Shown: positions 1-64,000 of the stretch, in pieces
Position numbering within the stretch: the first letter of the stretch is position 1
Layout: the number at the start of each line of letters is the position of its first letter
From: Candidatus Gastranaerophilales bacterium
GTDB taxonomy: Bacteria > Cyanobacteriota > Vampirovibrionia > Gastranaerophilales > Gastranaerophilaceae
Reading direction: 5' to 3'
NCBI GenBank assembly: GCA_944323425.1
Contig: CALUSL010000007.1
Location: 1-64,000 of the forward strand
DNA length: 64,000 nt
Position numbers and translations under genes: made by a program
The notes under the pieces: generated by a model
The model's database searches: none
What the model saw: the letters and a program-made list of their open reading frames with translations, nothing else
Told to the model about the DNA's origin: nothing

Positions 1-404
1 TTCCTGCCGTTAAAACTCGTCCCATTCTGAATCTGCCTCAACTGTGCAACAAGAGACTCGGCTTCATCCTGCATAGCACCCAGAGAACTTTCATCATAAA
101 CCCCGTTAGCTCCCTGCACGGCTAAATCCCTTAACCTGTTTAAAATATTTGTCATATTAGAAAGAGAGCCGTCAGCCGTGTTCAAAAGAGAAATGCCATC
201 CTGAGCATTCTTCTGAGCCTGTAAAAGCCCTCTTAAGTTTCTGTTAAGATTAGAAGCAACAAACATGCCAGCCGCATCATCAGCAGCACAATTAACCTTA
301 TACCCCGTGCTCATTCTTTCAAGAGCTGTGTTTAAGGTATTAGTCGCAATATTCAGATTTCGCTGCGTCGTTAAAACTGACGGATTGAAATTAGTGCTAA
401 TCAT
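1..404 (-). CDS. fliC: flagellin, N-terminal part (3' end outside window)
   Basis: Reading the minus strand from ATG 402-404 gives MISTNFNPSVLTTQRNLNIA and continues open to the window edge, about 134 codons. The D0/D1 flagellin signature is clear: the ALERMSTGYKVN segment, CAADDAAGMFVASNL, NAQDGISLLNTADGSL and RLRDLAVQGANG. Flagellin is the secreted subunit polymerised into the flagellar filament. An AGGGAAAG ribosome site precedes the start. A Cys sits where most flagellins have Ser (VNCAADD). The promoter region is only about 40 bases from a palindromic repeat cluster. Expression by the FliA sigma encoded at 17687 is likely, but I could not identify a convincing sigma-28 promoter. The C-terminal D1/D0 half is not visible. 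Confidence 0.95.
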   Translation of the reverse strand, partial: MISTNFNPSVLTTQRNLNIATNTLNTALERMSTGYKVNCAADDAAGMFVASNLNRNLRGLLQAQKNAQDGISLLNTADGSLSNMTNILNRLRDLAVQGANGVYDESSLGAMQDEAESLVAQLRQIQNGTSFNGR

Positions 405-443
405 AATACGCTTTCCCTGTGTTGCTCATTTGTTTGTTTTTAT

Positions 444-479
444 GGATTGCCGCGCTCACTTCGTTCGCTCGCAATGACG
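444..479. repeat. REP-like palindromic repeat, copy 1
   Basis: A 36-bp unit beginning ggattgccgcgctcac and ending cgctcgcaatgacg. It is GC-rich against an AT-rich background, and identical to 625-660 including several flanking bases. It lies 40 bases upstream of the flagellin start codon. Units of this kind are common as interspersed palindromes in many bacterial genomes. Confidence 0.85.
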
Positions 480-490
480 TTTTCTTGCTT

Positions 491-524
491 CGTCATTGCG
501 AGGAGTGAAACGACGAAGCAATCC
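491..524. repeat. REP-like repeat, inverted variant copy
   Basis: A 34-bp unit starting cgtcattgcgagg and ending acgaagcaatcc. Its ends are the reverse complement of copy 1 (444-479), so the two can fold into a long imperfect hairpin spanning 444-524. The central bases differ (gagtgaaacgacg), so this is a diverged variant rather than an exact inverted copy. Confidence 0.8.
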
Positions 525-564
525 AGTCAACCGGCGCGGGTATTTAGTGCCCGACTCCGGAGTT

Positions 565-593
565 GTCAGATCCTGAAACTAGTTCAGGATGAC
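565..593. repeat. second palindromic repeat type
   Basis: A short near-perfect palindrome in which atcctgaa and ttcaggat flank a central actag. It is bordered by gtcag on the left and gac on the right. It differs in sequence from the 36-bp repeats on either side and looks like another interspersed palindromic element inserted in the same spot. Confidence 0.65.
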
Positions 594-624
594 ATTGGTT
601 CAATTGTCAATTTGCGTTTTTTAT

Positions 625-660
625 GGATTGCCGCGCTCACTTCGTTCGCTCGCAATGACG
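625..660. repeat. REP-like palindromic repeat, copy 2
   Basis: Identical to the unit at 444-479 and in the same orientation, with the same T-rich and tatg sequence immediately before it. It can also pair with the inverted variant at 491-524, so alternative hairpins are possible in a transcript crossing the region. Confidence 0.85.
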
Positions 661-742
661 CATCAATTTTATGTTTTTATTCTCTGTCATTGCTGTGAAT
701 TGTATAGCGATTTATCCCTTTGAATGTATTATGACGCAAAAC

Positions 743-791
743 GTATGAAAAATGAATTGAACTAAAGTTTGAACTTTTTCATACTTTAGTT
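743..791. repeat. nested inverted repeats
   Basis: Two overlapping inverted repeats share the same bases. gtatgaaaaa (743-752) pairs with tttttcatac (775-784), and aactaaagt (760-768) pairs with actttagtt (783-791). The two hairpins are mutually exclusive. The segment lies between the GIY-YIG gene and the repeat cluster; its function is unknown. Confidence 0.55.
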
Positions 792-845
792 GGAGAATGC
801 AGTTTGTTCAATGTCCGGAGACTCTATCTGTATCCAATTCGGCAA

Positions 846-1112
846 TTATGCTTTGTCACCGTAGATTAGTTCTTCTTTTTGCTTGCGCGTAAGTGATTTT
901 ATTCTGCATTCTTCTTTCATTGCTTCTGATTTTGTCAAAAATTCTTTTGTATAAACGAATTTTATTGGCTTGTTTGCTCTGGTGTATTTTGCGGCGAGAC
1001 CTGCCTTGTGCTTTTCAAAACGTTTTTCTAAATCATCGGTATATCCGCAATAATAAGTATTTCTCTCGGTCAAAATTATATATGTAAAATAGTGTTTTTC
1101 TTTCTTATCCAT
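846..1112 (-). CDS. GIY-YIG domain protein (UPF0213/YhbQ type)
   Basis: 88 residues forming a single GIY-YIG nuclease-fold domain. The TYI (residues 10-12) and YCG (about 21-23) segments stand in for GIY and YIG. The family Arg is in LEKRFEKHK, and the SEAMKEECRIKSLTR helix matches the YhbQ/UPF0213 C-terminal part. Such small stand-alone proteins are presumed DNA-acting nucleases, but most are uncharacterised. The gene begins 8 bases inside the end of the upstream dus gene, so the two are probably co-transcribed. Length fits the family (80-100 residues). Confidence 0.85.
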   Translation of the reverse strand: MDKKEKHYFTYIILTERNTYYCGYTDDLEKRFEKHKAGLAAKYTRANKPIKFVYTKEFLTKSEAMKEECRIKSLTRKQKEELIYGDKA

Positions 1113-2070
1113 TTATTGAATCCAGAATATTAATGATTTTGTCATAACTGTCTTCTGTCACAAGCGCGTGTCTTAATGCCGGTGCTCCATGTACACCTTT
1201 TATATAATACGGATAAAATTTTCTTGTGAACCTTATGCCGGCAAGTTCACCACGGAGTTTTATTTCTTCATTTAAATGCTCTTTGATTAGTGTTATACGT
1301 GTTTTTGTGTCAATGGACTCAATGATTTCTCCGGTATTGAAAAAGTGTTCGATTCTGTAAATTAAATCAGGATGTCCAAGAACTCCACGGGCAACAGCGA
1401 CTCCGTCCACATTGGATTGGGCAAGGCACTCTTTTGCGTCTTCAGGACCGGAGATGTCTCCGTTAGCAAAAACAGGTACAGTTATTTCTTTTTTAATTTC
1501 TGATAATGCCTGCCAGTCTGCTTTTCCACCGTACATCTGTGAGCGTGTTCTGCAGTGTATGGTCATTGCATCTGCTCCGGAGTCTTGCATAAGCTTGGCA
1601 AATTCCATATAGTTTTTTGAGTCTGCTGTATACCCGAGCCGGAATTTTACAGTAACCGGCAGATCAATTGCATCCTTCACCGCTTTTACAATGTCTGAGG
1701 CAAGTTCAGGCGTTTTCATCAATGCTGAACCATCTCCGCCTTTGACTACTTTGTTAACAGGGCAGCCCATATTTATGTCAATTATAGACGCTCTGTCAGT
1801 GAGCATTTTTGCTGCTTTTGCCATCATAAAAGGTTTGTGACCGGAAATTTGAAAAGCCAGCGGGTGTTCATTCTCCCTGTATTCGAGAATCTCTCCGCCT
1901 TTCTTCTGCATAAGTGCTTCTGAGCTAATCATTTCAGTTGTTAAAAGACAATTCTTTGAATATTTCCTAATCAGCTGCCTTAGAACAACATCCGTAATAC
2001 CCGCCATAGGAGCAAGCGCTACTCTGCTATTTACTTCCACACTTCCGATTTTCAGACTAGGGGGTGTCAT
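1105..2070 (-). CDS. dus: tRNA-dihydrouridine synthase (DusB-like)
   Basis: 321 residues, a full-length FMN-dependent TIM-barrel Dus enzyme that reduces uridine to dihydrouridine in tRNA. APMAGITD near the start, NMGCPVNKVVKGGDGSALM with the catalytic Cys, VKFRLG, IHCRTRSQMYGG and VFANGDI are all present in order. The C-terminal helical tRNA-binding domain carries RFTRKFYPYYIKG. Its ATG overlaps the end of the upstream TPR gene by 14 bases and its 3' end overlaps the GIY-YIG gene, so it sits in a three-gene minus-strand operon. Assignment to DusB rather than DusA or DusC is by general resemblance. Confidence 0.93.
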   Translation of the reverse strand: MTPPSLKIGSVEVNSRVALAPMAGITDVVLRQLIRKYSKNCLLTTEMISSEALMQKKGGEILEYRENEHPLAFQISGHKPFMMAKAAKMLTDRASIIDINMGCPVNKVVKGGDGSALMKTPELASDIVKAVKDAIDLPVTVKFRLGYTADSKNYMEFAKLMQDSGADAMTIHCRTRSQMYGGKADWQALSEIKKEITVPVFANGDISGPEDAKECLAQSNVDGVAVARGVLGHPDLIYRIEHFFNTGEIIESIDTKTRITLIKEHLNEEIKLRGELAGIRFTRKFYPYYIKGVHGAPALRHALVTEDSYDKIINILDSING

Positions 2071-4195
2071 ATTGATGCAGGTCCTTTACCCTCTGCTCTG
2101 AATATTTTGTGTATTCATTCTGCTCTTTTGTTGTGGCTAAGAATTTTTTGTAGTTTGTAAGCGCGTTTTTGAACTGTTTTAAATAATCATAGTCTATCGC
2201 CATTGCATAATATACAATAGTCATCTCGGGATTGTTTTTTAAAGCACTGCTGTAATCTGCAATAGCCTCATTGTATTTTTTCTGCTCATCATATACCAGT
2301 GCTCTGTAATAATATGCATTTGCGTCTGTTGAATCCTGTGCAAGGGCTTGATTTATCAGCTTAAGAGCTTCGTTTAGCTGTTTCTTTTCATAAAATCCCA
2401 TTGCTTTATCCAGAAGAGCTATATTTTCCTGTTCTATCGTATAAGTAAGCAGGTCTTTTGCGTTTTTGTTGTTTTTGTCAATAGAAAGTGCTTTGTTCGC
2501 GTATAATTTTGCATTTGCAAAATCGTCCATATTTGAATAAGCAAGTCCTATGTAATATGCAGTATCAGCATTCGAACCGTCAAGAGCAAATGCTTTTTTG
2601 AAATATTCTATTGCTGTCTGAAAATTATTCAAAGCCTGATAACAAGCACCAAGACCAAGATTTGATTCAGCTGTTGCAGGTTGTATTTTGTTATATATTG
2701 CAATAGCTTCGTTGTATTTTTGCTGTTGATAAAGCTTTGCTGCTTCACTGAACATTATAGAGCCTGTTTCTGCTTCTACCGAAGCAAGATGTTTTTTTAT
2801 GTCTCCGTTTTCAGGGAAAAGGCTTTTTGCGTCGATAAGTATCTGTTTTGCTGCAGCATAGTCATTTTTTTGCCTGTAAACCTGTGCCAGATTTATATAA
2901 GCATTTGGATAATTCGGGTTAAGTTTTATTGATTGTTTGTAATATGTGACAGCATCATCAAGTTTTCCCGCTTTGTGAAGTTCGTAGGCATAATTGTATG
3001 TAGCAAGTGAATCGCCCGGAGTCTTTTGGAGTTCTGTGTACATATAGGCAAGCAGTTCATCCGGAGTCATTGTCTGTTTATACATGTCAAACAATTCACT
3101 TTTTATATTTTCGTCATTTGTATCCAGATTTAGGGCTAGTTTGTAATTCTGTATTGCCGCATCTTTTAATCCCTGTGCTTTCAGACACTGTGCTTTGTAA
3201 TAGTAAGCCATTTTGTTGTTTGGATATAGTCTTAAAATCGAATCATAAGCCTGAATTGCTGCATCAAAATTGTTTTGCTGCTGATAGAGTGTACCGAGAT
3301 TCATTCTTGTTGTGACATTTGTTGGATTAATTTTTTCTGCTGTCTGGTATTCTGTCAGTGCATTTGTTAAATCACCTTTTTTCTGCAGAACAGCACCGAG
3401 GTTTGCGTGAGCTTCCGCGTTTTCCGGTTCTTCCGCAACTTTTTGTCTCCATATTGTTTCAAGAGATAGAAGAATATCTTGATTTTCGTCAGATTTTGAC
3501 AAAGCGCAGTTGTATTCATTTATTGCTTTGTCTGTTTGTCCCAGTCGTTCATAGACTCTTGCGAGTTTTAGGTGAGTTTCAACGTTAGAGGCATCACATT
3601 TTATTGCCTGTTCATAAAAATTAGCTGCCTGTTCATTCAGATTCAAAATATAGTAAATATCTCCGAGTGCAACAGATGCATCTTTTTTGTAAGCAGAATC
3701 CAGCTGCGCTGCATGGTATTCAATAGCTGCGGCTGCGAATTCACCCTGAGAACGTAATGTTTTTCCTCTCTCGAATCTTGCTTTAGGCGAATTATCGGAA
3801 TCTACAGAACTCATAACTATGTTGAGATTATTTTCAGTTGCTTGAATATTAGTCATCATTGCTGCATCAATTGGTGATGTAGAATAGTATTTCATATAAA
3901 ACAAACCGGAGCGAAGGTCATTAGCTGATTTGTTATACTGTTTTGCCTTATTGTTGAAATATGCAGCACGTGCAAGATATGCATTGATAAGCTGAATTCT
4001 TGCAGAAGTGTCATTTGGATTTTCACGCAATGCTTTTTTCAACTCTGTTATAGCATTTGTATACTGATGTGATTTTAAATATTGCACACCTGACGTATAG
4101 TATGGAGATACTGGTTGTTGATATTCATCATAGGCATTTACGCGGACTCCCGCAATAAACATTGCAACAGCTAACATTAATACCAGCTTCTTCAT
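2057..4195 (-). CDS. large TPR-repeat exported protein
   Basis: 712 residues. An N-terminal signal peptide (MKKLVLMLAVAMFIAGVRVNA) is followed by roughly 17 tetratricopeptide repeats across almost the whole protein, with recurring A.Y....A...NP signatures such as YYYRALVYDEQKKYNEAIADY. It is therefore probably a periplasmic or surface-exposed scaffold for protein-protein contacts. A strong GGAGGAG ribosome site precedes the ATG. It is the first gene of the operon with dus and the GIY-YIG gene. No specific partner or function can be named from sequence. Confidence 0.85.
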   Translation of the reverse strand: MKKLVLMLAVAMFIAGVRVNAYDEYQQPVSPYYTSGVQYLKSHQYTNAITELKKALRENPNDTSARIQLINAYLARAAYFNNKAKQYNKSANDLRSGLFYMKYYSTSPIDAAMMTNIQATENNLNIVMSSVDSDNSPKARFERGKTLRSQGEFAAAAIEYHAAQLDSAYKKDASVALGDIYYILNLNEQAANFYEQAIKCDASNVETHLKLARVYERLGQTDKAINEYNCALSKSDENQDILLSLETIWRQKVAEEPENAEAHANLGAVLQKKGDLTNALTEYQTAEKINPTNVTTRMNLGTLYQQQNNFDAAIQAYDSILRLYPNNKMAYYYKAQCLKAQGLKDAAIQNYKLALNLDTNDENIKSELFDMYKQTMTPDELLAYMYTELQKTPGDSLATYNYAYELHKAGKLDDAVTYYKQSIKLNPNYPNAYINLAQVYRQKNDYAAAKQILIDAKSLFPENGDIKKHLASVEAETGSIMFSEAAKLYQQQKYNEAIAIYNKIQPATAESNLGLGACYQALNNFQTAIEYFKKAFALDGSNADTAYYIGLAYSNMDDFANAKLYANKALSIDKNNKNAKDLLTYTIEQENIALLDKAMGFYEKKQLNEALKLINQALAQDSTDANAYYYRALVYDEQKKYNEAIADYSSALKNNPEMTIVYYAMAIDYDYLKQFKNALTNYKKFLATTKEQNEYTKYSEQRVKDLHQYDTP

Positions 4196-4350
4196 CTTGC
4201 TCTCCTCCGATTTTTTCTTTAAAGCATGACATCATGCCCGTTATTTAATACTATTTTAAAACAATTTTATTATTATATGCAAAATTTTACAATAAACACA
4301 TAGACATTTTTATGCTTTAATATTGATATAACAAAAAAGCAGAGGTTAGA

Positions 4351-5619
4351 ATGAATAAAATAAATATCGGACTGATAGGGCTGGGAACTGTAGGCGGCGG
4401 AGTGGTGAAGGTTCTCAGGGATTTTGGTAATATAAATATAAAAAAAATTGCCGTTAAAAATTTATCCAAAAAAAGAAATATAGAAGGACTGGATGAATCA
4501 ATTCTTACCGATGACCCTTTTGAGATAGTAAATGACAAAGATATTCAAATTGTGGTTGAGGTTATTGGCGGCACTGATCCTGCTTATGATTTGTTGAAAA
4601 CCGCTATTGAAAACGGTAAACACATTGTTACCGCAAACAAGGAGCTTCTTGCAAAACGAGGTGAAGAGCTTTTTTGTCTCGCCAATGAAAAAAATGTAGT
4701 AATTCTATATGAAGCGGCAATTGCCGGCGGTATACCTATTATAATGCCGATAAAAACAACTCTTGCCGGCAACAAAATAAGTAAAATTGCCGGTATACTC
4801 AACGGGACAACTAACTATATCCTTACAAAAATGGAAGAAGAAAACGTTTCTTATGAAACAGTTTTGAAAGAGGCGCAAAAACTTGGATATGCGGAAACGG
4901 ATCCTACCGGAGATGTGGAGGGATTTGACTCTGCTTATAAAATTGCAACACTTGCAACTATTGCACTTAAACAGAGAGTGGATATAAACAGGATTTACCG
5001 TGAAGGTATTACCAAAATAAGCGCAAATGATATAAAATTCGCAAAGGAATTAGGTTATCGTATAAAACTTATTGCTGTTGCATCTTTAAACAACGATGGA
5101 AAAACAGATGTTCGGGTGCATCCGATGCTCGTTCCCCTTTCTAATACCCTATCAACAATTAATGATGTGACAAATGCGGTTCTTCTTGAAGGATTTCCGG
5201 TAGGAAAAGTTATGTTTGCGGGACCCGGGGCTGGTGAAATGCCTACAGCAAGTTCTGTACTCGGTGATATTCTTGCTATTGTCCAGAATCTTGAATGCCC
5301 GAAACCGCTTCCTATGATGAGATGCAACCATACTGTCAATGCTGTGCAAATTCCTATAAATGAAACTATTAACAAGTATTACATTTCTATTACCGCTGCT
5401 AATGTGCCTGGCGTTATAGGTTGTATAGGAGAAATTTGCGGCAGATCAGGAATAAATCTTTCCAGCGTTCTTCAAAAAGGTGTTGATCATAAAAATACGG
5501 CTGAAATTGTTGTAATTACGGAAAAAAGTCTGGAAGCCAATATACAGCAGGCTATAGAAGAGTTGAAGAACAATAAAAATATAGTTAAAATTAATAATTT
5601 AATAAGAGTAATGGAGTAA
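4351..5619 (+). CDS. hom: homoserine dehydrogenase
   Basis: 422 residues. It reduces aspartate-semialdehyde to homoserine, the branch step to threonine and methionine. The Rossmann motif IGLIGLGTVGGGV is at residues 5-17. ANKELLAKRG, GGIPIIMPIK, AGILNGTTNYILTKM and GYAETDPTGDVEGFD mark the catalytic domain. The last 80 or so residues form an ACT domain (YYISITAANVPGVIGCIGEI), the usual threonine feedback site. It is the first gene of an operon with thrC four bases downstream, followed by def, fmt and aroH. Length and layout are normal. Confidence 0.96.
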   Translation: MNKINIGLIGLGTVGGGVVKVLRDFGNINIKKIAVKNLSKKRNIEGLDESILTDDPFEIVNDKDIQIVVEVIGGTDPAYDLLKTAIENGKHIVTANKELLAKRGEELFCLANEKNVVILYEAAIAGGIPIIMPIKTTLAGNKISKIAGILNGTTNYILTKMEEENVSYETVLKEAQKLGYAETDPTGDVEGFDSAYKIATLATIALKQRVDINRIYREGITKISANDIKFAKELGYRIKLIAVASLNNDGKTDVRVHPMLVPLSNTLSTINDVTNAVLLEGFPVGKVMFAGPGAGEMPTASSVLGDILAIVQNLECPKPLPMMRCNHTVNAVQIPINETINKYYISITAANVPGVIGCIGEICGRSGINLSSVLQKGVDHKNTAEIVVITEKSLEANIQQAIEELKNNKNIVKINNLIRVME

Positions 5620-5622
5620 AAA

Positions 5623-6690
5623 ATGAAAAAAAATCATTATCAAGGCTTGATTAACAAATACAGACAGTATCTTCCTGTCAGCGATACGACGCCTGTTGTG
5701 ACGCTTAATGAAGGAAACACGCCTCTCATAAAAGCTGATAATCTGGCTAAAAAAATCGGTCTTGATTGTGAGATTTATTTGAAATATGAAGGTTCAAATC
5801 CAACTGGCAGCTTTAAGGACCGTGGAATGACCATGGCTGTTACAAAAGCTAAAGAATCCGGCGCAAAAGCTATTATTTGTGCTTCAACAGGAAATACCAG
5901 TGCTTCGGCTGCTGCATACGGTGCAAAAGCTGGTATGAAAACATTCGTTCTTATTCCTGACGGGTATATAGCTCTTGGAAAATTGTCGCAGGCTATGATG
6001 TACGGTGCGGAGATTATTGCGATTAAGGGTAATTTCGATGAGGCTCTTGAGCGTGTAATAGAAATTTCTGAAAAATATCCGGTAACTCTTGTTAATTCGG
6101 TAAATCCGTTCAGAATAGAAGGGCAAAAAACAGGTGCCTTTGAAATTTGCGAGGCTCTCGGTGACGCTCCTGATTATCATTTTATACCGGTTGGAAATGC
6201 AGGAAATATAACGGCATATTTTAAAGGATATGAAGAATTTCTATCAATCGGCAAAACTTCGCATTTGCCCAAAATGATGGGATTTGAGGCTGAAGGCGCG
6301 GCTGCTATTGTAAAAGGTGAACGTATTTTAAAACCTGAAACGATTGCTACCGCAATAAGAATTGGCAATCCGGCAAGCTGGAAACAGGCTGAAAATGCCA
6401 GAGACAAATCGGGCGGCATCATTAACTTTGTAAATGATGAACAGATAATTGAAGCATACAAACTTCTTGCTTCTACAGAAGGTATACTTGCTGAACCTGC
6501 CAGTGCTGCTTCTGTTGCCGGAGTAATAAAGGCAAATAAGCTGGGATTGATTGAATCAGGAAAGAAAATTGTTTGTATACTTACCGGTAACGGACTAAAA
6601 GACCCTGATTCCGCAATAAAATACTCTGGTTGTGAAGTGAAAAAAACATCCAGTGAACTGAATGACATATTAAAAGCAATGCAAATATAA
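5623..6690 (+). CDS. thrC: threonine synthase
   Basis: 355 residues, a PLP-dependent enzyme converting O-phosphohomoserine to threonine. The pyridoxal-binding Lys lies in [12 protein letters not shown] (about residue 66). [17 protein letters not shown] binds the cofactor phosphate. [10 protein letters not shown] near the end is a family hallmark. The compact length fits the short bacterial/plant-like class. The ribosome site (GGAG) overlaps the last codons of hom, which argues for translational coupling of the two threonine-pathway genes. Confidence 0.96.
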
Positions 6691-6700
6691 AGGTGATAAT

Positions 6701-7291
6701 ATGGCTATAAAAAAAATTATCTCGTACGGAGACGAAATACTAAGAAAAAAATCAAAAGAAGTTTCTAAAATTTCGAAAAAAATCCAAACCCTTGTTCATG
6801 ACTTGCTGGAAACAATGTATGCAAAAAACGGAGTAGGGCTTGCTGCTCCTCAAATCGGTGAAAACCTCAGAGTTTTTGTTATAGATGTTTCTACAAATAA
6901 TGAGCCGCTTTGTCCTCTTGTTTTTATTAACCCGAAAATTATTAAAAAATCCGGGGCAATAAATAGTTATGAAGGATGTTTGAGTTTTCCTGAGGCTTAT
7001 ACGAATGTCAGACGATATAAGAATGTAATGGTTAAAGCTCTCGATATACACGGAAAACCTTTTGTAAAAGAAGCAACTGACGGTTCACTTCTTGCCAGAG
7101 CTATTCAGCATGAATTTGACCACCTTGACGGAATACTTTTTATTGACCATTGCAGAAATATAGAAGAGGCTAATAAAATTCTTGAGGAAAAAGGATTGCA
7201 ACATGTCGATGAAACTCACCTTATTGAAGAGGATGAACTGGAAAAAGAAATTCTTGAAAATCCGGTAGAACTTCCTCAGGAGGAAGAATAA
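6701..7291 (+). CDS. def: peptide deformylase
   Basis: 196 residues. It removes the N-formyl group from nascent proteins. All three motifs are intact: GVGLAAPQIG (about 45-54), EGCLSFP with the metal-binding Cys (about 90-96) and HEFDHLDG with two His and the catalytic Glu. The protein carries about 30 extra acidic residues after the usual end (from about 165, ending NPVELPQEEE), longer than most 150-175-residue deformylases. It is followed without a gap by fmt, the classic def-fmt pair. Confidence 0.96.
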   Translation: MAIKKIISYGDEILRKKSKEVSKISKKIQTLVHDLLETMYAKNGVGLAAPQIGENLRVFVIDVSTNNEPLCPLVFINPKIIKKSGAINSYEGCLSFPEAYTNVRRYKNVMVKALDIHGKPFVKEATDGSLLARAIQHEFDHLDGILFIDHCRNIEEANKILEEKGLQHVDETHLIEEDELEKEILENPVELPQEEE

Positions 7292-8245
7292 GTGATTAAA
7301 GTCGTTTTTATGGGCACGCCTCAAATAGCTGTAAACAGTTTGAAAAAGCTGCTGAACTTTAATGATATGCAGATTCAGGCAGTTGTTACCCAGCCGGATA
7401 GACCTGCGGGAAGGGGAAAGATAATGACTCCACCGCCGATTAAAGAGTGCGCTTTGAAAAATGCTGTTCCTGTTTTTCAAACAGAGTCTATAAAAAATGA
7501 CAAAGAACTTATTCAAAAATTAAAGGAACTTGAGCCTGATTTTTTTGTAACTTTTGCTTTTGGTCAGATTTTGACGCAGGAAGTCCTTGATATACCTAAG
7601 TTTGCTACAATAAATCTCCATGCGTCGTTGTTGCCAGAATATCGCGGTGCAAATCCTATTCAGCGTGCAATTTATGATGGTAAAGTAGAAACAGGTATTA
7701 CTACAATGATTACGGTTCTTGCTCTGGATGCCGGCGATATTTGTATGCAAGAGAAAATTAAAATAACTGACGAAATGACGGATATAGAACTTTCTGAAAT
7801 TATAAGCGACAAAGCTCCTTTTCTTCTCTATAAAACGATTAAAGGGTTGTATACAAACACTCTTGTCCCCATTAAGCAGGACGAAACAGGCGTGACTATT
7901 GCAAAGAAATTTCAGAAAACAGACGGTGCCATTGACTGGAGTAAAAGTGTAGATGAAATACATAATCAAATTAGGGCAATGAAAAGCTGGCCATCTACTT
8001 ATACACTCTGCAACGGGAAAATTATAAAAATAACTGAATCTAAAGTTTTAAAACGTTGTAAGCAAGAAGGACCGATTTGTTCGATAAGCAAACTATCAAA
8101 AGATGGTATGGAACTTTGTCTGAAAGATGGTGTTTTGCTTGTAACTAAAATAAAACCGGAAGGGAAACAGGAAATGAGCCCCTTTGATTGGGCAAACGGA
8201 GCAAAAATAAAAAGCGGCGATATTTTTGCGGATGAGGTAAAATAA
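7292..8245 (+). CDS. fmt: methionyl-tRNA formyltransferase
   Basis: 317 residues. It formylates initiator Met-tRNA using 10-formyl-tetrahydrofolate. MGTPQIAVNSL at the start, FGQILTQEVL, and the active-site signature NLHASLLPEYRGANPIQRAI with LDAGDI are present, followed by the C-terminal OB-like domain. The start is GTG directly after the def stop, with AGGAGG in the def 3' end eight bases upstream. The stop overlaps the aroH start by one base (TAATG). Length is usual. Confidence 0.96.
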   Translation: MIKVVFMGTPQIAVNSLKKLLNFNDMQIQAVVTQPDRPAGRGKIMTPPPIKECALKNAVPVFQTESIKNDKELIQKLKELEPDFFVTFAFGQILTQEVLDIPKFATINLHASLLPEYRGANPIQRAIYDGKVETGITTMITVLALDAGDICMQEKIKITDEMTDIELSEIISDKAPFLLYKTIKGLYTNTLVPIKQDETGVTIAKKFQKTDGAIDWSKSVDEIHNQIRAMKSWPSTYTLCNGKIIKITESKVLKRCKQEGPICSISKLSKDGMELCLKDGVLLVTKIKPEGKQEMSPFDWANGAKIKSGDIFADEVK

Positions 8246-8610
8246 TGTACTCAAGAGGAATAAGAGGTGCAATAACTGTAGATGCTGATACGGCGGAGTT
8301 TATCAAAGACGCCACTGTTGAACTTCTTTCTGAAATAATCAAAAGAAATAATATTGACCTAAACAACGTTTCTCATGTTATATTTACACTGACAAATGAT
8401 TTGAAAAGTGCATTTCCTGCAAAGTTTGCCAGAGAGTGTCTTGATTTTTCTCGCATTCCTATGATGTGTTTTAACGAATTATGTATTGATGGGAGTCTGG
8501 AAAAATGTCTGCGCGTTCTGGTTGTAATAAATACCGAAAAATCGCAGGAAGAGATACATCACGTATATTTAAAAGGAGCAAAAGTCCTCAGAGCGGATTT
8601 AGACAGTTAG
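8245..8610 (+). CDS. aroH: chorismate mutase, AroH type
   Basis: 121 residues. It rearranges chorismate to prephenate for Phe/Tyr synthesis. It matches the trimeric Bacillus AroH fold rather than the helical AroQ class. RGIRGAITVD contains the active-site Arg, CFNELCIDGSLEKCLRV holds the Cys, Glu and Arg that contact substrate, and HVYLKGAKVLR supplies the late Tyr. It overlaps fmt by one base. Its last 12 bases overlap the convergent nnrD gene. Confidence 0.94.
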   Translation: MYSRGIRGAITVDADTAEFIKDATVELLSEIIKRNNIDLNNVSHVIFTLTNDLKSAFPAKFARECLDFSRIPMMCFNELCIDGSLEKCLRVLVVINTEKSQEEIHHVYLKGAKVLRADLDS

Positions 8611-9477
8611 TATGTTTTTAATTGCTGAGGGTATGTAATTGATTATATCAGACGCGAGTACACTGTATTCCGAAAGTTCTCTTGATGCCAGTTCTCCTGC
8701 CAGACCGTGCAAATACGCTCCAAGAACTGTCGAATCTTTTACAGAAACACCCTGTGCAATAAGACCGGATATTATTCCCGTCAAGACGTCTCCGCTGCCT
8801 GCTTTTGCAAGAGCAGAGTTCCCTGTCGGATTTATGAAAATACCTGTGTCCGATGCTATAACTGTATTTTTCCCTTTGAGAAGAACGGTGCAGGAAAGTT
8901 TTTGCGCAGCAAATTTTGCATACTGAACCCGGTCATTTTGAATTTCATCAACAGGTATATTTAACAACCTTGAGAGTTCTTTCGGATGAGGAGTGATTAC
9001 AGAATTAGACGGTATTTTTGTAATACCAAGGTGAGATATTGCGTTCAATGCATCTGCATCAATTACAACCGGCATATTTGTTTCACTAAGGTATTTCAAT
9101 GCTTCATCAACAAAAGCCATAGCTGCCGGTTTGTCAGAAAGCCCCGAGCCGATTGATATTACATTAAAATCTTTTATTATGTCTCTAATTTCAGACAATG
9201 CATCGCTGGCTATACATTGTCCGTAAGAATCTCTGAGAGGCAGAAAAGTTATATCCGGAGTTTTTGCAGCAATATTGTCTATAACCTTTTGAATAGCAGC
9301 AAGAGTTACATAACCTGCTCCTGTTTTTAGAGCAGAAATTGATGACAAATATGCGGCACCCTGATAGTTTACAGAGCCGGAAATATTTAGAATTTTTCCG
9401 AAAGTTCCTTTGTGGGAATTTTCTGGTCTTCGGGGCAGCAAACTTGCCGCAAGTTCTTTTGTTATTTCATCAGCCAT
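8599..9477 (-). CDS. nnrD: ADP/ATP-dependent NAD(P)H-hydrate dehydratase
   Basis: 292 residues, a ribokinase-fold repair enzyme that dehydrates damaged NAD(P)H hydrates. Motifs: HKGTFGKILNISGS near the start, VIDADALN, VITPHPKELSRLL, VLLKGKNTVIAS and the ATP-site AGSGDVLTGIISGL. The NnrE epimerase domain that is often fused upstream is missing, so the epimerase, if present, is encoded elsewhere. The start overlaps the trmL stop by 8 bases with GAGG upstream. The 3' end overlaps aroH by 12 bases in tail-to-tail arrangement. Confidence 0.93.
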   Translation of the reverse strand: MADEITKELAASLLPRRPENSHKGTFGKILNISGSVNYQGAAYLSSISALKTGAGYVTLAAIQKVIDNIAAKTPDITFLPLRDSYGQCIASDALSEIRDIIKDFNVISIGSGLSDKPAAMAFVDEALKYLSETNMPVVIDADALNAISHLGITKIPSNSVITPHPKELSRLLNIPVDEIQNDRVQYAKFAAQKLSCTVLLKGKNTVIASDTGIFINPTGNSALAKAGSGDVLTGIISGLIAQGVSVKDSTVLGAYLHGLAGELASRELSEYSVLASDIINYIPSAIKNILTV

Positions 9478-9931
9478 TTTGTCTTATTGCCTCATATACT
9501 ACAATAGCTACGGAATTTGAAAGGTTTAGACTTCTCTGACCTTCATTCATTGGTATTGTTATTGCCATAGCTGAATTTTTTTTCAATAATTCTTCATCCA
9601 GACCTCTTGTTTCCGGACCGAATACGAAAAAATCGCCATTCGTAAAATTTCTTTCCGTGTATACATTTTTAGACTTTGTTGTAAGATAATAAAAATTTTT
9701 GTCAGGATATTGTGACTGTAGTTCTTCGAGAGTAGGTATTCTTTTTATGTCTACAGAATCCCAGTAATCCAATCCTGCACGTTTCAGGTGTCTGCTGTCT
9801 ACGGAAAATCCGAGTTTCCCAATCAAAAACAGTTTACTGTTTGTACATGCGCAAAGACGTACAATGTTTCCGGTATTTTGAGGTATTTCCGGTTCAACAA
9901 GAACTATATTGAAACTACTCTTTATTTTCAT
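9470..9931 (-). CDS. trmL: tRNA (cytidine34/uridine34-2'-O)-methyltransferase
   Basis: About 153 residues of the SPOUT superfamily. It uses S-adenosylmethionine to methylate the wobble ribose. NIVLVEPEIPQNTGNIVRLCA is the N-terminal signature. KRAGLDYWDSVDI, FGPETRGLDEELL and IPMNEGQRSLNLSNSVAIVVYE form the knotted cofactor site. I chose ATG at 9931; a TTG start at 9958 would add nine residues (MKAEDFLLK) but lacks a good ribosome site. Either start overlaps the 3' end of the upstream phosphatidyltransferase gene. Length fits TrmL. Confidence 0.92.
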   Translation of the reverse strand: MKIKSSFNIVLVEPEIPQNTGNIVRLCACTNSKLFLIGKLGFSVDSRHLKRAGLDYWDSVDIKRIPTLEELQSQYPDKNFYYLTTKSKNVYTERNFTNGDFFVFGPETRGLDEELLKKNSAMAITIPMNEGQRSLNLSNSVAIVVYEAIRQNG

Positions 9932-10592
9932 CTTCAACAAAAAATCTTCTGCTTTCAATTAGTACAGGAAGTCCTCTGAGTACACAGAACGCAACTGCCG
10001 CATAAACACAGAAATGAGCGAACGGACAGATACCTATACAAATATTGTGGAATAATTCCCAGTTATGGACTATTGCATTGGACATTGTAGGGTCGCTTCC
10101 GTCAAGGAAGAGAACTATATTAGCAAACGGGAAATTGCATAATATCATTAATGCAAAAGCCAGAGCCTTTGTTACTGCGTAACTGCCTCTTGAAAAGTTT
10201 GAGGCAACAAGAAAATGTCCGAGTTTTGTTTTCATCATTGTTGTTGAACCGAATGCGGTATATCCTTTTTCAAGAGCAATACTTCTTACTCCGTCTGTCA
10301 AAATACCTCTTGTGACTACAATAAGAGGCACCCATACCGGCACCCAGCCCAGAACCGCAAATACTATCCAGTAAATATTCTCAACAACTCTATCACCAAG
10401 AATATCGAGAACAGCTCCGAATTTAGAACTTTCGTTTAGCTTTCTGGCAACAAAACCATCCAGTCCGTCAAACCATATTGCAATTGCTGTCAGTATAAAT
10501 GCTGTTATATAACAAGCGGCGTTTTGAAAGAATAAAAGTCCGATTGCTATAAACGCAATAATCATTCTTATAATAGTAATTAAATTAGCCAT
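9915..10592 (-). CDS. CDP-alcohol phosphatidyltransferase family membrane enzyme
   Basis: 225 residues from ATG 10592, preceded by GGAGAG; an upstream in-frame start would add 21 residues without a ribosome site. The class signature with four Asp is complete: DGLDGFVAR (about 40-48), then GAVLDILGD about 9 residues later. Several membrane helices follow. The family makes phospholipids such as phosphatidylglycerophosphate (PgsA) from CDP-diacylglycerol. At 225 residues it is longer than PgsA (about 180), so the alcohol substrate is not certain. It overlaps trmL and lies downstream of a Gfo/Idh oxidoreductase. Confidence 0.85.
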   Translation of the reverse strand: MANLITIIRMIIAFIAIGLLFFQNAACYITAFILTAIAIWFDGLDGFVARKLNESSKFGAVLDILGDRVVENIYWIVFAVLGWVPVWVPLIVVTRGILTDGVRSIALEKGYTAFGSTTMMKTKLGHFLVASNFSRGSYAVTKALAFALMILCNFPFANIVLFLDGSDPTMSNAIVHNWELFHNICIGICPFAHFCVYAAVAFCVLRGLPVLIESRRFFVEDENKE

Positions 10593-10614
10593 AAACTCTC
10601 TCCCGATTGATTTC

Positions 10615-11613
10615 CTATTGTTTGCTTCTGGACAGTGCAAAATCGTGCTCGTCAAGAAGTTTTCTTTTATCCCCGAGCATCATTCTTTCTGCTGTTTCTA
10701 AAATACCGACGACCAGACATCCGTTTTCGCCGTCGCTTCTAGCTTTTTGTCCGTGCTCAATACATTTAATAAAGTGTTCACATTCCAGTTTCAGCGGTTC
10801 GATTTCGAGATAATCAAGCGAAATGTTGCTTGCTGAATTTGGTGTACTGTTCTGGAAAACCTGTAGTTTGTTTTCAGAAAGCGTGTCATCAAAAACCGCA
10901 CTGCCTTTTGTTCCTCGAATCATTAGATTAACTCTTTTTTGCGGGTGTATCCAGCTATCTGAAATATGAGCCATTGCGCCGCTTTCAAATTCAATATCGA
11001 TATGCGTGATATCCATAATTTCGTTGCCTTCGGAACTTGTTCCTACCGCAGATACAACTCTTTTCGGCTTTTCGCCGAGAATGTAACTGACCATTGAAAC
11101 ATCATGCGGTGCCAGATCCCACATTACACTTCTGTCATTTTTGAAGTAATTAATATTGAGCCTGTCACTCTGTACATATCTGATTTGACCGAGTTCTCCG
11201 GAATCAACAATCATTTTCAATCTATTAACAGCAGGATGATATAAAAGCAGATGACCGACCATAAGAACAAGATTTTTGTCGTTTGCTATTTTGGTGAGCT
11301 CTTCTGCTTCTGATATTGCTGTTGCAATAGGTTTTTCTACATAGACATGTTTCCCTGCCATCAGCGCAGCTTTGACTATTTTGTAATGAGTGTGGCTGGG
11401 GGTGGCGACAACGACACCGTCAATATCTTTATTTTCTAAAACTTCATTAAAATCTCTTGTTAAATTGACATTTTTGTATTCAGCCCGAACTTTGTTCAGA
11501 TTTTCTTCATCCATATCGCACACTGTATGAAGATAGTTAAGATTATAAAAATTTCGGACAAGATTTTTGCCCCAGATTCCTGCTCCCAAAACAGCTACAT
11601 TGTAAGATTTCAT
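10615..11613 (-). CDS. Gfo/Idh/MocA family oxidoreductase
   Basis: 332 residues. An N-terminal Rossmann domain has VAVLGAGIWGKNLVRN at residues 5-20. The catalytic-lysine motif is VEKPIAT (about 93-99), and the C-terminal alpha/beta substrate domain contains MWDLAPHDVSMVSYILG with the family His. These enzymes oxidise or reduce sugars and related polyols with NAD(P). Resemblance to UDP-N-acetylglucosamine 3-dehydrogenase-like members is plausible but unproven. It is the first gene of the minus-strand run into the phosphatidyltransferase (22-base gap). Confidence 0.85.
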   Translation of the reverse strand: MKSYNVAVLGAGIWGKNLVRNFYNLNYLHTVCDMDEENLNKVRAEYKNVNLTRDFNEVLENKDIDGVVVATPSHTHYKIVKAALMAGKHVYVEKPIATAISEAEELTKIANDKNLVLMVGHLLLYHPAVNRLKMIVDSGELGQIRYVQSDRLNINYFKNDRSVMWDLAPHDVSMVSYILGEKPKRVVSAVGTSSEGNEIMDITHIDIEFESGAMAHISDSWIHPQKRVNLMIRGTKGSAVFDDTLSENKLQVFQNSTPNSASNISLDYLEIEPLKLECEHFIKCIEHGQKARSDGENGCLVVGILETAERMMLGDKRKLLDEHDFALSRSKQ

Positions 11614-11708
11614 TTATGCCCCTGTATTTTATAATAATTCCTTTTTTTATTATATCAACGATAAAAATAAAAAATCAAATTAATATTATATAAAGATTCA
11701 TTTTTATC

Positions 11709-11742
11709 AAAAAAGCCGCCAATTTTTATTGGCGGCTTTTTT
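11709..11742. terminator. intrinsic terminator of the HU gene
   Basis: A perfect hairpin: aagccgccaat pairs with attggcggctt around a short loop. It is flanked by A-runs on the left and T-runs on the right, so it can act on both strands. It lies 17 bases past the HU stop codon on the minus strand. Confidence 0.9.
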
Positions 11743-11758
11743 CGTTTTTTTTAAAAAA

Positions 11759-12052
11759 CTATTTTTTAGCGCAAGATTTGCAGTTAACAGCTTCTTTGAA
11801 TTTTTTACCAGCTGAGAATGCAGGAACTGTTTTTGCTGCAATTTTGATTTCTTTACCTGTTTGAGGGTTGCGGCCTGTTCTTGCTGCTCTTTTTCTAGCT
11901 TCAAAAGTACCAAAACCTACTAATGTAACTTTTTTGCCTTTAGCAACAGTTTTTTCAACTGTTTCCATCCAAGCATTGATTACATCTGCAGCTTCTTTTT
12001 GAGTAACTTTAGCTTTTTTTGCAACTTCTTGTACTAATTCTTCTTTGTTCAT
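11759..12052 (-). CDS. hup: HU family DNA-binding protein
   Basis: 97 residues, a small nucleoid protein that bends and compacts DNA as a dimer. MNKEELVQEVAKKAKVTQKEA begins the helical dimer domain. GFGTFEARKRAARTGRNPQTG is the core of the beta-ribbon arm, and KIAAKTVPAFSAGKKFKEAV closes it. A short extra tail contains a CKSC pair, unusual for HU. A strong promoter (12087-12114) and an intrinsic terminator make it a single-gene unit with features of high expression. Confidence 0.96.
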   Translation of the reverse strand: MNKEELVQEVAKKAKVTQKEAADVINAWMETVEKTVAKGKKVTLVGFGTFEARKRAARTGRNPQTGKEIKIAAKTVPAFSAGKKFKEAVNCKSCAKK

Positions 12053-12086
12053 AGTATTTAAACCCCTTCTCTAATGTACATTTCTT

Positions 12087-12114
12087 ATTATATGTGATTT
12101 TTAAATTATGGCAA
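12087..12114 (-). promoter_or_regulatory. sigma-70 type promoter of the HU gene
   Basis: On the minus strand, TTGCCA (12109-12114) and TATAAT (12087-12092) are separated by 16 bases, with one mismatch from the two consensus hexamers in total. The start codon is 35 bases further on, with AGAAGGGG before it. Confidence 0.75.
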
Positions 12115-12226
12115 GTACTTTTTTTCCTCTATTTGTTGGTTTTTTAGTTTTATTTTTTAATTTTGTCTTTACTTTACGCCAAAATACCTCTAAAATGAGT
12201 ATTGTAAAAGAGTGGAGAAATGCTAC

Positions 12227-12862
12227 ATGAAACGAAAGAAAGCCTTTTCAATTGCTGAGGCGCTGATGGTTCTTCTTATAATGTCAATCATTGTTGCTGT
12301 ATCCATGCCGGTACTTACAAAAAAGTCCAGAAGAAAAACGACAAAAGTTGAGGCTGGTCTGTGGAAGGATTACAGGCATGAATTTATAGCTCCTGTTGAT
12401 AACAGAGATGTGGCTGTCGGAGATGATTCCCATGACAGAGGGCTGAGAGTTATTGGCAAACTTACCTTGAAAGATTTGTCCGGTCAACCTCTCGGATGGG
12501 TGAAAGATGACGGGTCTGTGTCTGTGAGCGCGCTTCATATAAACAAAAAACTTTTCATTCGAAACATGGACGGAGAAGATATTGGATGGATAAAAGATGA
12601 CGGTTCAAGTTCTTTCGACAATATACCACCCGGTATGATGATGACTTTTATCGGGCAGGAAAAGTGTCCTGACGGATGGATGCTGTCGAATGGAAGTATG
12701 GTTGGTACACAGTACGGACCGCAGATGACGCCTGATTTCACTGCTCTTCTTGCTCAATTGTCAAAAGCGCAGGGGCAGGAATCGAATATATCTATTTGTG
12801 TAAAATGTTCTCCGGAACAAAATTGTAAATATGAATCACTTAAAAAGAAAAGAAGGTACTAA
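12227..12862 (+). CDS. type IV pilin-like protein with tail-collar-like motif
   Basis: 211 residues from ATG 12227 (GGAGAAA upstream; an in-frame GTG at 12212 is less suitable). The prepilin N-terminus is KRKKA^FSIAEALMVLLIMS with Glu at +5 of the predicted cleavage site, then a hydrophobic helix to about 30. Residues 79-99 and 109-129 form an internal repeat, each ending GW(V/I)KDDGS. Residues 134-159 (PPGMMMTFIG..., then CPDGWMLSNGS) resemble the phage tail collar motif. The tail has four Cys. The class is secreted or assembled by type II/IV pilus machinery; the collar motif suggests a tip or receptor-binding role (inference). It is followed two bases later by a dCMP deaminase gene. Confidence 0.75.
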   Translation: MKRKKAFSIAEALMVLLIMSIIVAVSMPVLTKKSRRKTTKVEAGLWKDYRHEFIAPVDNRDVAVGDDSHDRGLRVIGKLTLKDLSGQPLGWVKDDGSVSVSALHINKKLFIRNMDGEDIGWIKDDGSSSFDNIPPGMMMTFIGQEKCPDGWMLSNGSMVGTQYGPQMTPDFTALLAQLSKAQGQESNISICVKCSPEQNCKYESLKKKRRY

Positions 12863-12864
12863 TT

Positions 12865-13338
12865 ATGATAAAACCATGGCATGAGTATTTTTTAGAGATA
12901 GCAAAAACATGTTCTACACGTTCAAACTGCTTTAGAGCGAAAGTAGGCGCTGTTATCGTAGGTGAGGACAAAAAAATTAAAGCAACAGGCTACAATGGCA
13001 CTCCCTCAAAGGTAATTTCATGTTATGAGCTTGGAAAATGCTACAGAATAGAGAACAATATTCCATCAGGTACCCGTTATGAAACTTGCAGAAGCATACA
13101 TGCCGAACAAAATGCAATTATTCAGGCTGGTCAGGACAGATGTAAAGATGCAACAATGTATATCTGGGGACATGAATTTATTTGTATTTTATGCAAGAGG
13201 TTTATTGTTCAGGCGGGGATAAAAGAGGTTTATCTGCAAAAGGATGAAAAATCACCGATGAAACATGTTCTTGTTGAAACGATAAGAGATGAGCTCAGTA
13301 ACCAAATTGAGCCTTTAACCAATACGTTAATGAAGTAG
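12865..13338 (+). CDS. dCMP deaminase family protein (ComEB-like)
   Basis: 157 residues of the zinc-dependent cytidine/deoxycytidylate deaminase family, which makes dUMP for thymidylate synthesis. The zinc site and catalytic Glu are in SIHAEQNAII (about 86-95). The second zinc motif is FICILCKRF, where the usual Pro of PCxxC is Ile. RAKVGAVIV and TGYNGTP are typical of the dCMP branch. Length is normal. It abuts the convergent MEMO-AMMECR1 gene with no space between the stop codons. Confidence 0.9.
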   Translation: MIKPWHEYFLEIAKTCSTRSNCFRAKVGAVIVGEDKKIKATGYNGTPSKVISCYELGKCYRIENNIPSGTRYETCRSIHAEQNAIIQAGQDRCKDATMYIWGHEFICILCKRFIVQAGIKEVYLQKDEKSPMKHVLVETIRDELSNQIEPLTNTLMK

Positions 13339-14691
13339 TTACTCATCAATATAGACTGTATGAAAACGGTAAGCGCGGAATGTTTTTGAAAAATAATCCG
13401 CCGGTAGTCCTGCTTTCTGTTTTAATGACTCCATAAACAGTTTTTTGTCAGGCAGCTGTACCCAGACAGAAGGCAGATACACAGCGCTGTAGTTTCCGTC
13501 CTGGATTATTATGCCGTCTTTGTAAGGTTCAATTTGTTCCATCAGGTCATTTTCATCGCTAAATTCAATAATTCCAGGCTCTGATAGCAATGAAACAGCA
13601 AGTTTTATTTGAGAAAATTCTTCCTCTGTAAGACCGGTAAATCTTGTATCAGAAAAAGCTGATTTGTATGCATTTTGGGCAAGGTCATTCAGCAAAGGTT
13701 TGTGAGCGAAAATTGAGCCCATACAACCTCTAAGCCGCTGGTTTAGAGTGATTGTTACAAAACATGCTCCCTGTTCGTAAAATACCTGCGGATACATCTT
13801 TTCATCAACATCAAGAGAGTTTCCTGTTTTGATTCCGGCATGGATGCTTTCTCTGCATATAGATAATACCAGATCTGAGAACTGTTCTTTGATGAATAAA
13901 GATTTTGTTTTTTCGGCAAGTATCCATGCACCGTAACCAACTACAGAATCATTTGGTCCTGAGATTTCGCCTGATGTTGTTAAATCTGTTCTTATCAAGG
14001 AATATGCTTTTGTTTTTGCAAATTGTACAAGCCCTATTATGCCGGTGCTTCCGCACGCTTGAAGAGGATGAAAGTCGGCAATGTTCTGTGATTCAATCAT
14101 TTCAGCCGTATATTCATCAATTTTTTGAGCGTCTTTTTGTGAATAAAAATGGCTCAGGTCGCTTGATATAATGAATGCATTGTCTTTATTTTCCCAGTAT
14201 TTTTCTATAATTTCTGTAATTTTCTGATACGGTATCTGACCGTATAATAGCGGTACTATCTGTGCTTGCGGAAGTATTTTTTGCAGAAAAGGCAGTTGTA
14301 CTTCAATTGAGTGTTCCTGCGCGTAGGCATCGTCCAGAAAGTCTGTTGTTTCATCATATGATATTTCATTTATTAAATCTTTATTTAATTTTATTTGACC
14401 GAGGGGCGTTTCAAAATAATCGTATGTTGATAGAGCAATACCCCTGAATTCAAGTCTATGGGCCGGCGCAATTATAAAAATATTTTTTACATTTTTGTTC
14501 AGGTACCCGAAAGCGGCTGCTGCTGTTTTTCCTGAATACATATATCCGGCATGGGGTACTATCATAGCACGTGTTTTTGTATTATATTCTCGGGTAGTTT
14601 GGATAAGGAGTTTTGTTATCAGTTCATCAAGTTTTTCCTGATTGTCTGGATAAAATTTTCCTGCAAATGCCGCTGTTTTTACTGTATCCAT
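13339..14691 (-). CDS. MEMO/AMMECR1 fusion (AmmeMemoRadiSam proteins B and A)
   Basis: 450 residues. Residues 1 to about 265 form a MEMO-family domain (TAAFAGKFYPDNQEKLDELI, MIVPHAGYMYSG, HSIEVQLPFLQ, SSDLSHF), a dioxygenase-like fold. Residues about 268-450 form an AMMECR1 domain (GCFVTI-like CFVTITLNQRLRGCMGS, DTRFTGLTEEEF, GIIIQDGNYSAVYLPSVW, KAGLP). In other genomes these are proteins B and A of a three-part system with a radical SAM enzyme, sometimes fused. No radical SAM partner is in the window. The molecular role is unknown. Confidence 0.9.
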   Translation of the reverse strand: MDTVKTAAFAGKFYPDNQEKLDELITKLLIQTTREYNTKTRAMIVPHAGYMYSGKTAAAAFGYLNKNVKNIFIIAPAHRLEFRGIALSTYDYFETPLGQIKLNKDLINEISYDETTDFLDDAYAQEHSIEVQLPFLQKILPQAQIVPLLYGQIPYQKITEIIEKYWENKDNAFIISSDLSHFYSQKDAQKIDEYTAEMIESQNIADFHPLQACGSTGIIGLVQFAKTKAYSLIRTDLTTSGEISGPNDSVVGYGAWILAEKTKSLFIKEQFSDLVLSICRESIHAGIKTGNSLDVDEKMYPQVFYEQGACFVTITLNQRLRGCMGSIFAHKPLLNDLAQNAYKSAFSDTRFTGLTEEEFSQIKLAVSLLSEPGIIEFSDENDLMEQIEPYKDGIIIQDGNYSAVYLPSVWVQLPDKKLFMESLKQKAGLPADYFSKTFRAYRFHTVYIDE

Positions 14692-14780
14692 TTTGCCGAT
14701 TCCTTGTAATTTTGTTTATACATCGCTATTATAATATATATTCGGCTTACGGGATATACCACAGAAGGGTAATAAGATTT

Positions 14781-15371
14781 ATGACAGATATAAAAATTTC
14801 CGGTGATATTAATGACTTTTTAGGGGTTTATGAGGATATGTGCCTTCAGTTTCCGCCTTGTGAGCTGAAATCTTATGAGCGTTTTTTATATTTATTTAAA
14901 AGCGGAGTTTATAAACTTTTTTTGTGTGAATACGGTTATATGCTTGCTGTTGAAGAAAAAGAAACAAACACTCTGTGGCTTGATTATTTCGCTGTATACA
15001 AACACTTTCATTCGCAGGGAAAAGGCAGTGAGATAATGCGAAATTTTATAACTTATTTTTCTGATTATAATGGATGTTACCTCGAACTTGAGCAGCCGGA
15101 TGAGACCGCTCCGGATACACTGAGAAGAATAAAGTTCTATGAAAAATTCGGGGCATACAATTTAAATTTTAACTATTTTTATCCGGCAAAGAGTGAACCA
15201 TATCCTATGGAACTGTTTTATCTTCCGTTTAAAGATAAAAAACCGGATAACAAAACAGTTTTGTTATCCGTTAAAAATGTTTTTAATATTTTGCATACTG
15301 ATGTGCCTAATCTTTGTGATTTTTTACATCAAATTTCATATCGATATCAATCTCTTCAAGAAGGACTATAG
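14781..15371 (+). CDS. GNAT family N-acetyltransferase
   Basis: 196 residues from ATG 14781 (GAAGGG upstream; a longer open frame to 14613 would run antisense through the MEMO gene and is not convincing). The acetyl-CoA loop is HSQGKGSEIMRNFI (about 77-90), preceded by the beta strand LWLDYFAVY. YLELEQPDE and IKFYEKFGAYN complete the GNAT core. The substrate is unknown. The C-terminal 40 or so residues read through a strong hairpin (15244-15270) and then 65 bases antisense into ispF, so the present C-terminus may be a stop-codon-loss extension. Confidence 0.8.
   Translation: MTDIKISGDINDFLGVYEDMCLQFPPCELKSYERFLYLFKSGVYKLFLCEYGYMLAVEEKETNTLWLDYFAVYKHFHSQGKGSEIMRNFITYFSDYNGCYLELEQPDETAPDTLRRIKFYEKFGAYNLNFNYFYPAKSEPYPMELFYLPFKDKKPDNKTVLLSVKNVFNILHTDVPNLCDFLHQISYRYQSLQEGL
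15244..15276 (-). terminator. intrinsic terminator for ispF inside the GNAT reading frame
   Basis: A perfect inverted repeat: cggataacaaaac (15244-15256) and gttttgttatccg (15258-15270). Read on the minus strand it is followed by GGTTTTTTATC, a proper U-tract, 37 bases past the ispF stop. The T-run lies just left of the listed stem (15236-15243). On the plus strand the tail is weaker. The GNAT gene is translated across it. Confidence 0.75.
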
Positions 15372-15825
15372 CATCAACGGCAATAGCTTTGCCTTCTCCA
15401 ATAGAATCGAGATGTTCCATTGTTTTTGCTTTAACAGATATTTGATTTAGTTGTATTTTCAATATGTCGGCAAGACTGTGTCTGATTTGTTCAATAAACG
15501 GTGCCAGACGCGGCTGTTGGGCTTTAATTGTTGCGTCAATATTGTTTATTTTGTATCCCGATTTTACGACAAGGTAGTTAGTTTGTTTTAAAAGGTCTGT
15601 ACTGTCGCATCCGTAGTATTGCGGGTCGTTGTCGGGAAAATGCTGCCCTATATCCCCGAGAGCAAGTGCGCCGAGCATTGCGTCAATAATTGCATGACAA
15701 AGTGCATCTGCATCTGAGTGACCGAGCAGACCTTTGCTGTGCTCTATTTTTACACCGCCCAGTATTAAGTCTCTTTCTTCAACCAGCTGATGAATATCAA
15801 AACCCTGACCTATTCTGTATCTCAT
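15307..15825 (-). CDS. ispF: 2-C-methyl-D-erythritol 2,4-cyclodiphosphate synthase
   Basis: 172 residues of the MEP isoprenoid pathway, forming the cyclic diphosphate from CDP-methylerythritol phosphate. The metal site is GFDIH (9-13), then LLGHSDADALCHAIIDAMLGA with the second metal His, and GDIGQHFPD. The C-terminal AIVLLEEI is where most family members end; about 10 residues (DIDMKFDVKNHKD region) follow. The upstream Cof hydrolase stop overlaps the ispF start by 4 bases. The 3' end overlaps the GNAT gene by 65 bases tail to tail. Confidence 0.96.
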   Translation of the reverse strand: MRYRIGQGFDIHQLVEERDLILGGVKIEHSKGLLGHSDADALCHAIIDAMLGALALGDIGQHFPDNDPQYYGCDSTDLLKQTNYLVVKSGYKINNIDATIKAQQPRLAPFIEQIRHSLADILKIQLNQISVKAKTMEHLDSIGEGKAIAVDAIVLLEEIDIDMKFDVKNHKD

Positions 15826-16628
15826 ATTTTCTCCTTAATAAATTTTTGAATTGCTTTTACAACACCGTCATTTTCCACTGTATCAGTAACGTAGTCGGCG
15901 ATTTTTTTAAGTTCTTCTGTTCCGTTACCCATTGCTACAGCTATGCCGGCTGCTTTTAACATCTCGATATCGTTATCCTGATCTCCGACTGCCATAATTT
16001 CTTCTTTTTTTATATTCCACAATTTCGAAAGATATCTGATAGCATTGCCTTTTGTTGCTTCGATATTCGAAATTTCACAAAAGTTCGGGGTTGAGCGGAT
16101 TATGTATAAATCTTTGGAGTATTTTTCCGAAAGCTGTTTTTGCAAATCTTCTATTTTTTTTGTATCAGTGTCTATTGCAAGCATTTTGTTGATATTTTTT
16201 AAATCAACATTATCAAAGCTTTCAACTACACTGTACCTTACATTTCTTTCATCGGTATAGCGCTTTATTGTCTCATTATCATTTTCAACAACAAGCCCGT
16301 CATCCATATATAAATTACAGTGAATATCTTTTTCTCTTAATATATCTATAATTTCTCTTGCATACTGTTCCGGAACATCTTTTTGGAGTAGTACTTTCCC
16401 TGCTTCAGAACATTCTTTTATAAAACCGCCCTGATAGCATACTATTGGAGAAGTAAGTCCTATGTCTTTTGCGATAGGAATAGTTGCGGAAAACATTCTT
16501 CCTGTAGCGAGTACAACCTTTATTCCTTCATTTGTCAGAGTTCTTAGTGCATTTTTTACAGCCTGAGAAGCCGAAAAATCTTTTCGGTAAATCGTTCCGT
16601 CAATATCCAGCACTAGCATTTTAATCAT
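15822..16628 (-). CDS. Cof-type HAD-IIB phosphatase
   Basis: 268 residues starting MIKMLVLDIDGTIY at 16628, with AGGACG upstream; an in-frame ORF to 16673 has no ribosome site. HAD motifs: DIDGT with the nucleophile Asp, VLATGRM, the Lys in LSKLWNIKKEE, and AVGDQDNDIEMLKAAG. The type IIB cap between motifs makes it a Cof-like sugar-phosphate or metabolite phosphatase. Exact substrate cannot be read from sequence. It overlaps ispF by 4 bases. Confidence 0.9.
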   Translation of the reverse strand: MIKMLVLDIDGTIYRKDFSASQAVKNALRTLTNEGIKVVLATGRMFSATIPIAKDIGLTSPIVCYQGGFIKECSEAGKVLLQKDVPEQYAREIIDILREKDIHCNLYMDDGLVVENDNETIKRYTDERNVRYSVVESFDNVDLKNINKMLAIDTDTKKIEDLQKQLSEKYSKDLYIIRSTPNFCEISNIEATKGNAIRYLSKLWNIKKEEIMAVGDQDNDIEMLKAAGIAVAMGNGTEELKKIADYVTDTVENDGVVKAIQKFIKEKI

Positions 16629-16697
16629 AAAATTTCGTCCTGTACGCACACATATGCTAGATAATTGTACCAATTTTTTTGTAAATTGTACACAGTT

Positions 16698-17471
16698 TTA
16701 TAATATATTGTCTAATCCGTATACAAATTCATTATGTTCTGCCGTGTATTTTGCCGCCAAAAGAACACCCGGCATATAACATTTTCTGTCAACTGAATCA
16801 TGGCGGATTGATAGAATTTGACCGGCAGAACCGAAAAGAACTTCCTGTGATGCCATATAACCGGGCATTCTGACTGAATGAATTCGTATATCTGCATTAG
16901 CTTTTCCGCCTCTTGAACAGGGGATTATTTCTGTCTCATCACAGTTGCCTTTTGAGAAACTTGTATTTTCTTCTGCCATCATCTGAGCTGTTTTTATGGC
17001 TGTTCCAGATGGAGCGTCTTTTTTCTGATTGTGGTGCAATTCTATTATTTCCGCATTATCAAAATATTTTGCAGCTATTTGTGCAAACTTCATCATCAAA
17101 ACAGCGCCTGTGGAAAAGTTTGGAGCAATGAAGCATCCGAGATTGTTTTTTTCTGTCATTTCTTTTAGTGTTTTTAATTGTTCTTCTGACAGACCCGTAG
17201 TTCCTATGACCGGTCGCACACCGTTTTCAAGACATATTTTTGCATTTTCGAAGACAAATTTTGGCTGGGTAAAGTCAATGATTACGTCGGGTTTGGCTAT
17301 TTGTATTGCGGCTTTTAAATCTCCTTTTATTCTGACGTCCTTGCATATTTCTGTATCAAGTTCAATCACATCAACTGCGCAAACTAGTTCAAAGTCATCA
17401 GAATTGCATACGGCATTTACTACCTCTTTTCCCATTTTTCCCATTGCACCGGAAACACCGACTTTAATCAT
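16698..17471 (-). CDS. dapB: 4-hydroxy-tetrahydrodipicolinate reductase
   Basis: 257 residues starting MIKVGVSGAMGKMG at 17471 with AAAGGAG eight bases upstream, so the longer ORF start at 17537 is rejected. The enzyme acts in the lysine/diaminopimelate pathway. VIIDFTQPKFV, VIGTTGLSEEQ, APNFSTGAVLMM and ELHHNQKKDAPSGTA with the catalytic His and Lys are intact. It is transcribed leftwards from the same intergenic region as the rightward sigma factor gene. Length is normal. Confidence 0.95.
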   Translation of the reverse strand: MIKVGVSGAMGKMGKEVVNAVCNSDDFELVCAVDVIELDTEICKDVRIKGDLKAAIQIAKPDVIIDFTQPKFVFENAKICLENGVRPVIGTTGLSEEQLKTLKEMTEKNNLGCFIAPNFSTGAVLMMKFAQIAAKYFDNAEIIELHHNQKKDAPSGTAIKTAQMMAEENTSFSKGNCDETEIIPCSRGGKANADIRIHSVRMPGYMASQEVLFGSAGQILSIRHDSVDRKCYMPGVLLAAKYTAEHNEFVYGLDNIL

Positions 17472-17656
17472 ATTGTTTACTCCTTTTATCTTTATTTTAT
17501 AGATTTTTGAAAATATTTGTATTAGATATTTGTACAAATTATCTCATATAAATATCTTATGTGAATATAGAAATGTCATACATATACATGATTTGTATTT
17601 TTTCTGTACGAGTAGAATGTTTATAAGTACTTATCACCTTTTATTTATATTTAAGG

Positions 17657-17670
17657 TATGGCTTGGGATA
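17657..17670 (+). promoter_or_regulatory. motif shared with the flagellar export operon leader
   Basis: tatggcttgggata lies 16 bases before the fliA start. The same 14-mer with one mismatch (tatgacttgggata) lies on the minus strand at 32243-32256, 31 bases before the FliM/N-like gene. AAGTACT also occurs a little further upstream in both leaders. It may be a promoter element or regulator site for flagellar genes; two occurrences are too few to define it. Confidence 0.4.
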
Positions 17671-17686
17671 TACTAGGATATTTTAG

Positions 17687-18514
17687 ATGAGTGAAGACTT
17701 AGAATACAGTTCCTATAATAAGATAAAACGTCTGTCTGACAGTGAGTTAGAAGAATTGTGGAATGAATATCTCGCAGATAAAACAAAAAAGGATTTGCGT
17801 GATAAATTGATTGTGCAGTATATTTATCTGACAAGATATGTAATAGGCCGTGTAAAGCTTAATCTTCCCACAACATTTTCTCTTGAAGATATTACGAGTT
17901 ACGGCGTAGAGGGGCTGATTGATGCAATTGAAAAATACACGCCGGATAGAGGGGCAAGGTTTGAGACATACGCTCTTATGCGTATCAGAGGAACGATTAT
18001 AGATAAGGTTCGTTCTCAGGACTGGATACCTAGAAGCACAAGAAAGAAAATAAAAGAGATAAAGGTAATTGCAGAAAAACTGAAACAAACTCTTGGCAGG
18101 GCTGCTACTAATACAGAAATAGCCAATGTTCTCGGGATAGAAAAAGAGAAGGTTGATGCTTTAATGGCGGAAGAAACGCAGGTTACTTCTATTTATGACA
18201 AAAAAGGTGCAGCTGATGAGAGCGTGGAAATAATCGATACAATTCAGGATGAGCAGCTTCAAAATCCGCTGGACAAGCTCGTCGACAAGGATGTAAAACA
18301 GGAGCTGCAACAGGCGCTAAAACGGCTTCCTGAACGTGAACGAATGATAATGGTTCTTTATTATCATGAAAATATGACTCTTAAAGAAATCGGTGAGACT
18401 ATTAGTGTATCCGAATCAAGAGTTTGTCAGCTTCATGCGCAGGCAATTATGAAACTGAAAAACATTCTCAGCTCAAATCGTTCTGACAGAATGAGAAGAA
18501 GTATCGTTTCTTAA
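17687..18514 (+). CDS. fliA: flagellar/WhiG-type RNA polymerase sigma factor (sigma-28)
   Basis: 275 residues. Region 2 is LIVQYIYLTRYVIGRV, EDITSYGVEGLIDAIEKYTP and GARFETYALMRIRGTIIDKVR, followed by the family-specific SQDWIPRSTRKK. Region 3 covers about 120-165. Region 4 is LPERERMIMVLYYHENMTLKEIGETISVSESRVCQLH. This is the FliA/WhiG pattern, directing late flagellar gene transcription, and fits the flagellin gene at the left edge. AGGA lies 8 bases before the ATG. Its last 42 bases overlap proC tail to tail. Confidence 0.93.
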   Translation: MSEDLEYSSYNKIKRLSDSELEELWNEYLADKTKKDLRDKLIVQYIYLTRYVIGRVKLNLPTTFSLEDITSYGVEGLIDAIEKYTPDRGARFETYALMRIRGTIIDKVRSQDWIPRSTRKKIKEIKVIAEKLKQTLGRAATNTEIANVLGIEKEKVDALMAEETQVTSIYDKKGAADESVEIIDTIQDEQLQNPLDKLVDKDVKQELQQALKRLPERERMIMVLYYHENMTLKEIGETISVSESRVCQLHAQAIMKLKNILSSNRSDRMRRSIVS

Positions 18515-19339
18515 TTTAATTCTTTTTTCTGCTTCTTTAGCCATTGCTTCAGATTTTTCAGCTGTTTTTCTTACTGTTTCATGGAGAACTTTAGAAATAT
18601 CACTTTCATTTAATACTTTGTTGCCTTCAGCTGTCGTGCCGCCTGGGGTAGTGACATTTGTTATTAATTCTTCAGGTGTAAGTCCTGTCTCCAAAATCAT
18701 TTTCGCAGCACCCAGAGCTGTTTGGGCAGACAGTGTAAGTGATGTTTTGTAATCAAGACCCAGTTTTTCTCCGGCACGTGCAATTTCATTGATTATGTAG
18801 TAATAAAATGCCGGTCCTGAACCGCTTACACCGGTGATTGCATCGATGTCTTTTTCTTCACATTTAATAGCTTTTCCTAATTTTGAAAACATATCAATAG
18901 CAAGATTTAGTGTTTCATCAGTTGCGTATTTACCTTTGCATACAGCACTCATTCCGGTACCGAGAAGCGCCGGTGTGTTTGGCATAACTTTTATTACCTG
19001 TACATTCTTTTCTAAAGCGGATTCAATTAGATGCGTTGATATACCGGCAGCTATTGAAATAATTATTTGTTTTTCGGTTACATATGGTTTGATTTTCTCT
19101 AACAGTTCTTTTACTGCAAATGGTTTTGTCGCAATTACAATTATGTCACTATTCTTCACAACATCATCGGCTTTGTCAGTGATTTTTATACCGAATTCTT
19201 GTTCTGCTTTCTGTGCATTTATACTATTTATTTCAGCCGCACAAAGTTGCTCTTTTGTGAATAGTTCTGAATCAAGTAATCCTTTGATAATAGCGCTTGC
19301 CATCTTCCCTGCGCCTATAAATCCTACTGTTTTGTTCAT
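18473..19339 (-). CDS. proC: pyrroline-5-carboxylate reductase
   Basis: 288 residues, the last step of proline synthesis. VGFIGAGKMASAIIKGL is the NAD(P)-binding start. KVMPNTPALLGTGMSAV, GVSGSGPAFYYYIINEIARAGEKLGL and the C-terminal VTTPGGTTAEG signature are all present. The protein ends about 15 residues beyond the family's usual C-terminus (KLRNDTSSHSVRTI), in the part that overlaps fliA. Stand-alone gene. Confidence 0.95.
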   Translation of the reverse strand: MNKTVGFIGAGKMASAIIKGLLDSELFTKEQLCAAEINSINAQKAEQEFGIKITDKADDVVKNSDIIVIATKPFAVKELLEKIKPYVTEKQIIISIAAGISTHLIESALEKNVQVIKVMPNTPALLGTGMSAVCKGKYATDETLNLAIDMFSKLGKAIKCEEKDIDAITGVSGSGPAFYYYIINEIARAGEKLGLDYKTSLTLSAQTALGAAKMILETGLTPEELITNVTTPGGTTAEGNKVLNESDISKVLHETVRKTAEKSEAMAKEAEKRIKLRNDTSSHSVRTI

Positions 19340-19433
19340 ATTGCGTAACCTTTTTTATGATTATATTTGACTTTCATTCATGTGTTATTTATCATGATAC
19401 AACGCAATAAATTTAATTCAAGGAGCAATAAAA

Positions 19434-19586
19434 ATGAGACGTACATTAGAAGGAACAAAAAGAAAAAGACAGAATGTTAGCGGTTTTAGAGCCAGAATGG
19501 CTACTGCTAGCGGTGTTGCAGTAATAAACAGAAGAAGAGCTAAAGGTCGTCACAAACTGGCTATTACAGCTAAGAAAAGAGCGTAG
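19434..19586 (+). CDS. rpmH: 50S ribosomal protein L34 (bL34)
   Basis: 50 residues, [13 protein letters not shown] then [13 protein letters not shown] and [11 protein letters not shown], the universal L34 pattern, rich in Arg and Lys. AGGAG lies about 9 bases upstream. The N-terminal segment is slightly longer than the common 44-46-residue form. It precedes rnpA, the usual rpmH-rnpA order near replication-linked loci. Confidence 0.95.
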
Positions 19587-19610
19587 CTTCGTTTATTAAT
19601 CAAAATTTTT

Positions 19611-19644
19611 ACAACAGACCTATTGCTCTCGATAGGTCTGTTGT
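19611..19644 (+). promoter_or_regulatory. strong hairpin between rpmH and rnpA
   Basis: A perfect 13-bp inverted repeat (acaacagacctat and ataggtctgttgt) with an 8-base loop. It is not followed by a clean U-tract on either strand (plus strand continues tgtaagag). It is therefore more likely a partial terminator, processing site or mRNA stabiliser that sets different levels of L34 and RNase P protein. Confidence 0.6.
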
Positions 19645-19666
19645 TGTAAGAGTTGATATTAATATT

Positions 19667-20023
19667 ATGCTTCCAAAACAGTACAGATTGAAAAATACAA
19701 AGGCATTTGATGCAACATATAAACAGAAACAGGTGGTCTCTGACGGTCTGTTGACACTTTATATCGGAAAAAAGAAAACAGATGCTGCTTATCCAACAAA
19801 AATAGGCTTTGTTGTCAGCAAAAAGTTGCACAAGCGCGCGACAAAACGAAACAGGATAAAACGACTTGTTCGTGAGGCATGCAGGCTTGAGATAAAAAAT
19901 AATGCATTAAAAAATGCGGAGAATTATATGTCACTTATTTTTCTGCCTAAACCGCGTGCGCTCGATGTTTCTTTCTCTGATGTACAAAAATCTGTAAAAT
20001 TCCTTATAGATAGAATCAGGTAA
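19667..20023 (+). CDS. rnpA: ribonuclease P protein component
   Basis: 118 residues, the protein cofactor of RNase P that matures tRNA 5' ends. LPKQYRLKNTKAFDATYKQ at the start, IGFVVSKKLHKRATKRNRIKRLVREACR with the conserved RNR signature, and a C-terminal helix are intact. No yidC or YidD gene follows as in most genomes; hisD starts 7 bases later instead. Length is usual. Confidence 0.95.
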   Translation: MLPKQYRLKNTKAFDATYKQKQVVSDGLLTLYIGKKKTDAAYPTKIGFVVSKKLHKRATKRNRIKRLVREACRLEIKNNALKNAENYMSLIFLPKPRALDVSFSDVQKSVKFLIDRIR

Positions 20024-20029
20024 AATTTT

Positions 20030-21274
20030 ATGAAAATTTATAATTACGAAAACTTAAACGAGGATTTCTTTAGAAATATTCCATTTGAAACAATTACATC
20101 CGTAAATGAAATTATTTCTGACGTTAAAAAGAATGGAGACATTGCCGTTTTTAAGTATTCGCAACAATTCGGAGATGGAGTTCTAAATCGTTTAAAGGTC
20201 TCCAAATCAGAGATAGAAGAGGCATATAAAAACGTAGATGAGAACGCGATTTTCGCAATAAAAACAGCAATAAAAAATGTACGGGAGTTTGCGACAAAGC
20301 AGCTTGAGTGTTTAAACAATCTTGATACTAATGTATCCGGCTTGAGGCTCGGTCATCGTGTTATTCCTTTAAACTCTGCAGGGTGCTATATACCGGGAGG
20401 CAATTATCCTCTGCCCAGCACTGCTGTAATGACTATTGTTCCGGCAAAAGTTGCAGGGGTGGAAAGAGTTGTTGCATGTTCTCCGAAAATAAAAGATGTA
20501 ACTATTGTTGCCTGTGATTTGGCGGGAGCAGACGAAATATATCGTGTGGGCGGGGTACAGGCGGTAGCCGCAATGGCATACGGTACAGAAACAATCTGTC
20601 CTGTTGATAAAATAGTCGGACCGGGTAACAAATTCGTAACAGCTGCTAAAAAACAGGTTTACGGGGATTGTGGTATAGATTTTCTTGCCGGTCCGTCAGA
20701 GGTCCTTATAATTGCCGATGAAAGTGCAAATCCTGAATTTGTTGCAGCAGATATGCTGGCACAGTGTGAACATGACAGAGATGCAAGAGCGTATCTTGTT
20801 TGTTTTTCAGAGGGTTTTGCAAATGAAGTTAAAAAAATAGCTTATAGATATTTAAAAACGCTTTCTACTGCTGATATAGCAGAAGCTTCTTTTGAAAAAT
20901 CCTGTGCGGTGATTGTTGATACATTACAGCAGGCAATTCTAATTTCTGAAAAACGTGCGCCTGAACATCTTGAGCTCTGTTTTAGAAATGCTGAACAATA
21001 TATTAACAGTTTTAAAAATTATGGTTCATTGTTTGTCGGCAATTATTCTGCTGAGGTTTTTGGTGATTATTGTGCTGGTACAAATCATACACTGCCTACA
21101 AACATGGTTGCGAGATATTCCGGCGGTTTGAGTGTATTTGATTTTGTTAAAATTCAAACTTATCAGGCTGCGGATAGTAATAACGCACAGAGACTTATTC
21201 CCTGTGCGTCAAAACTTGCTTATATGGAAGGTTTGTCAGCTCATAAGCTTGCTGCTGATATCAGACTGGACTAG
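20030..21274 (+). CDS. hisD: histidinol dehydrogenase
   Basis: 414 residues, the last two steps of histidine synthesis with zinc and NAD. CYIPGGNYPLPSTAVMT, VGPGNKFVTAAKKQVYG, DFLAGPSEVLIIAD, AQCEHDRDA (zinc ligands), the catalytic RAPEHLEL and GTNHTLPT are all present. Length fits. No other his gene is in the window, so it is a dispersed member. It is probably co-transcribed with rnpA. The stop overlaps the convergent membrane protein gene by 4 bases. Confidence 0.95.
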   Translation: MKIYNYENLNEDFFRNIPFETITSVNEIISDVKKNGDIAVFKYSQQFGDGVLNRLKVSKSEIEEAYKNVDENAIFAIKTAIKNVREFATKQLECLNNLDTNVSGLRLGHRVIPLNSAGCYIPGGNYPLPSTAVMTIVPAKVAGVERVVACSPKIKDVTIVACDLAGADEIYRVGGVQAVAAMAYGTETICPVDKIVGPGNKFVTAAKKQVYGDCGIDFLAGPSEVLIIADESANPEFVAADMLAQCEHDRDARAYLVCFSEGFANEVKKIAYRYLKTLSTADIAEASFEKSCAVIVDTLQQAILISEKRAPEHLELCFRNAEQYINSFKNYGSLFVGNYSAEVFGDYCAGTNHTLPTNMVARYSGGLSVFDFVKIQTYQAADSNNAQRLIPCASKLAYMEGLSAHKLAADIRLD

Positions 21275-22029
21275 TATGAGCTGTCATCCCATTTTTTTGC
21301 ATATATATCTGCCATTCCGTAAGCATTTACAAAACCGAGTACAATTGATACATATTGCATTATAGCAAATATAAAATTAAGAGCCGGCGGAATCTGTCCT
21401 GTCATAATCAAATTTGTAAAATTAAAACCGAGTAATGTTGCAATTAAAAACAAGATAATAGCAACACTCAGACCGCAAATGAATATTCTGAACCATAAAG
21501 AAATTGCATCAAACCAGAAAAGTCTGAAGAATTTTACTAAGATTGACAAATTATAAAGTCCTTCTGTTTTAAATTCTTTTGAGTAGGCTACTTGAGCAAA
21601 TGCAATAAATGGTACTACCGCCAGATATATAAAAATTCCAAGGATTGGTATAGCAATTACAATTGCCAATAACAGTGAATATAGCATCCAGACTATAATT
21701 AAGACAAAGGCTCTGCCTGTAATTTTGAACGGAAGTATGTCAAATTCAGGCAAAATATCAAATCCAAGCGGTTTCCCTTCTTCTTCAAATCTGTTGTGCA
21801 TTATTATACAGTTATACCCGAAACTGTAGATGGTTAGAACTAACCCGTAGATTATTGGTATTGCACTTAAAGCTAAGAGCCCTCCTATATCAGCAGGAGA
21901 GGAGACAGAAGATGATGAAGGCGCTTGTAAAATAACGCCCAAAAATGCTAATACAAACCAGCAGATGTGTTTTACAACTGCTCCTTCTCCGCTATAAAGT
22001 TTTTTTATGGTTGCTAAAACTCCAGCCAT
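21271..22029 (-). CDS. polytopic membrane protein, DUF4013-like
   Basis: 252 residues with about six hydrophobic segments (around 20-38, 47-70, 105-145, 170-205, 215-245), and a charged loop FEEEGKPLGFDILPEFDILPF between the first pair and the rest. This layout resembles DUF4013 membrane proteins, which have no known function. The ATG has AGAGGAT-like sequence upstream. No partner is evident; the neighbouring TPR gene on the same strand is 85 bases upstream. Confidence 0.6.
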   Translation of the reverse strand: MAGVLATIKKLYSGEGAVVKHICWFVLAFLGVILQAPSSSSVSSPADIGGLLALSAIPIIYGLVLTIYSFGYNCIIMHNRFEEEGKPLGFDILPEFDILPFKITGRAFVLIIVWMLYSLLLAIVIAIPILGIFIYLAVVPFIAFAQVAYSKEFKTEGLYNLSILVKFFRLFWFDAISLWFRIFICGLSVAIILFLIATLLGFNFTNLIMTGQIPPALNFIFAIMQYVSIVLGFVNAYGMADIYAKKWDDSSY

Positions 22030-22114
22030 ACGTATATCCTCTTTTTTTACTTATCCGTTTTTATAGTAACGGTTTTTATGTAAAATTTATATACTGTATA
22101 TGAATGAACTGTTT

Positions 22115-23164
22115 TTAGTTTTTGTTATTTTGTCCTCTGAATGTATTTAGCTCCGGAAGTTGTTCTTTAATCGTTTTTTCGGGGGAAAGCGGTTTGATAT
22201 CGATTGTTTTTTCTTCCACAGGCGATTCAGGAATAATAAGAGATTCTGCCGGTGCTTGTGTCGAGGCAGGAATAACATCAGGACATATATATTCTAAATC
22301 AATAACAAACTCTCTATCTTCCGGATTTATTATTAAATCGGAGAGGGAGGTCATATCGTTTTCATCATAAGGATATAAATCGTTGAGGTATAAGGGTTGA
22401 TTTGCAATGTAATATGCTTTGAAAATGGCGTCTTCCATTCTTTTGTCACCGAAGAGGATAGCGTTAACTTCGTCCGGTATCGGTTCCATTTTTTTCTTGT
22501 TTTCTTCTATTTTCTTCCGGTATGCTTCGTAATCCGTTTTTATCAAATCAAGACCGGCAAGTCTTGCTGCGGCTTCTTTTGACTTCGGGTTTATTTTTAG
22601 AGCATTTTGGTAGTGCACTTTTGCTTTTTCCGGTGCATCCAGTTTTTCGTATGTGACACCCAGTTTGTAGTTTGTCCAGAAATTATTTTTGTATCCGTGA
22701 GTATATGCATGAAGATAAAAATCTACTGCTTTTGCAAATTCTCCGTCTTTAAAAAAAGTTTCGCCAAAATAATATGTAACTTTCGGGTTATTTTCATTTA
22801 TATTTAGAGCTATAGAAAGGGCATTTTTTGCATCTCTTATGTGGTTTTCATAAAGAGCAATTCTTGCTTTTCCCACAAGTGCATCTGTATTTGATTTATC
22901 AGCACGTGACGCCTGATAATAAAAATATTTTGCAGCAGTAAGGTATTTTTGTTCGTCGGACTTTGTTTTATTTTTGATTGAATTGAAATATCTAAGAATT
23001 TTGTCTGCCTGCATGCAGTATTGTTTTGACGCTTCTTTAGGGTCACCGTTTTCGAATGATATTTCGCCGTGCCAGAAATCATTGTTTGCTGCCCGGGCAA
23101 TGTTATATCCGTTAATACCAATTAGAAATGAACAAATAATAAACACTGTGTAAAATTTTTTCAT
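22115..23164 (-). CDS. exported TPR protein
   Basis: 349 residues from ATG 23164 (MKKFYTVFIICSFLIGINGY, then NIARA as likely signal peptide end). In-frame ATG 23170 and TTG 23173 are alternatives. TPR-like repeats occupy about 40-220 (DALVGKARIALYENHIRDAK, KVTYYFGETFFKDGEFAKAV, NYKLGVTYEKLDAPEKAKVH, then YQNALKINPKSKEAA). The C-terminal 90 residues are Pro/Glu-rich and low-complexity. Probably periplasmic. Divergent from the nuoJ-like gene across 123 AT-rich bases. No function can be assigned. Confidence 0.75.
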   Translation of the reverse strand: MKKFYTVFIICSFLIGINGYNIARAANNDFWHGEISFENGDPKEASKQYCMQADKILRYFNSIKNKTKSDEQKYLTAAKYFYYQASRADKSNTDALVGKARIALYENHIRDAKNALSIALNINENNPKVTYYFGETFFKDGEFAKAVDFYLHAYTHGYKNNFWTNYKLGVTYEKLDAPEKAKVHYQNALKINPKSKEAAARLAGLDLIKTDYEAYRKKIEENKKKMEPIPDEVNAILFGDKRMEDAIFKAYYIANQPLYLNDLYPYDENDMTSLSDLIINPEDREFVIDLEYICPDVIPASTQAPAESLIIPESPVEEKTIDIKPLSPEKTIKEQLPELNTFRGQNNKN

Positions 23165-23287
23165 AACCATCAAAAATAAAATTTAATCTTAATAATTCAC
23201 AACATATTATATTATATCATCTTTAAAATATGATATAAATAATATAGACAAACTAACGGAAATAAACAACAATAGGAAGCGTCAAAA

Positions 23288-23806
23288 TTGGTTAATGCAG
23301 AGGCAGTTTATTTTTATATTTATGCGTTGATACTGATTGTCAGTGCAGTGGGCGTTGTTTTTTCTCCCCGTATGTTTCTGTCTTTTTGTGCATTTTTTTG
23401 TACGCTGTTATTTTCTTCTTGCATATACGGACTGTTGAATGCCGGTTTTATGGCTCTGTTTCAGTTCATTTTGTGCGGATTATTTCTTTGCATAATGCTG
23501 ATGCTGATATTGAAAAAAATCACAATCTGGACTCTGCCTTTGAAAGTTGCATCTGTGAGAAAAATTGTTTTGTCATCTGTTGCTCTAGTTATATTTGGAA
23601 TTTTTTCATATTTATATGTTAGTTTTGAATTTGGCGGAGTCATCGGAGAATTTTTTGATTTTATAAAAGAAAAATCAGTTGATATTGTTGATTTTTCCGA
23701 CTTTATGTTTTCTATCCATCTCGTAATAATAATAACTTTAGTAATGTGTGTTATGCTCAGGAATATTTATTTGACGAAGAACAATACGGAGGAGACTGAT
23801 GACTGA
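23288..23806 (+). CDS. NADH-quinone oxidoreductase subunit J-like protein
   Basis: 172 residues, five hydrophobic helices and little else, matching the size and topology of NuoJ (ND6-like), a complex I membrane-arm subunit. VFSPRMFLSFCAFFCTLLFSSCIYGLLNAGFMALFQFILCG matches the NuoJ helix 2-3 region. The start is TTG with AGGAAG eight bases upstream. It overlaps the next gene by 8 bases. No nuoA-I or nuoH lies upstream; the neighbour is a divergent TPR gene. Confidence 0.75.
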   Translation: MVNAEAVYFYIYALILIVSAVGVVFSPRMFLSFCAFFCTLLFSSCIYGLLNAGFMALFQFILCGLFLCIMLMLILKKITIWTLPLKVASVRKIVLSSVALVIFGIFSYLYVSFEFGGVIGEFFDFIKEKSVDIVDFSDFMFSIHLVIIITLVMCVMLRNIYLTKNNTEETDD

Positions 23807-24125
23807 AGGATTTTTTGATGTCGGGCTGCTTCACTATCTGATTCTTGCTCTGGTTCTTTTTATTGTCGGTATGCTGGGCGTTATCGTTTCCAGAAATATG
23901 CTCAGAATCGTAATGTCGCTTTTGGTAGTGTCGATAGCTGTTGTTATAAATTTTCTGGCATTTGGCAGCTTTTGTAACAGCACTTTAAAGTATGCAAATA
24001 TAATGTGTATATTGATAACTGTGATGACAGTGCTTCAGATAACAGGTGCTTTTGCTTTATTTTTGAAAGTTTATCATGCAAACGAATATCTTGATGTTGA
24101 AAAAATTAAGGACAAGGAGAACTAA
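23799..24125 (+). CDS. NADH-quinone oxidoreductase subunit K-like protein
   Basis: 108 residues with three membrane helices, the NuoK/MrpC fold. IVGMLGVIVSRNMLRIVMSLLVVSIAVVINFLAF aligns with the GL..RRNL....GLE...NA core of NuoK. The two membrane glutamates that NuoK normally uses for proton transfer (Glu36 and Glu72 in E. coli) have no acidic counterpart: Leu42 in helix 2, and Leu79/Gln80 in helix 3, by hand alignment. A charged 20-residue tail follows. It starts inside the nuoJ-like gene and its stop overlaps the next start. Confidence 0.75.
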   Translation: MTEGFFDVGLLHYLILALVLFIVGMLGVIVSRNMLRIVMSLLVVSIAVVINFLAFGSFCNSTLKYANIMCILITVMTVLQITGAFALFLKVYHANEYLDVEKIKDKEN

Positions 24126-25288
24126 TGGAATTTTGTGTTGAAAATATCAATCTGGTGGTAATTCTGCCCTTTCTTATGAGTCTGGTGCTTGCTGCAAATG
24201 CTGTAACAATGAGCAGAATTGACAAAAAGCCGATGTTTATTTTGAGTTTGATATGTGCTTTTATTTGTTTTGTTTTCAGCGGATTTGCTCTTTTTTATGC
24301 ACTAAGAACTAATATTAACGTAGAAAGCAGCTTTTTGTGGCTTGCGAATGATAATATAAATTTTTATCTGGGAACTTTAATAGACAGAACGTCCGGAATT
24401 TTTCTATGCGTTGCTGCAATTTTGAATATTCTCGTCCAAATTTTTGGATGGCAAAAATTAAGAGCGGGATATTCATATAACAGACTTCTTTTTTATCAAA
24501 ATTTATTTATATTCGGTTTGTTCGGGATATTTCTGGCTTCTAATATTTTGCAGTCATATATGTTTTGTGAAGTATTGGGAGTTGCATCATACCTTTTGAT
24601 AAATTTTGATTTTTCCAATAAAGAAGAATCAAAGGCTGCAATAAAATCGTTTATTTTTAACAGGATAGGTGATTTGACTCTTCTGTTTTGTGTTTTGACT
24701 ATTCTGTATTTTTCGGTAACTTACAACCAGCTATGGGATAGTACAAACCTCGCGTTTTCAAATATGATTCAGGTTGCGGAGAGCATAAATTCGCTTATGA
24801 GCGAGCCTTTATTCGTTGGATTTTGCTCTATATTGATTTTTGTCGTATTGATGAAATTTATGCAGGCATTTATTTATTTGACTTTTGTGTCAAAAATTAC
24901 GTCTTCAGAGTCCAGAGTTATATTGTTTCAGAATGCATTGATTTTTCTGTCAGGTTTATTTCTCCTTTTGAGGTTTACGCCGTTTTTCGTGAATCTTGGT
25001 GGAAATTGGATATGGACAATACTGATAATCATATTTCTGTTTATGTTCATAGGCTTTTTAAACAAAATATTTATTCCTGTATGCAGGGCGTTCGGATGGT
25101 TTGAAAAGTATATTGTGGATACATTTTTGAATTTTGTAGAACTTGTTATTCGATTTTTCTCTTTTCTATGCTGCCGTTTCCAGGGAGGCGGTGTTCAGTC
25201 CTATATAATATATTCTTTTATAGGGGTGTTGTTAATACTTGGATTTATTCTTCTGTTTTATATTACTGTTTCCAATATAGGAGTTTAG
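24125..25288 (+). CDS. shortened NADH-quinone oxidoreductase subunit L-like protein
   Basis: 387 residues, against about 600 or more for NuoL. The N-terminal part follows NuoL: IDRTSGIFLCVAAILNILVQ, then FCEVLGVASYLLINF (Glu149 matching the helix 5 Glu), SFIFNRIGDLTLLF and VVLMKFMQAF (Lys244 matching the helix 7 Lys). After about residue 285 it jumps to the NuoL C-terminus: NKIFIPVCRAFGWFEKYIVDTF and QSYIIYSFIGVLL. Helices 9-14 or so, with their central Lys, are therefore missing, with no stop or frameshift. Possible alternatives are Mrp- or hydrogenase-type subunits. Confidence 0.75.
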   Translation: MEFCVENINLVVILPFLMSLVLAANAVTMSRIDKKPMFILSLICAFICFVFSGFALFYALRTNINVESSFLWLANDNINFYLGTLIDRTSGIFLCVAAILNILVQIFGWQKLRAGYSYNRLLFYQNLFIFGLFGIFLASNILQSYMFCEVLGVASYLLINFDFSNKEESKAAIKSFIFNRIGDLTLLFCVLTILYFSVTYNQLWDSTNLAFSNMIQVAESINSLMSEPLFVGFCSILIFVVLMKFMQAFIYLTFVSKITSSESRVILFQNALIFLSGLFLLLRFTPFFVNLGGNWIWTILIIIFLFMFIGFLNKIFIPVCRAFGWFEKYIVDTFLNFVELVIRFFSFLCCRFQGGGVQSYIIYSFIGVLLILGFILLFYITVSNIGV

Positions 25289-25289
25289 T

Positions 25290-26813
25290 ATGAATTTTCT
25301 GTCACTTATAACGTTGATATTTGCACCGATAGCCGCGGCTATCCTGATTTTGATACCAAAATTTCCTAACCATCAGGTCAAGGTGAGACGTTTCGCCAAG
25401 GCTTTTGCTAGTTTGCATTTTATTTATGCAATGCTGTTTCTTGTATTTTTTGATACCGGATTGTATGGAATGTCTTATGAACAAGAGTTGACTTTTTTCA
25501 ATATAAGCTGGCTTAAATCAATGGGGATAAGTGCAAAATTTGCCGTAGACGGAATATCTTTACTTCTTGTTATTCTGACTGCTTTTATTGTGCTGATAAC
25601 TTTTGTTTTGAGCAAAATGCATATTCGAACAAAGCACAAACTGTATTATTCAATGGTATTTCTGTTTGAATCGGCAATACTTGGTATTTTGTGCGCAAAA
25701 GATATGTTTATGTTTTTTGTATTCTGGGAATTGTCGCTTATACCGTTGTATTTTTTGATTTCACAATGGGGAAATTCAGAGGCAAGAAGTTCTGCAATGA
25801 AGTTTACTCTTGCTTCTTTTACAGCCAATGTTTTTCTGTTTTTTGCAATGCTTATCCTGTATTATTATAATTTTGCGGTAAGCAATGTTTTAACAGCAAA
25901 TATAGATTCATTGAGTATGGATGAAAGTATTTATCCTCTGTGGTTTCAGATTTTTGTATTTGTTAATTTTCTTATCGGGTTTGTTGTGCGGGTTCCATTC
26001 GTATTTTTCCATTCCTGGTATCCGGATATACAAAATAAAGCAAGTGCTCCTGTAAATATACTGGTTGCAGGAACTTTACTCAGTACCGGAGTGTATGGAT
26101 TAATAAGATTCAATATGCAAATATTTCCTGAAGTGTTCAAGCTTTTTGCTCCTGTATTGATGTGCTGGGGTGTTGTAAATATAATATATGCAGGTGCATT
26201 GTCTATTATTCAGCCTGAAATAAAGAAAATAGCTGCATACGCCCAGATATCAATGATGGGATTCGTTATGATAGGGCTGGCATGTTTGAATCAGGTTGGA
26301 TTTAACGGGGCTGTATTTATGACACTGTCTCTATCTATTGTTTTTACTGCATTATATGCAGTGATTTCTTCGGTTCAGTTCAGAACAAAGACTACTTATT
26401 TAACAGCATTAGGCGGTCTTGGGCAGGTAATGCCAAAATGTATGTATTTTTCATTGATAATTTGTTTTGGAGCAATAGGTGTACCTTTTTTGATTACTTT
26501 TGCGCCGAAATTAATGATATTATCGGGTGCAATACTATCAAATCTTGAAGAAGAATTGATGGTAAAAATTGTTGCAATAATAGGACTCCTTGCGATAATT
26601 TTTGCTTCTGGTTATATAATGTATCTGTTCTATAAAGTATTTTGTTCGGTATTGCTGGAACAGTGGAAAAGACTTAAGGATCTAAGTCCTCAGGAAATGA
26701 GTGTTATGTCTGCACTCTGTCTTGTTATAATATATTTCGGAGTGTATCCGATGTCGGTTATACAGATTTATCAATCAGTTTCGAATTTCTTATTAGATAT
26801 ATTACAGGTGTAA
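25290..26813 (+). CDS. NADH-quinone oxidoreductase subunit M-like protein
   Basis: 507 residues, full length for NuoM, about 14 membrane helices. MFFVFWELSLIPLYFLISQWG (Glu147) is the helix 5 motif. VVRVPFVFFHSWYPDIQNKASAP and LVAGTLLSTGVYGLIRF are helices 7-8. By hand alignment three channel residues are changed: Lys234 to Arg234, Lys265 to Ser265 and Glu407 to Lys407 (TFAPKLMILSG). In complex I this subunit is an antiporter-like proton channel. One base after the L-like gene and 11 before the N-like gene. Confidence 0.85.
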   Translation: MNFLSLITLIFAPIAAAILILIPKFPNHQVKVRRFAKAFASLHFIYAMLFLVFFDTGLYGMSYEQELTFFNISWLKSMGISAKFAVDGISLLLVILTAFIVLITFVLSKMHIRTKHKLYYSMVFLFESAILGILCAKDMFMFFVFWELSLIPLYFLISQWGNSEARSSAMKFTLASFTANVFLFFAMLILYYYNFAVSNVLTANIDSLSMDESIYPLWFQIFVFVNFLIGFVVRVPFVFFHSWYPDIQNKASAPVNILVAGTLLSTGVYGLIRFNMQIFPEVFKLFAPVLMCWGVVNIIYAGALSIIQPEIKKIAAYAQISMMGFVMIGLACLNQVGFNGAVFMTLSLSIVFTALYAVISSVQFRTKTTYLTALGGLGQVMPKCMYFSLIICFGAIGVPFLITFAPKLMILSGAILSNLEEELMVKIVAIIGLLAIIFASGYIMYLFYKVFCSVLLEQWKRLKDLSPQEMSVMSALCLVIIYFGVYPMSVIQIYQSVSNFLLDILQV

Positions 26814-26824
26814 AGCAAAAAATT

Positions 26825-28273
26825 ATGAATGGAATTTTGAATGACATATTGAACGCATATTTGCCGGAGAGCATTATTATAGTATTTATAATATTTAGTC
26901 TTATAGCCTCTTTGTTTTTTAACACATCTTTGTATAAACTTTCAAAGTGGTTTACGCTTCTCGGAATAACAATGGCACTTGGCGCAACTTTCTTTTTGCC
27001 TATAGATCCCGATAATATGGAAATTTTTGCGTTTAACGGTGAAATTGTTTCAAATATTTATACAATATTTTTTAAGATTCTGATTTTAATGAGTGCTTTT
27101 TTCCTTACATTGTTATCGAGAAACCTGATTCGGGAAAAACGTGACAGGGCGTTTGAATATTTCACTGTATTTTTATGTGCAGTCTTGTTTGCTATGTGCA
27201 CGGTTAGCGTGACAGATTTTGCCGGTTTGTTTTTTTCTATAGAGGGGCTTGGATTGTGCAGTTATTTGCTTTTGAATTTTTCTAAGACTCCTGATTCAAA
27301 GCAGTTGAGCTTTGGATATTTTGTTCAGGGAAACGTTGCAGCGCTTTTGTTCCTGTTCGGTTTTTCATTTCTGTATGGATTGTGCGGGGAAATAGGGTTT
27401 GCTGCAGTCGGAGATTATCTTGCTCAGACCAATTCTTTTATCCTGCTTACATTCTCTTTAATTTTAATGTTGAGCATATTTCTGTTCAATCTCGGTATTG
27501 TTCCGTTTTCGAGCTGGGTTGCGGATACCTTTGAGGGGGCAAGTTATCCTATAGCTGCTTTTATGTCTACTATTCCGGTGCTGGCTGGTTTTGGTATATT
27601 GTCCAGACTTTTGCTGGTGTTTATAAATTATTTGCCGGTTTTGAAAATTTTGTTTGTTTGTATTGCGATGTTGACAATACTTTTCAGTTCATTGAGTGCA
27701 ATACGACAAACAACAGTAAAAAGGCTGATGGCATATAGTATGAGCGTACAATCTGCGATAATGCTGCTGGGACTCGGAGTCTTTTCTGTTTTTAGTCTTT
27801 CGGGTGTTTTGTTTTATATTCTTTGCTATATGTTTGTAAATACCGGGGTATGGGCTGCCATTATTCTGTTTTATGATTCTTGTAAACTCAACAATATCGA
27901 GGATTATAACGGTTTGATATTTCACAGACCATATTATGTAATTGCTTTTACGACGGTGTTGATTGCGCTTGCCGGACTTGCGCCAACCAGCGGATTTGTC
28001 GCAAAATTATATCTGTTTTCTGCTGTGGCCAGATCCGGATTTTTGTTTTTGCCGTTTCTTATTATTTCAATGCTGGCATGTGTAATTATGATTTTTGCAT
28101 ATTGGAAACTTATTCGTTCAATGTTTAGGCGTGTAAATACTGAAGTCTCTATTGATACAAAAATTGTTTCTTCAAAATTCATTCTGTATGCTTGCGCACT
28201 TGCATCTGTTTTACTCTGTATATTTGCAGACAAAATAATTCAGCTCTGTCAATCAGCAGCGTATTATTTATAA
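26825..28273 (+). CDS. NADH-quinone oxidoreductase subunit N-like protein
   Basis: 482 residues, about 14 membrane helices, NuoN size. SIEGLGLCSYLLLNF (Glu140) matches the helix 5 Glu, and APTSGFVAKLYLFSA (Lys394) the helix 12 Lys. The helix 7 motif reads IFLFNLGIVPFSSWVADTFEGAS, with Asn222 where Lys217 is expected. Helix 8 reads STIPVLAGFGILSRL, with Val252 in place of Lys247 (hand alignment). It ends the block; the convergent fliR gene begins two bases later, so no peripheral-arm genes follow. Confidence 0.85.
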   Translation: MNGILNDILNAYLPESIIIVFIIFSLIASLFFNTSLYKLSKWFTLLGITMALGATFFLPIDPDNMEIFAFNGEIVSNIYTIFFKILILMSAFFLTLLSRNLIREKRDRAFEYFTVFLCAVLFAMCTVSVTDFAGLFFSIEGLGLCSYLLLNFSKTPDSKQLSFGYFVQGNVAALLFLFGFSFLYGLCGEIGFAAVGDYLAQTNSFILLTFSLILMLSIFLFNLGIVPFSSWVADTFEGASYPIAAFMSTIPVLAGFGILSRLLLVFINYLPVLKILFVCIAMLTILFSSLSAIRQTTVKRLMAYSMSVQSAIMLLGLGVFSVFSLSGVLFYILCYMFVNTGVWAAIILFYDSCKLNNIEDYNGLIFHRPYYVIAFTTVLIALAGLAPTSGFVAKLYLFSAVARSGFLFLPFLIISMLACVIMIFAYWKLIRSMFRRVNTEVSIDTKIVSSKFILYACALASVLLCIFADKIIQLCQSAAYYL

Positions 28274-28274
28274 T

Positions 28275-29057
28275 TTAGAAAATTTTAGCAAAAGACAGAA
28301 AATAGTCGGTTATTACATTAAATATTATCGGCATTATCCATATAAGTATTGCTGCGCCGAGAACCGGTTTAAACAGAAAGCTGAGCTGGAAAACGTTTAC
28401 CTGAGGGGCGGTTTTTGAAATTATACCGAGAATCAAATCCTGACCGAGTGTCGCAAGAAGTACAGGCGAGGCTATTTGAAGTCCTACGTATAGAACATTG
28501 GCTGTTAATTTTATCAGGTATTCCATATTGACAAGCTGATCTAAGGGAATGGACGTAGCATATACGGGAAAAATTTCAAATGTTCTCAAAAGTGCAGCTA
28601 TAAGCCAGTACATTCCTCCTACATGAAGAAAGATAATTAGTGCAAAAATAGCAAAAAAGTTTCCCATGATAGAAGTTTGGGATGATGTGGTAGGATCGAG
28701 TACTGTGGCTGACGAAAGACCCATTTGCATATTTATCATATCTCCGCCTGCAGAAATAGCAGAGGTTATGCATTGCGCAATAAAACCAAGGATTGCTCCT
28801 GCGACAAAATTTAAAATCAACCCTAATATTAGCGCAGAACCTGATGGAACTACCGTGGGTTTTATAATAAGAGAGAGGATGATTGTTAAAATTAAAGCAA
28901 ACGAAAGTTTAACCATCCCTATGATTTCTTTTCTGTTTAATACCGGTGCAAAACGCATAAAGCCGAGTATTCGCGCAAAAATAAATATACCAACACCGAG
29001 TGCGCTGTTGAATTCTGGAAAATATTTAGGAAAGGTATTGATTATTGTATCTAGCAT
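28275..29057 (-). CDS. fliR: flagellar export apparatus protein FliR
   Basis: 260 residues with six to eight membrane helices. FIFARILGFMRFAPVLNRKEI at the start, AGGDMINMQMGLSSATVLDPTTSSQTSIMGNFF (the most conserved FliR region) and the LLATLGQDLILGIISKTAPQVNVFQL segment confirm FliR, part of the type III export gate with FliP and FliQ. It is last in the fliM/N-O-P-Q-X-R run. The ribosome site is weak. No FlhB fusion. Confidence 0.94.
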   Translation of the reverse strand: MLDTIINTFPKYFPEFNSALGVGIFIFARILGFMRFAPVLNRKEIIGMVKLSFALILTIILSLIIKPTVVPSGSALILGLILNFVAGAILGFIAQCITSAISAGGDMINMQMGLSSATVLDPTTSSQTSIMGNFFAIFALIIFLHVGGMYWLIAALLRTFEIFPVYATSIPLDQLVNMEYLIKLTANVLYVGLQIASPVLLATLGQDLILGIISKTAPQVNVFQLSFLFKPVLGAAILIWIMPIIFNVITDYFLSFAKIF

Positions 29058-29063
29058 TTATTT

Positions 29064-29411
29064 TTAGTCCGGTGTATCCAGTATCATAGAGGTGTCTTTG
29101 GGCGGCTGTTCTTGCACTTTTATTTTGTATAAATACTGATTGTTTTTTGTTTTTACAACAAGATTGCTTGTGCCAAGATCAAGAGCTTCTACAGTTACTT
29201 TTGAATCATTTGCGAATATGTTTGAGATTGTTTGAGCTTTTACTATGTCGGGATTAGATACCTCCAGGTCCATTGGTCTTTCATCAAAAAACAGTACAGC
29301 CGTATCTGTGGGTTGTAATATGAGCGTTTCTGTTGAATTTGCACAAAATGCGTTTGAGGAAGATATTGCTGCTAATAAAATAAATGTTGAAAAAAAGTGT
29401 TTTATTTTCAT
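29064..29411 (-). CDS. exported protein with secretin N-terminal (pilus-formation N) type domain
   Basis: 115 residues: a signal peptide (MKIKHFFSTFILLAAISSSNA), then one beta-rich domain. ILQPTDTAVLFFDERPMDLEVSNPDIVKAQTISN followed by KVTVEALDLGTSNLVVKTKNNQYLYKI resembles the N-terminal domain of CpaC/secretin-type pilus proteins (T2SS-T3SS pil_N). No secretin pore follows. It is encoded between fliQ and fliR with gaps of 1 and 6 bases, so it is probably made with the flagellar export gate. The role is unknown; a periplasmic part near the export gate or P ring is an inference. Confidence 0.65.
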   Translation of the reverse strand: MKIKHFFSTFILLAAISSSNAFCANSTETLILQPTDTAVLFFDERPMDLEVSNPDIVKAQTISNIFANDSKVTVEALDLGTSNLVVKTKNNQYLYKIKVQEQPPKDTSMILDTPD

Positions 29412-29412
29412 A

Positions 29413-29901
29413 TTATCTTTCCATTATTCTTTTTCTTTCTATAAAGTTAGGACTCGGATTGGGCATCCTGTCTGAGGGATGATATTTGATTTTTTCATTA
29501 TTGTCAATAAACGGAATTTTTCCGGGATTTCTCATAATATCGCCTATTTCCTGTTTCTGGAATCGGCTTTCTTTCATTTCTTCTGCAAAGGGAACTGTAT
29601 ATCTGTGGTAGTTTGCCGGAAGAACGTAACTGTCTGATGCCGGAATTTGGTTAAATGCCAGAGCAAACCCTTCTTGCAGAAGATTTGTCAGAAGTTTAAT
29701 ATATCCGACACCAAGAATCATTAAAACAAGGAAAACAGCAAGAATTTTGGGTGCAGCAGCAATAGTTTGTTCTTGAACCTGCGTAACAGCCTGCAGGATA
29801 CCTACAATCAGACCGACAAATGCTGCTGTCAATACACATGGCATTGATATCATTAGCATTGTTAGCAGACCTTTGCCCATAAATTCAAGTAATATTTCCA
29901 T
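29413..29901 (-). CDS. fliQ: flagellar export protein FliQ with long C-terminal extension
   Basis: 162 residues; usual FliQ is about 89. Residues 1-88 carry the two helices (LLTMLMISMPCVLTAAFVGLIVGILQAVTQVQEQTIAAAPKI..., then LAVFLVLMILGVGYIKLLTNLL), the export-gate subunit. Residues about 89-162 are an added hydrophilic, Pro-rich tail (NQIPASDSY... to FIERKRIMER) with no domain I recognise. A tail after helix 2 is probably soluble. It sits between fliP and the small exported gene. Confidence 0.9.
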   Translation of the reverse strand: MEILLEFMGKGLLTMLMISMPCVLTAAFVGLIVGILQAVTQVQEQTIAAAPKILAVFLVLMILGVGYIKLLTNLLQEGFALAFNQIPASDSYVLPANYHRYTVPFAEEMKESRFQKQEIGDIMRNPGKIPFIDNNEKIKYHPSDRMPNPSPNFIERKRIMER

Positions 29902-29913
29902 AATTTATATTCC

Positions 29914-30555
29914 TTAATTAAAGCTTGTGACCAATCCGTGTACTATCATGCTCCATCCGTCTACCGCAATGAATATAAGAAGTTTAAACGGGAGTGAAAT
30001 GATTGTCGGAGATAACATAAACATACCAAGTGCCAGAAGTACGTTTGCTACAATAAGGTCAAGTACAATAAACGGCACAAAAATAACAAAACCTATTTCG
30101 AATGCTGTTTTAAGCTCACTTATAATATAAGCCGGTGCCACCTGCCAGATTGTTATGTCATCAGGGGTTTTTGGCTTTCCATTGCCGGATAGTTCGATGA
30201 AAAACGTCATGTCTTCCTGTCTTGTTTGTTTCATCATAAATTCTTTGAGTGGTTTTGAGCCTTCTGCAATTGCCATAACCATGTCACCGTTTTTTGTGTA
30301 ATACGGTTCACCCATCTCCCACATTTTTTGGAAAACCGGGCTCATCGTATACATTGTCAGAATCATAGACAAACCGACAAGAACGATTCCGGGCGGGACC
30401 TGTTGTGTTCCGAGTGCCTGTTTAAGCAGTGAAAAAACTATTGTGTATCTCAAAAAACTTGTCATACAAGTGAATACTAACGGCAGTAAAGAAAATGCCG
30501 TCATGACTATTAACATTTGTATAACAGGATTTAAATCTTTTAAAATACTATCCAT
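29914..30555 (-). CDS. fliP: flagellar export protein FliP
   Basis: 213 residues, four membrane helices. MTSFLRYTIVFSLLKQALGTQQVPPGIVLVGLSMILT is the family hallmark. YIISELKTAFEIGFVIFVPFIVLDLIVANVLLALGM and PFKLLIFIAVDGW complete it. The N-terminal signal peptide common in proteobacterial FliP is absent, so the mature-length form is encoded directly. Core subunit of the type III export gate. AAGGA precedes the ATG; spacing to fliQ is 12 bases. Confidence 0.95.
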   Translation of the reverse strand: MDSILKDLNPVIQMLIVMTAFSLLPLVFTCMTSFLRYTIVFSLLKQALGTQQVPPGIVLVGLSMILTMYTMSPVFQKMWEMGEPYYTKNGDMVMAIAEGSKPLKEFMMKQTRQEDMTFFIELSGNGKPKTPDDITIWQVAPAYIISELKTAFEIGFVIFVPFIVLDLIVANVLLALGMFMLSPTIISLPFKLLIFIAVDGWSMIVHGLVTSFN

Positions 30556-30573
30556 TTTATTTTCCTTTATTTG

Positions 30574-31014
30574 TTATTCAGGAATGTTCAATTTTTTGAT
30601 GATTTCTCTCATCATTGGCTGTTTGTTTGTTCTTCCATTTCTGAGTACTTCACCGTAGTCTATTGCATGACTTCTTGCCGGTTTTGGTTTTATATTTACC
30701 GGTTCAACATCGATTGTGCAATTCAATGGCTGCTCTTCTATACTTTTTATTTCTGCATTTCCTGCATCAAGTTTTGCCAGAAATGTTGTACACTCAGGGT
30801 CTGAGGCAATTAAGAATTTTTCATCCCCTGCTTTTACAACATATAGTGTTTTTTTCGGCGAAATATTAAGAGCATTTTCTATCTCAAGATTGCTTTGCGG
30901 ATTTTTTGTAAATTTTGAATCCATTACAGTTCTTTTGTAAATTACAAAACAGAGCAGTAATGCCCCAACCATTGCTAATGTATAAACCGCGAAATGTACT
31001 AAATAACCTGTCAT
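30574..31014 (-). CDS. fliO: FliO-like flagellar assembly protein
   Basis: 146 residues. One N-terminal membrane helix (HFAVYTLAMVGALLLCFVIY) is followed by a short beta domain with ALNISPKKTLYVVKAGDEKFLIASDPECTTFLAKL, the pattern of FliO cytoplasmic domains (...GPKRSL.LV..G...LL). FliO helps FliP oligomerise. The gene lies directly before fliP, its normal place. The C-terminal 40 residues (ARSHAIDYGEVLRNG...) are not typical. Confidence 0.8.
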   Translation of the reverse strand: MTGYLVHFAVYTLAMVGALLLCFVIYKRTVMDSKFTKNPQSNLEIENALNISPKKTLYVVKAGDEKFLIASDPECTTFLAKLDAGNAEIKSIEEQPLNCTIDVEPVNIKPKPARSHAIDYGEVLRNGRTNKQPMMREIIKKLNIPE

Positions 31015-31029
31015 ATTTTCCTGTCCTGT

Positions 31030-32211
31030 CTAAATATCTTCTTCTTCTACATCAAAGTCACTGTAGTCAAAATCTTCTTCACCTGCCGGTGCATCAACTA
31101 CATTTTCAGGGGAGTTATCTATTGCTCCGTCAGTTTCCGGGTCTGTTGTCTCTTGATTATTGGGAGCATCCTCTTTTTCATCTGTATAGATTTCATCGAT
31201 TCTTACCCCGTATCTATCATTTATAATGACCAATTCTCCCGAGGCAATAATTTTATTTTCGACTTTTAAATCGATTTTGTTTTCATAAACCGAACCAATG
31301 TCGACTACAAGTCCTTCGGACATCTGTTTTAGTTCGCCAAGTGAAATTTTTACTTTTTCAAATTCTGCACCCATGTCGACTTGAATAGTGTCCCACATGT
31401 TGAAATTATTTGCGGAATTTTCATCCATATGTCTGCCTCCATCGTAATCAAAATCTTTAATCAGCGCCGGATTCGGTATGACCTTGAATTTTAGTGTTTT
31501 ATTTTCATATATCAGTGTCATTCGTTTTATATTGCTGTCCTCAAGCACAACAATATCACCTGGTTCCAGTTGCTTTATGTCATTTAGTTTAATTTTTGTT
31601 TTTCCGACACTTATGTTAAATCTTGCCGGACAGTTTTTGAAATCATCTATGCTGAATCGGTGTCTAATTCTCAGTTTTTCAGGTTTTACTGCTATAACTG
31701 GGACTGTTACTATCATTTTGCCGATTGGTTTTTGTTCGTTTTCTAGAAAAAATGTGAGAATGCACTCATTATAATTTACTGTATTCTGGGGGATTTCAGA
31801 TGGTGGTAGTAATATTTCGCTAAAAAACCTGTACAGATAATTATTAAAACCTGTCAAAATTTTTGCTTCTAATTCTGTTATTTTTTCCAGCTCAAAATTT
31901 TTGTTGGTCGGGCTTTCTCCAATAGAATCCTGTAAAAATTCTTTTACAATCTGTTTTGATAGTCTTATGAAAATTGCACGTTCTTTGTTCAACCTGATTT
32001 TTGTTACAAAATATTCATCCTGAGAAGAAAGAAGATTTACGTTTTCACAAATTCCCATGAGCTTTGCTGTGATTTCTGTGTTCCAAAAATCAGAAGAACC
32101 TATTTCAAGATTTTCTGTAAAATTTGCGTCAAACCAGTCATAGGTACGGTTTAGCTGTTTAGAAAATGATGATATTATTTTGTTTTGCTGTTGTTCAAAT
32201 TGCAAATTCAT
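31030..32211 (-). CDS. flagellar switch protein with two SpoA domains (FliM/FliN or SctQ-like)
   Basis: 393 residues from ATG 32211 (GTG 32214 is in frame). The N-terminal 175 residues are unassigned. A first SpoA-like domain (about 195-250: FNISVGKTKIKLNDIKQLEPGDIVVLED) and a second (about 272-345: IQVDMGAEFEKVKISLGELKQMSEGLVVDIG, then ENKIIASGELVIINDRYGVRI) follow. The tail after 345 is acidic. SpoA domains form the C-ring that switches motor direction and docks export cargo. Two SpoA domains in one chain resemble SctQ of injectisomes more than FliN. No CheC phosphatase motif is evident. It heads the operon with fliO. Confidence 0.8.
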   Translation of the reverse strand: MNLQFEQQQNKIISSFSKQLNRTYDWFDANFTENLEIGSSDFWNTEITAKLMGICENVNLLSSQDEYFVTKIRLNKERAIFIRLSKQIVKEFLQDSIGESPTNKNFELEKITELEAKILTGFNNYLYRFFSEILLPPSEIPQNTVNYNECILTFFLENEQKPIGKMIVTVPVIAVKPEKLRIRHRFSIDDFKNCPARFNISVGKTKIKLNDIKQLEPGDIVVLEDSNIKRMTLIYENKTLKFKVIPNPALIKDFDYDGGRHMDENSANNFNMWDTIQVDMGAEFEKVKISLGELKQMSEGLVVDIGSVYENKIDLKVENKIIASGELVIINDRYGVRIDEIYTDEKEDAPNNQETTDPETDGAIDNSPENVVDAPAGEEDFDYSDFDVEEEDI

Positions 32212-32242
32212 CACCCCTAATCTGAGAAAAGGTATCTCAAAT

Positions 32243-32256
32243 TATCCCAAGTCATA
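32243..32256 (-). promoter_or_regulatory. motif shared with the fliA leader
   Basis: On the minus strand this reads tatgacttgggata, 13 of 14 bases identical to the sequence before fliA at 17657-17670. It lies 31 bases before the SpoA-domain gene start. Possible common flagellar control element. Confidence 0.4.
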
Positions 32257-32337
32257 TTTCCCTACCAGTAATAGTACTTGATTTTGGGTATGTAGAGTAT
32301 CGTATATTTGATGTAATTTGTTAAACTTTTTAAATAA

Positions 32338-32361
32338 AAAATCCGGCATGGTCGCCGGATT
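32338..32361. terminator. intrinsic terminator downstream of the coiled-coil gene
   Basis: aatccggc (32340-32347) and gccggatt (32354-32361) form a perfect stem with a 6-base loop. On the minus strand a T-run (ttttttattt) follows. It lies 26 bases past the stop of the gene at 32387-33082, and separates that gene from the flagellar operon. Confidence 0.8.
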
Positions 32362-32386
32362 CTTTAGCTTTTTATGTTAATTTCTG

Positions 32387-33082
32387 CTATTTGTTTTTGT
32401 CTGTAAGAATAAACAGGCTGATTAAATCATTAAGAGCAAGAGCCTGTTTTCTGTAGTCTTGCACCTGTTTTTCCAGTGCCTGTATATTTGCCTTGTACTG
32501 TTGGATAGTGGAAAGACAATCTCTCGCACTGTCGTTTAGTCCGTCTTGAACCTGTTGTGCTTCTTTTAAGACACTGTTCATAGAAATGCCGAGAGCTTCC
32601 ATAGTTTGTCTGATGATTTGTGCACCGGTTTGTTTTGTTACGCCTGAAGGCAGCTGCATAATCAATCTCTTTAGCACTGCGACATTAGACGGCATTGTGT
32701 GCTGCGGAGGATGATTTATTGGTTTTACTCCTGGTTTTGCAAAAATATCTTCTTTTTCGAACACCGGAGAAACATTTTTTGCCCGCGGAAATTCAAAGCT
32801 TGCTGCATCTACATAATTATCTTCTGCAGACGGGAAATCATTTAAAATGTTTCCTGTATCCTCAAAAAAAGTATCCTGCACTGCAAAGTCATCGAAGCTG
32901 TTGTCAGCCGGGATATTTTGCTGGGGTTGCTCGAAATAATCCTGTTGAATATCCTGTTCCTTAATTTCTGAAACCGCTGGTTTGGGCGGTTCTGGAAGCG
33001 GATTAATTTCTATCTCTGCCTGTTTTTTCAGAGCCTGGACTATTTTTTTGCCCACCCCTGAAGGAAGTTTATTTTCTGCCAT
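32387..33082 (-). CDS. hypothetical protein with C-terminal coiled coil
   Basis: 231 residues, no signal peptide or membrane helix. Residues 1-20 include LPSGVGKKIVQALKKQ. About 25-130 is low-complexity, rich in Pro, Asp, Glu and Gln. Residues about 135-230 are ordered: RLIMQLPSGVTKQTGAQIIRQTMEALGISMNSVLKEAQQV then a coiled coil (CLSTIQQYKANIQALEKQVQDYRKQ). The phrase LPSGV occurs in both the N-terminal and C-terminal parts. I do not recognise the family with certainty. It is a single-gene unit with its own terminator. Confidence 0.65.
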   Translation of the reverse strand: MAENKLPSGVGKKIVQALKKQAEIEINPLPEPPKPAVSEIKEQDIQQDYFEQPQQNIPADNSFDDFAVQDTFFEDTGNILNDFPSAEDNYVDAASFEFPRAKNVSPVFEKEDIFAKPGVKPINHPPQHTMPSNVAVLKRLIMQLPSGVTKQTGAQIIRQTMEALGISMNSVLKEAQQVQDGLNDSARDCLSTIQQYKANIQALEKQVQDYRKQALALNDLISLFILTDKNK

Positions 33083-33224
33083 ATTTTTAACCTTTAAGAC
33101 TTTACTTCTTTTGTCAAAATTATATACAAAATATGAATAATTTTCAAAATGTAAATTAATATTACTTTAATTTATGTTAATTTATTTTATGAAATTTTTC
33201 TATATGAAAAAAAATGTTAAATAT

Positions 33225-33253
33225 TTGTCTTAGCTCAAAAAATAGACTATTCT
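33225..33253 (+). promoter_or_regulatory. candidate promoter of the histidine kinase operon
   Basis: TTGTCT (33225-33230) and TATTCT (33248-33253) with exact 17-base spacing; each hexamer matches four of six consensus bases. Transcription would start about 33260, virtually at the ATG (33263), and no ribosome site is visible, so the mRNA may be leaderless. Confidence 0.4.
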
Positions 33254-33262
33254 TTAATTATT

Positions 33263-34825
33263 ATGACTAACAATGAATATAAAACAAGGAAAATAATAGT
33301 TGTTGACGATGACAGCATAGTTCTGTCTACACTGAAAATGCTTTTGGATATAGAAGGTTTTTCTAATGTAAATTATTTTCAGCAGCCGGAGAAGGCGCTG
33401 GAATATATAAAGGAGAACGTACCTGAACTGGTGCTTTCTGATTTTCTTATGCCTGATATGAACGGGATAGATTTTCTTTCGGAAGTAAAAAAAATGTATC
33501 CTGATATTAGTACGATTTTGCTCACCGGATACGCGGACAAGGAAAATGCAATAAAAGCAATTAACACTGTGGGTATTTATAAATATATTGAAAAGCCGTG
33601 GGATAATTCGGATTTACTGTTGAGTATAAAAAACGGACTCGAGCGCAGCGGATTGATTTCTGCGTTAAATCAAAAAATAGAAGAACTTTCGCAGGCAAAA
33701 AGCCAGCTCGAAAAATACTCTCATTCACTTGAAGAAATTGTTTTGCAAAAAACAGAAGATCTCGTACAATCTAATACAAAATTAAACGCAATCATAAACT
33801 TCTGTGCTGATGGTATTATTATTGTTTCAAAGGATAGAAAGATAGTTCAGGTGAATCCTGCATTTGAAAATATGACCGGACTATGTTCGAGTTTGCTTGA
33901 AAACAGTTGTATTGACAATTTGTTTACAACTTCTTGCAGTGAACTCGAAAAAATAACGAAAGACAAGAATATTCTTGTAAGAAATCTTGAATTAAAAAAT
34001 ACTATTGAGGACAAGAGTTTTCCTGTAGAAATTAATTTTGCTCCGATTCTTGCAGAAAATTCGGAAAATACTAATTATGTCGGCGTCGTTAGAAATGTAA
34101 GTCTGCAGAAAGAAATGGAACGATTGAGGGACGATTTTATAGCTACATTGACACATGACTTGAGAACTCCGCTTCTTGCTGCGATTCAAACATTGCAGTT
34201 TTTTCTTGATGGTACACTCGGTGAAATTGAGGAACGCCAGAGAACTCTTCTCGATACAATGAAAAAGAGCAATGAGGATATGCTCGGTCTGGTGAATGCA
34301 TTGCTTGAGGTTTACAAGTATGAATCCGGAAAGCTGAATTTGTGTAAAACTTCTTTTCTATTAAAGAAGTTTGTTGACGATTGTCTTCAGCAAATTCAAT
34401 CGCTTGCGGATAAAAAGAAAATACAAATTATTACTAATCTGGATAATCTTGATGACGCTGAAATATTCGCAGACCGAAATGAATTGAGGCGAGTTATTCT
34501 GAATTTGTGCGGAAATGCATTGAATCATACACCGGAAAACGGTACAATAGAAATTCTTGCACAGATTCAGGGAATGGATTTGCAGATTAGCGTGAAGGAT
34601 ACGGGTGTCGGTATGCCAAAGGGCGATGTGACCAAACTGTTCAAAAGATTTTCTCAGGGGTCGTCACAGAAACGTTCTGCCGGTACGGGACTCGGGCTTT
34701 ATTTATCACGGCAAATTGTAGAAGCACATGGAGGTAAAATCTGGGCAGAAAGTGAATTGGGAAAAGGAAGCGTATTTACTTTTTTACTGCCTGAAACATT
34801 GAGAATAAAAGAGAGGCTAAAATAA
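33263..34825 (+). CDS. hybrid sensor histidine kinase (REC-PAS-HisKA-HATPase)
   Basis: 520 residues. An N-terminal receiver domain (KIIVVDDDSIVLSTLKMLL, phospho-Asp in LVLSDFLMPDMNG, Lys in YIEKPWD) is followed by a coiled coil, a PAS domain (about 175-285, CADGIIIVSKDRKIVQVNPAFENMTG) and a kinase core. H-box: THDLRTPLLAA. N-box: NLCGNALNHTPENG. G-boxes: DTGVGMPKG and GTGLGLYLSRQIVEAHGG. There is no membrane segment, so it senses a cytoplasmic or receiver-delivered signal. It is followed one base later by a LuxR-type response regulator, its likely partner. Confidence 0.93.
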   Translation: MTNNEYKTRKIIVVDDDSIVLSTLKMLLDIEGFSNVNYFQQPEKALEYIKENVPELVLSDFLMPDMNGIDFLSEVKKMYPDISTILLTGYADKENAIKAINTVGIYKYIEKPWDNSDLLLSIKNGLERSGLISALNQKIEELSQAKSQLEKYSHSLEEIVLQKTEDLVQSNTKLNAIINFCADGIIIVSKDRKIVQVNPAFENMTGLCSSLLENSCIDNLFTTSCSELEKITKDKNILVRNLELKNTIEDKSFPVEINFAPILAENSENTNYVGVVRNVSLQKEMERLRDDFIATLTHDLRTPLLAAIQTLQFFLDGTLGEIEERQRTLLDTMKKSNEDMLGLVNALLEVYKYESGKLNLCKTSFLLKKFVDDCLQQIQSLADKKKIQIITNLDNLDDAEIFADRNELRRVILNLCGNALNHTPENGTIEILAQIQGMDLQISVKDTGVGMPKGDVTKLFKRFSQGSSQKRSAGTGLGLYLSRQIVEAHGGKIWAESELGKGSVFTFLLPETLRIKERLK

Positions 34826-34826
34826 T

Positions 34827-35501
34827 ATGACGATAAGAGTTTTGCTGGTTGAAGACCATACAATGATTAGAATGGGGACTGCTCTTGTTATTGAAAAAAC
34901 AGATGGTATAGAGCTTGTTGCCCAGGCTGAAAACGGTTTGCAGGGAGTTCAGGCAGCAAAAGAGTTTTTGCCGGATGTTATTCTTATGGATATAGGTTTG
35001 CCTGTTATGGATGGAATAGAGGCTACCAGACAAATTAAAGAATTGAACCTGAATTCGAAAATTTTGATTTTTACCTCAAGGGAAAATGATGACGATGTAT
35101 TTGCTGCGCTGGCTGCAGGTGCAGACGGTTATATAATGAAAGGTGCGACACCGGAGCAGCTGACGTCTGCAATTGTTGCTGTAAACGAGGGTACTGCCTG
35201 GCTAGATCCTGCTATTGCCAGACTTGTGCTTTCCAGTGTGCAAAGACAAAATCAAAAAGAAGAAGAAAATAGCATGTCTCAGCCAAATTTCAAGACAGGT
35301 AAAAATTCTTTTGGTTTGACAGATAGAGAAATGGAAGTTTTGGCTTTGATTGTTGATGGATTGTCTAATCCTGAAATTGCGCAGAAACTTTTTATTACAA
35401 GGGCTACAGCAAAAGCACATGTTCACAGTATCCTACAGAAACTATATGTTGATGACAGGACACAGGCTGCTGTAACCGCCATGAGAGAGGGGCTTGTTTA
35501 A
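34827..35501 (+). CDS. NarL/FixJ-type response regulator
   Basis: 224 residues. The receiver domain (VLLVEDHTMIRMGTALVIE, phospho-Asp in DVILMDIGLPVMDG, Thr/Ser in ILIFTSREND, Lys in IMKGATPEQL) is joined to a LuxR helix-turn-helix (LTDREMEVLALIVDGLSNPEIAQKLFITRATAKAHVHSIL). It is predicted to be a phosphorylation-controlled transcription factor paired with the adjacent kinase. The next gene starts two bases downstream, so all three are likely one operon. Confidence 0.93.
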   Translation: MTIRVLLVEDHTMIRMGTALVIEKTDGIELVAQAENGLQGVQAAKEFLPDVILMDIGLPVMDGIEATRQIKELNLNSKILIFTSRENDDDVFAALAAGADGYIMKGATPEQLTSAIVAVNEGTAWLDPAIARLVLSSVQRQNQKEEENSMSQPNFKTGKNSFGLTDREMEVLALIVDGLSNPEIAQKLFITRATAKAHVHSILQKLYVDDRTQAAVTAMREGLV

Positions 35502-35503
35502 AA

Positions 35504-36433
35504 ATGAGACTGGCTTTTCCTGTTGTCGGTTTTTTAATACTGTCCGTATCGCTGGCTCAGGTAGCTTTTTCAGGTCCGTTTCAGAAAAAGCCAAAGCCTC
35601 AGAATAATATGCCTAAAACTATGGAAGAGTATAGAATAGAGGCTGAAAAACAGGCAGAAAAAAACAAACAGATTCCTCCTCCGCAGGTAGAAAAAGATAA
35701 AAAAATTGTAGAAATTCCGGATCCTCAAATAACTCTGCAAAAATACAACAATCCTCCGGGGCAGGTTGATATAGACCTGTCAAATCTAAAAAAGAAAAGG
35801 AAAGTTAATTCTATCGGGGTTGCAAATCCTGATTATAATTTGCTTGCATATACTTCTGTTTTTTTCTATCCTGCGTCGAAAACAGTGTCTTCCGAACTTT
35901 ATGTGTTAAGGCTGGATGAATCCGAGCCGGTTAAAGAAAGAATAGCAAACGCAAATATAAAGGATGGAATTATTTCTCTGTATAAGACGGGTATGGATGC
36001 ACTTACTGTTGATTTACAAAAGACTTTAACAATAGTTGACTGGTCTGCTGACGGTAAAAGGCTTGCAATTAAAGAAAAAATTGCATCAATCGAAGACGGT
36101 ATGTGGAAAACTAATTTACTTGTTTATGATTTTACAACAAGGAAAATGAGGGAATTGCCGGAAGTTCGTGAAGCAATAAAATATTACTGGCTGAATAATG
36201 AAAAATTGGATTTAAATGAAGTACGATGGGATATTTATCCCATAGGATGGGATTCTTTGAATCCGGACAGAATTATTGTTTTTGCTTATGCTTATACAGG
36301 CGAAAAGCCGAAATATCTCGGTGCCTGGTCGATAGATTATGAAGGGGACAGAACAAAACAAATGTCTCTTACTGATACAAATTTTGAGGTTGCTCAAAAC
36401 GGTTCTGCACTCAAACTTATTCCGCCATACTAG
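35504..36433 (+). CDS. exported hypothetical protein, possible beta-propeller
   Basis: 309 residues: a signal peptide (MRLAFPVVGFLILSVSLAQVAFS), a Pro/Lys/Gln-rich linker to about 105, then a beta-rich domain with phrases such as IVDWSADGKRLAIKEK, NLLVYDFTTRKMREL and WDSLNPDRIIVFAY. The WSADGKRLAI type of phrase recalls TolB/WD40-like propeller blades. No firm family assignment. Co-transcribed with the two-component pair, so it may be an accessory or output protein. Its 3' end overlaps the convergent CDF gene by 17 bases. Confidence 0.7.
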   Translation: MRLAFPVVGFLILSVSLAQVAFSGPFQKKPKPQNNMPKTMEEYRIEAEKQAEKNKQIPPPQVEKDKKIVEIPDPQITLQKYNNPPGQVDIDLSNLKKKRKVNSIGVANPDYNLLAYTSVFFYPASKTVSSELYVLRLDESEPVKERIANANIKDGIISLYKTGMDALTVDLQKTLTIVDWSADGKRLAIKEKIASIEDGMWKTNLLVYDFTTRKMRELPEVREAIKYYWLNNEKLDLNEVRWDIYPIGWDSLNPDRIIVFAYAYTGEKPKYLGAWSIDYEGDRTKQMSLTDTNFEVAQNGSALKLIPPY

Positions 36434-37325
36434 GAAGATTAATATGTTGTGTCTCAAGAGGTTCAACATGTATTGTGACTTCTGTGTTTCCAAGGTGGTT
36501 TTCTATATCCTTTTCTAATTCATCACACAAATCGTGTGCGAATTTTATAGTTCTTTCACCTTCCAGTATAAGTGTTATATTTATTTCTTTATTCTTTCCT
36601 GCTTTACGCGTCTTTATTTCTTTAATTCCGCATATTCCATGTTCATTATATTTTTTTATAATTTCTTTAATTTCATCGATATTTTTTTCTGGCAATGAAC
36701 CGTCCAGCAGGTTGTTAACGGATTCCTTGCAGATTTTAAATCCGGTATAAAAAATTATGGATGATACAACTATCGCCAGTATAGGGTCAATAATATGAAT
36801 TCCCGTATAATGAATGCAAATAAGCCCTATAAACACGGTAAGAGAGGAATAAATGTCAGTGTTTAAATGTTCGGCGTCAGCATAAAGTGCCATTGAATCA
36901 GTATTTTTTGCAACTTTCATTAAATATGCACTAACAATTATATTCACAATAACTGATACTAACATAACACCCATTGCAAGATATCCGTTTGACATCGGTT
37001 CAGAGGCACCTGTGAATTTTTTTACAACCTCGTAGATAATATAGAACGCTGCTAATATTATTAACAATCCTTCGACCAGCCCTGAAAAATCTTCATATTT
37101 TCCGTGTCCGAACTGATGATCTGTGTCAGCCGGTTGTTCTGACTTATGTACAGAAAACAGGGTTATTATTGAGGCGAGCATGTCGCTGCAGGAATGAATT
37201 GCTTCTGATATTATACTGATACTTCCGGATATGTATCCGACTATGAGTTTTAGGATAATTAGAAGTGCATTTGACGCAACAGAAAGTTTTGCTGCTAATT
37301 TTTTGTTTTGAAAAAGTTGTTTCAT
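36417..37325 (-). CDS. cation diffusion facilitator transporter
   Basis: 302 residues, six membrane helices plus a cytoplasmic C-terminal domain. Metal-site motifs are in helix 2 (SEAIHSCSDMLAS: His and Asp) and helix 5 (YADAEHLNTDIYSS: His and Asp), with DHQFGHGKYED between. The soluble domain (KKYNEHGICGIKEIKTRKAG..., HVEP) is typical. CDF proteins export zinc, iron or manganese by proton antiport; the metal is not predictable here. Its ATG overlaps the stop of the fliT-like gene, an odd operon partner. Confidence 0.93.
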   Translation of the reverse strand: MKQLFQNKKLAAKLSVASNALLIILKLIVGYISGSISIISEAIHSCSDMLASIITLFSVHKSEQPADTDHQFGHGKYEDFSGLVEGLLIILAAFYIIYEVVKKFTGASEPMSNGYLAMGVMLVSVIVNIIVSAYLMKVAKNTDSMALYADAEHLNTDIYSSLTVFIGLICIHYTGIHIIDPILAIVVSSIIFYTGFKICKESVNNLLDGSLPEKNIDEIKEIIKKYNEHGICGIKEIKTRKAGKNKEINITLILEGERTIKFAHDLCDELEKDIENHLGNTEVTIHVEPLETQHINLPSMAE

Positions 37326-37699
37326 TATTCTCTAAAATCCAGAATTTTTCCCTGAACAGCTTCTGCGCCGGAATACGCACTGACCAGTTTTGTGTTTTTT
37401 GAGGTTTTGTGTAATTCTTTTTTTATTTCATCTCTGACAAGAGTAAGCGCGTTTATATTTGCTCTCTCCTGCTCATCAATTTTTTTGCATATTTCTTCAA
37501 GTTCTGAAAGATCGACGGAGTTGTTTACCAGTTTTTTTACAAGTTCATTTGACTGAGCTAGTAATTGATCCTTTTTGTTCAGATATGCGATTAATTCGTT
37601 GTATAATTCACGGTCAATAAGCTGTCCTATCTGAATAGAAAGCTCGTAAAGCTGTCCGTATAATATTTTTAAGTTATTTAAATCTGGATTTTTTTTCAT
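37325..37699 (-). CDS. small helical protein, FliT/FlgN-like chaperone candidate
   Basis: 124 residues, nearly all alpha-helical with heptad patterns (LYGQLYELSIQIGQLIDREL, LNKKDQLLAQSNELVKKLV, LEEICKKIDEQERANINAL). Size, helical character and place directly after fliS (4-base ATGA overlap) fit a FliT- or FlgN-type flagellar export chaperone. Sequence identity cannot be judged by eye, so this rests mainly on context. Its stop overlaps the CDF transporter start by one base. Confidence 0.6.
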   Translation of the reverse strand: MKKNPDLNNLKILYGQLYELSIQIGQLIDRELYNELIAYLNKKDQLLAQSNELVKKLVNNSVDLSELEEICKKIDEQERANINALTLVRDEIKKELHKTSKNTKLVSAYSGAEAVQGKILDFRE

Positions 37700-38205
37700 G
37701 CATATTCTCCATCATCGGATTCATCATCATCGTCATCTGAATCGTCAGTATCGTCTTGCTCTTCATCGTCTTCTTCGTATTCGTTATTTTTTGAATATTT
37801 ATCGGTAGTGTAACTATCCAGCACACCGCCTGATGCTTTAAATTTTTGTATAGCTTCCCTCCATGTGTCTCTGAGCGCGGTGACATGTCTGATTACTTCA
37901 TCAAGATAGTCCTCACGTTTTTTTATATTTGCCTCAAGAAGCCTTCTGTTCAAATAATCATAAAGAGAAAACAGGTTTTTTGCAAAAGTTCCGCCGTTTT
38001 CCATATCAAGTGTTGCCTGAAATTCTGTAATAATATTTTGAGCTTTTACTATATTATTGTGAATTTTTTCTATATTTTTTTCTGCAAATCCCTGTTTTGC
38101 AAGGTGCAAAAATTTTACCGCACCATCATATAACATTAGAAGAATTTGTTCTCTTGGTGCTGTTTCTACTTGAGTTTGTTTGTATTGTTTTAAATATGGA
38201 TTCAT
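37696..38205 (-). CDS. fliS: flagellin export chaperone FliS with acidic tail
   Basis: 169 residues from ATG 38205 (MNPYLKQYKQTQVETAPREQ); the longer ORF to 38289 runs into the rpmB terminator. QILLMLYDGAVKFLHLAKQGF and YDYLNRRLLEANIKKREDYLDEV are classic FliS. Residues after about 128 are an added, almost purely acidic tail (DDTDDSDDDDDESDD), not usual in FliS (about 130 residues). FliS binds the flagellin C-terminus and prevents premature polymerisation. A GAGAAG ribosome site lies upstream. Confidence 0.92.
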   Translation of the reverse strand: MNPYLKQYKQTQVETAPREQILLMLYDGAVKFLHLAKQGFAEKNIEKIHNNIVKAQNIITEFQATLDMENGGTFAKNLFSLYDYLNRRLLEANIKKREDYLDEVIRHVTALRDTWREAIQKFKASGGVLDSYTTDKYSKNNEYEEDDEEQDDTDDSDDDDDESDDGEYA

Positions 38206-38289
38206 ATTGCTTCTCAGTAAAAATTTAGCATGTTTATTACGTGATGTCGAATGCAACTTTAATCCATTGATTATAACAATAAAATTCAA

Positions 38290-38339
38290 AAAAAGTAAAG
38301 AGTCGTATAAATGATATTTGAAACGACCCTTTACTTTTT
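38290..38339. terminator. bidirectional terminator between rpmB and fliS
   Basis: aaaaagtaaagagtcgt (38290-38306) pairs with acgaccctttacttttt (38323-38339) with a single A-C mismatch, and the stem ends in A/T runs on both sides. It lies 23 bases past the rpmB stop on the minus strand and ends rpmB transcription before fliS. Confidence 0.8.
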
Positions 38340-38361
38340 GTTTTTCTGGTTTAAATCTTTT

Positions 38362-38553
38362 TTATACAGCGCGTTGAACTTTTCCTGCTCTTATGCAAGA
38401 AGTACATACATTAATTCTTTTAACTGTACCGTTTTGCATAACTTTTACAGATTGCAGATTGGGTTCTTGTCTGTGCACATTTTGTTTATGTGAAAAAGAA
38501 ATTTTTGCTGCTTTTAAAGATTTTTTACCGCATACATCACACTGTTTTGACAT
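38362..38553 (-). CDS. rpmB: 50S ribosomal protein L28 (bL28)
   Basis: 63 residues from ATG 38553 with AAAGGGA upstream; the longer open frame start at 38622 is rejected. MSKQCDVCGKKSLKAAKISFSHKQN..., RQEPNLQSVKV and RINVCTSCIRAGKVQ give the L28 pattern with two CxxC pairs, the zinc-binding form. Single-gene unit with a terminator. Confidence 0.95.
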   Translation of the reverse strand: MSKQCDVCGKKSLKAAKISFSHKQNVHRQEPNLQSVKVMQNGTVKRINVCTSCIRAGKVQRAV

Positions 38554-38644
38554 AGTGTTCCCTTTCAATCGTTTATATTGCTTTTTAAGCATACTTGAAA
38601 AAAGTTTTAATATCAAGCCCAAATTTAATGAGCTTAAAAGAATT

Positions 38645-39355
38645 TTACTTAATCAAGTCTTTCATATCTTTTACAGCGATATCTAGACCGTCAAAAATAG
38701 CCTTAGCAATTATGTTATGCCCTATGTTTAGTTCATTCAGACCGTCAATTTCTTTCATTCTGTGAACATTTTCATAGGTAAGTCCATGACCGGCGTTTAC
38801 GCCTAATCCAAGAATTGTTGCATAATCAGCTGCATCCTTCAGCTTCTGAAACTCTTTTTCTTCTTCCGGTGTTCCGAATGCTTCGGAATATCTTCCGGTG
38901 TGCAATTCAATGTATTGAGCTCCTGTTTTTTCAGCGGCAGCCACCTGTTCCCTGTTTGGATCAATAAAAAGGCTGACGACTATGCCCGCATCAACAAGCG
39001 GTTTTACAAACGCCGTTATTTTTTCCAGCTGTCCTGCTACATCAAGACCACCTTCTGTTGTTAGTTCCTGTCTTTTTTCAGGCACAATACAACAGTTATC
39101 CGGTAATAGTCTCAGTGCAATTTTTTGCATTTCATCAGTTGCCGCCATTTCGAGATTCAGTCTTACATATAGTATTTTTTTTAGAGCTTCGACATCCGCA
39201 TCTTTTATATGCCTTCTATCTTCTCTAAGATGAACAGTTATTGCGTCTGCTCCAGCTTTTTCGCAAACAACAGCTGCTTCAACTACATCCGGAGCAGCTC
39301 CTCCTCTTGCATTTCTTAGTGTTGCAACGTGATCAATATTTACACCTAATAACAT
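38645..39355 (-). CDS. pdxJ: pyridoxine 5'-phosphate synthase
   Basis: 236 residues, a TIM-barrel enzyme condensing aminoacetone phosphate derivative and deoxyxylulose phosphate in vitamin B6 synthesis. The signature [15 protein letters not shown] is at residues 4-18. [26 protein letters not shown] and [10 protein letters not shown] follow in normal order. Its substrate deoxyxylulose phosphate is shared with the MEP pathway represented by ispF here. Length is usual. Confidence 0.96.
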
Positions 39356-39385
39356 AATTTTACTTCCTTATCTGTTCCTAAAATT

Positions 39386-39421
39386 ACTTTAGCCGGCTCA
39401 CCGTAGCGAGCGGGCTAAAGT
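39386..39421. terminator. hairpin downstream of the pseudopilin gene
   Basis: actttagccggctc (39386-39399) pairs with gagcgggctaaagt (39408-39421) with one mismatch. It lies 30 bases past the stop of the minus-strand pseudopilin gene and just before pdxJ. The minus-strand tail aattttagg is only moderately U-rich, so termination may be partial. Confidence 0.6.
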
Positions 39422-39451
39422 TTCATTAAATTATTCTATATAATTATAGTA

Positions 39452-40054
39452 TTAACGGGATATTGCGGATTGGTAGTAGCAAGGCGGATATTTACATTCA
39501 GCAGAGACTGAAGTATAGTCTTCGTTTGGGTATGGTAATGCTGTAATTGGTTTTTTGCTTCCGTCATTGTATTCTCCATCTTTGTCTGCAGAGAATATAC
39601 ACCAGCGGTCTTTTCCGAATTTGTTCGGTCCCTTCATCCCGTTTGTATCAACAGCAAATCCCCATACCTGATTTGTCGGCAGTGCCCAGGCTATACCTGA
39701 AATATCAACAAATACATTGTCAGAAGCCGGACATGGTCCCTGGTCGTCAGCGTTGTAATCCCAGCAGTCAGTTGCTGATCCGTTTTCTGAGCAATCTTTT
39801 GCTATATTAAAATATTTTTTGAAGTTGTCAAAAGATTTATTAATATTATTACGTTTATATGTATTTTCTGCATTCATTCTGTCAATTGTTTGGGCAAATA
39901 TAGAGACAGCTTTTTTGTACTGTGCGAAATATTGTTTGTCGTTTGTTGAATTATTGAGAGCCGGAATAGTGAGTGAAGCAATTACACCGATAATAACAAG
40001 GGTCGTCAATGCTTCTGCAAGAGTAAATCCGCTTTTTGTCTTAGTGCTTTTCAT
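39452..40054 (-). CDS. type II/IV pseudopilin-like protein
   Basis: 200 residues. The prepilin leader is MKSTKTKSG^FTLAEALTTLVIIGVIASLTIPAL, with Glu at +5 and a hydrophobic helix. A globular domain with several Cys follows (AKDCSENGSATDCWD, ECKYPPCYYQ). A segment DISGIAWALPTNQVWGFAVDTNGMKGPNKFGKD recurs in many such small pilins of this lineage (recollection, not checked). The substrate of a PilD-like peptidase and a type II/IV assembly system encoded elsewhere. GAGGAA ribosome site. Confidence 0.85.
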   Translation of the reverse strand: MKSTKTKSGFTLAEALTTLVIIGVIASLTIPALNNSTNDKQYFAQYKKAVSIFAQTIDRMNAENTYKRNNINKSFDNFKKYFNIAKDCSENGSATDCWDYNADDQGPCPASDNVFVDISGIAWALPTNQVWGFAVDTNGMKGPNKFGKDRWCIFSADKDGEYNDGSKKPITALPYPNEDYTSVSAECKYPPCYYQSAISR

Positions 40055-40197
40055 AATAAATTCCTCTTTTTACTAATTCTTAAAATTTAAACTATTTAAA
40101 CTATTCAAAAAAATATTGTTAGTATATAATTTATTGTAGCATGTTTGTATTTGTGAAACAATAATGTTATTATAACCACGGAAATAGAGGAAAAAAC

Positions 40198-40884
40198 ATG
40201 TCAGAAGGTCACTGGATAGCAAACATAGGTAATTTTAGTTTTAACGTTGATACGCTGATTACCATGTGGATTACGATGGCAATACTTATACTGTTTGCCT
40301 TTTTAGCAACGAGAAAACTTTCTATTATTCCTACAAAAATGCAATCTATTGCTGAGGGTATACTTCGCTTCTTCGGTGGTCTTACGGAATCTATGATAGG
40401 AAAAACAGGAGCGAAGCATGTACCGTTGATTGCTTCTCTGTTTCTGTTCATTGTTACCGCAAACCTTATGGGACAGCTGCCATGGAAAATTTATCATCTT
40501 AAACAGGGTGAGCTGGCTTCTCCTACAAATGACATTAATATGACGGCAGGAATGGCAATTCTTGTCTTAATATATTATGTATATCAAGGTGTAAGAGCAA
40601 AAGGCATCAGATACTTTTTGCGCAGTTTTAATCCAATAGATATTGTTGAAGCAATAGTTGAGCTTGCAGAAATGGTTATTCGTCCTTTCACTCTGGCTCT
40701 CCGACTTTTTGCCAATATCCTAGCAGGTGAATTGCTGGTTGCGGCTTTTGTTGGTATTTTTGCATATCTTCTTCCGCTTCCGATAATGTTATTTGAAGTT
40801 TTTGTAGCTTTTGTTCAGGCACTTGTATTTACGATGCTGGCTACAGCATATGTTGCTCTCGCTACGGCGGAGGATGAACACTAG
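40198..40884 (+). CDS. atpB: ATP synthase F0 subunit a
   Basis: 228 residues with five to six membrane helices. The essential channel Arg is in FTLALRLFANILAGELLV (about residue 170). FVAFVQALVFTMLATAYVALAT is the last helix. First gene of the cluster a-c-b'-b-delta-alpha-gamma. GAGGA lies ahead of the ATG. No atpI is upstream; a leftward pseudopilin is the neighbour. Length is normal for the short cyanobacterial type. Confidence 0.95.
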   Translation: MSEGHWIANIGNFSFNVDTLITMWITMAILILFAFLATRKLSIIPTKMQSIAEGILRFFGGLTESMIGKTGAKHVPLIASLFLFIVTANLMGQLPWKIYHLKQGELASPTNDINMTAGMAILVLIYYVYQGVRAKGIRYFLRSFNPIDIVEAIVELAEMVIRPFTLALRLFANILAGELLVAAFVGIFAYLLPLPIMLFEVFVAFVQALVFTMLATAYVALATAEDEH

Positions 40885-40935
40885 AAAGATTTTGTTGAAA
40901 CGTACAAGCTAAATCAGATAAAAAAGGAGAAAATT

Positions 40936-41187
40936 ATGGCAGTAGAACAATTGACAACAGTAACAGGCAGTCTTGCTGATATCGGTGCAGGTCTTGCAAT
41001 CGGTTTCGGTGCAATCGGTGCTGGTTTAGGTATCGGTGTTGCGACAAAAGGACTTTTGGAAGCTATTTCAAGACAACCTGAAATTGCCGGTAAAGCGGTA
41101 GGTTTCTTCCTTTTGGGTGCAGCTCTTGCAGAAGCTTGTGCTATTTACGGTTTGTTTATCGCTATGAAATTGAGCGGTATGATTTAG
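40936..41187 (+). CDS. atpE: ATP synthase F0 subunit c
   Basis: 83 residues, a two-helix hairpin. Helix 1 is Gly-rich (GAIGAGLGIGVATKG), the loop is ISRQPEIAG, and helix 2 has the ion-binding Glu in AALAEACAIYGLFIA. The Gln and Ser/Thr partners typical of sodium-binding rings are not seen beside it, which points to proton coupling (inference). AAGGAG precedes the ATG. Confidence 0.96.
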   Translation: MAVEQLTTVTGSLADIGAGLAIGFGAIGAGLGIGVATKGLLEAISRQPEIAGKAVGFFLLGAALAEACAIYGLFIAMKLSGMI

Positions 41188-41209
41188 TTCTTTTTTTGAG
41201 GCAGTTTAA

Positions 41210-41686
41210 ATGGAATTCAATGCAACATTATTAGTTTCATCAATAAGTTTTGTAATTTTTGTTATCATTATGAACCAGATATTGTATAAGCCAATATTGG
41301 CTATAATGCAACAACGTAAGGATTATATTGACAACAACAAATTGGCTGTTGATGAACATAAAAAACACGCAAAGGAGCTTCTCGATAATAAAGATAAAAA
41401 AATTGTCGAGGCTAATAAGAAATCACGAGATATTGTTGCAGCGACCGTTGAATCCTTAAAAGAAGAAGAATCAAGAATGCTCGGAAATACGAGAGCCGAG
41501 ATGAACAGCTATTTTAACGATAAAAAACGGATTATAGCGGATGAAAAGAATAATACTGTAAACAATCTGGCTTTTAATGTTGCGGATATTGCAAACAATA
41601 TTACAACAAAACTGGTCGGCTACGGTGTAGCTTTTGACCCGTTGAGCGAAGATGAAGTTAAAGAGGTGATTAGAAAGAATGCTTGA
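41210..41686 (+). CDS. atpF': ATP synthase F0 subunit b' (b-type stator, first copy)
   Basis: 158 residues: one N-terminal membrane helix (FNATLLVSSISFVIFVIIMNQILYKPI) then a long charged coiled coil (KPILAIMQQRKDYIDNN, HKKHAKELLDNKDKK). This is the stator subunit; a second, different b gene follows, overlapping by 8 bases. Two unlike b subunits (b and b') are the cyanobacterial/chloroplast arrangement. Confidence 0.9.
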   Translation: MEFNATLLVSSISFVIFVIIMNQILYKPILAIMQQRKDYIDNNKLAVDEHKKHAKELLDNKDKKIVEANKKSRDIVAATVESLKEEESRMLGNTRAEMNSYFNDKKRIIADEKNNTVNNLAFNVADIANNITTKLVGYGVAFDPLSEDEVKEVIRKNA

Positions 41687-42182
41687 TTTAAGTTGGAATA
41701 ATATATTACATTCGAATGCGATTAACTTCGTTATAATGGTGGCTTTCTTTCTTTTCATCGCTTATAAGATGAAAGTTTCGCAGGCTGTTGAAAATCACAG
41801 AGCTTCAATACAAAAAACTATTGAAGATTCTGATCTTCTGAAGAAGGATTCTGCTGAAGAGTTACAAAAAGTTGAAAAATCTTTGGAAAATCTTCCGCAG
41901 GAACTTGAGGGTATTTTGAAAAATGCCGAGCAGACGGCAAAGGCTTATGAATCAAAAACAAAGGCTGAAATAGACAAACTTGTTCAGTCAATAAAAGACA
42001 ATACGGAAAAACAGATTAGCGCTGAAGAAAAGCATACGAATTCTGTTGTACTGAAAAATGCCGGTAATGCATCTGTAGAGGTTGCGCAGAAGCAGGTTAT
42101 GAAAGCTTTGGAACGGGACAATTCTCTCCATCGCAAATTTATTAGTGATTTTATTAATGAAATAGACGGGCTTGAAGTTTAA
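41679..42182 (+). CDS. atpF: ATP synthase F0 subunit b
   Basis: 167 residues: membrane helix (SNAINFVIMVAFFLFIAYKM) followed by a coiled-coil stalk (VENHRASIQKTIEDSDLLKKDS...). It begins inside the b' gene and its stop overlaps the atpH start. Together with b' it forms the peripheral stalk. Confidence 0.92.
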   Translation: MLDLSWNNILHSNAINFVIMVAFFLFIAYKMKVSQAVENHRASIQKTIEDSDLLKKDSAEELQKVEKSLENLPQELEGILKNAEQTAKAYESKTKAEIDKLVQSIKDNTEKQISAEEKHTNSVVLKNAGNASVEVAQKQVMKALERDNSLHRKFISDFINEIDGLEV

Positions 42183-42733
42183 TGACAACAAATATAGACA
42201 AAAGGTTAATATCATTATCAAGAAGATATTCAGATGCAATTTTAGATATTGCAAAAGAAAAAAATGAACTGGACAATGTTTTTAGTGATTTGAAAAATGT
42301 TGTCACGGTTTATGATTATTCTGATGAGATGAGAGAGTTTCTTGCTCATCCGGCTATATCTCATAAGGACAAAAAAGAGCTTATCCAATCTGTTTTTGAG
42401 GGGAAAATCTCTACTGTAACATTGAACCTTTTGTATACTCTTGTTGATAAAAACAAATTTAACCTTATTGACACAATTCTGTTTTGTTATGAAAATTCTC
42501 TCAATGAGGCTAAAAATATATTAAAGGTCGATGTTATTTCTGCTGTGGAAATAGACAATGACCTTAAAGAAAATCTGAAATTGAAGCTTGAATCGAAACT
42601 GAAAAAATCAGTTGCTTTGAATTATGAAATCAGACCGGAAATTATTGCAGGTCTTATACTAAAAATCAAAGACAAAACTATAGACGGTTCGATGGCTCAT
42701 AAGCTTCAGGCTATGAAAAAGCAATTAGCGTAA
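42182..42733 (+). CDS. atpH: ATP synthase F1 subunit delta
   Basis: 183 residues. The N-terminal helical domain ([41 protein letters not shown]) and the C-terminal signature [29 protein letters not shown] are those of delta/OSCP, which links stator to F1. Start overlaps the b stop by one base. Length is usual. Confidence 0.95.
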
Positions 42734-42752
42734 ATATATAAGGAAGAACAAA

Positions 42753-44273
42753 ATGGCAACAATCAGACCTGATGAAATTACATCAATCATCAAAGCCAAA
42801 ATCGAAAACTATAACTCAACAATGGAAGTGTCCAATGTTGGCTCTGTTCTCGAAGTTGGTGACGGTATTGCTCGTGTTTACGGCTTGAGAAATGCAATGG
42901 CAAACGAGCTTGTTGAATTTGATGACGGACAAGGAACACTCGGTATTACACTAAACCTTGAAGAAGACAACGTTGGTGTTGTTATTCTCGGTGAATACAA
43001 GCAAATTAAAGAAGGAATGACTGTAAAAACTACAGGAAGAATTGCTTCTGTTCCTGTCGGTGACGGACTTATCGGTAGAATTATCAGCCCTACAGGCAGA
43101 CCTGTTGATGGAAAGGGTGATATTCATTATGAAAAAACCAGACCTGTTGAGCGTGTTGCTCCGGGTATTGTTACCAGAAAGTCAGTTCATGAACCGCTTC
43201 AGACAGGTTTGACTGCTATTGACGCGCTTACTCCTATCGGTCGCGGACAAAGAGAGTTGATTATCGGCGACAGACAGACCGGTAAGACTGCTATTGCTAT
43301 TGATACAATCATTAACCAGAAGGGGCAGGATGTAATTTGTATTTATGTAGCAATCGGACAAAAAACATCAACTGTTGCTCAGCTGGCTAAAAAACTTGAA
43401 GATTATGGTGCAATGGATTATACAATTATCGTATCGGCTACTGCTGATGAATCTGCACCGCTTCAGTATATTGCTCCGTTTGCAGGTGTTGCTATTGCGG
43501 AAGAATTTATGGAACAGGGTAAGGCTGTTCTTATTGTTTATGATGATCTTACAAAACATGCTCAGGCTTATCGTGCAATGAGTTTGCTTTTGAGAAGACC
43601 GCCGGGACGTGAAGCTTATCCTGGTGATGTATTCTACTTGCATTCCAGATTGCTTGAAAGAGCTTGTAAGTTAAATGATAAGCTCGGTGGCGGAAGTATT
43701 ACAGCTCTGCCTATTATTGAGACACAGGCAGGTGACGTTTCAGCTTATATTCCGACTAACGTAATTTCTATTACAGACGGTCAGATATTCCTAGAAACCG
43801 GTCTTTTTAACTCCGGTATAAGACCTGCGATAAATGCCGGTATTTCTGTATCCCGTGTTGGCGGTGCTGCTCAGACTAAGGCTATCAAACAGGTTGCAGG
43901 TAAATTGAGACTTGACCTTGCTCAATTCAGAGAATTGGAAGCATTTGCTCAATTCGCTTCAGATCTTGATAAAGCTACTCAGGATCAGTTGTTAAGAGGT
44001 CAAAAACTGACTGAAGTATTGAAACAGCCTCAATATTCTCCTCTCAGTGTTGCTCAGCAGGTTTCAATTCTTTTCGCTGCAAACGAAGGTATTCTGGATG
44101 ATGTTCCAAATACGAAAATTGCTCAGTTCAAAAAAGAATGGTTTGAATATTTTGATTCAAATCTTTCAGATCTTAGCGCACGATTAAATGCCGGATCTGC
44201 ATTGAGCGATGAGGATAAAGTTGCGCTGAAAGAACGTTTGGAAAACTTTAAGTCATCTGTTTTTGCAGCATAA
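42753..44273 (+). CDS. atpA: ATP synthase F1 subunit alpha
   Basis: 506 residues. [11 protein letters not shown] near the start, the Walker [16 protein letters not shown] (about 170-184), VIVYDD-like [16 protein letters not shown] and the signature [17 protein letters not shown] are intact. Alpha forms the catalytic hexamer with beta, which is not in this window and should lie elsewhere with epsilon. AAGGA ribosome site. Confidence 0.97.
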
Positions 44274-44296
44274 ACTAAATACAAAAAGGACGAACA

Positions 44297-45232
44297 ATGC
44301 CGAATTTATTGGATATAAAAGATAGAATAAACAGTATTAAAAACACTCAGAAAATAACACGAGCAATGAAAATGGTTGCTGCGGCTAAGGTTAAAAAATC
44401 AGAAAACAGAGTTAAAGCCGGCAGACCGTTTTCTAAGGCTCTTGTTAGTGCATTCAAAAGAGTACTTGACTCGGTTGATTGTGATGCATCTGCTGCAGGT
44501 TTGAAAATAGAAAGAGCTATTGACAATTATCCTGCGCTTATGAAAAAAAGAGAGTTAAAAACTGCGGGTCTGTTGATGGTAACATCCAATAAGGGGCTTG
44601 CCGGCGCGTATAATGCTAATGTCATCAGATATACACTGAAAAAGATTCAGGAGTTGAAAGCTCAAAACATCGATGCTAAGCTTTATATTGTCGGTCAGAA
44701 AGGTCTTTCCGGAATTAGAAGAAAGGCTCAGGAAGCCGGCGTTGAAATCGTAAAAACATATACAAAAATTTCACAGGAGCCGAACGCTTCAAATGCTATA
44801 GTGATAGCAGAGGATATGGCGCAAGACTTTGTTGAAAACAAAATAGACAGTATTGAAATTGTGACAACAAGATTCAAAAATATGATGTCATATTCGGTCG
44901 AAGACTGGAAGATTCTTCCGTTGGATAAACTCGATGATTATGAGGACGGAGAAGAGCATCATGGCATTGATCCGTTAATGATTTTTGAGCCGGATATGAA
45001 TCATATTTTGCAGAAAATTGTGCCGATGTATATTACGAATATCATTTATCAGGCGCTGCTTGAAGCAGTGGCAAGTGAGCTTGCTGCCAGAATGACAGCT
45101 ATGTCTTCAGCGACAAGTAATGCTGATGATATGATAAGAAGTCTTACGATTGACTTCAATAAGGCAAGACAGTTCGCTATCACTCAGGAGATACTCGAAG
45201 TCGTTTCGGGTGCTGATGCACTTAAAAACTAA
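44297..45232 (+). CDS. atpG: ATP synthase F1 subunit gamma
   Basis: 311 residues, the rotating shaft. The N-terminal coiled coil IKDRINSIKNTQKITRAMKMVAAAK and the C-terminal ALLEAVASELAARMTAMSSATSNADDMI are diagnostic. The middle (RFKNMMSYSVEDWKILPLD to IFEPD) is short here. The roughly 35-residue regulatory insert of photosynthetic cyanobacterial gamma subunits does not appear to be present. Last ATP synthase gene of the cluster. Confidence 0.95.
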   Translation: MPNLLDIKDRINSIKNTQKITRAMKMVAAAKVKKSENRVKAGRPFSKALVSAFKRVLDSVDCDASAAGLKIERAIDNYPALMKKRELKTAGLLMVTSNKGLAGAYNANVIRYTLKKIQELKAQNIDAKLYIVGQKGLSGIRRKAQEAGVEIVKTYTKISQEPNASNAIVIAEDMAQDFVENKIDSIEIVTTRFKNMMSYSVEDWKILPLDKLDDYEDGEEHHGIDPLMIFEPDMNHILQKIVPMYITNIIYQALLEAVASELAARMTAMSSATSNADDMIRSLTIDFNKARQFAITQEILEVVSGADALKN

Positions 45233-45263
45233 CTGACACGGGGAAATAACAAGGAATAAAAAT

Positions 45264-46112
45264 ATGGGATATAAAATATTAAAGAAAGTTGAGTTGTGTC
45301 CGAATCAGTATGAACTGACTATCGACGCACCGTTTGTGACAAAAAATGCTAAGGCAGGACAGTTTATTATTCTTCGTGTTGACGAGGATGGAGAAAGAGT
45401 CCCTCTTACTATCGCTGATTTCAATAGAGAAAAGGGTGAGTTGACCATTGTTTTTATGGCAGTTGGTTATACAACAAAAAGTCTTGCAAAACTTAATGTT
45501 GGAGATGAAATAGCTGATGTTGTCGGTCCTCTCGGTCAGCCTACACATATTGAAAAATATGGTACAGTTGTGTGTCTTGCGGGCGGATATGGCGCTGCTC
45601 CCTGCTATTTAATAGCCAAGGCTTTTAAAGAAGCCGGTAATAAGGTCTATATGATAATGGGCGCAAGAAACAAAGATTTGATATTCTGGAATGAAAAAAT
45701 GAAGGATGCGTGCACTGAACTGTTTATTACAACTGATGATGGTTCTCTAGGTACCAAGGGCTTTGTAACAGGCGTAATGGAAGATATCATGTCAAAAGAA
45801 AAGGTAGATTATGCAATTGCCGTTGGTCCGATGCCGATGATGAGGGCTGTTGCTGAATTGACTCGAGGCAAGGGTATAAAAACAGAAGCCAGTATGAATC
45901 CGATTATGGTTGATGGTACCGGTATGTGCGGTGCTTGCAGAGTTACTGTCGGCGGCAAGGTTAAATTTGCGTGTGTTGACGGACCTGATTTTGACGCTCA
46001 TCAGATAGACTTTGATGAAGTAATAAACCGTACAAGAATATACAAGGATTATGAAAAAAAACGTGATGAAAACTGCAATTTGTATAAGCAGGCAGAAGCA
46101 TTAAAAAAATAA
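45264..46112 (+). CDS. sulfide dehydrogenase/NfnA-like FAD/NAD-binding subunit
   Basis: 282 residues of the ferredoxin-NADP reductase superfamily subgroup that pairs with a GltD-like partner (NfnAB, SudAB). VPLTIADF binds FAD. GTVVCLAGGYGAAPCYLIAKAF is the nucleotide site. MVDGTGMCGACRVTVGGKVKFACVDGP supplies Cys for a [2Fe-2S] cluster. NfnAB links NADH, NADPH and ferredoxin by electron bifurcation. The partner subunit is not next to it here, so it may work with another protein or one encoded elsewhere. It lies 31 bases after atpG. Confidence 0.88.
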   Translation: MGYKILKKVELCPNQYELTIDAPFVTKNAKAGQFIILRVDEDGERVPLTIADFNREKGELTIVFMAVGYTTKSLAKLNVGDEIADVVGPLGQPTHIEKYGTVVCLAGGYGAAPCYLIAKAFKEAGNKVYMIMGARNKDLIFWNEKMKDACTELFITTDDGSLGTKGFVTGVMEDIMSKEKVDYAIAVGPMPMMRAVAELTRGKGIKTEASMNPIMVDGTGMCGACRVTVGGKVKFACVDGPDFDAHQIDFDEVINRTRIYKDYEKKRDENCNLYKQAEALKK

Positions 46113-46130
46113 ATTCAAAAGGAGAATATA

Positions 46131-46301
46131 ATGTCTATACCTATATGTCCGTTAATGAGTGCAGGAAGTTCAATGGAAATAGTTTGTGCACAGGAGAAAT
46201 GCTCCTGGTATTTGAAGAACTATAAAACATGTTCTGTATACCTTCTTGCTCATAACGCAGCATTGGATATCAAAGAAAAACAGTCCCGTTTGAAAAAATA
46301 A
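46131..46301 (+). CDS. small four-cysteine protein
   Basis: 56 residues, MSIPICPLMSAGSSMEIVC then AQEKCSWYLKNYKTCSVYLLA. AAGGAG lies 7 bases upstream. Cys6, Cys19, Cys24 and Cys34 (spacing 12, 4, 9) suggest a zinc or iron-sulfur site. Small proteins with a CPxM start and a KCxW motif occur in other anaerobes as I recall, with no known function. It starts 18 bases after the NfnA-like gene and is probably co-transcribed with it. Confidence 0.75.
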   Translation: MSIPICPLMSAGSSMEIVCAQEKCSWYLKNYKTCSVYLLAHNAALDIKEKQSRLKK

Positions 46302-46308
46302 ATGATTT

Positions 46309-47397
46309 TTATTCTTCGGTAATATCTTTTGGACCTGAATTCATTATTTTTATAACTTTTTCAGTGAATTTTTTAATTGTTTCTGTGTCCATTTTTTCGA
46401 CATCGCCCTGATCAAATTCAATCAGGATTGCGGTAAGTTCGGCATAGTTATAATCACTTAAAATTTTCTTTTTGTCTGCGTCTGATGCACTGCAATATTT
46501 GTCCAGTGTGTCATTAATTTTTGCGACAAGATTATTAATTGCGTTTTGGGATTTGTCCCGTTGTTTTTGATCTTTAGCTGTATCTACGTATACTTCTTCC
46601 ATTTTTTCTATCATTTTTGTAGAGACTGCACCTGCATTTATAATCTCAGCGCTTTCGTTTACCATGTCGTCTGTCAAGTTCTGATAGTTTTCATCAACTT
46701 TTGCAATAATTTCTTTAAGCCTGTTGTGATTGCCGGCTGTTAATTCATTGTTGCAGCCATCTTCATCAACATTGTTAATTTCATCCTGTATTTGTTCATA
46801 TATATGTTTTTTTATGTTATTTTCACTGTTAGGATTGTTGAGCTCTTCTGTTTGTTTTGCAGCTAAGTCTTGTAATTGTGCATAAGGATTTGACACCGGT
46901 GCGTTGTTCTGCGTTGCGGGTGTATAGCTTTGAATTTGCATATAGTTCCCCGGTCCCCAGTAGTTATGGTTGTTATATCCCATATTGTAGTAACGTCCTA
47001 AAGGTGTGGCATTCCAGTATGAGTGGAAACCCCCATAAGGGTTCATGTAAGAGCCCATTGAAAAACTGTAACTTGTGTTTCCTCTATAACTGCTGAATTC
47101 GCTGCCATAGCCTCCCTGGTCTTCTATAGCAGCGAGACCGTACATCTCATCAAAACTGTATTCATTTCCTTCTGTCTCATATACACCTCTGACAGCGTTG
47201 TTCATATCTCTGCTGGAGAACAGACCAAGTTCTGATTTTATAAGTTTTGCAACATCACCTTTGTCATATCTGCCGTTGCCGTTAGTGTCCGTAACTTGAT
47301 ATACCGTACTTTTACCTTTGCGTCCGCTTTTGGTAAATGTCCAGCCATTGTCTGTTCTTTGAACATCTATGTTACCTGATGAAAAAAATCCGCTCAT
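46309..47397 (-). CDS. hypothetical protein with EF-hand-like loop
   Basis: 362 residues from ATG 47397; the longer open frame start at 47454 lacks a ribosome site. Near the N-terminus DTNGNGRYDKGDVAKLI (37-53) has the DxNxNGxxDxxD spacing of a calcium-binding EF-hand or dockerin loop. Residues about 90-165 are rich in Gly, Tyr, Asn and Ser (NYWGPGNYMQIQSY) and look unfolded. Residues about 180-362 are helical and acidic. There is no signal peptide or membrane helix. Family unknown. Confidence 0.7.
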   Translation of the reverse strand: MSGFFSSGNIDVQRTDNGWTFTKSGRKGKSTVYQVTDTNGNGRYDKGDVAKLIKSELGLFSSRDMNNAVRGVYETEGNEYSFDEMYGLAAIEDQGGYGSEFSSYRGNTSYSFSMGSYMNPYGGFHSYWNATPLGRYYNMGYNNHNYWGPGNYMQIQSYTPATQNNAPVSNPYAQLQDLAAKQTEELNNPNSENNIKKHIYEQIQDEINNVDEDGCNNELTAGNHNRLKEIIAKVDENYQNLTDDMVNESAEIINAGAVSTKMIEKMEEVYVDTAKDQKQRDKSQNAINNLVAKINDTLDKYCSASDADKKKILSDYNYAELTAILIEFDQGDVEKMDTETIKKFTEKVIKIMNSGPKDITEE

Positions 47398-47488
47398 CTC
47401 TGTTTTTCCCCAATAAATTATGCATATATTGTATATAACGTTTTTTGCTTTCAAAAATTGCCTTTTTTATGTAACAAAAATTTAATAC

Positions 47489-47516
47489 TTGCTTAACAAA
47501 GTTGTTCAAGTATACA
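47489..47516 (+). promoter_or_regulatory. candidate promoter of the TPR-diguanylate cyclase pair
   Basis: TTGCTT (47489-47494) and TATACA (47511-47516), 16 bases apart. The ATG at 47525 begins 8 bases later with no ribosome site, so the transcript would be almost leaderless. Confidence 0.4.
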
Positions 47517-47524
47517 ATATACTT

Positions 47525-48607
47525 ATGAAATTCATTTTAAATATCTTGCAAAAAACCATCACTAAGGTTCTTCTGGTAATAATGTTTTTGTTACTTGTTT
47601 TTTGTATCTTTTTTTACTGGGGATGGTTTGAAAAGCAGATAAATAAATGTTTTGGATTTTACTATATTTATAAAGGCGACAAAGCCCAGCGCGGCGGAAA
47701 TCTGGAAAAGGCTATCAAGTATTACAAAAAGGGACTCGATAAATATCCTGAGCACTCTATAGCAAGATGCAATCTTGGTAATATTTACGTAAAGTATGAG
47801 GATTTTCAGGCTGCTGTGGACGAGTACGGCAAGGCTCTTGAGTATGATCCGAAGTATATTGTGTGCAGGATGAATAGGGGGATAGTCGCATCTGAAAAGC
47901 TGGCAGACTATGATCTTGCAATAAGAGAGTATGAAACCATTCTTAACACAAAAAGATTTACCGTTCATATTCCGTTTATATTTAATAGTGTAAAACCCAC
48001 AAGGGACAATAAAACAATTGCGCTTTATAATATGGGGCTTGCATATCGTGGAAAATCAATGCTTATTGGTGAAGAAACTTACACTTCAAATTATTATTTA
48101 AAAAAAGCAATAGAATGCTATGAAAAGGCTATGAAACGAACGAAGAAAAGCTTTGATTTGTATTTCAACTACGCACTGGCTAATCATATACTGGGGGATT
48201 ACAAAAAAGCCGGTCAGGGCTACTGTAAAGCAATGGAACTGGAACCGATGAGTTTTGATGCGCACTACAATCATGCTTTGCTCCTAAAACATCTGAAAAA
48301 GTATAAAGAGTCAATTGATGAGCTGGAAAAAGCAAGTCTGATTCTGGATACGGAAACTGATTTCGCTATTTCCCGTTATGTGTTCGATATAATCTATGAG
48401 GTCAACCAGAAACTTGTTGCTACGGACAGGTACAAATTCCTTGTCGAACAAAATAAGGATGAACACTGGGATCAGGAAAGCCAGCTTGTATACAAGGAAG
48501 GTAAAGTTTACCTATCTGACGACTACGAGGAGGAAATGAGAAAAAATTTCAGCAGATGTGCGGGTAGAATGTATTTTGCAAATAAAAAGGACAAGCCGAA
48601 TGACTGA
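47525..48607 (+). CDS. membrane-anchored TPR protein
   Basis: 360 residues from ATG 47525; an in-frame TTG at 47489 falls inside the predicted promoter. One N-terminal membrane helix (TKVLLVIMFLLLVFCIFFYWGWF) is followed by TPR repeats (AIKYYKKGLDKYPEHSIARC, AVDEYGKALEYDPKYIVCRM, AIECYEKAMKRTKKSFDLYF, AGQGYCKAMELEPMSFDAHY). It probably faces the periplasm or cytoplasm as a scaffold. It overlaps the diguanylate cyclase gene by 8 bases, so the two products may act together. Confidence 0.8.
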   Translation: MKFILNILQKTITKVLLVIMFLLLVFCIFFYWGWFEKQINKCFGFYYIYKGDKAQRGGNLEKAIKYYKKGLDKYPEHSIARCNLGNIYVKYEDFQAAVDEYGKALEYDPKYIVCRMNRGIVASEKLADYDLAIREYETILNTKRFTVHIPFIFNSVKPTRDNKTIALYNMGLAYRGKSMLIGEETYTSNYYLKKAIECYEKAMKRTKKSFDLYFNYALANHILGDYKKAGQGYCKAMELEPMSFDAHYNHALLLKHLKKYKESIDELEKASLILDTETDFAISRYVFDIIYEVNQKLVATDRYKFLVEQNKDEHWDQESQLVYKEGKVYLSDDYEEEMRKNFSRCAGRMYFANKKDKPND

Positions 48608-50072
48608 TATAAAGAAACCTGAACTGAATTTTTTGTGGGAGATATCAAATGTTTTAACAAAGAATTGTGATGAACAGGTGCTCGTAAACGAGTTGAAGGC
48701 AGTTTTTGAGCGTTTTCTTTTTGTGAAAAATTTTCAGGTGTTTATGTGGGACGAATTTTCGTCAACATTACGTGATTTTGTTAAAAGTTGGATAATTATA
48801 GACAAGAATTTGCAGAGCGAAAAAGTAAAAAAAATATTCGAGACGCTTTCTGAAAACTCACAGGACAACTTTATCCTGAATGGCGTGCTGCTGGATTTTA
48901 ATCGTGCAGCCCTTGAACTCGAGTATTGTTTTGACAGCTGTTTAAAAGAAGAAAACAATATTGTTTATTTTCCGCTATATAAAGAAAATACACTAAATGG
49001 CGTTTTGGAACTCAGTTTTGATGAAGTTCTGCCTAATGTAAAAAAATACGATTTCATTTTTTCTATAGGTATTGCGATAAGGCAAATATCAGCTGCAATC
49101 TCAAATAAACTAATGAAAGACTCTATGGCAAAGAACATAGATTTTTATAAATCTATGAAAAATATTGCGAAACTTATTGAAACACAGTATGAATTGACAT
49201 ATATTCTTCCGATAATCGGTGAAATGGTGGACAAATTTATTACAGACCATTTGATATATATCTTTATGAAGGATGAGGAATGCTATTTCAGACTGGTTTG
49301 GCCTCTGGAATGTAAGGATGAACGTATATATACGCTTATTGAACGTATAACAGACGAGCATCCGTCTGAAATAACAGCTGACAGAACGACCGGAGTCTGG
49401 GCAATAAAATCAGAAAATGAGGTTATCGGTGCAATTGCAGCCGGAAGTTATATGGACAAACTTGCTGATTCTGATATTGATTATTTGACCCTGCTTGCAA
49501 AACAAATTTCTGTGACCGTCCAGAAAGCAAACAGTTACGGACAAATGTTAAAATATGCTACGCTGGATGCTTTAACAGGTTTGAACAATCGTAGACAATT
49601 CGAAATTCGTCTTAATCAGGAGGTCGCAACGGCAAAACGTAAGAATAAACCGCTTTGCTGCATAATGCTGGACATAGACTATTTTAAGCGGGTTAATGAT
49701 ACTTACGGACATTCTGCCGGTGATTGTGTTCTCAAAAATGTTGCTCATATTATAAAACAGGAACTTCGTGAATACGATATTGCATCACGATATGGAGGGG
49801 AAGAGTTTTGTATTCTTTTGCCTTACACGACTTTAAATGAAGCCGGTTTTGTCGCGCAAAGGCTAAGAAAAGCTGTTGAAAAAACAGAGATAAATATTAC
49901 GGAAGAGCAGCTCGCCGGTGAAACAATTAACGTCTCAATCAGTGTCGGTGTAAGCAGTTACGATGATAGTATTGAAACACCGCAGCAGCTTTATCAAAAT
50001 GCTGATATGGCTCTTTATGAAGCAAAGCGCAGAGGACGAAACAGGGTTATAATGTATAATGATATAGTCTAG
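48600..50072 (+). CDS. GAF-type diguanylate cyclase
   Basis: 490 residues from ATG 48600. The N-terminal 320 residues contain two GAF-like segments (about 20-180 and 195-310). The C-terminal GGDEF domain is complete: DALTGLNNRRQFEIRL, IMLDIDYFKRVNDTYGHSAGD and the active-site YGGEEF. An inhibitory RxxD site (REYD) is placed five residues before GGEEF, so product feedback is expected. It makes cyclic di-GMP, which usually controls motility and surface attachment, fitting the flagellar genes in the window. Translationally coupled to the TPR gene. Confidence 0.93.
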   Translation: MTDIKKPELNFLWEISNVLTKNCDEQVLVNELKAVFERFLFVKNFQVFMWDEFSSTLRDFVKSWIIIDKNLQSEKVKKIFETLSENSQDNFILNGVLLDFNRAALELEYCFDSCLKEENNIVYFPLYKENTLNGVLELSFDEVLPNVKKYDFIFSIGIAIRQISAAISNKLMKDSMAKNIDFYKSMKNIAKLIETQYELTYILPIIGEMVDKFITDHLIYIFMKDEECYFRLVWPLECKDERIYTLIERITDEHPSEITADRTTGVWAIKSENEVIGAIAAGSYMDKLADSDIDYLTLLAKQISVTVQKANSYGQMLKYATLDALTGLNNRRQFEIRLNQEVATAKRKNKPLCCIMLDIDYFKRVNDTYGHSAGDCVLKNVAHIIKQELREYDIASRYGGEEFCILLPYTTLNEAGFVAQRLRKAVEKTEINITEEQLAGETINVSISVGVSSYDDSIETPQQLYQNADMALYEAKRRGRNRVIMYNDIV

Positions 50073-50105
50073 GGTATTTTTGCTATTGTTGCAATGAGCT
50101 GATTT

Positions 50106-50996
50106 TTATTTGTAGTTTATTTCATAATATCCGTCATTTATATAAAAAGTCATTGTAAATTGCTCTCCTTTGTATGACTTCGGCGGCGGATAGTATTGCG
50201 GCAGGCTCATAAACATGTAATAAACAGCATCATTCATACTTTTATTGTCCGAGAGTTTCGAAAAATTCCTGTTAATAAGTTTGCCGGTAGAATCCAACGC
50301 AAAACTCACTTCACATCTGCCTTCACCTTTTACGGAAGTTACTTTTAAATTAGAAAAAAGAGCGCTTCTCAGAGCCACTTTGTAATTTTTAATCTCCTCG
50401 TCTGCTGCTTTTTGAGTGGATGTTTGTTTCGGTACAGGTGCTTTAGCAGTTTGTTTAGTATTCTTTACCTGTTCCGGTGTTTTGGCTTTCTCTGGCTTTT
50501 GGGGACGATTTTTTGTCGTTTTTACTTCCTGCTTTTCTTCTTTTTTTGTGGAAGGTGCAGGCGTTTCTTGCGGTTGAACTATAACATTTTTTATAATTTT
50601 TATTACCTGTGGTTCTTGTTCTGCAGGCTCTTGATTTACCGGTTCTTCATTTTTTTTTTGCTCAACCGGTGAAGGCAGTTCGTCGTTCCATATTGTGTCA
50701 ATATCTGGTATTTCCGTTTTTTGAACGGAGGATGAGGGAGTCTGTTTCGTTTTTGGTTCCGGCTGTTCATTCCAGGCAAAAATCCATATTAGCAGAGCAA
50801 GTACAACACAAACAGCAAATATACTCCACGAAATTATGTCAGATTTTTCAAACGGAATTCGTGCTTTTTGCGGTATGTTTTCTTGAACATATTCTGCATG
50901 TTTCTGCTCTTTTGTTTCAGAAAAATCATTATTTCCGCAATCACAGTAATCAGGTTTTGTTTGATATATTTGACCGCATTCCGTACATTTATACAT
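50106..50996 (-). CDS. zinc ribbon-TonB-like membrane protein
   Basis: 296 residues. N-terminal zinc ribbon with Cys4, Cys7, Cys18 and Cys20 (CTECG and CDCG). One membrane helix at about 54-76 (IISWSIFAVCVVLALLIWIFAW). A Pro/Lys/Glu-rich spacer to about 205. A C-terminal TonB/TolA-like domain follows (SALFSNLKVTSVKGEGRCEVSFALDSTGKLINRNFSKLS, then YYPPPKSYKGEQFTMTFYIN). A cytoplasmic zinc ribbon on a TonB protein is unusual. Last gene of the four-gene minus-strand envelope cluster, 51 bases after the other TonB-like gene. Confidence 0.75.
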   Translation of the reverse strand: MYKCTECGQIYQTKPDYCDCGNNDFSETKEQKHAEYVQENIPQKARIPFEKSDIISWSIFAVCVVLALLIWIFAWNEQPEPKTKQTPSSSVQKTEIPDIDTIWNDELPSPVEQKKNEEPVNQEPAEQEPQVIKIIKNVIVQPQETPAPSTKKEEKQEVKTTKNRPQKPEKAKTPEQVKNTKQTAKAPVPKQTSTQKAADEEIKNYKVALRSALFSNLKVTSVKGEGRCEVSFALDSTGKLINRNFSKLSDNKSMNDAVYYMFMSLPQYYPPPKSYKGEQFTMTFYINDGYYEINYK

Positions 50997-51047
50997 CTGT
51001 TCTGCCTCTTTTTTCGCCTGACTGAATTATTTTAGCATAAAAATTCT

Positions 51048-51797
51048 TTATTTTATTCTTTCGTAATCGGAATAATCTGATGGCGTGGAATACCTTGAGG
51101 TACGGGCAATCGTGAATCCGCCTTCTACATTCGTTATGACTCTTTTAGACTTTTCCGGAAATTTTAAAATACTTTGTCCCTGATAACTCAGCAGTACCGG
51201 TTTTATCTTTCTTACCGCCATATCAGTGTATTGAGAATTTCTTGACCAAACTTTCAGATTAGATATACGTCCGAATTTGTCTACTGTAAAAGAGAACTCA
51301 AATCTTGTACCTATTGGAGCTGCCAGTACAACATCTCTCATAACCTGATTCTGGAGATTACTTCTCCATTCGTTCCAGGCTATAATTTCTTCTTCCTCCG
51401 GGGTTAGTTTTTTCTGCGGAGGTGCTTTTTCCGGTTCTTTTGTTACGGTTGTGTTCGTGTCTGCTTTAGGCTCCTGTTTTTTTACTACTTCTTGTTTTAC
51501 TTTTTTGGGTGTTTGAACTTTTTTTGGCTCTTGAACAGTAACTACTGTTTCTGTAATGATTTTTGGCTTTTGCTTTGGCTGGACAATAACTGTTTCTGTA
51601 TTATTTGCGTGCTCTTTTACGCTTGCAACATGGTTTTTGAGCGTGTTTTGAACAGGTGCCGGAGCTTCTTCTGTTATTATTTCCAGTTTAAAATCAGCAT
51701 TTTCAGCCCGAATTGTTTTGGGCATTTCGGGTTTTAGTGCAATGACTGCTGCTGTCACTGCTATTATTAAGATTATAGCTGCTTTTAAAAAATTCAT
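51048..51797 (-). CDS. TonB-like energy-transducing protein
   Basis: 249 residues. N-terminal membrane anchor (FLKAAIILIIAVTAAVIAL), a Lys/Pro/Val/Thr-rich extended region (about 35-145), then a C-terminal TonB/TolA-type domain (EWRSNLQNQVMRDVVLAAPIGTRFEFSFTVDKFGRISNLKVWS). Proteins of this shape span the periplasm. No ExbB/ExbD genes are adjacent; instead the polytopic FHA-like protein gene overlaps its start by one base. The outer-membrane partner is unknown. Confidence 0.75.
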   Translation of the reverse strand: MNFLKAAIILIIAVTAAVIALKPEMPKTIRAENADFKLEIITEEAPAPVQNTLKNHVASVKEHANNTETVIVQPKQKPKIITETVVTVQEPKKVQTPKKVKQEVVKKQEPKADTNTTVTKEPEKAPPQKKLTPEEEEIIAWNEWRSNLQNQVMRDVVLAAPIGTRFEFSFTVDKFGRISNLKVWSRNSQYTDMAVRKIKPVLLSYQGQSILKFPEKSKRVITNVEGGFTIARTSRYSTPSDYSDYERIK

Positions 51798-53410
51798 TAA
51801 TCTTTATCCAGTTTTGATTTGATTTCATCTAGAACGTAAATGTCGAATTTTGTCTGGCTGAGCATATATGTTTCAGCAATCAGCAATGCTGTCGGAACCA
51901 GTGCTGCTACAAGGCTCAGGAACAACCCCTGAAGGTCTCCGCCTATTTCTGTCATAAAGTAGGAAATGTTCATTGAAAACTCAATAAATATTATTGCAAC
52001 TGCTATGGTCAGTGAACGAATTCTTTCCGAGTTGATTCTTCTGACTGCCTGGAGTCCGTATATTGTGACACCGTGGTGTTGGTAGTCGCTGAAGCCGTCA
52101 TTTTTTATTACCTGAGATGCCTGAATTTTCTTGCTGCATAGAAAAGCATTTACAAAAGAGAAAAATGCAAAGATAATCAAAAATGTTGCGAGTACAAGAA
52201 AAACAGGACTGAGACGCAAGCCTGATATTCTTACCCATCCTGCTGCTTCGGGAAAACACATTGCCAGCGTATTTGAAACACCGTAAGCAAGAAATGGCGC
52301 TGTCAGTATACCGATAAGTATTTCTCCGGTTGATTTTAGTTGCAGATTAAATATTTTTTCTTTTATGTAATTTATTTTTGTTGAGCTGAGATTGTTTATA
52401 TATCTTTCAATCCAGAGCTGATATTCTTTTACAATTGCTTCAAAATCCTCACGGTATTCGTATTTGTCGAGTTCTTTTGTCATTTCTGCATTGCTGCTTT
52501 TAAAGTATCCGCAGGCAATTGCGAGTGTTGCCATTACTCCTGTAAACAGAAGTGAGACCAGCGCTGCAAATGCAGCCATTTTATTCATGTTCATATAATA
52601 TATGAGGTTTATTGCATAAAACGCAATTATGAACAGTCCTGATATTATTAGCATAAATTTTTCTGCAATAGCAGAGGCTGCTGAAATTTGTTTTGTAATT
52701 TTGTTTTGAAGATATAGGAAAACTCCCTGTTTTAGGACAAGGCATATACCAAATATCAGTATGGTGAATATAACTAGTGCTTTGATGTTTGTGGGCAAAT
52801 GTAAATAGTTCTTTGATTCCACAATGGAAAGCCCGGTCAGATAGTTCGATACTCCGAATGCACAGATAAAAGCACTGAATAGCATTGCAATATGCAGGAA
52901 AATACCTGTTTTGAAATTCATTGATATTTTATTTTTCAGGTCATTGATAACATATCCGACCTGTTTTATGATTGCCACTCTTGCTTTTTCTATATCTGCT
53001 TTTCTTTTTTCAATTTTAATTCTTGTTGCTGTGTTTACGTTATTTCCGTAAAGCCCCTTCATGTCATCTTCTGTTAAATCTTCCTGCGCAATCATTGATA
53101 CTGTTTTTTGTACAGGTGCTGCTGCCTGTGCCAGTTTTATGCTTATGAATTCATTAGTTCCGTCTATCAATAGCTTGCAAACTTTGTCTATTCTAAGTTT
53201 CTGAACAGGTTGTCCTTTGAATAATACTCTGCTGTTTGAAAATGTGTTTACCAGATTACATACATTTTCAGCCGGATTATACTCAAGTGTAAGAATTAAT
53301 TCAAAGTCCAAATCAAGTTTAAAATCACAGTTGTCTGTTGTTCCGATATTTATTACTTCTTTTTCCTGAAAATGTTTTTCGTTTTTTGATGATGAAATTA
53401 TAACCGGCAT
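51797..53410 (-). CDS. polytopic membrane protein with degenerate FHA-like N-terminus
   Basis: 537 residues. Residues 1-95 resemble a forkhead-associated fold (VINIGTTDNCDFKLDLDFEL..., FSNSRVLFKGQPV, LLIDGTNEFISIKL), but the phosphothreonine-binding Arg and the SxxH motif are absent. About eight membrane helices follow (around 168-195, 206-232, 250-275, 282-305, 365-390, 400-428, 462-485, 492-518), with a charged cytoplasmic loop at 305-362. The last two helices vaguely recall ExbB/TolQ (LFLSLVAALVPTALLIAE). No known family recognised. Between the VWA gene and the TonB-like gene. Confidence 0.65.
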   Translation of the reverse strand: MPVIISSSKNEKHFQEKEVINIGTTDNCDFKLDLDFELILTLEYNPAENVCNLVNTFSNSRVLFKGQPVQKLRIDKVCKLLIDGTNEFISIKLAQAAAPVQKTVSMIAQEDLTEDDMKGLYGNNVNTATRIKIEKRKADIEKARVAIIKQVGYVINDLKNKISMNFKTGIFLHIAMLFSAFICAFGVSNYLTGLSIVESKNYLHLPTNIKALVIFTILIFGICLVLKQGVFLYLQNKITKQISAASAIAEKFMLIISGLFIIAFYAINLIYYMNMNKMAAFAALVSLLFTGVMATLAIACGYFKSSNAEMTKELDKYEYREDFEAIVKEYQLWIERYINNLSSTKINYIKEKIFNLQLKSTGEILIGILTAPFLAYGVSNTLAMCFPEAAGWVRISGLRLSPVFLVLATFLIIFAFFSFVNAFLCSKKIQASQVIKNDGFSDYQHHGVTIYGLQAVRRINSERIRSLTIAVAIIFIEFSMNISYFMTEIGGDLQGLFLSLVAALVPTALLIAETYMLSQTKFDIYVLDEIKSKLDKD

Positions 53411-53423
53411 ATTATTTTACCTC

Positions 53424-54122
53424 TTATCTTCCAATTGCTTTTAAAAACTCTCTTGATGCCCTGTCTGCATTTTGGGCAGGCGAGACAATAAGCTTTTTCT
53501 CACCCAGTACAGGTGTAAGTTTCTCTTTTACTAAATCCAGTTTTTCCGGATGCGCATATACAAACATCATTGCTATATCCGGTGCATATTTTTTTACTGC
53601 AGAAACATTATCGGGCAATGTACTCCAGTTTATTTGTTTTGAAACATTGCCTTCGTTTTCAAGATCGCCTATGACTACAACAGCAGGCGTGTAACCCTCT
53701 TTTTTCATTGTAAGACAGTGTGCGAATGCTTTTTTTATTGCTTCACCGTAAGCGGTTCCGTATTCTTCCGGATTGTATCGGGTAAAAGCTTCCATTGCCT
53801 TTTGTATTCCACTGTTGTTATGCGGTGTTCCTTCGTATATTAGGTATGAATTTTCTGATACTTTAAGTATTTTAATCTTATCTTCCGGATCAAGAAGGGA
53901 ACAAAGTTGTTTTAAATATTTTTTCTGCTCTGTGAGTTCTTCCTGATTCGAGGCAGAAGAATCAACCACAAAAATAACTGCAGACGGTTTGAATTCATCT
54001 ATTTTTATACTTTTTATTCCTTTATAGAGGAGTTTTGTAACTATTGAAAGTATAAGAATAATTATTCCTAATATTATGATTTTTCTGTTTAACTTCACAC
54101 CTTTTCCCTCGATAATTTTCAC
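53424..54122 (-). CDS. membrane-anchored von Willebrand A domain protein
   Basis: 232 residues: an N-terminal membrane helix (IIILGIIILILSIVTKLL, about 14-31) and a VWA domain. The MIDAS metal site is complete: VDSSAS (DxSxS, about 53-57), a Thr in YGTAYGEAI, and VVVIGDLEN. VWA domains bind protein partners through the metal ion. First gene of the cluster with the FHA-like polytopic protein (13-base gap) and two TonB-like proteins. It resembles BatA/BatB-type single-pass VWA proteins in layout, without the rest of a Bat operon or a MoxR ATPase. Confidence 0.8.
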   Translation of the reverse strand: MKIIEGKGVKLNRKIIILGIIILILSIVTKLLYKGIKSIKIDEFKPSAVIFVVDSSASNQEELTEQKKYLKQLCSLLDPEDKIKILKVSENSYLIYEGTPHNNSGIQKAMEAFTRYNPEEYGTAYGEAIKKAFAHCLTMKKEGYTPAVVVIGDLENEGNVSKQINWSTLPDNVSAVKKYAPDIAMMFVYAHPEKLDLVKEKLTPVLGEKKLIVSPAQNADRASREFLKAIGR

Positions 54123-54196
54123 TAATTTTTGTTCAGTATATCACAAATCGGGGTTCATTTGATATAACGAAACAGAAAAGTAAAAGTTCACATAAT

Positions 54197-54820
54197 TTAT
54201 TCAAAATCTTTGCAGGCAAATTGAACAAAACTTGCTATCAAATTTTCGTTCCAGACTTTAATGTGAGGTGGAACTTTTAGCACTGCAGGTGTGAAATTCC
54301 AGATATATTTTATTTTAGATGATTGTATTATATAATCTGCAACCTGCTGGGCAAACTGTCTGGGGACAGTTAGTATTGCTATTTCCACATTCAGCCTTTC
54401 CGCAAGATTCGGTAGCTTTGATATGTGGAAAATTTGTTTGTTGTTTACTTGAATATCGATTTTGTGAGGATCGTTGTCAAAGAGGGCAAGTATATTGAGC
54501 CCGTAACTATTAAAGTTATCATATTTAGCAAGCGCAAGTCCGAGGTGTCCTGCTCCGACAATAAAAGCATCTTTTACTGTCGCAAAACCTAGTGTTTTTT
54601 CTATTGAATCCTTTAACTCGGATACAAGATATCCAACTCTGCATTTTCCCGCATTGTTTAACAGTTTGAAGTCTTTTCTTACCTGAGAGTCATCGATTCC
54701 GAGTCTTTGTGCAATCTGGGGACTGGAAATCGATTCAATGCCCTCTTCCATATACTCTGCAAGAATACTATGGTATAATGTAAGACGATTAGATACTTTT
54801 TCAGGAATATTTTTACTCAT
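54197..54820 (-). CDS. rex: redox-sensing transcriptional repressor Rex
   Basis: 207 residues from ATG 54820 (GAGGA upstream). An N-terminal winged helix (VSNRLTLYHSILAEYMEEGIESISSPQIAQRLGIDDSQVRKDFKLL) is followed by a Rossmann domain with FIVGAGHLGLALAKYDNF for NADH/NAD binding. The C-terminal swapped helix is WNENLIASFVQFACKDF. Rex represses fermentation and hydrogenase genes when NADH is low relative to NAD. It is divergent from the hydrogenase operon, its likely target. Confidence 0.94.
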   Translation of the reverse strand: MSKNIPEKVSNRLTLYHSILAEYMEEGIESISSPQIAQRLGIDDSQVRKDFKLLNNAGKCRVGYLVSELKDSIEKTLGFATVKDAFIVGAGHLGLALAKYDNFNSYGLNILALFDNDPHKIDIQVNNKQIFHISKLPNLAERLNVEIAILTVPRQFAQQVADYIIQSSKIKYIWNFTPAVLKVPPHIKVWNENLIASFVQFACKDFE

Positions 54821-54887
54821 AAAATCCTCACTAATAAATATGAGTATAAAACAAATAAAGAAAAAAATCACGATTTAAAATCACAAT

Positions 54888-54909
54888 TTTGTGGAATAAT
54901 GACAAAATA
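54888..54909. promoter_or_regulatory. candidate Rex operator
   Basis: ttttgt and acaaaa form perfect 6-base arms with a 9-base centre (ggaataatg). The outer TTGT...ACAA matches the usual Rex box edges, though the inner bases do not. It lies upstream of the hydrogenase promoter and near the rex start. Confidence 0.35.
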
Positions 54910-54931
54910 GCGGTTAGTAATAATCTAAAAC

Positions 54932-54960
54932 TTGAATAATCCAAATATATGCATTAAAAT
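54932..54960 (+). promoter_or_regulatory. candidate promoter of the hydrogenase operon
   Basis: TTGAAT (54932-54937) and TAAAAT (54955-54960) with an exact 17-base spacer. The first gene starts 42 bases further, with GAGGAAAAG before its ATG. Confidence 0.5.
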
Positions 54961-55001
54961 TTTAAAGGGTAATCATTCTAACTAAGTAACGAGGAAAAGA
55001 A

Positions 55002-55262
55002 ATGACACAGAACGAAAAAATCACTATTAAAGTATGTATGGGCAGCTCATGTTATGCAAGAGGAAATGCAGCTAACCTTGAATTCATAGAAAATTTCATA
55101 AAAGAACATCATCTCGAAGCTAATATGGAAATATTTGGCGGAAGATGTGAAAACAGATGCGCCGAAGGACCAAATGTTATTATAAACGGTGAATTGTGCA
55201 AGTGTGCTTCAAAAGAAAATCTTGAGAAAGTTTTGAGCAAATACATTACACAACAAGTATAA
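55002..55262 (+). CDS. thioredoxin-like [2Fe-2S] ferredoxin
   Basis: 86 residues. Four Cys in two pairs, CMGSSC and CENRC, are the [2Fe-2S] ligands of NuoE/HydC-like small ferredoxins. VCMGSSCYARGNAANLEFIENFI is typical. It is first in the hydrogenase operon, 11 bases before the sensory hydrogenase gene, and probably carries electrons to or from it. It is paralogous to the protein at 58209. Confidence 0.88.
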   Translation: MTQNEKITIKVCMGSSCYARGNAANLEFIENFIKEHHLEANMEIFGGRCENRCAEGPNVIINGELCKCASKENLEKVLSKYITQQV

Positions 55263-55273
55263 CAGAGGTCTGA

Positions 55274-56995
55274 ATGAATAATCTGTATCCTATTTATACT
55301 CTGCAAAATGAGTGTGTTGACTGCTACAAATGTGTACGTGAATGCAGCATGAAGGCTATAAAAATAGAAAACGGGCATGCATCTGTCATTCCTGAACGCT
55401 GTATTGCCTGCGGACACTGCGTTACTATTTGTCCTTCACATGCAAAGCAGATAAGAAACGATATAACAAAGGCAAGAGCTGTACTGACAGCAAAAGAAAA
55501 TGTCTATGTATCTCTAGCGCCAAGCTGGGCTGGTTTTTTTGATTGTGATTCTAAAACAATAATTACAGCATTGAAAAAACTGGGTTTTTCCGGAATTTCA
55601 GAAACCGCAATAGGGGCTCAGGAAGTGTCTATTGCTGTTACAAAAATCCTTGAGAAACGTGAAAATAAAGTACATATTTCAAGTGCCTGTCCGGCTATTG
55701 TTGATTATGTAAGAATTTATATGCCCGAGTTTGCTCACTGTATTACTCCGATTGCTTCACCGGCTTTAACACACGCAAAATTTTTGAAAAAAACATACGG
55801 CGAGAATATAGGCGTTATATTCATCGGTCCTTGTATTGCAAAGAAAAACGAATCGGATCACAATCCTGATTTGATAGATGTTTCTCTGACGTTTAAAGAA
55901 CTGATGGAATGGTTTGCACAGGATGGTATTGACCTTAATACAGTGGATGTTGAGGATGACGCTGTTTTTGTTCCTGAAAAGGCTTTTGAGGGAGCGTATT
56001 ATCCCATTGAAGGCGGCATGAATAAAACTTTGCGGCTTTCCGGATGCGCAAAAGATATTCAGCTTGTCAGCGTAAGTTCTATAAATACCTTCAGGGCATC
56101 TCTTGAAAACATGGACTTGAGCAAAATTGACCGCCCGATATTTGTAGAAGCACTTGCATGTGACGGCGGCTGCGCAAACGGTCCTGCAAAAATATCGGCA
56201 AAAGCCGGTGTGCTTACAATGTCTGATATTTTAAGACATATAAAACTAAGAGACCACGTGCCGTCAGAACCGGATGTTGTTGTTGAAAAGGTTTACGATG
56301 AGAGACCGATAAAACGTCCGAAACATACAGTTGAAGAAATTCTTGCGGCAATGGCGAGTATCGGTAAGCACAGCATAGAAGATGAATTAAATTGCGGCGG
56401 GTGCGGATATGATACCTGCAGACAACTTGCGGAAGCCTTATTAAACGGAGATGCCGAGCCTTCAATGTGTGTCTCTTATATGAGAAAATTGGCAATTAGA
56501 AAAGCCAGTGCAATGCTCAGATGTATGCCTTCTGCAATAGTTATGGCTGATGCAAGTTTGAATATTATAGAGGCAAATGAAGCTTTCGTAAAAATGTTTG
56601 CATCTGACCTGTATGAAATATTCAAAAGCAGACCGGAAGGACTCTCTGGAAGCGCTCTCGATAGAATAATTCCGTTTGCTAATTTGTTTACTCATACATT
56701 AAAAACGGGAAAAGATATACATAAAGAAAGATATCCGGTTGACGGAAAACTCTATGATATAACTATTTTCGGTATTGAGCCTAATAAAATTGTCGGTGCT
56801 GTAATAACTGATGTTACCAAATCCGAAATGAAAAGAGAACAAATTGCTAAAAAGGCACACGAGGTTATCGCTAAAAACGTAGCTACAGTGCAAAATATTG
56901 CTTGTCTGCTTGGCGAACACATGGTTGATACAGAACTGTTGCTAAGCCAGATAGCTGAAGGTTATGAAGAGACTGCGCCGGAAGAAAAGGAATAG
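55274..56995 (+). CDS. sensory-type [FeFe] hydrogenase with PAS domain (group C, HydS-like)
   Basis: 573 residues. Two [4Fe-4S] motifs (CVDCYKCVREC at 14-24, CIACGHCVTIC at 43-53), an H-cluster domain (about 75-330), a Cys-rich FeS domain (CGGCGYDTC, 374-382) and a PAS domain (about 413-525). H-cluster motifs: SSACPAIV (Cys139), IGPCIAKK (Cys187) and ALACDGGCANGP (Cys296, Cys300). The proton-relay Cys of catalytic enzymes is Ala138, and the other motif changes match group C enzymes thought to sense hydrogen. It is followed by a SpoIIE phosphatase, a known signal-output pairing. Confidence 0.9.
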   Translation: MNNLYPIYTLQNECVDCYKCVRECSMKAIKIENGHASVIPERCIACGHCVTICPSHAKQIRNDITKARAVLTAKENVYVSLAPSWAGFFDCDSKTIITALKKLGFSGISETAIGAQEVSIAVTKILEKRENKVHISSACPAIVDYVRIYMPEFAHCITPIASPALTHAKFLKKTYGENIGVIFIGPCIAKKNESDHNPDLIDVSLTFKELMEWFAQDGIDLNTVDVEDDAVFVPEKAFEGAYYPIEGGMNKTLRLSGCAKDIQLVSVSSINTFRASLENMDLSKIDRPIFVEALACDGGCANGPAKISAKAGVLTMSDILRHIKLRDHVPSEPDVVVEKVYDERPIKRPKHTVEEILAAMASIGKHSIEDELNCGGCGYDTCRQLAEALLNGDAEPSMCVSYMRKLAIRKASAMLRCMPSAIVMADASLNIIEANEAFVKMFASDLYEIFKSRPEGLSGSALDRIIPFANLFTHTLKTGKDIHKERYPVDGKLYDITIFGIEPNKIVGAVITDVTKSEMKREQIAKKAHEVIAKNVATVQNIACLLGEHMVDTELLLSQIAEGYEETAPEEKE

Positions 56996-56998
56996 CCT

Positions 56999-58171
56999 AT
57001 GATTGATGATTCTTTTTTCATTGATATAGACTGCGTTCAGGAAAAAAAGTACGGTCAAAATACATTCGGTGACTGTTTTATGTCAAAACGATACCCCGAT
57101 GAGGGCAGAGTTATTGCTGTTCTGTCTGATGGACTCGGCAGCGGGATAAAAGCGAATATTCTTGCCAATATGACGGCAACAATGATTCTGAAATTCATTG
57201 CTGCAGGTCGAGACCTGACAAAAGCGACCGAAGTTATTATGAATACTCTTCCTATCTGTCAGGTGAGAAAGATAAGCTATTCTACATTTTCAGTAATTGA
57301 TTGTGATGACAGCGGGGTTGTAAGAATTGTGGAAGAAGGTAATCCTGATTTTATACATATGAGAAACGGCGAGGTTGTAGAGCATGAGCCGGAAATCAGA
57401 ACCTCCAAAAAATTTACAAACCGCCATATGCATCTGTATAAAATCAAACTTGAACCGGAAGACAGACTTATTTTTTGCTCTGACGGTGTGACTCAGGCGG
57501 GTCTCGGAACGCAGGAGTATCATCTTGGTTGGAGACGCGAGGGGTTAATAAACTTTTTAAAAGATGAGCTGAATACGGACAAAACTGTTTCCAGCAGACA
57601 TCTTGCCCGTTTAATTGTGAAAGAAGCACAGAGAAAAGAACCGGGCAGGCTAGCAAAAGATGATATCTCTGCGGCTGTTCTATATTTTAGAAAACCGAGA
57701 AAATTATTGGTGTTTACCGGACCTCCTTATCATGCTGAACGTGATGAAGAGTATGCTGCAATTTTTAACGATTTCTCCGGCAAGAAGGCTATCTGCGGCG
57801 GAACGACGGCTAATTTACTTGCACGTTGTTTGAACAAAACTATTACAACAGAAAGACCGCGTCCGGGAGCACTTCCTGCGTGTTCTCATATTGAGGGTGT
57901 GGATCTTGTTACCGAAGGTATTTTGACATTGACAAAGGCTTTGGAGTATCTTAATGATGGGGGACGTATTCCTGATGACCCCGCCGGCAAATTGGTAGAA
58001 TTGTTGCTGGATTCTGATTGTATAGATTTTATGGTTGGAACAAGGCTTAATGAAGCTCACTATGATCCGTTATTGCCAATACAGTTAGAAATTCGTAAAA
58101 ATGTTGTAAAACAACTGGAAAAAATTTTATCAGAAAGGTATATTAAAAAGGTACACCTGCAATTCATATAA
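56999..58171 (+). CDS. SpoIIE-type serine phosphatase with extra C-terminal domain
   Basis: 390 residues. Residues 1 to about 232 are a PP2C-like SpoIIE domain with all metal-site acids: GDCF (Asp25), LSDGLGSG (Asp44), CSDGVTQAG (Asp162) and KDDISAAV (Asp221, Asp222). Residues about 236-390 (LLVFTGPPYHAERDEEYAAIF, AICGGTTANLLARCLN, GVDLVTEGILTLTKAL) form a second domain I do not recognise. Three bases after the sensory hydrogenase, so it is the predicted output, dephosphorylating an unknown target when hydrogen is sensed. Confidence 0.9.
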   Translation: MIDDSFFIDIDCVQEKKYGQNTFGDCFMSKRYPDEGRVIAVLSDGLGSGIKANILANMTATMILKFIAAGRDLTKATEVIMNTLPICQVRKISYSTFSVIDCDDSGVVRIVEEGNPDFIHMRNGEVVEHEPEIRTSKKFTNRHMHLYKIKLEPEDRLIFCSDGVTQAGLGTQEYHLGWRREGLINFLKDELNTDKTVSSRHLARLIVKEAQRKEPGRLAKDDISAAVLYFRKPRKLLVFTGPPYHAERDEEYAAIFNDFSGKKAICGGTTANLLARCLNKTITTERPRPGALPACSHIEGVDLVTEGILTLTKALEYLNDGGRIPDDPAGKLVELLLDSDCIDFMVGTRLNEAHYDPLLPIQLEIRKNVVKQLEKILSERYIKKVHLQFI

Positions 58172-58208
58172 ATTTTTATACGCTGTACATTTAGATTAAG
58201 GAGAAGAA

Positions 58209-58475
58209 ATGGAAGAATCCGGCAAAAAGATTGAAATAGAAATATGTCTGGGCACAACATGCTTTGTAATGGGAGCATCAAAGCTTCAGGAATTGGAGAC
58301 TTTGATTCCGCCTAAATACAGAAGCCTTGTTGATGTAAAAGCAAATACATGTATGGATTTATGCAAAAATGCTACATACATGAAAGCTCCGTTTGTAAAG
58401 GTTGACGGAGAATTAATAACTGAAGCGAATGTTGAGAAAGTATTAAATGTATTAGAAAGAAAGATAAATGGATAA
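58209..58475 (+). CDS. thioredoxin-like [2Fe-2S] ferredoxin
   Basis: 88 residues with CLGTTC and CMDLC as cluster ligands, similar to the protein at 55002 but clearly diverged. AAGGAG lies before the ATG. It overlaps the catalytic hydrogenase gene by 8 bases, so it is probably that enzyme's electron-transfer partner. Confidence 0.88.
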   Translation: MEESGKKIEIEICLGTTCFVMGASKLQELETLIPPKYRSLVDVKANTCMDLCKNATYMKAPFVKVDGELITEANVEKVLNVLERKING

Positions 58476-59922
58476 TCAAAGTAACACCACTCACCTGAAA
58501 CGTGAAGTGCTCGTCAGATTGATTAGAGCCTTCCTTGATAATGATTTAAAAAGAACGGTAGATATTATACCTTTTGAAATGCGTCCGAAATATGCGGACA
58601 ATCCCTACAGATGCTGTATTCATAAGGAGCGTGCAATATTGAGACAGCGCGCAATTGCTTCTCTCGGTCACAGCGTTGAGGCTGATGATGAGATGACGCC
58701 ATTATCTGAATATGCACAAAAAGCTGTAGAAAGAGAAAAACCGGATGAAAATATATTAACGGTTGTTGAAACGGCTTGCAAGGGCTGTGTTCCAAGCCGT
58801 GTATATGTTACGGATTTATGTCAGGGCTGCGTAGCAAGACCATGCCAGTCTGCTTGTAGTTTTGGTGCCATTTCAATCAAAGATGGAAAATCTGTAATAG
58901 ATGGAGAAAAATGTAAAAACTGTACAAAATGTATGCAGGTTTGTCCGTACAGCGCAATTGTAAAAATTAAAGTGCCTTGTGAAGATGCTTGTCCGGTAAA
59001 TGCAATTACTAAAAATGAATACGGACATGCTGAAATCGACTTTGAAAAATGTATTAGCTGCGGTGCTTGCGTAGGTGCTTGCCCGTTTGCTGCAGTACAT
59101 GAAAAAAGTCAGATGTTCGATATATTAAAAGAAATGAAAAAGGGCAAAAAGCTTGTTGCGATGCTGGCACCGGCTGTTGTCGGACAACTTCCCGTATCTA
59201 TTAACAAAATAGCTCAGGGGTTAATAGACGCCGGTTTCTCTGAAGTTGTTGAAGTAGCAGAGGGTGCTGATATTACAGCAAGAACAGAAGCGGAAGATTT
59301 TCATGAACGTATGGAACGCGGTGATGAATTTATGACTACATCGTGCTGCGCAGCATATAACCAGCTTGTTGAAAAACATGTTCCTGAACTTAAACCTTTC
59401 CGCTCTGAAACAAGAACGCCTATGTACTATACAGCAGAACTTGTTAAGAAAAAAGATCCGAATGCGGTTACTGTGTTTATCGGACCGTGTGTTGCGAAAA
59501 GAAAAGAAGCTCAGACTGACGGAGTTACTGATTTTGTCATGAACTTTGAAGAAATGGGTGCATTGTTTGTCGCAAAGAATATAGAACTTGCGCAGTGTAA
59601 GGACTATGAATTTGCGCACGAAGCTTCTAAAGAGGGTAGAAACTTTGCGGTAACAGGCGGCGTTGCAGAGTCTGTTAAGGTTGCCAGCAAGGATTTTGAA
59701 GAAATATTCCCGACCAGCGTTGACGGTTTAAATTCAAAAGCTGTCCGTGAAATGAAGTCCTGGGCTAAAAACGGTCAATGTCCAAACGGCAATCTTGTTG
59801 AAGTAATGGCTTGCCCCGGCGGATGCGTTGGCGGTTCTGCATGCTTGAATAATAAACGTATCACTACCAAAAAGGTTAAAGAATACGCTGAAGCAAGCAA
59901 ATGCATAAATGATTTACCTTAA
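58468..59922 (+). CDS. [FeFe] hydrogenase, catalytic type (group B-like)
   Basis: 484 residues. The N-terminal 105 residues are atypical. Cys clusters at 104-130, then ferredoxin motifs (CKNCTKCMQVC at 149-159, CISCGACVGAC at 195-205) precede the H-cluster domain. Motifs: TTSCCAAY (290-297, Cys293 as proton relay kept, Cys294 ligand), IGPCVAKRKEA (Cys341) and VMACPGGCVGG (Cys449, Cys453). It should produce or oxidise hydrogen with ferredoxin. The Pro usual after the Cys pair is Ala. No HydE, HydF or HydG maturation gene is in the window. Last gene of the operon. Confidence 0.9.
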   Translation: MDNQSNTTHLKREVLVRLIRAFLDNDLKRTVDIIPFEMRPKYADNPYRCCIHKERAILRQRAIASLGHSVEADDEMTPLSEYAQKAVEREKPDENILTVVETACKGCVPSRVYVTDLCQGCVARPCQSACSFGAISIKDGKSVIDGEKCKNCTKCMQVCPYSAIVKIKVPCEDACPVNAITKNEYGHAEIDFEKCISCGACVGACPFAAVHEKSQMFDILKEMKKGKKLVAMLAPAVVGQLPVSINKIAQGLIDAGFSEVVEVAEGADITARTEAEDFHERMERGDEFMTTSCCAAYNQLVEKHVPELKPFRSETRTPMYYTAELVKKKDPNAVTVFIGPCVAKRKEAQTDGVTDFVMNFEEMGALFVAKNIELAQCKDYEFAHEASKEGRNFAVTGGVAESVKVASKDFEEIFPTSVDGLNSKAVREMKSWAKNGQCPNGNLVEVMACPGGCVGGSACLNNKRITTKKVKEYAEASKCINDLP

Positions 59923-59951
59923 CGTAAATCAAAAATAAACGGTTATAAAAA

Positions 59952-59987
59952 GCGACCCTGCTATTATTTTGCAAGGGTCGTTTTTTT
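59952..59987. terminator. terminator of the hydrogenase operon
   Basis: cgaccctgc pairs with gcaagggtcg (one bulged A) around a tattatttt loop, followed by TTTTTTT on the plus strand. Located 30 bases past the hydrogenase stop and at the 3' end of the convergent reductase gene, so it may act both ways. Confidence 0.85.
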
Positions 59988-60894
59988 ATAAATTATGTAC
60001 AGATTCTTTTGCTTTTATAATTTCATAGACAATTTTATTGTATGGCGTACTAACAGAATGTTTTTCGGCGAGTTTTAAAACAGTTCCTGCAAAAATATCG
60101 ACTTCTGTTTTTCGTCCTGCTTCTATATCCTGCAGCATTGAAGTTTTTGTTTCAGGAAGCATTGACATTATGGTGGAAACAGCTTCCGGCAGCATTTTTT
60201 CTGAATTTTTTACTCCTTCAAGTTTTGCAATCAGTTCTGCTTCTTTCATCAAATTTTTTGCAAATCCCATTGCCTGTTCTGATTTTTGAAAGACTTCATA
60301 TGGCGCAAGCAGCACAGCTGATGCCTGATTCGTTCCGACGTTAATCATAAATTTATACCACCTTGAATAGTCCATATCCAGAGGTATTTCATAATTAATA
60401 CCGGCTCTGTCAAAAAGTTCTTTTATCTTTAACACGCGTTCTGACAGGGTTGAGTTTTCTTTTTCTCCGAATACGATTTTCCCTACCCCGTCAAAAGTAA
60501 TATTTCGTTCGTGTCTTGTGCTTGTATGTCCGACGAAGTAAGAATCCAGAACTTTTTCGTTTCCGAATTTTTCTCTCAACACTTCTTCACTCTCTATTCC
60601 GTTCAGCAAAGACAAAATGAGAGTAGAATCAGTGACGAAAGGTTTTATGCTTTCTACAGCATCTAAAAATCCGTTGTTTTTTGTTGCAATAATAATTAAA
60701 TCAGCTTTGTCGCCTGTTTCTGCATAGTTGAATTTGCAGGGTTTGCCGTTGAATACTGTGGGATTATTTTCGTATTTTTTGCGTCGTTCATTGTCCGCAA
60801 TCACCTTAAAATCACATACATCACGGAGTTTCAGTGCATAAATAGTACCGATTGCGCCGAGTCCGCAAAGCATTACTTTTTGTATTTTTTCCAT
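59986..60894 (-). CDS. ketopantoate reductase family protein (PanE/ApbA)
   Basis: 302 residues. VMLCGLGAIGTIYALKLRD is the NADP-binding start. ADLIIIATKNNGF, LSLLNGIESEEVL and the catalytic Lys/Asn segment WYKFMINVGTNQASAVL, then SMLQDIEAGRKTEVD, give the PanE/ApbA pattern. True pantothenate synthesis or a related 2-hydroxyacid reduction are both possible since paralogs are common. It starts 5 bases after the helicase gene stop. Confidence 0.88.
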   Translation of the reverse strand: MEKIQKVMLCGLGAIGTIYALKLRDVCDFKVIADNERRKKYENNPTVFNGKPCKFNYAETGDKADLIIIATKNNGFLDAVESIKPFVTDSTLILSLLNGIESEEVLREKFGNEKVLDSYFVGHTSTRHERNITFDGVGKIVFGEKENSTLSERVLKIKELFDRAGINYEIPLDMDYSRWYKFMINVGTNQASAVLLAPYEVFQKSEQAMGFAKNLMKEAELIAKLEGVKNSEKMLPEAVSTIMSMLPETKTSMLQDIEAGRKTEVDIFAGTVLKLAEKHSVSTPYNKIVYEIIKAKESVHNL

Positions 60895-60898
60895 GGTT

Positions 60899-63800
60899 TT
60901 ATCTCAAAATCTGTTTAATTCTGTCAATGCAAGCTGCTGAGCTGTGTGACCATTCACGGACAGAAACTCTTTCTACCCGGTATCCTGCACGTTCCAGTAT
61001 GGTCTGCTTTTTAGTATCAGGCATTCCCGTTTTTACGCTGTCTTCAGCGCCGTCACACTCCAGCTCAATCTCGTTTCCGTATTCATCTTTTATCAAAAGG
61101 TCGGTTACAACACCTGCTGCTTCCACTCCGGCACGTACCTCAAAACCTTCCATAATAAATGTTTCAGCAACAGTTCTTTCGAATTCGTTTTTGTATACAT
61201 TTTTCTGGAATTCATCGCTTTTTGCCTGATGTATATATCTGTCAATGTATTCAATATAGTCTTTTAAAAGACCTGCCGGCAGAAGTTTCGGGTCTCTTGA
61301 TAAGAAACAGATGAGTTTTTTCCTTGCTCTTGTGATTGCTACATTGAAGAGGTTTGGTTTTTGCAGGAATGTTAAACTCTGTACAAAGCTGTTATCAGCA
61401 ACAGCCCACGAAAGAATCATAACATCCCGTTCATCCCCCTGAAATGTATGAGCGGTGCCAACTTCTATTTGATGTTTTCTGATAGTCGTTTCTGTCAATA
61501 CCTGCGAAATTGCTTTTTGTATAAGGTCAACCTGCCCTCTGAACGGTGAAATTACACCGATACTTATCGGGTGTTCGTCGTTTCCTTCGTCAGCCAGTAT
61601 AAGTTCCTGAATTCTTCTCAAAACCGCTTCGACTTCCGGCATGTTTCTTGTGCAGTCGCTGTCTACCTTACCCTCTTTTACTATATGCAGTTCAAGTACA
61701 TCATCCGTTCCTGCATCTTTTGTCATAATTCTGATACGGTTTCCGTAAAATTCTTCGTTACTGAACTGGATTATAGGATAATAGCTTCTGAAATGCTCAT
61801 CAAGAAGCACTGGATTCATTGAATAATAATTTGCTAAATCAAACATAGAGTTTGTTCTGAAACGCCACATAAGCTGATATTTGTCAGGTATTTCATACTG
61901 GCTCAGGAATGACTGTTCCTTTGCTTTTTCAAGGAATGACAGGTGCGGAAGCTGTTTGTCATCGCCTACGATTACAGCTCTTTTTGCACGGAATAGAATC
62001 GGGAAACAGCTCGCTATGTCACACTGAGAAGCTTCATCAATAATTGCCACATCAAACAGTCCCGGTTTCATAGGCAGAGAACCTGATATTGCGTATGTGG
62101 TTACACACCAGCAAGGAAATGCCTCAAGAAGAGGTTTGAAGTCTTCGTATTCCAGTATTCTGTTTTGCAGATTGCGTTTGCGTTCAACAAGAGATTTTGT
62201 GTGCACAATGAGTCTCTGGCGTTTAACCTGATCTCTTAAAAGTCCTTTAAGTGCTTCTCTTCTCTGTCGTTTTAAAATATCTACAGCAAGAACTTTTTGC
62301 TTTTTCTTTAGTTCTTTAATTTGACTCAAGAGTTGGTGTATATTGCCGATTTTATGAATTCTTGTTTCAATTATTCGTGATTCACAGTCCAGCTCTGATA
62401 CTTTCAGCTCTTGCGAAAGTCTGTACATTGACTCTTCATGTAAAGCTAAATTCGGTAAATTCAATATTTTTTTCAGCTTCATTGTGCTCATTGAATTTGA
62501 AAAACCGCTGAACAGACTGCGTTTTTCAGTATTTTTTTCTATGTTTTCAAGAAGCTTTTTAACTGTGTCAATCTCATCTTTCTGGAGTTTTCTTGTTATG
62601 AAAAGATTTTTACCGAGTTCCTGTTCCAGTTTTTTTCTTTCATCAACTACTTTTCTCCAGTCATTTTCAAAAGCAATAATCTTTTCGCACTTACTCTCAA
62701 GTTCTTTTATTGAATTCAAAAGCGAGCGCATGTCGTCTGTGTCAACAAGTATTGCCTGTTCGTAGCCTGTATCAATGTCAACTTTTCCGGATAACAAATC
62801 CTGCAGCTTAAAACTCAACTGTTTCTGATAGTTCAGTCTGCCGGCACGAAGGGCAAGGAACGGCGCACCCAGCTCATTTAGCCTTTCTGCTACTACATCA
62901 ACAGCCTTATCCATTCTGGAAGCAACTAGTACTGTTTTTCCGTTTGCAATCAGGTGAGCAACCAGATTAACGATTGTCTGCGATTTCCCTGTTCCGGGCG
63001 GTCCGTAAACAGCAACAAGCGGATTTGCTTCGATTTTTCTTATTACATCCTCCTGTGAATCACTGAGTGATAACGGAGTCACAGGGAAAAAGTCTTTTTC
63101 TTCTTTTTTGGGCTTACTGTTTTTATCAAACATTTTGCCCACACCGCGTAAATATTCTTCATTTACGACGGAAAGCGCTGTTTCTCTAAAAATTCCGCTA
63201 GGTTTTTCTGCAATCTGTGTCAATTCATGCAGTACACCGGCTGTGATTGACGGTCTTTTTGTCAATATTATTGCACTCTGACCTGTCAAAGCTACTTTGG
63301 CAAGTTTGTAAGATGGCTTTGATGAGTGGATATCCTCTGTAAATTCGTCGAGATTATCAAAATTTATTTTTTGAGATGAATAAAAATCTTCTGCATCGCG
63401 TTCGACATTATTTTCTGATTCATCTTCTTCGTGGTTAAGACTGATTTCAAGGTCAGGAAGAAGAGATTTTAATGTTGTCAAAAATATGTTCAGTTTTTCC
63501 TGAGTCAGAGGCAAATCGGGCACTACCTCAAGAAGTCCGTCGAGCATATGCTCCATTTCGTCCTCATCATCGGTTTTTCGCATAAGTGCTGTCAGAGCAC
63601 CTGTGTTCAAAGACAGAAGTTCATCTTGCAGTACACATTTTATATTCACTCCGTCACGCTCAAGCCTGCATGGCATATACAAAAGCGGAGTAAGAAATTC
63701 GTTTCTTTTTCTTGATTTTGAATTGCTGCCGACAAGGAACAAATAGCCGTATATGAGATATTTGTCCTTCTGGCTTAGTTCGCTTTGTATCATCAACTCT

Positions 63801-64000
63801 GTAAGGCTGCTGTCAGAGCCGTCCAGCGCCAAAGGGGTGTCATAGTTTGTAAAAAGCTGTTCTTCACCCTGCAAAAATATCCATTTGTTGTCCTTATCCT
63901 GTTTCAAATTTCTGAACGTTGAACTCTGGACTTCTTCTCTCACGCAATCGTGAAGATACAAACTCAATCTTTTTATAAAACTGTCATGAAATGCTGACTG
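60899..64000 (-). CDS. SF1 (UPF1-like) helicase with C-terminal Vsr-like nuclease domain (5' end outside window)
   Basis: The frame is open from the stop at 60899 to the right edge, so the start lies beyond 64000; an internal TTG at 63967 would give 1022 residues. Counting from that TTG, Walker A is YGPPGTGKSQTIVNL (about 316-330). The DEAS-type Walker B is VAIIDEASQCDIA, then VGDDKQLPHLSF, WRFRTNS and FNVAITRARKKL, typical of UPF1/Dna2-like SF1 helicases. The last 100 residues (VVTDLLIKDEYGNEIELECDG, TILERAGYRVERVSV) resemble Vsr/DUF559-type PD-(D/E)XK endonucleases. DNA or RNA processing, possibly genome defence; the role is unknown. Confidence 0.85.
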   Translation of the reverse strand, partial: QSAFHDSFIKRLSLYLHDCVREEVQSSTFRNLKQDKDNKWIFLQGEEQLFTNYDTPLALDGSDSSLTELMIQSELSQKDKYLIYGYLFLVGSNSKSRKRNEFLTPLLYMPCRLERDGVNIKCVLQDELLSLNTGALTALMRKTDDEDEMEHMLDGLLEVVPDLPLTQEKLNIFLTTLKSLLPDLEISLNHEEDESENNVERDAEDFYSSQKINFDNLDEFTEDIHSSKPSYKLAKVALTGQSAIILTKRPSITAGVLHELTQIAEKPSGIFRETALSVVNEEYLRGVGKMFDKNSKPKKEEKDFFPVTPLSLSDSQEDVIRKIEANPLVAVYGPPGTGKSQTIVNLVAHLIANGKTVLVASRMDKAVDVVAERLNELGAPFLALRAGRLNYQKQLSFKLQDLLSGKVDIDTGYEQAILVDTDDMRSLLNSIKELESKCEKIIAFENDWRKVVDERKKLEQELGKNLFITRKLQKDEIDTVKKLLENIEKNTEKRSLFSGFSNSMSTMKLKKILNLPNLALHEESMYRLSQELKVSELDCESRIIETRIHKIGNIHQLLSQIKELKKKQKVLAVDILKRQRREALKGLLRDQVKRQRLIVHTKSLVERKRNLQNRILEYEDFKPLLEAFPCWCVTTYAISGSLPMKPGLFDVAIIDEASQCDIASCFPILFRAKRAVIVGDDKQLPHLSFLEKAKEQSFLSQYEIPDKYQLMWRFRTNSMFDLANYYSMNPVLLDEHFRSYYPIIQFSNEEFYGNRIRIMTKDAGTDDVLELHIVKEGKVDSDCTRNMPEVEAVLRRIQELILADEGNDEHPISIGVISPFRGQVDLIQKAISQVLTETTIRKHQIEVGTAHTFQGDERDVMILSWAVADNSFVQSLTFLQKPNLFNVAITRARKKLICFLSRDPKLLPAGLLKDYIEYIDRYIHQAKSDEFQKNVYKNEFERTVAETFIMEGFEVRAGVEAAGVVTDLLIKDEYGNEIELECDGAEDSVKTGMPDTKKQTILERAGYRVERVSVREWSHSSAACIDRIKQILR

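Follow-up and report, generated by a model that had tools for sequence, protein, structure and literature searches.

The question raised by this locus is how a protein that begins as a type IV prepilin comes to end in a run resembling the collar domain of phage tail fibers, and what such an end may do. The window analyzed here is a stretch of 64,000 nucleotides from Candidatus Gastranaerophilales bacterium (contig CALUSL010000007.1, positions 1 to 64,000), and the preliminary description of it had pointed out a prepilin with internal repeats and a collar-like run, for which it guessed at a receptor-binding or tip role on a pilus. The observation was confirmed and its interpretation is partly supported. 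The reading we favor, with confidence slightly above even, is that the window protein belongs to the modular minor type IV pilins and bears at the tip a phage-tail-collar-related head, most likely an adhesive or adaptor head.

The reading frame starts with the ATG at 12227, runs uninterrupted to a stop codon at 12860-12862 and encodes 211 aa (Table 1). An alternative GTG start is present at 12212; the ATG has GGAG 5' of it and yields the canonical class III leader. The features by which type IV prepilins are recognized, namely a class III leader, cleavage before a phenylalanine, glutamate at +5 and a hydrophobic tract, are all present (MKRKKA/FSIAE), so that the standard prepilin leader described earlier was borne out, and the N_methyl model scored 17.1 bits on the protein, below its Pfam cut-off of 21.2. 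The gene is kept in 4/4 genomes of the genus that were searched, with identities of 81, 80 and 65% in the other three. The double GW(V/I)KDDGS repeat that had been reported is real as well, with GWVKDDGS at residues 90-97 and GWIKDDGS at residues 120-127. The two 23-aa units, starting at residues 78 and 108, have 11 identities, and their self-match score of 71 compares with a maximum of 32 among shuffles (0/1000 shuffles reached 71).

Table 1. Features of the prepilin gene and of the genes on either side of it, in positions of the window
Feature	Position	Strand	Remark
Whole prepilin, including both repeat units and the collar-like segment	12227..12862	+	211 aa, stop within coordinates
Class III leader MKRKKA with its cleavage site ahead of F7 and E at +5, then a hydrophobic helix extending to ~P28	12227..12310	+	
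Post-helix neck, GLWKDYRHEF..NRDVAVGDD..	12356..12457	+	Also present in collar-less orthologues from other genera
Repeat unit 1, KLTLKDLSGQPLGWVKDDGSVSV, residues 78-100	12458..12526	+	
Repeat unit 2, KLFIRNMDGEDIGWIKDDGSSSF, residues 108-130	12548..12616	+	Absent from four g6/g20 orthologues
Collar-like N-terminal segment, PPGMMMTFIGQEKCPDGWMLSNGSMVGT, residues 134-161	12626..12709	+	
C-terminal stretch (TPDF.., SICVKC)	12710..12859	+	Genus-conserved; proposed remainder of a reduced collar
HU-type DNA-binding protein gene	11762..12052	-	Divergent neighbor of the prepilin gene
dCMP-deaminase-like gene	12865..13338	+	Directly 3' of the prepilin gene; matched by the ComEB model at E 2.4e-22, under that model's cut-off

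Beyond the helix, the neck matched the collar-less orthologues L011-L014 with E values of 2.3e-9 to 4.8e-6 (phmmer, helix removed, Z=1000). Four orthologues from g6 and g20 (the g-numbers are genus codes within the family f1, which we take to be Gastranaerophilaceae) share this neck with the window protein and have a single GWI(A/S)EDG(S/T) unit, and neither the second repeat nor the collar motif was found in these four. Since the same neck and the same gene neighborhood go with another ending in g6 and g20, the outer end varies between genera at one orthologous site. The deaminase gene lies directly 3' of the prepilin gene in 8/8 loci examined, and an HU gene was listed 5' of it in 6/8, the two exceptions (L022 and L058) being loci where ORF picking retained a different frame. 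There is no pilus operon at the locus, where the prepilin gene sits between the HU and deaminase genes; four pilus-type ATPases of the T2SSE family and one prepilin peptidase are encoded away from it in the same genome. The window also holds another prepilin at 39455-40054 on the minus strand (matched by the ComGE model at E 1.6e-6, under that model's cut-off) and, at 13342-14691 on the minus strand, a single protein with AmmeMemoRadiSam B (MEMO1-like) and A domains. The window protein has the makeup of a modular minor pilin, that is, a pilin part with a grafted domain that is not pilus-specific, an assignment that hinges on the homology of its collar-like segment.

This segment begins with PPGMMMTFIGQEKCPDGWMLSNGS (residues 134-157). 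The Tail Collar family profile, which had been proposed as a check, did not recover it, as Pfam Collar (PF07484) scored 12.6 bits (E 0.14) against a curated cut-off of 24. When the whole genome was scanned with this model, another ORF, which reads as a membrane permease, scored 13.7 bits and the window ORF 11.7 bits; two of the genus orthologues scored 12.2 and 13.5 bits, both under the cut-off, and the third was without a Collar match. On its own, the Pfam match of the window protein is noise-level and no better than chance, and it was rejected as stand-alone evidence. The score under the cut-off, the better-scoring ORF elsewhere and the shortness of the matching stretch (~28 residues) all suit the rival explanation that this is a pilin with an odd head, in which a P.G..PDGW..(S/D)G run merely resembles a collar.

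A different picture emerges with collars borne by prepilins of other genera. A profile of 22 such collars, with the window's genus left out, gave 23.2 bits (E 3e-9, Z=1), which 0/10,000 shuffles reached (best shuffle 10.5), but the profile is incompletely independent of the window protein, with which L015 and L017 were found, and further rows came via an alignment containing the window's genus. Support from a strict profile of 12 prepilin collars found by Pfam alone was much weaker: the window protein scored just 11.8 bits (E 1e-5), a score reached by 1/10,000 shuffles, which leaves room for chance, but by 0/317 other window frames of at least 60 aa (best 8.3). A profile of 15 phage-like collars gave a weak 5.0 bits, with 19/10,000 shuffles as high, again in keeping with chance. 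A six-row mini-collar model built without the window's genus placed the window ORF at the top of its own genome (E 0.0285; the sole other match was at 0.251). In profile-profile comparisons, the window segment matched the mini collars with 35% probability and the phage-like collars (seven rows plus one L015 segment) with 75% probability, and the mini collars matched the phage-like collars with 96% probability.

Position and conservation likewise argue against chance. With its helix removed, the window protein aligns with prepilin L017 (E 7.8e-4, Z=1000) in a stretch that takes in repeat 2 and the start of the collar, and the match thus occupies an equal architectural position in the two proteins. 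The collar start is also the best-conserved outer region in an alignment of the four genus proteins (the window protein, L008, L009 and L010; residues 1-205, with L009 valid up to its stop), where 71% of it is invariant compared with 39-57% of other outer regions; four cysteines and KCPDGW are invariant in these proteins. Phage tail families were matched by the C-terminal part of L015 (E 8.8e-6) and by that of L017 (a tail-fiber family, E 2.9e-5), but none of the CPxGW prepilins L015, L017 and L137 has a Pfam Collar match, nor L137 a PHROG match. In these three a cysteine precedes PxGW and a cysteine also stands in the last strand; C147 and C191/C194 are the corresponding candidates in the window protein, a likeness that is suggestive only. 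The similarity of TPDF to the PDL/PDM motif was judged only by eye, a profile of the closing C-terminal strand failed to pick SICVKC of the window protein, and two AlphaFold predictions from three-row alignments had pLDDT values of 40.2 and 39.7. The first ~28 residues of the collar-like part are probably homologous to collar domains, and it is the bridging prepilins of other genera, not Pfam alone and not the structure predictions, that carry the argument; to that extent the collar-like motif reported for the protein stands. We regard a chance resemblance as unlikely.

In related genera, both examples tested read as clear prepilin-collar fusions. A 115-residue prepilin in g36 (N_methyl 4.8e-5, Collar 2.9e-9) and a 123-residue prepilin in g22 (N_methyl 1.6e-4, Collar 1e-14) exceed the Pfam cut-offs for both models. 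A collar alignment of nine rows, three of them from the window's genus, matched 38/383 family genomes, and the ORFs read revealed prepilin fusions in 26 of the 38 (g1, 4; g36, 15; g37, 2; g22, 3; g16, 1; g17, 1). A leader was not seen in the ORFs read from the other 12, among which G014 probably has a fusion, one of its two collar genes being truncated by a contig end. Two further g17 genomes (G054 and G019) have CPxGW-type collar prepilins, and two longer forms fall just below the Collar cut-off of 24, L111 at 22.4 bits with N_methyl over its cut-off and L113 at 23.2 bits with N_methyl under it. When 386 genomes sampled from the phylum were scanned, every match spanning both helix and collar was in this family, among the matches listed, for a model that misses fusions with an insert like that of the window protein. 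Prepilin collars may have had one origin or several: a tree built from only 57 columns for 46 rows needs 5 changes, but the AU test does not reject their forming one clade (p 0.065). The idea that phages themselves encode prepilin-collars was considered and rejected, given that 0/19 viral loci with related collars have a prepilin leader; a pattern match at L178 that suggested a viral prepilin was false and lies within a structural protein. The earlier remark that a collar on a type IV pilin is unusual agrees with the literature searched, where we found none, but within this bacterial family the fusion recurs.

The deaminase neighbor makes a Com-type minor pilin serving DNA uptake the chief alternative for the function of the window protein. 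The constancy of this neighbor at the loci examined and its match to the ComEB model fit such a role, and competence pilins give the leader its best scores, the ComGC model matching residues 4-45 at E 1.5e-4, below its cut-off and over the leader region only. The competence matches span nothing but the generic leader and helix, however, and ComEB-type deaminases are ordinary nucleotide enzymes, so we consider a role in DNA uptake quite unlikely. That the collar is a relic, a module gained by the ancestor of the genus and now decaying without function, is very improbable, for while its shortness, weak score and undetectable C-terminal strand would suit decay, the frame is open, the architecture is kept in all four genus genomes at 65-81% identity, and the collar start, with its invariant KCPDGW and the four cysteines, is more constant than the remaining outer part.

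If the window protein is a modular minor pilin, it would be exported and processed by the prepilin peptidase, which would cleave off MKRKKA, and the hydrophobic helix would then dock the mature protein terminally on a pilus or pseudopilus. The neck, the two repeat units and the reduced phage-tail-collar segment would be exposed at the tip, where the head on display would most likely act as an adhesin or adaptor and presumably engage a ligand; a tip or receptor role is plausible for such a protein. The collar-like part probably has common ancestry with phage tail-fiber collars, as do the clearer collars on prepilins of related genera, and its ultimate origin may have been in phages.

Collars are not the only modules on prepilins of the family. 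In a scan of 10 large prepilins, 6 had YadA_head over its cut-off, 2 had Peptidase_S74, 1 had Gly_rich_2 and 1 had N_methyl alone; in L140, Peptidase_S74 occurs together with a YadA_head match under the cut-off. S74 matches were present in 200/383 family genomes, but in 0/4 of those belonging to the window's genus. A leader was found in the S74 frame of 12 of 30 S74 loci inspected (by eye for L208, and leaving out L207, where the pattern match fell in an ORF other than the S74 one), and at 5 further loci of the 30 the place on the contig and the frame length coincide with prepilin matches of the phylum sample. The prepilins at L140:1486-2976 and L158:1459-2874 have the S74 tail-spike chaperone module and match phage tail-fiber/tail-spike families (L158 against phrog_4636, E 1.7e-25). 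The window's own genome has three large prepilins in succession on contig C10 (L056:9157-14108; 509, 480 and 631 aa). Their outer parts are rich in glycine, all three terminate in a (V/I)V(V/I)SW-like run, and Pfam gave no plausible outer domain for them. Modules of these types are trimeric in phages and autotransporters, which makes a trimeric pilus tip an attractive guess.

In two genomes, G290 and G323, the collar appears to be divided between two genes (pairs L096-L110). G290 has 13 prepilins with only the first part of a collar, dispersed in the genome and in 10/13 cases within ~1.1 kb of a contig end. A complete downstream partner gene could be read for 11/13, starting 0-18 nt past the prepilin stop, and at L099 and L100 the partner is cut by the contig end. 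In G323, 2/2 first-part prepilins have a partner, at 30 and 69 nt, the 69-nt start being uncertain. The partners are probably secreted, as their start resembles a signal peptide by eye; a variable middle follows, and then a tail that ends in VN(Y/F)IIKA and one or two further residues. Across the 11 pairs of G290, identity averaged 67% for the prepilin, 59% for the partner start, 20% for the middle and 70% for the tail. On a closing-strand profile from 18 collar-type proteins, 13 partner ends scored 14.2-16.6, compared with a best of 8.7 for 66 window frame ends and 7.7 for 1250 partner-middle stretches. The partner tail looks like the missing last strand of the collar, and the partner may close the collar fold of the prepilin. 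With at most nine candidates scored per genome, strong matches to the partner model were confined to G290 and G323 among 383 genomes, with three others near E 1e-3; no partner for the window protein was matched in the window genome (9/11 candidates scored), and no member of the partner family was found in viral contigs.

A broader proposal, which we put forward tentatively, is that the type IV pilus of this family is a carrier of phage-tail-fiber tips (collar, Gp10-like, YadA-head and S74 chaperone). The collar fold of one genus would be shared by a prepilin, which supplies the first part, and a secreted downstream protein with a variable middle, whose last strand would close the fold and clip the protein to the tip, so that each genome would have about a dozen adhesins to interchange; in this scheme the window protein would count as a reduced member. 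If this is true, an uncultured gut lineage equips its pili with modules that are elsewhere the property of phage tail fibers, the split collar is a directly testable two-protein clip presenting variable adhesins, and 'phage tail' annotations in these genomes may denote pilus proteins.

Modular pilins, including those with S74, have already been published. The closest precedents for the window protein are the Streptococcus sanguinis modular minor pilins PilB and PilC (PMC8179133, PMC9934059), in which a class III leader and helix likewise bear a grafted domain that is not pilus-specific; these are thought to be tip-located and adhesive, and their modules are a vWA domain and a ConA-like lectin domain, unlike the reduced collar-like segment found here. 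A 2021 survey of modular pilins lists 264 architectures, and the word 'collar' is absent from its main text (PMC8179133). The survey names a prepilin plus S74 architecture (IPR012902-IPR030392), read there as predicted peptidases. Those S74 prepilins have a tail-spike module on a prepilin, as is recurrent in this bacterial family, unlike the four genomes of the window's genus with their lack of an S74 match. Collar pilins and split-collar pairs were not found in print, within the accessible portions of the literature on tail collars and pilins, on pili of Gastranaerophilales/Melainabacteria and on S74 pilins.

On the phage side, the window segment shares with PF07484 and the T4-like short tail fiber the start P.G.(I/M)..F.G...P.GW....G, although, unlike the PF07484 collar, the window copy is without a detectable second half. 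A split-collar pilin of a relative matched 479 phage records, and among the 10 listed the annotation was short tail fiber/tail collar fiber (best E 4e-7). A receptor-binding fold common to phage tails and a pilus tip has a parallel in the C-type lectin domain that phage receptor-binding proteins have in common with a Bacteroides ovatus tip pilin (PMC10743442); the domain there is a different one, no type IV pilin with a collar is described in the available sections of that paper, and those of PMC5877343 contain no collar pilin either. The closest analogues of the split-collar pairs are CofB/CofJ and TcpB/TcpF, in which, according to the sections available of PMC9565799, a tip pilin is paired with a secreted protein borne by the pilus. 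CofJ and TcpF attach by an N-terminal tail, whereas in the split-collar pairs it is the C-terminal end of the partner that resembles the missing collar strand.

Follow-up and report, generated by a model that had tools for sequence, protein, structure and literature searches.

The window, the whole stretch of 64,000 nucleotides analysed here (positions 1-64,000 of contig CALUSL010000007.1), comes from a Candidatus Gastranaerophilales MAG (GCA_944323425.1), a draft of 47 contigs with a completeness of 99.85%. Five intact and closely spaced open reading frames (ORFs) on the plus strand, at positions 23288-28273, encode proteins of 172, 108, 387, 507 and 482 aa that are homologous to NuoJ, NuoK, NuoL, NuoM and NuoN, respectively, by Pfam and NCBIfam profiles, and are aligned in the canonical J-K-L-M-N order. 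The nuoJKLMN-like block with intact frames that an earlier note had read at this place was thus borne out. The features of the locus are as follows.

22115-23173, minus strand: T, secreted TPR-repeat protein, divergent to the nuo block (Pfam TPR)
23174-23287, no strand: divergent T/J intergenic promoter region, 114 bp
23288-23806, plus strand: NuoJ-like protein, 172 aa (NCBIfam NuoJ, E=1.3e-4, below the cut-off; position and alignment)
23799-24125, plus strand: NuoK-like protein, 108 aa (Pfam PF00420, E=3.9e-11, over the cut-off)
24125-25288, plus strand: NuoL-like protein, half-size, 387 aa (Pfam PF00361, E=4.8e-11; alignments; AF2; Foldseek)
25007-25186, plus strand: lateral (strap) helix of L, residues 295-354 (single 60-residue helix in AF2; alignment)
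25290-26813, plus strand: NuoM-like protein, 507 aa (TIGR01972, 361.7 bits, cut-off 263.8)
26825-28273, plus strand: NuoN-like protein, 482 aa (TIGR01770, E=2e-71, below the cut-off)
28275-29057, minus strand: fliR, convergent neighbour, outside the unit

By the curated cut-offs, M passes TIGR01972, and J, K, L and N match NCBIfam families below their cut-offs. The best family matches of the L-, M- and N-like proteins are NuoL, NuoM and NuoN, not Mrp. T, likely starting from the ATG at 23164, carries a signal-peptide-like N terminus, a TPR superhelix at residues 45-227 (AF2 TPR fold) and a disordered tail. The gap between T and J (about 114-115 bp) lies on one contig, at the place where nuoA-I would sit.

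Partners of such an arm were then sought in the genome by profile searches. L, M and N of the block are its only PF00361 proteins (profile search). NuoA, NuoB, NuoC and NuoI are absent at the locus, and no match was detected in the source genome for NuoH (PF00146; search controls positive), NuoD or the [NiFe] hydrogenase large subunit (PF00346, a profile that does detect hydrogenase-type large subunits in relatives), RnfD/NqrB of Rnf/Nqr (PF03116) or DabA (PF10070). Nor is there an MrpA-type subunit, since L has 387 aa and no PF00361 protein occurs outside the block. The genome search for partners that the earlier note had suggested therefore extends its description of an 'isolated' arm to the whole genome, for the partners tested. 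Plasmid proteins were also searched and yielded nothing beyond ordinary matches of the NuoM type. According to published descriptions, Gastranaerophilales have no respiratory chains (PMC5877343; Di Rienzi et al., cited in PMC4040986).

For a draft MAG in 47 contigs, an artefact of assembly or binning might be suspected, the rest of nuo being located on a missing contig. In view of the completeness of the genome, the position of T on the same contig as J, about 115 bp away, and the same T-J junction in 27 other loci, this explanation deserves hardly any credence and is refuted by recurrence. The divergent secreted TPR gene followed by nuoJKLMN was observed in all 25 related loci fetched, from three genera, with differing flanks otherwise. 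T-J-K-L-M-N is common to all 28 loci examined that carry a short L, and no other neighbour is common to all three genera. In each of the 28, T stands head to head with J; in several full operons its head-to-head partner is nuoA. T and J are separated by 52-126 bp in those short-L loci for which the distance was calculated, and by 117 bp in an independently reduced locus (G026). Of the two boundary genes named in the earlier note, the TPR gene is thus a member of the conserved unit, but fliR adjoins the unit only in this genus, being absent beside it in the other two. Homologues of T were also found in genomes devoid of nuo, so that T does not necessarily rely on the arm; the same homologues weaken T as a candidate for an obligate partner.

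Among 229 genomes of the family, the short L was detected in 20, belonging to three genera, and a complex-I-type NuoD in none of these 20. Thirteen of them, including the source, encode neither a PF00346 nor a PF00146 protein; the other seven encode a separate NuoD/NuoH of the group 4 type. The five proteins might be the arm of an unrecognised electron-driven complex with a non-homologous or unlinked soluble partner, such as a bifurcating hydrogenase of the HydABC type with NuoE/F-like subunits, and in several g6 loci a 618-aa ORF and one of about 594 aa, which read as NuoF/HydB-like and hydrogenase-like, are located downstream within a few kb. This hydrogenase proximity is, however, absent in g1 and g20, and the T-J-K-L-M-N unit alone is common to all the loci; no NuoB, NuoD, NuoH or NuoI is present as a link, Rnf/Nqr is missing, and the E-channel residue Glu36 of K is lost. 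An electron-driven complex is on balance quite improbable.

Full nuo operons with the same gene order, and often with the same T gene, occur within the same family, and in other genera of the family nuo is lost entirely. A single common origin of all headless sets was rejected (AU p=1.7e-5): in the tree, G026 groups with the full set G014 (99), and G105 groups with g19 sets that are full or nearly so (100). Since the headless sets are not one clade, the head must have been lost at least three times in the family. Seemingly transitional forms were also found, first lacking I and the quinone motif of D, next retaining only A, H and J-N, and finally only J-N.

What remains after loss of the head is under strong purifying selection. 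The dN/dS values are 0.04 for L, 0.02 for M and 0.03 for N (range 0.02-0.05 for the three), as compared with 0.10 for hisD and 0.01 for fliP; M is the most conserved and slowest-evolving gene of the set, and J (0.11) and K (0.09) evolve faster, at about 0.1. A functionless relic drifting slowly out of the family would agree with the genera devoid of nuo, with the faster evolution of J and K, with the variable TM8 and His sites of M and with the even loss of conserved sites described below. Such passive decay is nonetheless very improbable and already largely refuted by the low dN/dS of L, M and N, the constant length of L (384-387 aa in 28 sequences from three genera), the intact frames and order in 25 related loci, and the repeated survival of these same five genes when the head was lost independently. 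The earlier conclusion that the block is not decaying was therefore upheld, and the comparison of orthologs proposed with it showed purifying selection.

The largest change within the arm concerns L, and it had been missed in the earlier note. As compared with about 620 residues, L has only 387: TM1-8 are kept, TM9-15 are deleted, and both the lateral helix and TM16 persist, with the deletion junction at about residues 300-313 (AF2 and alignment). The AF2 model, predicted as a single chain (pLDDT 78.6), matched NuoL/NdhF by Foldseek with E=1.5e-10. L retains E149, R180, D183 and K244; what all 28 L sequences have lost by deletion is the antiporter fold's second half, which in E. coli includes K305, H338, K342 and K399.

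Residues of the proton path were read after aligning the proteins with complex I of E. coli and with complexes of the family, and the wire was compared between 28 short-L units (84 L, M and N subunits) and 16 full complexes I (48 subunits). Of the 48 subunits of the full complexes, 47 have an intact wire; of the 84 in the short-L units, none has. No unit among the 28 has kept the TM8 Lys in M or in N. In contrast, the ion pair of TM5 Glu and TM7 Lys/Arg is kept in 28, 28 and 24 of the 28 units, and in the source genome the helix 5 Glu is present in L, M and N as stated before; certain other headless lineages (G105, g9 and g52) have lost ion pairs as well. In the source genome, M carries K234 to R, L244 to Y, H248 to Q, K265 to S and E407 to K, with E144 and H241 kept; across the short-L units, Arg234 and the H248 to Q change are found in 28/28, and L244 to Y and Lys407 in 27/28. 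N carries K247 to V252 and K217 to N222, with E140, D234, K299 and K394 kept. K has E36 replaced by Leu42 and E72 by Gln80, and J has Cys63 at the position of E. coli Tyr59. None of the 26 aligned short-L units retains Glu36 of K.

All substitutions listed earlier for K (Leu42, Gln80), M (Arg234, Ser265, Lys407) and N (Asn222, Val252) were confirmed by alignment, but the argument built on them was partly too strong. Asn222 is nearly private to the source species, the Lys at the K217 position being kept in 26 of 28 units. At the Glu72 position of K, 5 of the 16 full complexes likewise have another residue, so that this site is not diagnostic. In E. coli, M with Glu407 changed to Lys retains about 80% activity and M with K265A 35-55% (PMC9802314), so that Lys407 and Ser265 of M alone are no proof of lost pumping. 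The claim that most proton-channel residues were lost holds for the conducting sites, but does not extend to charged sites in general: conserved charged sites are kept in 21/32 cases and other conserved sites in 127/180, with no preferential loss of the former (Fisher p=0.68). The plug could therefore have arisen passively, through relaxed constraint, and not because leak was selected against. Since the terminal Lys of M works in E. coli and that of N is kept, some conduction may persist.

This leads to the possibility of a re-wired transporter, in which M and N would work as an Mrp-like secondary channel or antiporter for H+ or cations along Arg234, Lys407, the TM5/TM7 pairs and Lys394 of N. 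Lys407, Arg234 and the Gln at H248 behave as new constrained states rather than drift, M is the slowest-evolving member, and isolated Nqo13 and Nqo12 conduct protons in liposomes, as published in 2024 (PMC11496545); M with E407K or K265A remains active in E. coli. The loss of the TM8 Lys from M and N in every unit, the deleted channel of L, the replacement of L244 and H248, the input residues of M on the N side, the lack of further PF00361 proteins and the family matches to NuoL/M/N rather than Mrp argue against it, and we regard it as unlikely. In published work, conduction by the isolated modules is blocked by K235M (equivalent to M K265) or K385I (equivalent to L K399) and is raised when the ion pair is broken (PMC11496545); L242A and H246F of P. 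denitrificans, at the M L244 and H248 sites, severely diminish catalysis (PMC9802314), and NuoN K247A of E. coli is severe (PMC13073174).

Descent from complex I, gene loss, selection, losses of residues and domains, and repetition in at least three lineages are thus observed. Based on the published roles of the modules, the loss of wire residues together with retention of the leak-limiting pair suggests a proton-tight, non-redox scaffold. An ancestral 11-gene nuoABCDHIJKLMN operon lost its electron-carrying and quinone-binding part, leaving J-K-L-M-N. With its first half, the strap helix and TM16, L could still hold J, K, M and N in one assembled arm. The proton wire is interrupted in L, M and N, by loss of the TM8 Lys in M and N and of the second channel half in L, and the retained TM5 Glu-TM7 Lys/Arg pairs may hold the modules closed. 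The arm would then probably no longer pump, but would survive as a membrane complex that is tight to protons and serves a structural or regulatory purpose, possibly jointly with T. We consider this headless, non-pumping complex I to be the probable explanation. The earlier proposal of selection for another role is favoured, not proved, by the lost wire with kept ion pairs and by the repetition of headless sets. More tentatively, a redox-independent complex may have evolved repeatedly from complex I by loss of the head and have become a new machine, such as a scaffold, a gated ion path or a voltage or pH sensor, working with a periplasmic TPR protein. In the same window the ATP synthase c subunit (40936-41187) is without the Gln of the Na+ site and the Thr/Ser beside Glu, and looks to be of the H+ type; with such an enzyme proton leak would be costly, which says nothing direct on the arm.

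No description of a head-free, selected membrane arm was found in the literature open to search. The nearest relative in trees is the 11-subunit form of complex I (NDH-1) of Gastranaerophilales and other Melainabacteria (PMC8235220), which shares the J-K-L-M-N order, homology and TPR neighbour; the arm differs in the absence of A, B, C, D, H and I, of TM9-15 of L, and of the L/M/N wire and Glu36 of K. The Mrp Na+/H+ antiporter likewise uses folds of the NuoL/M/N type without a redox head, but L of the arm is half-size, without the MrpA extension. Group 4 [NiFe] hydrogenases (Ech/Hyf/Ehr) have antiporter-like membrane subunits in common with the arm and are present elsewhere in some relatives, whereas the source genome is devoid of a large hydrogenase subunit and a NuoH-like anchor. 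The DAB CO2-concentrating complex (DabA/DabB) is a precedent for a NuoL-like subunit outside complex I; DabA is lacking here. The laboratory-dissected Nqo12 and Nqo13 (PMC11496545) are also headless modules, and their leak and conduction depend on the same residues; in contrast to these, with their conducting residues intact, the arm is natural, is encoded by five genes and has lost them. Nature has thus repeated the laboratory dissection several times within one bacterial family, and the headless sets offer natural variation at debated proton-path residues together with seemingly transitional forms.

The genes considered here lie in the window as follows.

21271-22029, minus strand: a 252 aa membrane protein with no family match, adjoining T in the genus of the window
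22115-23173, minus strand: T, a TPR-repeat gene divergent to J
23288-28273, plus strand: J, K, L, M and N, the NuoJ- to NuoN-like genes
40198-45232: ATP synthase genes a, c, b, b', delta, alpha and gamma, with two b-type subunits as in cyanobacteria

The five plus-strand ORFs are intact and packed as in an operon, J and K overlapping by 8 bp and K and L by 1 bp, with gaps of 1 bp between L and M and 11 bp between M and N. Profile searches matched them to NuoJ, K, L, M and N; the match was clearest for M (361.7 bits to TIGR01972, whose cut-off is 263.8), and J, K, L and N matched their own Nuo families with scores below the NCBIfam cut-offs. M is 71-95% identical to its named relatives, which place the window in Candidatus Gastranaerophilales. 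Gastranaerophilales are non-photosynthetic relatives of cyanobacteria. The assembly searched, a draft MAG (2.03 Mb, 99.85% complete), contains exactly three PF00361 proteins, all inside the nuo block, and profile searches of its 2.03 Mb detected no NuoH, NuoD or hydrogenase large subunit, RnfD/NqrB or DabA. The isolation that an earlier note had proposed for the membrane arm is supported for these partners.

Divergent T precedes J-K-L-M-N in all 25 related loci from the genome scan (L016-L040), and also in three loci of genus g20 (L048, L082, L083). Across the 28 loci compared, all with a half-size L (short-L units), T-J-K-L-M-N is all that the three genera share, K having been missed in two loci through ORF choice; fliR adjoins the unit in the genus of the window only. 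T is predicted to start with a signal-peptide-like segment and to form a TPR superhelix. Several complete complex I operons in the family have T as well, facing nuoA in head-to-head orientation. T may have a role of its own, since its homologues are present in genomes without nuo genes too. The 252 aa membrane protein is fast evolving (56-62% identity within the genus). The same T-JKLMN unit, with 71% identity in M, occurs in a record titled uncultured Clostridia (L036), probably a misnamed MAG. In several g6 loci, ORFs of 166, 618 and about 594 aa follow the unit downstream at a distance of a few kb (for example L018, 17800-20157) and read like a putative HydABC-type bifurcating hydrogenase; the iron-sulphur NuoI profile matches only the two larger ones, and such ORFs are absent beside the unit in g1 and g20.

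L is 384-387 aa long in every short-L member, whereas the L of full complexes has about 612-650. The short form lacks E. coli positions 305-400 and those further on, K305, H338, K342 and K399 among them, and the alignment resumes in the lateral helix. The L model (AlphaFold2, 28 sequences, pLDDT 78.6) consists of TM1-8, one uninterrupted helix (295-354) and a final TM helix (357-386), its top structural match being NuoL/NdhF (Foldseek, E 1.5e-10). In TM7 the helix-breaking Pro is replaced (P234 to F, 28/28) and the HTW/LPD motif is lost. With the second half deleted and the lateral helix and last TM helix kept, the L channel is thus lost and the parts strapping the arm together are retained.

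To compare conducting residues, the 28 short-L units were aligned jointly with E. coli and with 16 full complexes from the order, and the middle and terminal residues (L K342/K399, M K265/E407, N K247/K395) were scored. Of the 48 subunits in full complexes, 47 had only protonatable residues at these positions, against 0 of 84 in short-L units, where both L positions are deleted, M K265 is N, A, S, C or I, M E407 is K (27 units) or R (one), and N K247 is V or P. The TM5 Glu-TM7 Lys/Arg ion pair is kept in L (28/28), in M (28/28, as Glu-Arg) and in N (24/28), in agreement with the retention of the helix 5 Glu already recognized in all three. M also carries L244 to Y (27/28) and H248 to Q (28/28). 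The further claim that channel residues are lost from K, M and N stands for the conducting residues, but Asn222 of N is nearly private to the window's species. As to the two membrane Glu said to be missing from K, none of the 26 aligned short-L sequences retains Glu36, but Glu72 varies in full complexes. Ser265 and Lys407 of M fall at positions replaced in all 28 units, but E. coli complex I tolerates E407K and partly K265A (PMC9802314). Conserved charged sites showed no excess loss, 21 of 32 being kept against 127 of 180 other conserved sites (p=0.68).

The nuo block is not decaying, as the earlier note had held: besides the intact ORFs, comparison of the window with its nearest relative gives a dN/dS of 0.02 for M, 0.03 for N, 0.04 for L, 0.09 for K and 0.11 for J (flanking controls, hisD 0.10 and fliP 0.01), values that are approximate because dS is high in this pair.

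Among 229 family genomes surveyed, short L was found in 20, of genera g1, g6 and g20; none of the 20 has a complex-I-type NuoD or NuoH, and seven carry a separate hydrogenase-type NuoD/NuoH pair on other contigs. Other headless sets, membrane-arm nuo genes without the electron-carrying part, have a longer L.

g24: T and J-N
g19 members G105 and G129: A, H and J-N, A being cut off in G129
g9 (L046/L075) and g17 (L047/L073/L074): A, H and J-N without B, C, D or I, that is, arm and H anchor with no iron-sulphur or quinone-reducing subunits
g52 (L071, L072, L084, L089, L090): J-N, extremely diverged, with long L, no complex-I-type head and an uncertain tree position

Another g19 genome, G148 (locus L078, 19 kb fetched), has A, B, C, D, H and J-N, I being absent; the HPSTHG quinone-site segment is lost from its NuoD, and wire or ion-pair residues are already altered in its L, M and N. 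It is seemingly a transitional complex I. The M+N+L tree pairs the headless G026 set with a full complex (support 99) and places G105 within g19, among sets that are complete or almost so (100); all short-L units fall into a single clade (100). A single group of headless sets, with nine representatives constrained together, was rejected (p-AU 1.7e-5). From these separate placements and this rejection we conclude with high confidence that at least three losses of the head took place; there could have been more, since the deep branches of g9, g17, g52 and the short-L clade are long and lack resolution.

In liposome experiments, NuoM- and NuoL-type modules by themselves were shown to conduct protons; conduction increases when the TM5-TM7 ion pair is broken, and is blocked on replacement either of the middle Lys (K235M, equivalent to M K265) or of the terminal residue (E377Q in Nqo13; K385I in Nqo12, equivalent to L K399) (Beghiah et al. 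2024, PMC11496545). By analogy with these modules, short-L units retain the conduction-limiting elements without the residues required for conduction. Genes for ATP synthase and flagella are both inside the window, and the c subunit looks H+-specific by its sequence. Once the head was gone, the proton gradient used by both machines would run down through an open arm, and the simplest reading is an arm that is sealed and held under strong selection. Sealing may itself have been selected or may reflect loss of constraint. Ion-pair retention is not universal, pairs being lost in some headless sets too (G105, g9 and g52). Our confidence is high for the anatomy, descent, selection and repeated head loss and moderate for the proton-tight arm; a scaffold or regulatory task would be plausible.

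Gastranaerophilales genomes have been stated to be without respiratory chains (PMC5877343), a statement that PMC4040986, where it cites Di Rienzi et al., also carries. In the literature searched, no report was found of a membrane arm retained without its head. By the tests made, which covered an MrpA-type subunit, the hydrogenase large subunit and DabA, the arm is not Mrp, a group 4 hydrogenase or DAB. The J-N arm descends from complex I, but as it lacks the features tested as defining for that enzyme (NuoH, NuoD and an intact axis), we call it a headless derivative rather than a complex I.

Follow-up and report, generated by a model that had tools for sequence, protein, structure and literature searches.

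We infer that four adjacent genes of a gut-associated Candidatus Gastranaerophilales genome specify the inner-membrane and periplasmic half of one lineage-specific trans-envelope complex, and would put the probability of this reading at roughly 0.6. The interpretation builds on conserved linkage, on domain make-up and on the strict co-occurrence of two of the genes, all of which are observed at the level of sequence. The genes lie on the minus strand at positions 50106–54122 of the window, by which we mean the whole stretch of 64,000 nucleotides that was analysed. In the direction of transcription they encode a protein with a von Willebrand A domain (VWA; ORF 53424–54122 in the ORF list, 232 aa from a GTG start), a protein of 537 aa with an FHA-fold domain and eight predicted membrane spans (P537; 51797–53410), a TonB-like protein of 249 aa (T249; 51048–51797) and a TonB-family protein of 296 aa (T296; 50106–50996). 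The gaps between them are 13, -1 and 51 bases, and the coordinates agree with the preliminary description of the cluster. The genome is represented by a 2.03-Mb assembly in 47 contigs, in which P537 is single-copy. A TPR protein and a GAF-GGDEF diguanylate cyclase adjoin the cluster (47489–50072), and the same two kinds of protein are encoded near the P537 locus of another genome, G028 (L072:11509-14160).

Linkage was surveyed at 51 P537 loci from 41 genomes, the P537 score being above 200 throughout; L069, L070 and L066, the last of which has just an FHA domain of 99 aa, were left out, and three loci are cut by contig ends (L060, L067, L074). The gene order from 5' to 3' is (small TM protein)-(TrbI-like)-VWA-P537-T249-T296, the first two being variably present, and no other order occurs in any of the 51 loci. 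Chance can be dismissed as an explanation, as the same order recurs in 51 loci. VWA is directly upstream of P537 in 44 of them and T249 downstream in 45. T296 is present at 41, of which at least four are broken or cut by a contig end (the count takes in remnants of 65 aa in L077 and 102 aa in L078, a two-piece gene in L080 and the truncated L067), and all four genes are found together at 29. The preliminary description had left it to the neighbourhoods of P537 homologs whether the set is a unit, and at these loci it stays together rather than being routinely found apart. At one locus an opposite-strand gene lies between VWA and P537 (L068:6024-6881, genome G036), the sole interruption of this pair that was observed. 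At six loci VWA is absent, each genome concerned having VWA at another P537 locus; the VWA-less TrbI-P537-T249-T296 loci do not form one clade, and the tree requires two changes. Two of the four genomes of the window genus (G001 and G002) have lost T249 and have a broken T296 at this locus (L078; L077:8610-8870). Both carry a second TrbI-P537-T249-T296 locus (L053, L055), as if one transducer set could serve both P537 loci.

Of 99 genomes, 41 contain both VWA and P537 and none has just one of them; the other 58 relatives are without the set. This comparison started from 43 P537 matches, of which G040 (the 99-aa FHA domain alone) and G067 (18.5 bits) were left out. T249 is found in 39 of the 41 genomes and T296 in 37; G004 and G043 retain only short T296 remnants. 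In several genomes no intact T296 adjoins P537, the gene being absent or broken there, and G028, G030 and G036 carry it on a different contig. The set is confined to one family plus a single genome of another family (G075, with the full set), and when 386 and 385 genomes of the phylum were searched with P537 profiles, matches came from the same family, all others being weak (E 0.009 and above). Among relatives that carry names (20 loci), most are metagenome-assembled genomes labelled ‘Candidatus Gastranaerophilales’ or ‘Melainabacteria’. Two candidate homologs near the threshold, L069 and L070 (E 6e-4 and 8e-4), were dropped; the L069 match belongs to the NADH:quinone oxidoreductase/Mrp antiporter proteins of Pfam. 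Given this pattern of linkage and co-occurrence, we think it likely that the four products act as one complex.

The VWA protein consists of an N-terminal TM anchor and a von Willebrand A domain that scores 36.7 bits against a Pfam cut-off of 27. As most homologs begin with M(K)LNK, its start is likely the GTG at 54098, preceded by GAGGGAAAA, giving an extent of 53424–54098 on the minus strand and a length of 224 aa. The protein had been described as single-pass with a complete metal site, and alignment of 33 homologs confirms the latter: D54 and S56 are conserved in all 33, and S58, T123 and D153 in 32, the first three lying in the DSSAS segment (53949–53963, minus strand; residues 54–58 of the 232-aa ORF). 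Judged by the charge of the anchor flanks, the domain is probably periplasmic. In anchor columns 14–36, neither Asp nor His is among the up to four commonest residues per column of the 33 homologs, and the common residues include no acidic one. A defence system was considered and rejected, with VWA matching PADLOC TerY only weakly (0.044) and T296 matching PD-T4-6 weakly (0.001), over its anchor and low-complexity linker.

P537 appears to be the central component. Its AlphaFold model has a mean pLDDT of 83.5, and residues 1–95 (53126–53410, minus strand) are predicted to adopt an FHA fold that matches FHA-1 of Rv1747 with a Z of 13.2 and an rmsd of 2.2 over 93 residues (Foldseek E 5e-3). The eight-helix architecture with a degenerate FHA-like N-terminus, first proposed from the letters alone, is thereby reproduced in the predicted structure. 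Canonical FHA domains carry a phosphothreonine-binding Arg and Ser. The family lacks both at the corresponding positions 24 and 40, most of the 46 members having S, T or N at position 24, L at 40, T or S at 41 and Q or E at 43. In G040 a homolog of this domain stands alone, as a protein of 99 aa without the membrane part (L066:7039-7338).

The membrane part (residues 122–537; 51800–53047, minus strand) was modelled with eight spans at a pLDDT of 86.9 and is built from two four-helix repeats that have diverged. The halves align by hhalign at P 1e-4 over 148 columns when the second serves as query, and at about 1e-3 over 38 columns in the opposite direction; the clearest motifs common to both are GVSNYL/GVSNTL and NLIYYMN/NISYFMT. 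No Pfam family was matched by the P537 of the window, nor does any suit the family as a whole, since the 23 families matched in scattered members occur in at most three of the 46 each (with a best E of 1.3e-4 from a single protein), and PF01618 is absent among the Pfam matches of these members. P537 as a known transporter was likewise rejected: the supported Foldseek/VIA matches of the whole model are FHA domains, and the membrane-part model gave nothing above background (best Foldseek E 0.15; best Z 7.5, to CydDC with an rmsd of 5.5 across 162 residues). The idea of a machine put forward in the preliminary description survives on this point, no confident match to an unrelated transporter having been found in the membrane-part structure searches. 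ExbB and MotA are not among the structure matches listed, which is uninformative either way.

It had also been suggested that P537 might take the role of the energy unit. We consider it unlikely that P537 is the energy source, and the same holds for an arrangement in which P537 and VWA constitute an ion-driven motor unrelated to ExbB and MotA, where acids of the second repeat would bind H+ or Na+ and move the anchors of VWA and of the TonB-type proteins. Such a motor would account for nine residues of the second repeat that lie in or beside the helices and are invariant in all 46 members (E363, T370, S379, T381, E477, N481, S483, E513 and T514), three of them acidic, while in the spans of the first repeat K227 is the sole invariant polar residue; it would also suit the genome-wide inseparability of VWA and P537. 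However, the hhalign comparisons of P537 with the ExbB and MotA profiles gave no match (P 0.35 and 0.28), whereas ExbB against MotA, run as a positive control, gave 2e-6; none of the residues common in the VWA anchor is acidic; and the conserved polar residues of P537 fit a structural or transport role equally well. The full version of this proposal, an ion-driven P537-VWA motor of a fold unrelated to ExbB/MotA that moves an outer-membrane partner via two TonB-type transducers, we regard as less probable again.

A published parallel exists in the vWA force transducers, which sit beside TolQ-like genes without ExbD and have an SHLS motif or a membrane Asp in their anchors, according to the part of the article available to us (Mol Biol Evol 2025, PMC12204202). 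The cluster resembles these as there described in combining a single-pass, membrane-anchored VWA with a polytopic neighbour and no ExbD, and in this respect they favour the motor. It differs from them, as far as that part of the article goes, in that the VWA anchor has neither the SHLS motif nor a membrane Asp, that the neighbouring P537 is not TolQ-like by profile, and that TonB-type proteins are added.

The preliminary description counted both remaining proteins as TonB/TolA-like, which is upheld for T296 and only remotely so for T249. T296 has a zinc ribbon, probably on the cytoplasmic side, a TM segment, a rich linker and a C-terminal domain that lies narrowly above the TonB_2 cut-off (23.8 vs 22 bits), matches the TonB structure 6sly in the PDB (E 3.2e-4) and aligns with the ExbB-linked TonBs of the same lineage at P 2e-11; on these comparisons it is an authentic TonB domain. 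The ribbon cysteines C4, C7, C18 and C20 (50937–50987, minus strand) precede the anchor and are invariant in 31 of 31 homologs. T249 has a short TM anchor, a linker rich in P, K, Q, T and E, and a C-terminal domain remotely of TonB type, which aligns with the same local TonBs at P 1e-4 (reversed control 0.22). No Pfam match below E 0.1 was obtained for the T249 of the window, no Pfam TonB among 36 members and no match in the PDB, and its assignment to TonB is a weak one. T249-like C-domains occur in other families of the class (G082, G087, G092 and G097), with no P537-like neighbour visible among the ORFs read there. In addition, the TrbI-like gene is preceded at some loci by one for a single-TM protein of 60–96 aa, whose similarity to T249 is limited to the N-terminus with the anchor and KPxMH (L208:11572-11835, L093, L094, L095, L099, L102, L103 and L104).

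If the complex is energised at all, for which we see even odds, the TonB-type proteins direct attention to ExbB-ExbD, whose role as the energy source is possible but doubtful. The absence of ExbB beside the cluster, claimed at the outset, is correct for the locus in the window, as its contig (C7) has no MotA/ExbB-family gene, but does not extend to the rest of the genome. There, three such genes are found on contigs C5, C36 and C14, one beside TonB and TrbI-like genes and the other two accompanied by apparently MotB-like genes. All 29 genomes searched have one or more MotA/ExbB-family genes.

These findings invite an alternative in which ExbB-ExbD would use the set as an accessory transducer module: T296, and possibly T249, would replace the canonical TonB and drive the TrbI-like partner, while P537-VWA would only position them. 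This we hold to be a tentative option, less likely than not. The P537 locus of G028 lacks T296, which instead heads a same-strand TrbI-like-TonB-ExbB-ExbD-ExbD operon (L197:1566-6822, contig C29), so that the statement about ExbB does not hold for T296 in this genome. The C-domain shared by T296 and the ExbB-linked TonBs points the same way, as do the TrbI-like genes adjoining TonB-ExbB in the window genome (G000), G009 and G028, and the MotA/ExbB-family genes in all 29 genomes. On the other hand, ExbB-family genes also occur where P537 is absent, and therefore their presence is uninformative. The operon link is a single case and suggestive only, as the six congeners of G028 do not show it: T296 directly follows T249 in four, is separated from it by one gene in another, and in the sixth the contig ends before T249. 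Among the three genomes with T296 on another contig (G028, G030, G036), only G028 has it next to exb genes. Moreover, the ExbB-linked local TonBs have a His in the membrane anchor, whereas alignments of the homologs of T249 and T296 revealed no common His in theirs, which speaks against ordinary ExbB-ExbD coupling.

The proposal of a new trans-envelope machine stands in so far as the genes are a conserved envelope set, but it was incomplete, as it overlooked a fifth member present in most sister genera. This is a gene for a secreted TrbI-like protein, which lies upstream at 30 of the 51 P537 loci and in most genera comes before VWA. At E up to 0.1, PF03743 (TrbI) matches 12 of the 27 members, with 4.5e-6 as the best value; hhalign aligns the family with cyanobacterial VirB10-type proteins colinearly over 169 columns (P 4.4e-4), and PDB matches to ComB10 and CagY are weak (E 0.2). 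VirB10 of type IV secretion inserts into the outer membrane. Apart from the TrbI-like domain, a Gly-rich hydrophobic stretch of the upstream partner occupies a position similar to that of this insertion, but the protein differs from VirB10/TrbI in having, by its sequence, a signal peptide and not an inner-membrane anchor. A further difference is that the TrbI-like gene is absent from the locus in the window: in the four genomes of this genus a Rex-type regulator adjoins VWA in its place, and the window genome carries an unlinked full-length homolog on contig C12 (E 1.1e-87). From its domain, the TrbI-like protein is a candidate for the outer-membrane partner. Several TrbI/VirB10-like proteins are encoded in the window genome (contigs C12, C5, C17 and C4; L152-L155), among them an SLH-domain protein (L155:2208-3383) whose C-terminal part scores weakly against the TrbI-like profile (E 0.001). 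They may form a lineage-specific family of outer-membrane proteins.

The SLH-domain protein with its weak score hints at tethering roles in the lineage, and the complete metal site of VWA would suit adhesion or docking. Both would agree with a passive tether or adhesion complex of the envelope that takes up no energy, an explanation we rate as rather improbable, since two long-linker TonB-type proteins would make an unusual static tether and the invariant acids in the P537 membrane part would be left unexplained.

Comparison with known systems places the cluster among trans-envelope force transducers, and we would class it as one of these with a membrane protein of no fitting family at its centre. 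Like the Ton and Tol systems (TonB-ExbB-ExbD, TolA-TolQ-TolR), it includes in T296 a protein with a TM anchor, a rich linker and a C-terminal TonB domain, T249 being remotely of this kind, and an outer-membrane partner is plausible. Unlike these, its locus is without ExbB or ExbD genes, P537 has no ExbB profile match, the membrane His is absent, and a zinc ribbon, a VWA protein and a second transducer are added. GltJ of the Myxococcus Glt-Agl machinery carries a zinc ribbon, and this system likewise unites an FHA fold, TonB-type domains and a zinc ribbon in one envelope gene set. Gliding machinery of this kind would also be consistent with published accounts in which, in the portions available, GltG combines FHA and TonB domains (PMC3169522) and GltG and GltJ are TonB-like (PMC9389320). 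It is nevertheless very unlikely here, as the contig of the window has no MotA/ExbB-family gene and thus no motor of the AglR type, and as the domains are fused differently, the FHA domain being joined to a polytopic protein and not to a TonB protein. SjdR of Anabaena is comparable to T296 as a cyanobacterial TonB-annotated protein; the accessible part of its description reports a cytoplasmic N-terminus, a GltJ/AgmX-like region and no involvement in siderophore transport (PMC8262864). It differs from T296 in that no TonB C-domain aligned and, within that part of the description, no association with P537 or VWA appears. Among the open-licence papers listed in literature searches, no description of the present gene set was found.

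Of these explanations we favour the lineage-specific trans-envelope complex, which might work as follows. P537 would be the inner-membrane platform, its helices holding the membrane anchors of VWA, T249 and T296, and its degenerate FHA domain would face the cytoplasm and recruit a protein rather than phosphothreonine. The VWA domain would serve in the periplasm as a metal-dependent docking module, while T249 and T296 would cross the periplasm to an outer-membrane partner, most likely the VirB10/TrbI-like protein, so that force or a tether is transmitted between the membranes. Control input would likely come from the zinc ribbon of T296 on the cytoplasmic side, where the FHA fold of P537 may provide a second one. 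Energy, if any, would enter via the TonB-type proteins, either from an ExbB-ExbD motor encoded elsewhere or from P537.

The known systems that energise the outer membrane from the inner one, namely Ton, Tol and Agl, rely on one motor family, to which GldLM may be related according to the available part of one account (PMC9389320). TonB-type transducers and a VWA protein accompanied by an unclassified membrane protein would represent either a new platform for ExbB-ExbD coupling or a new motor, and in either case the replacement or extension of ExbB-ExbD would become directly testable. The Gastranaerophilales are gut bacteria with a little-studied envelope, and a P537-VWA motor, if true, would amount to an independent invention of trans-envelope force transduction within them.
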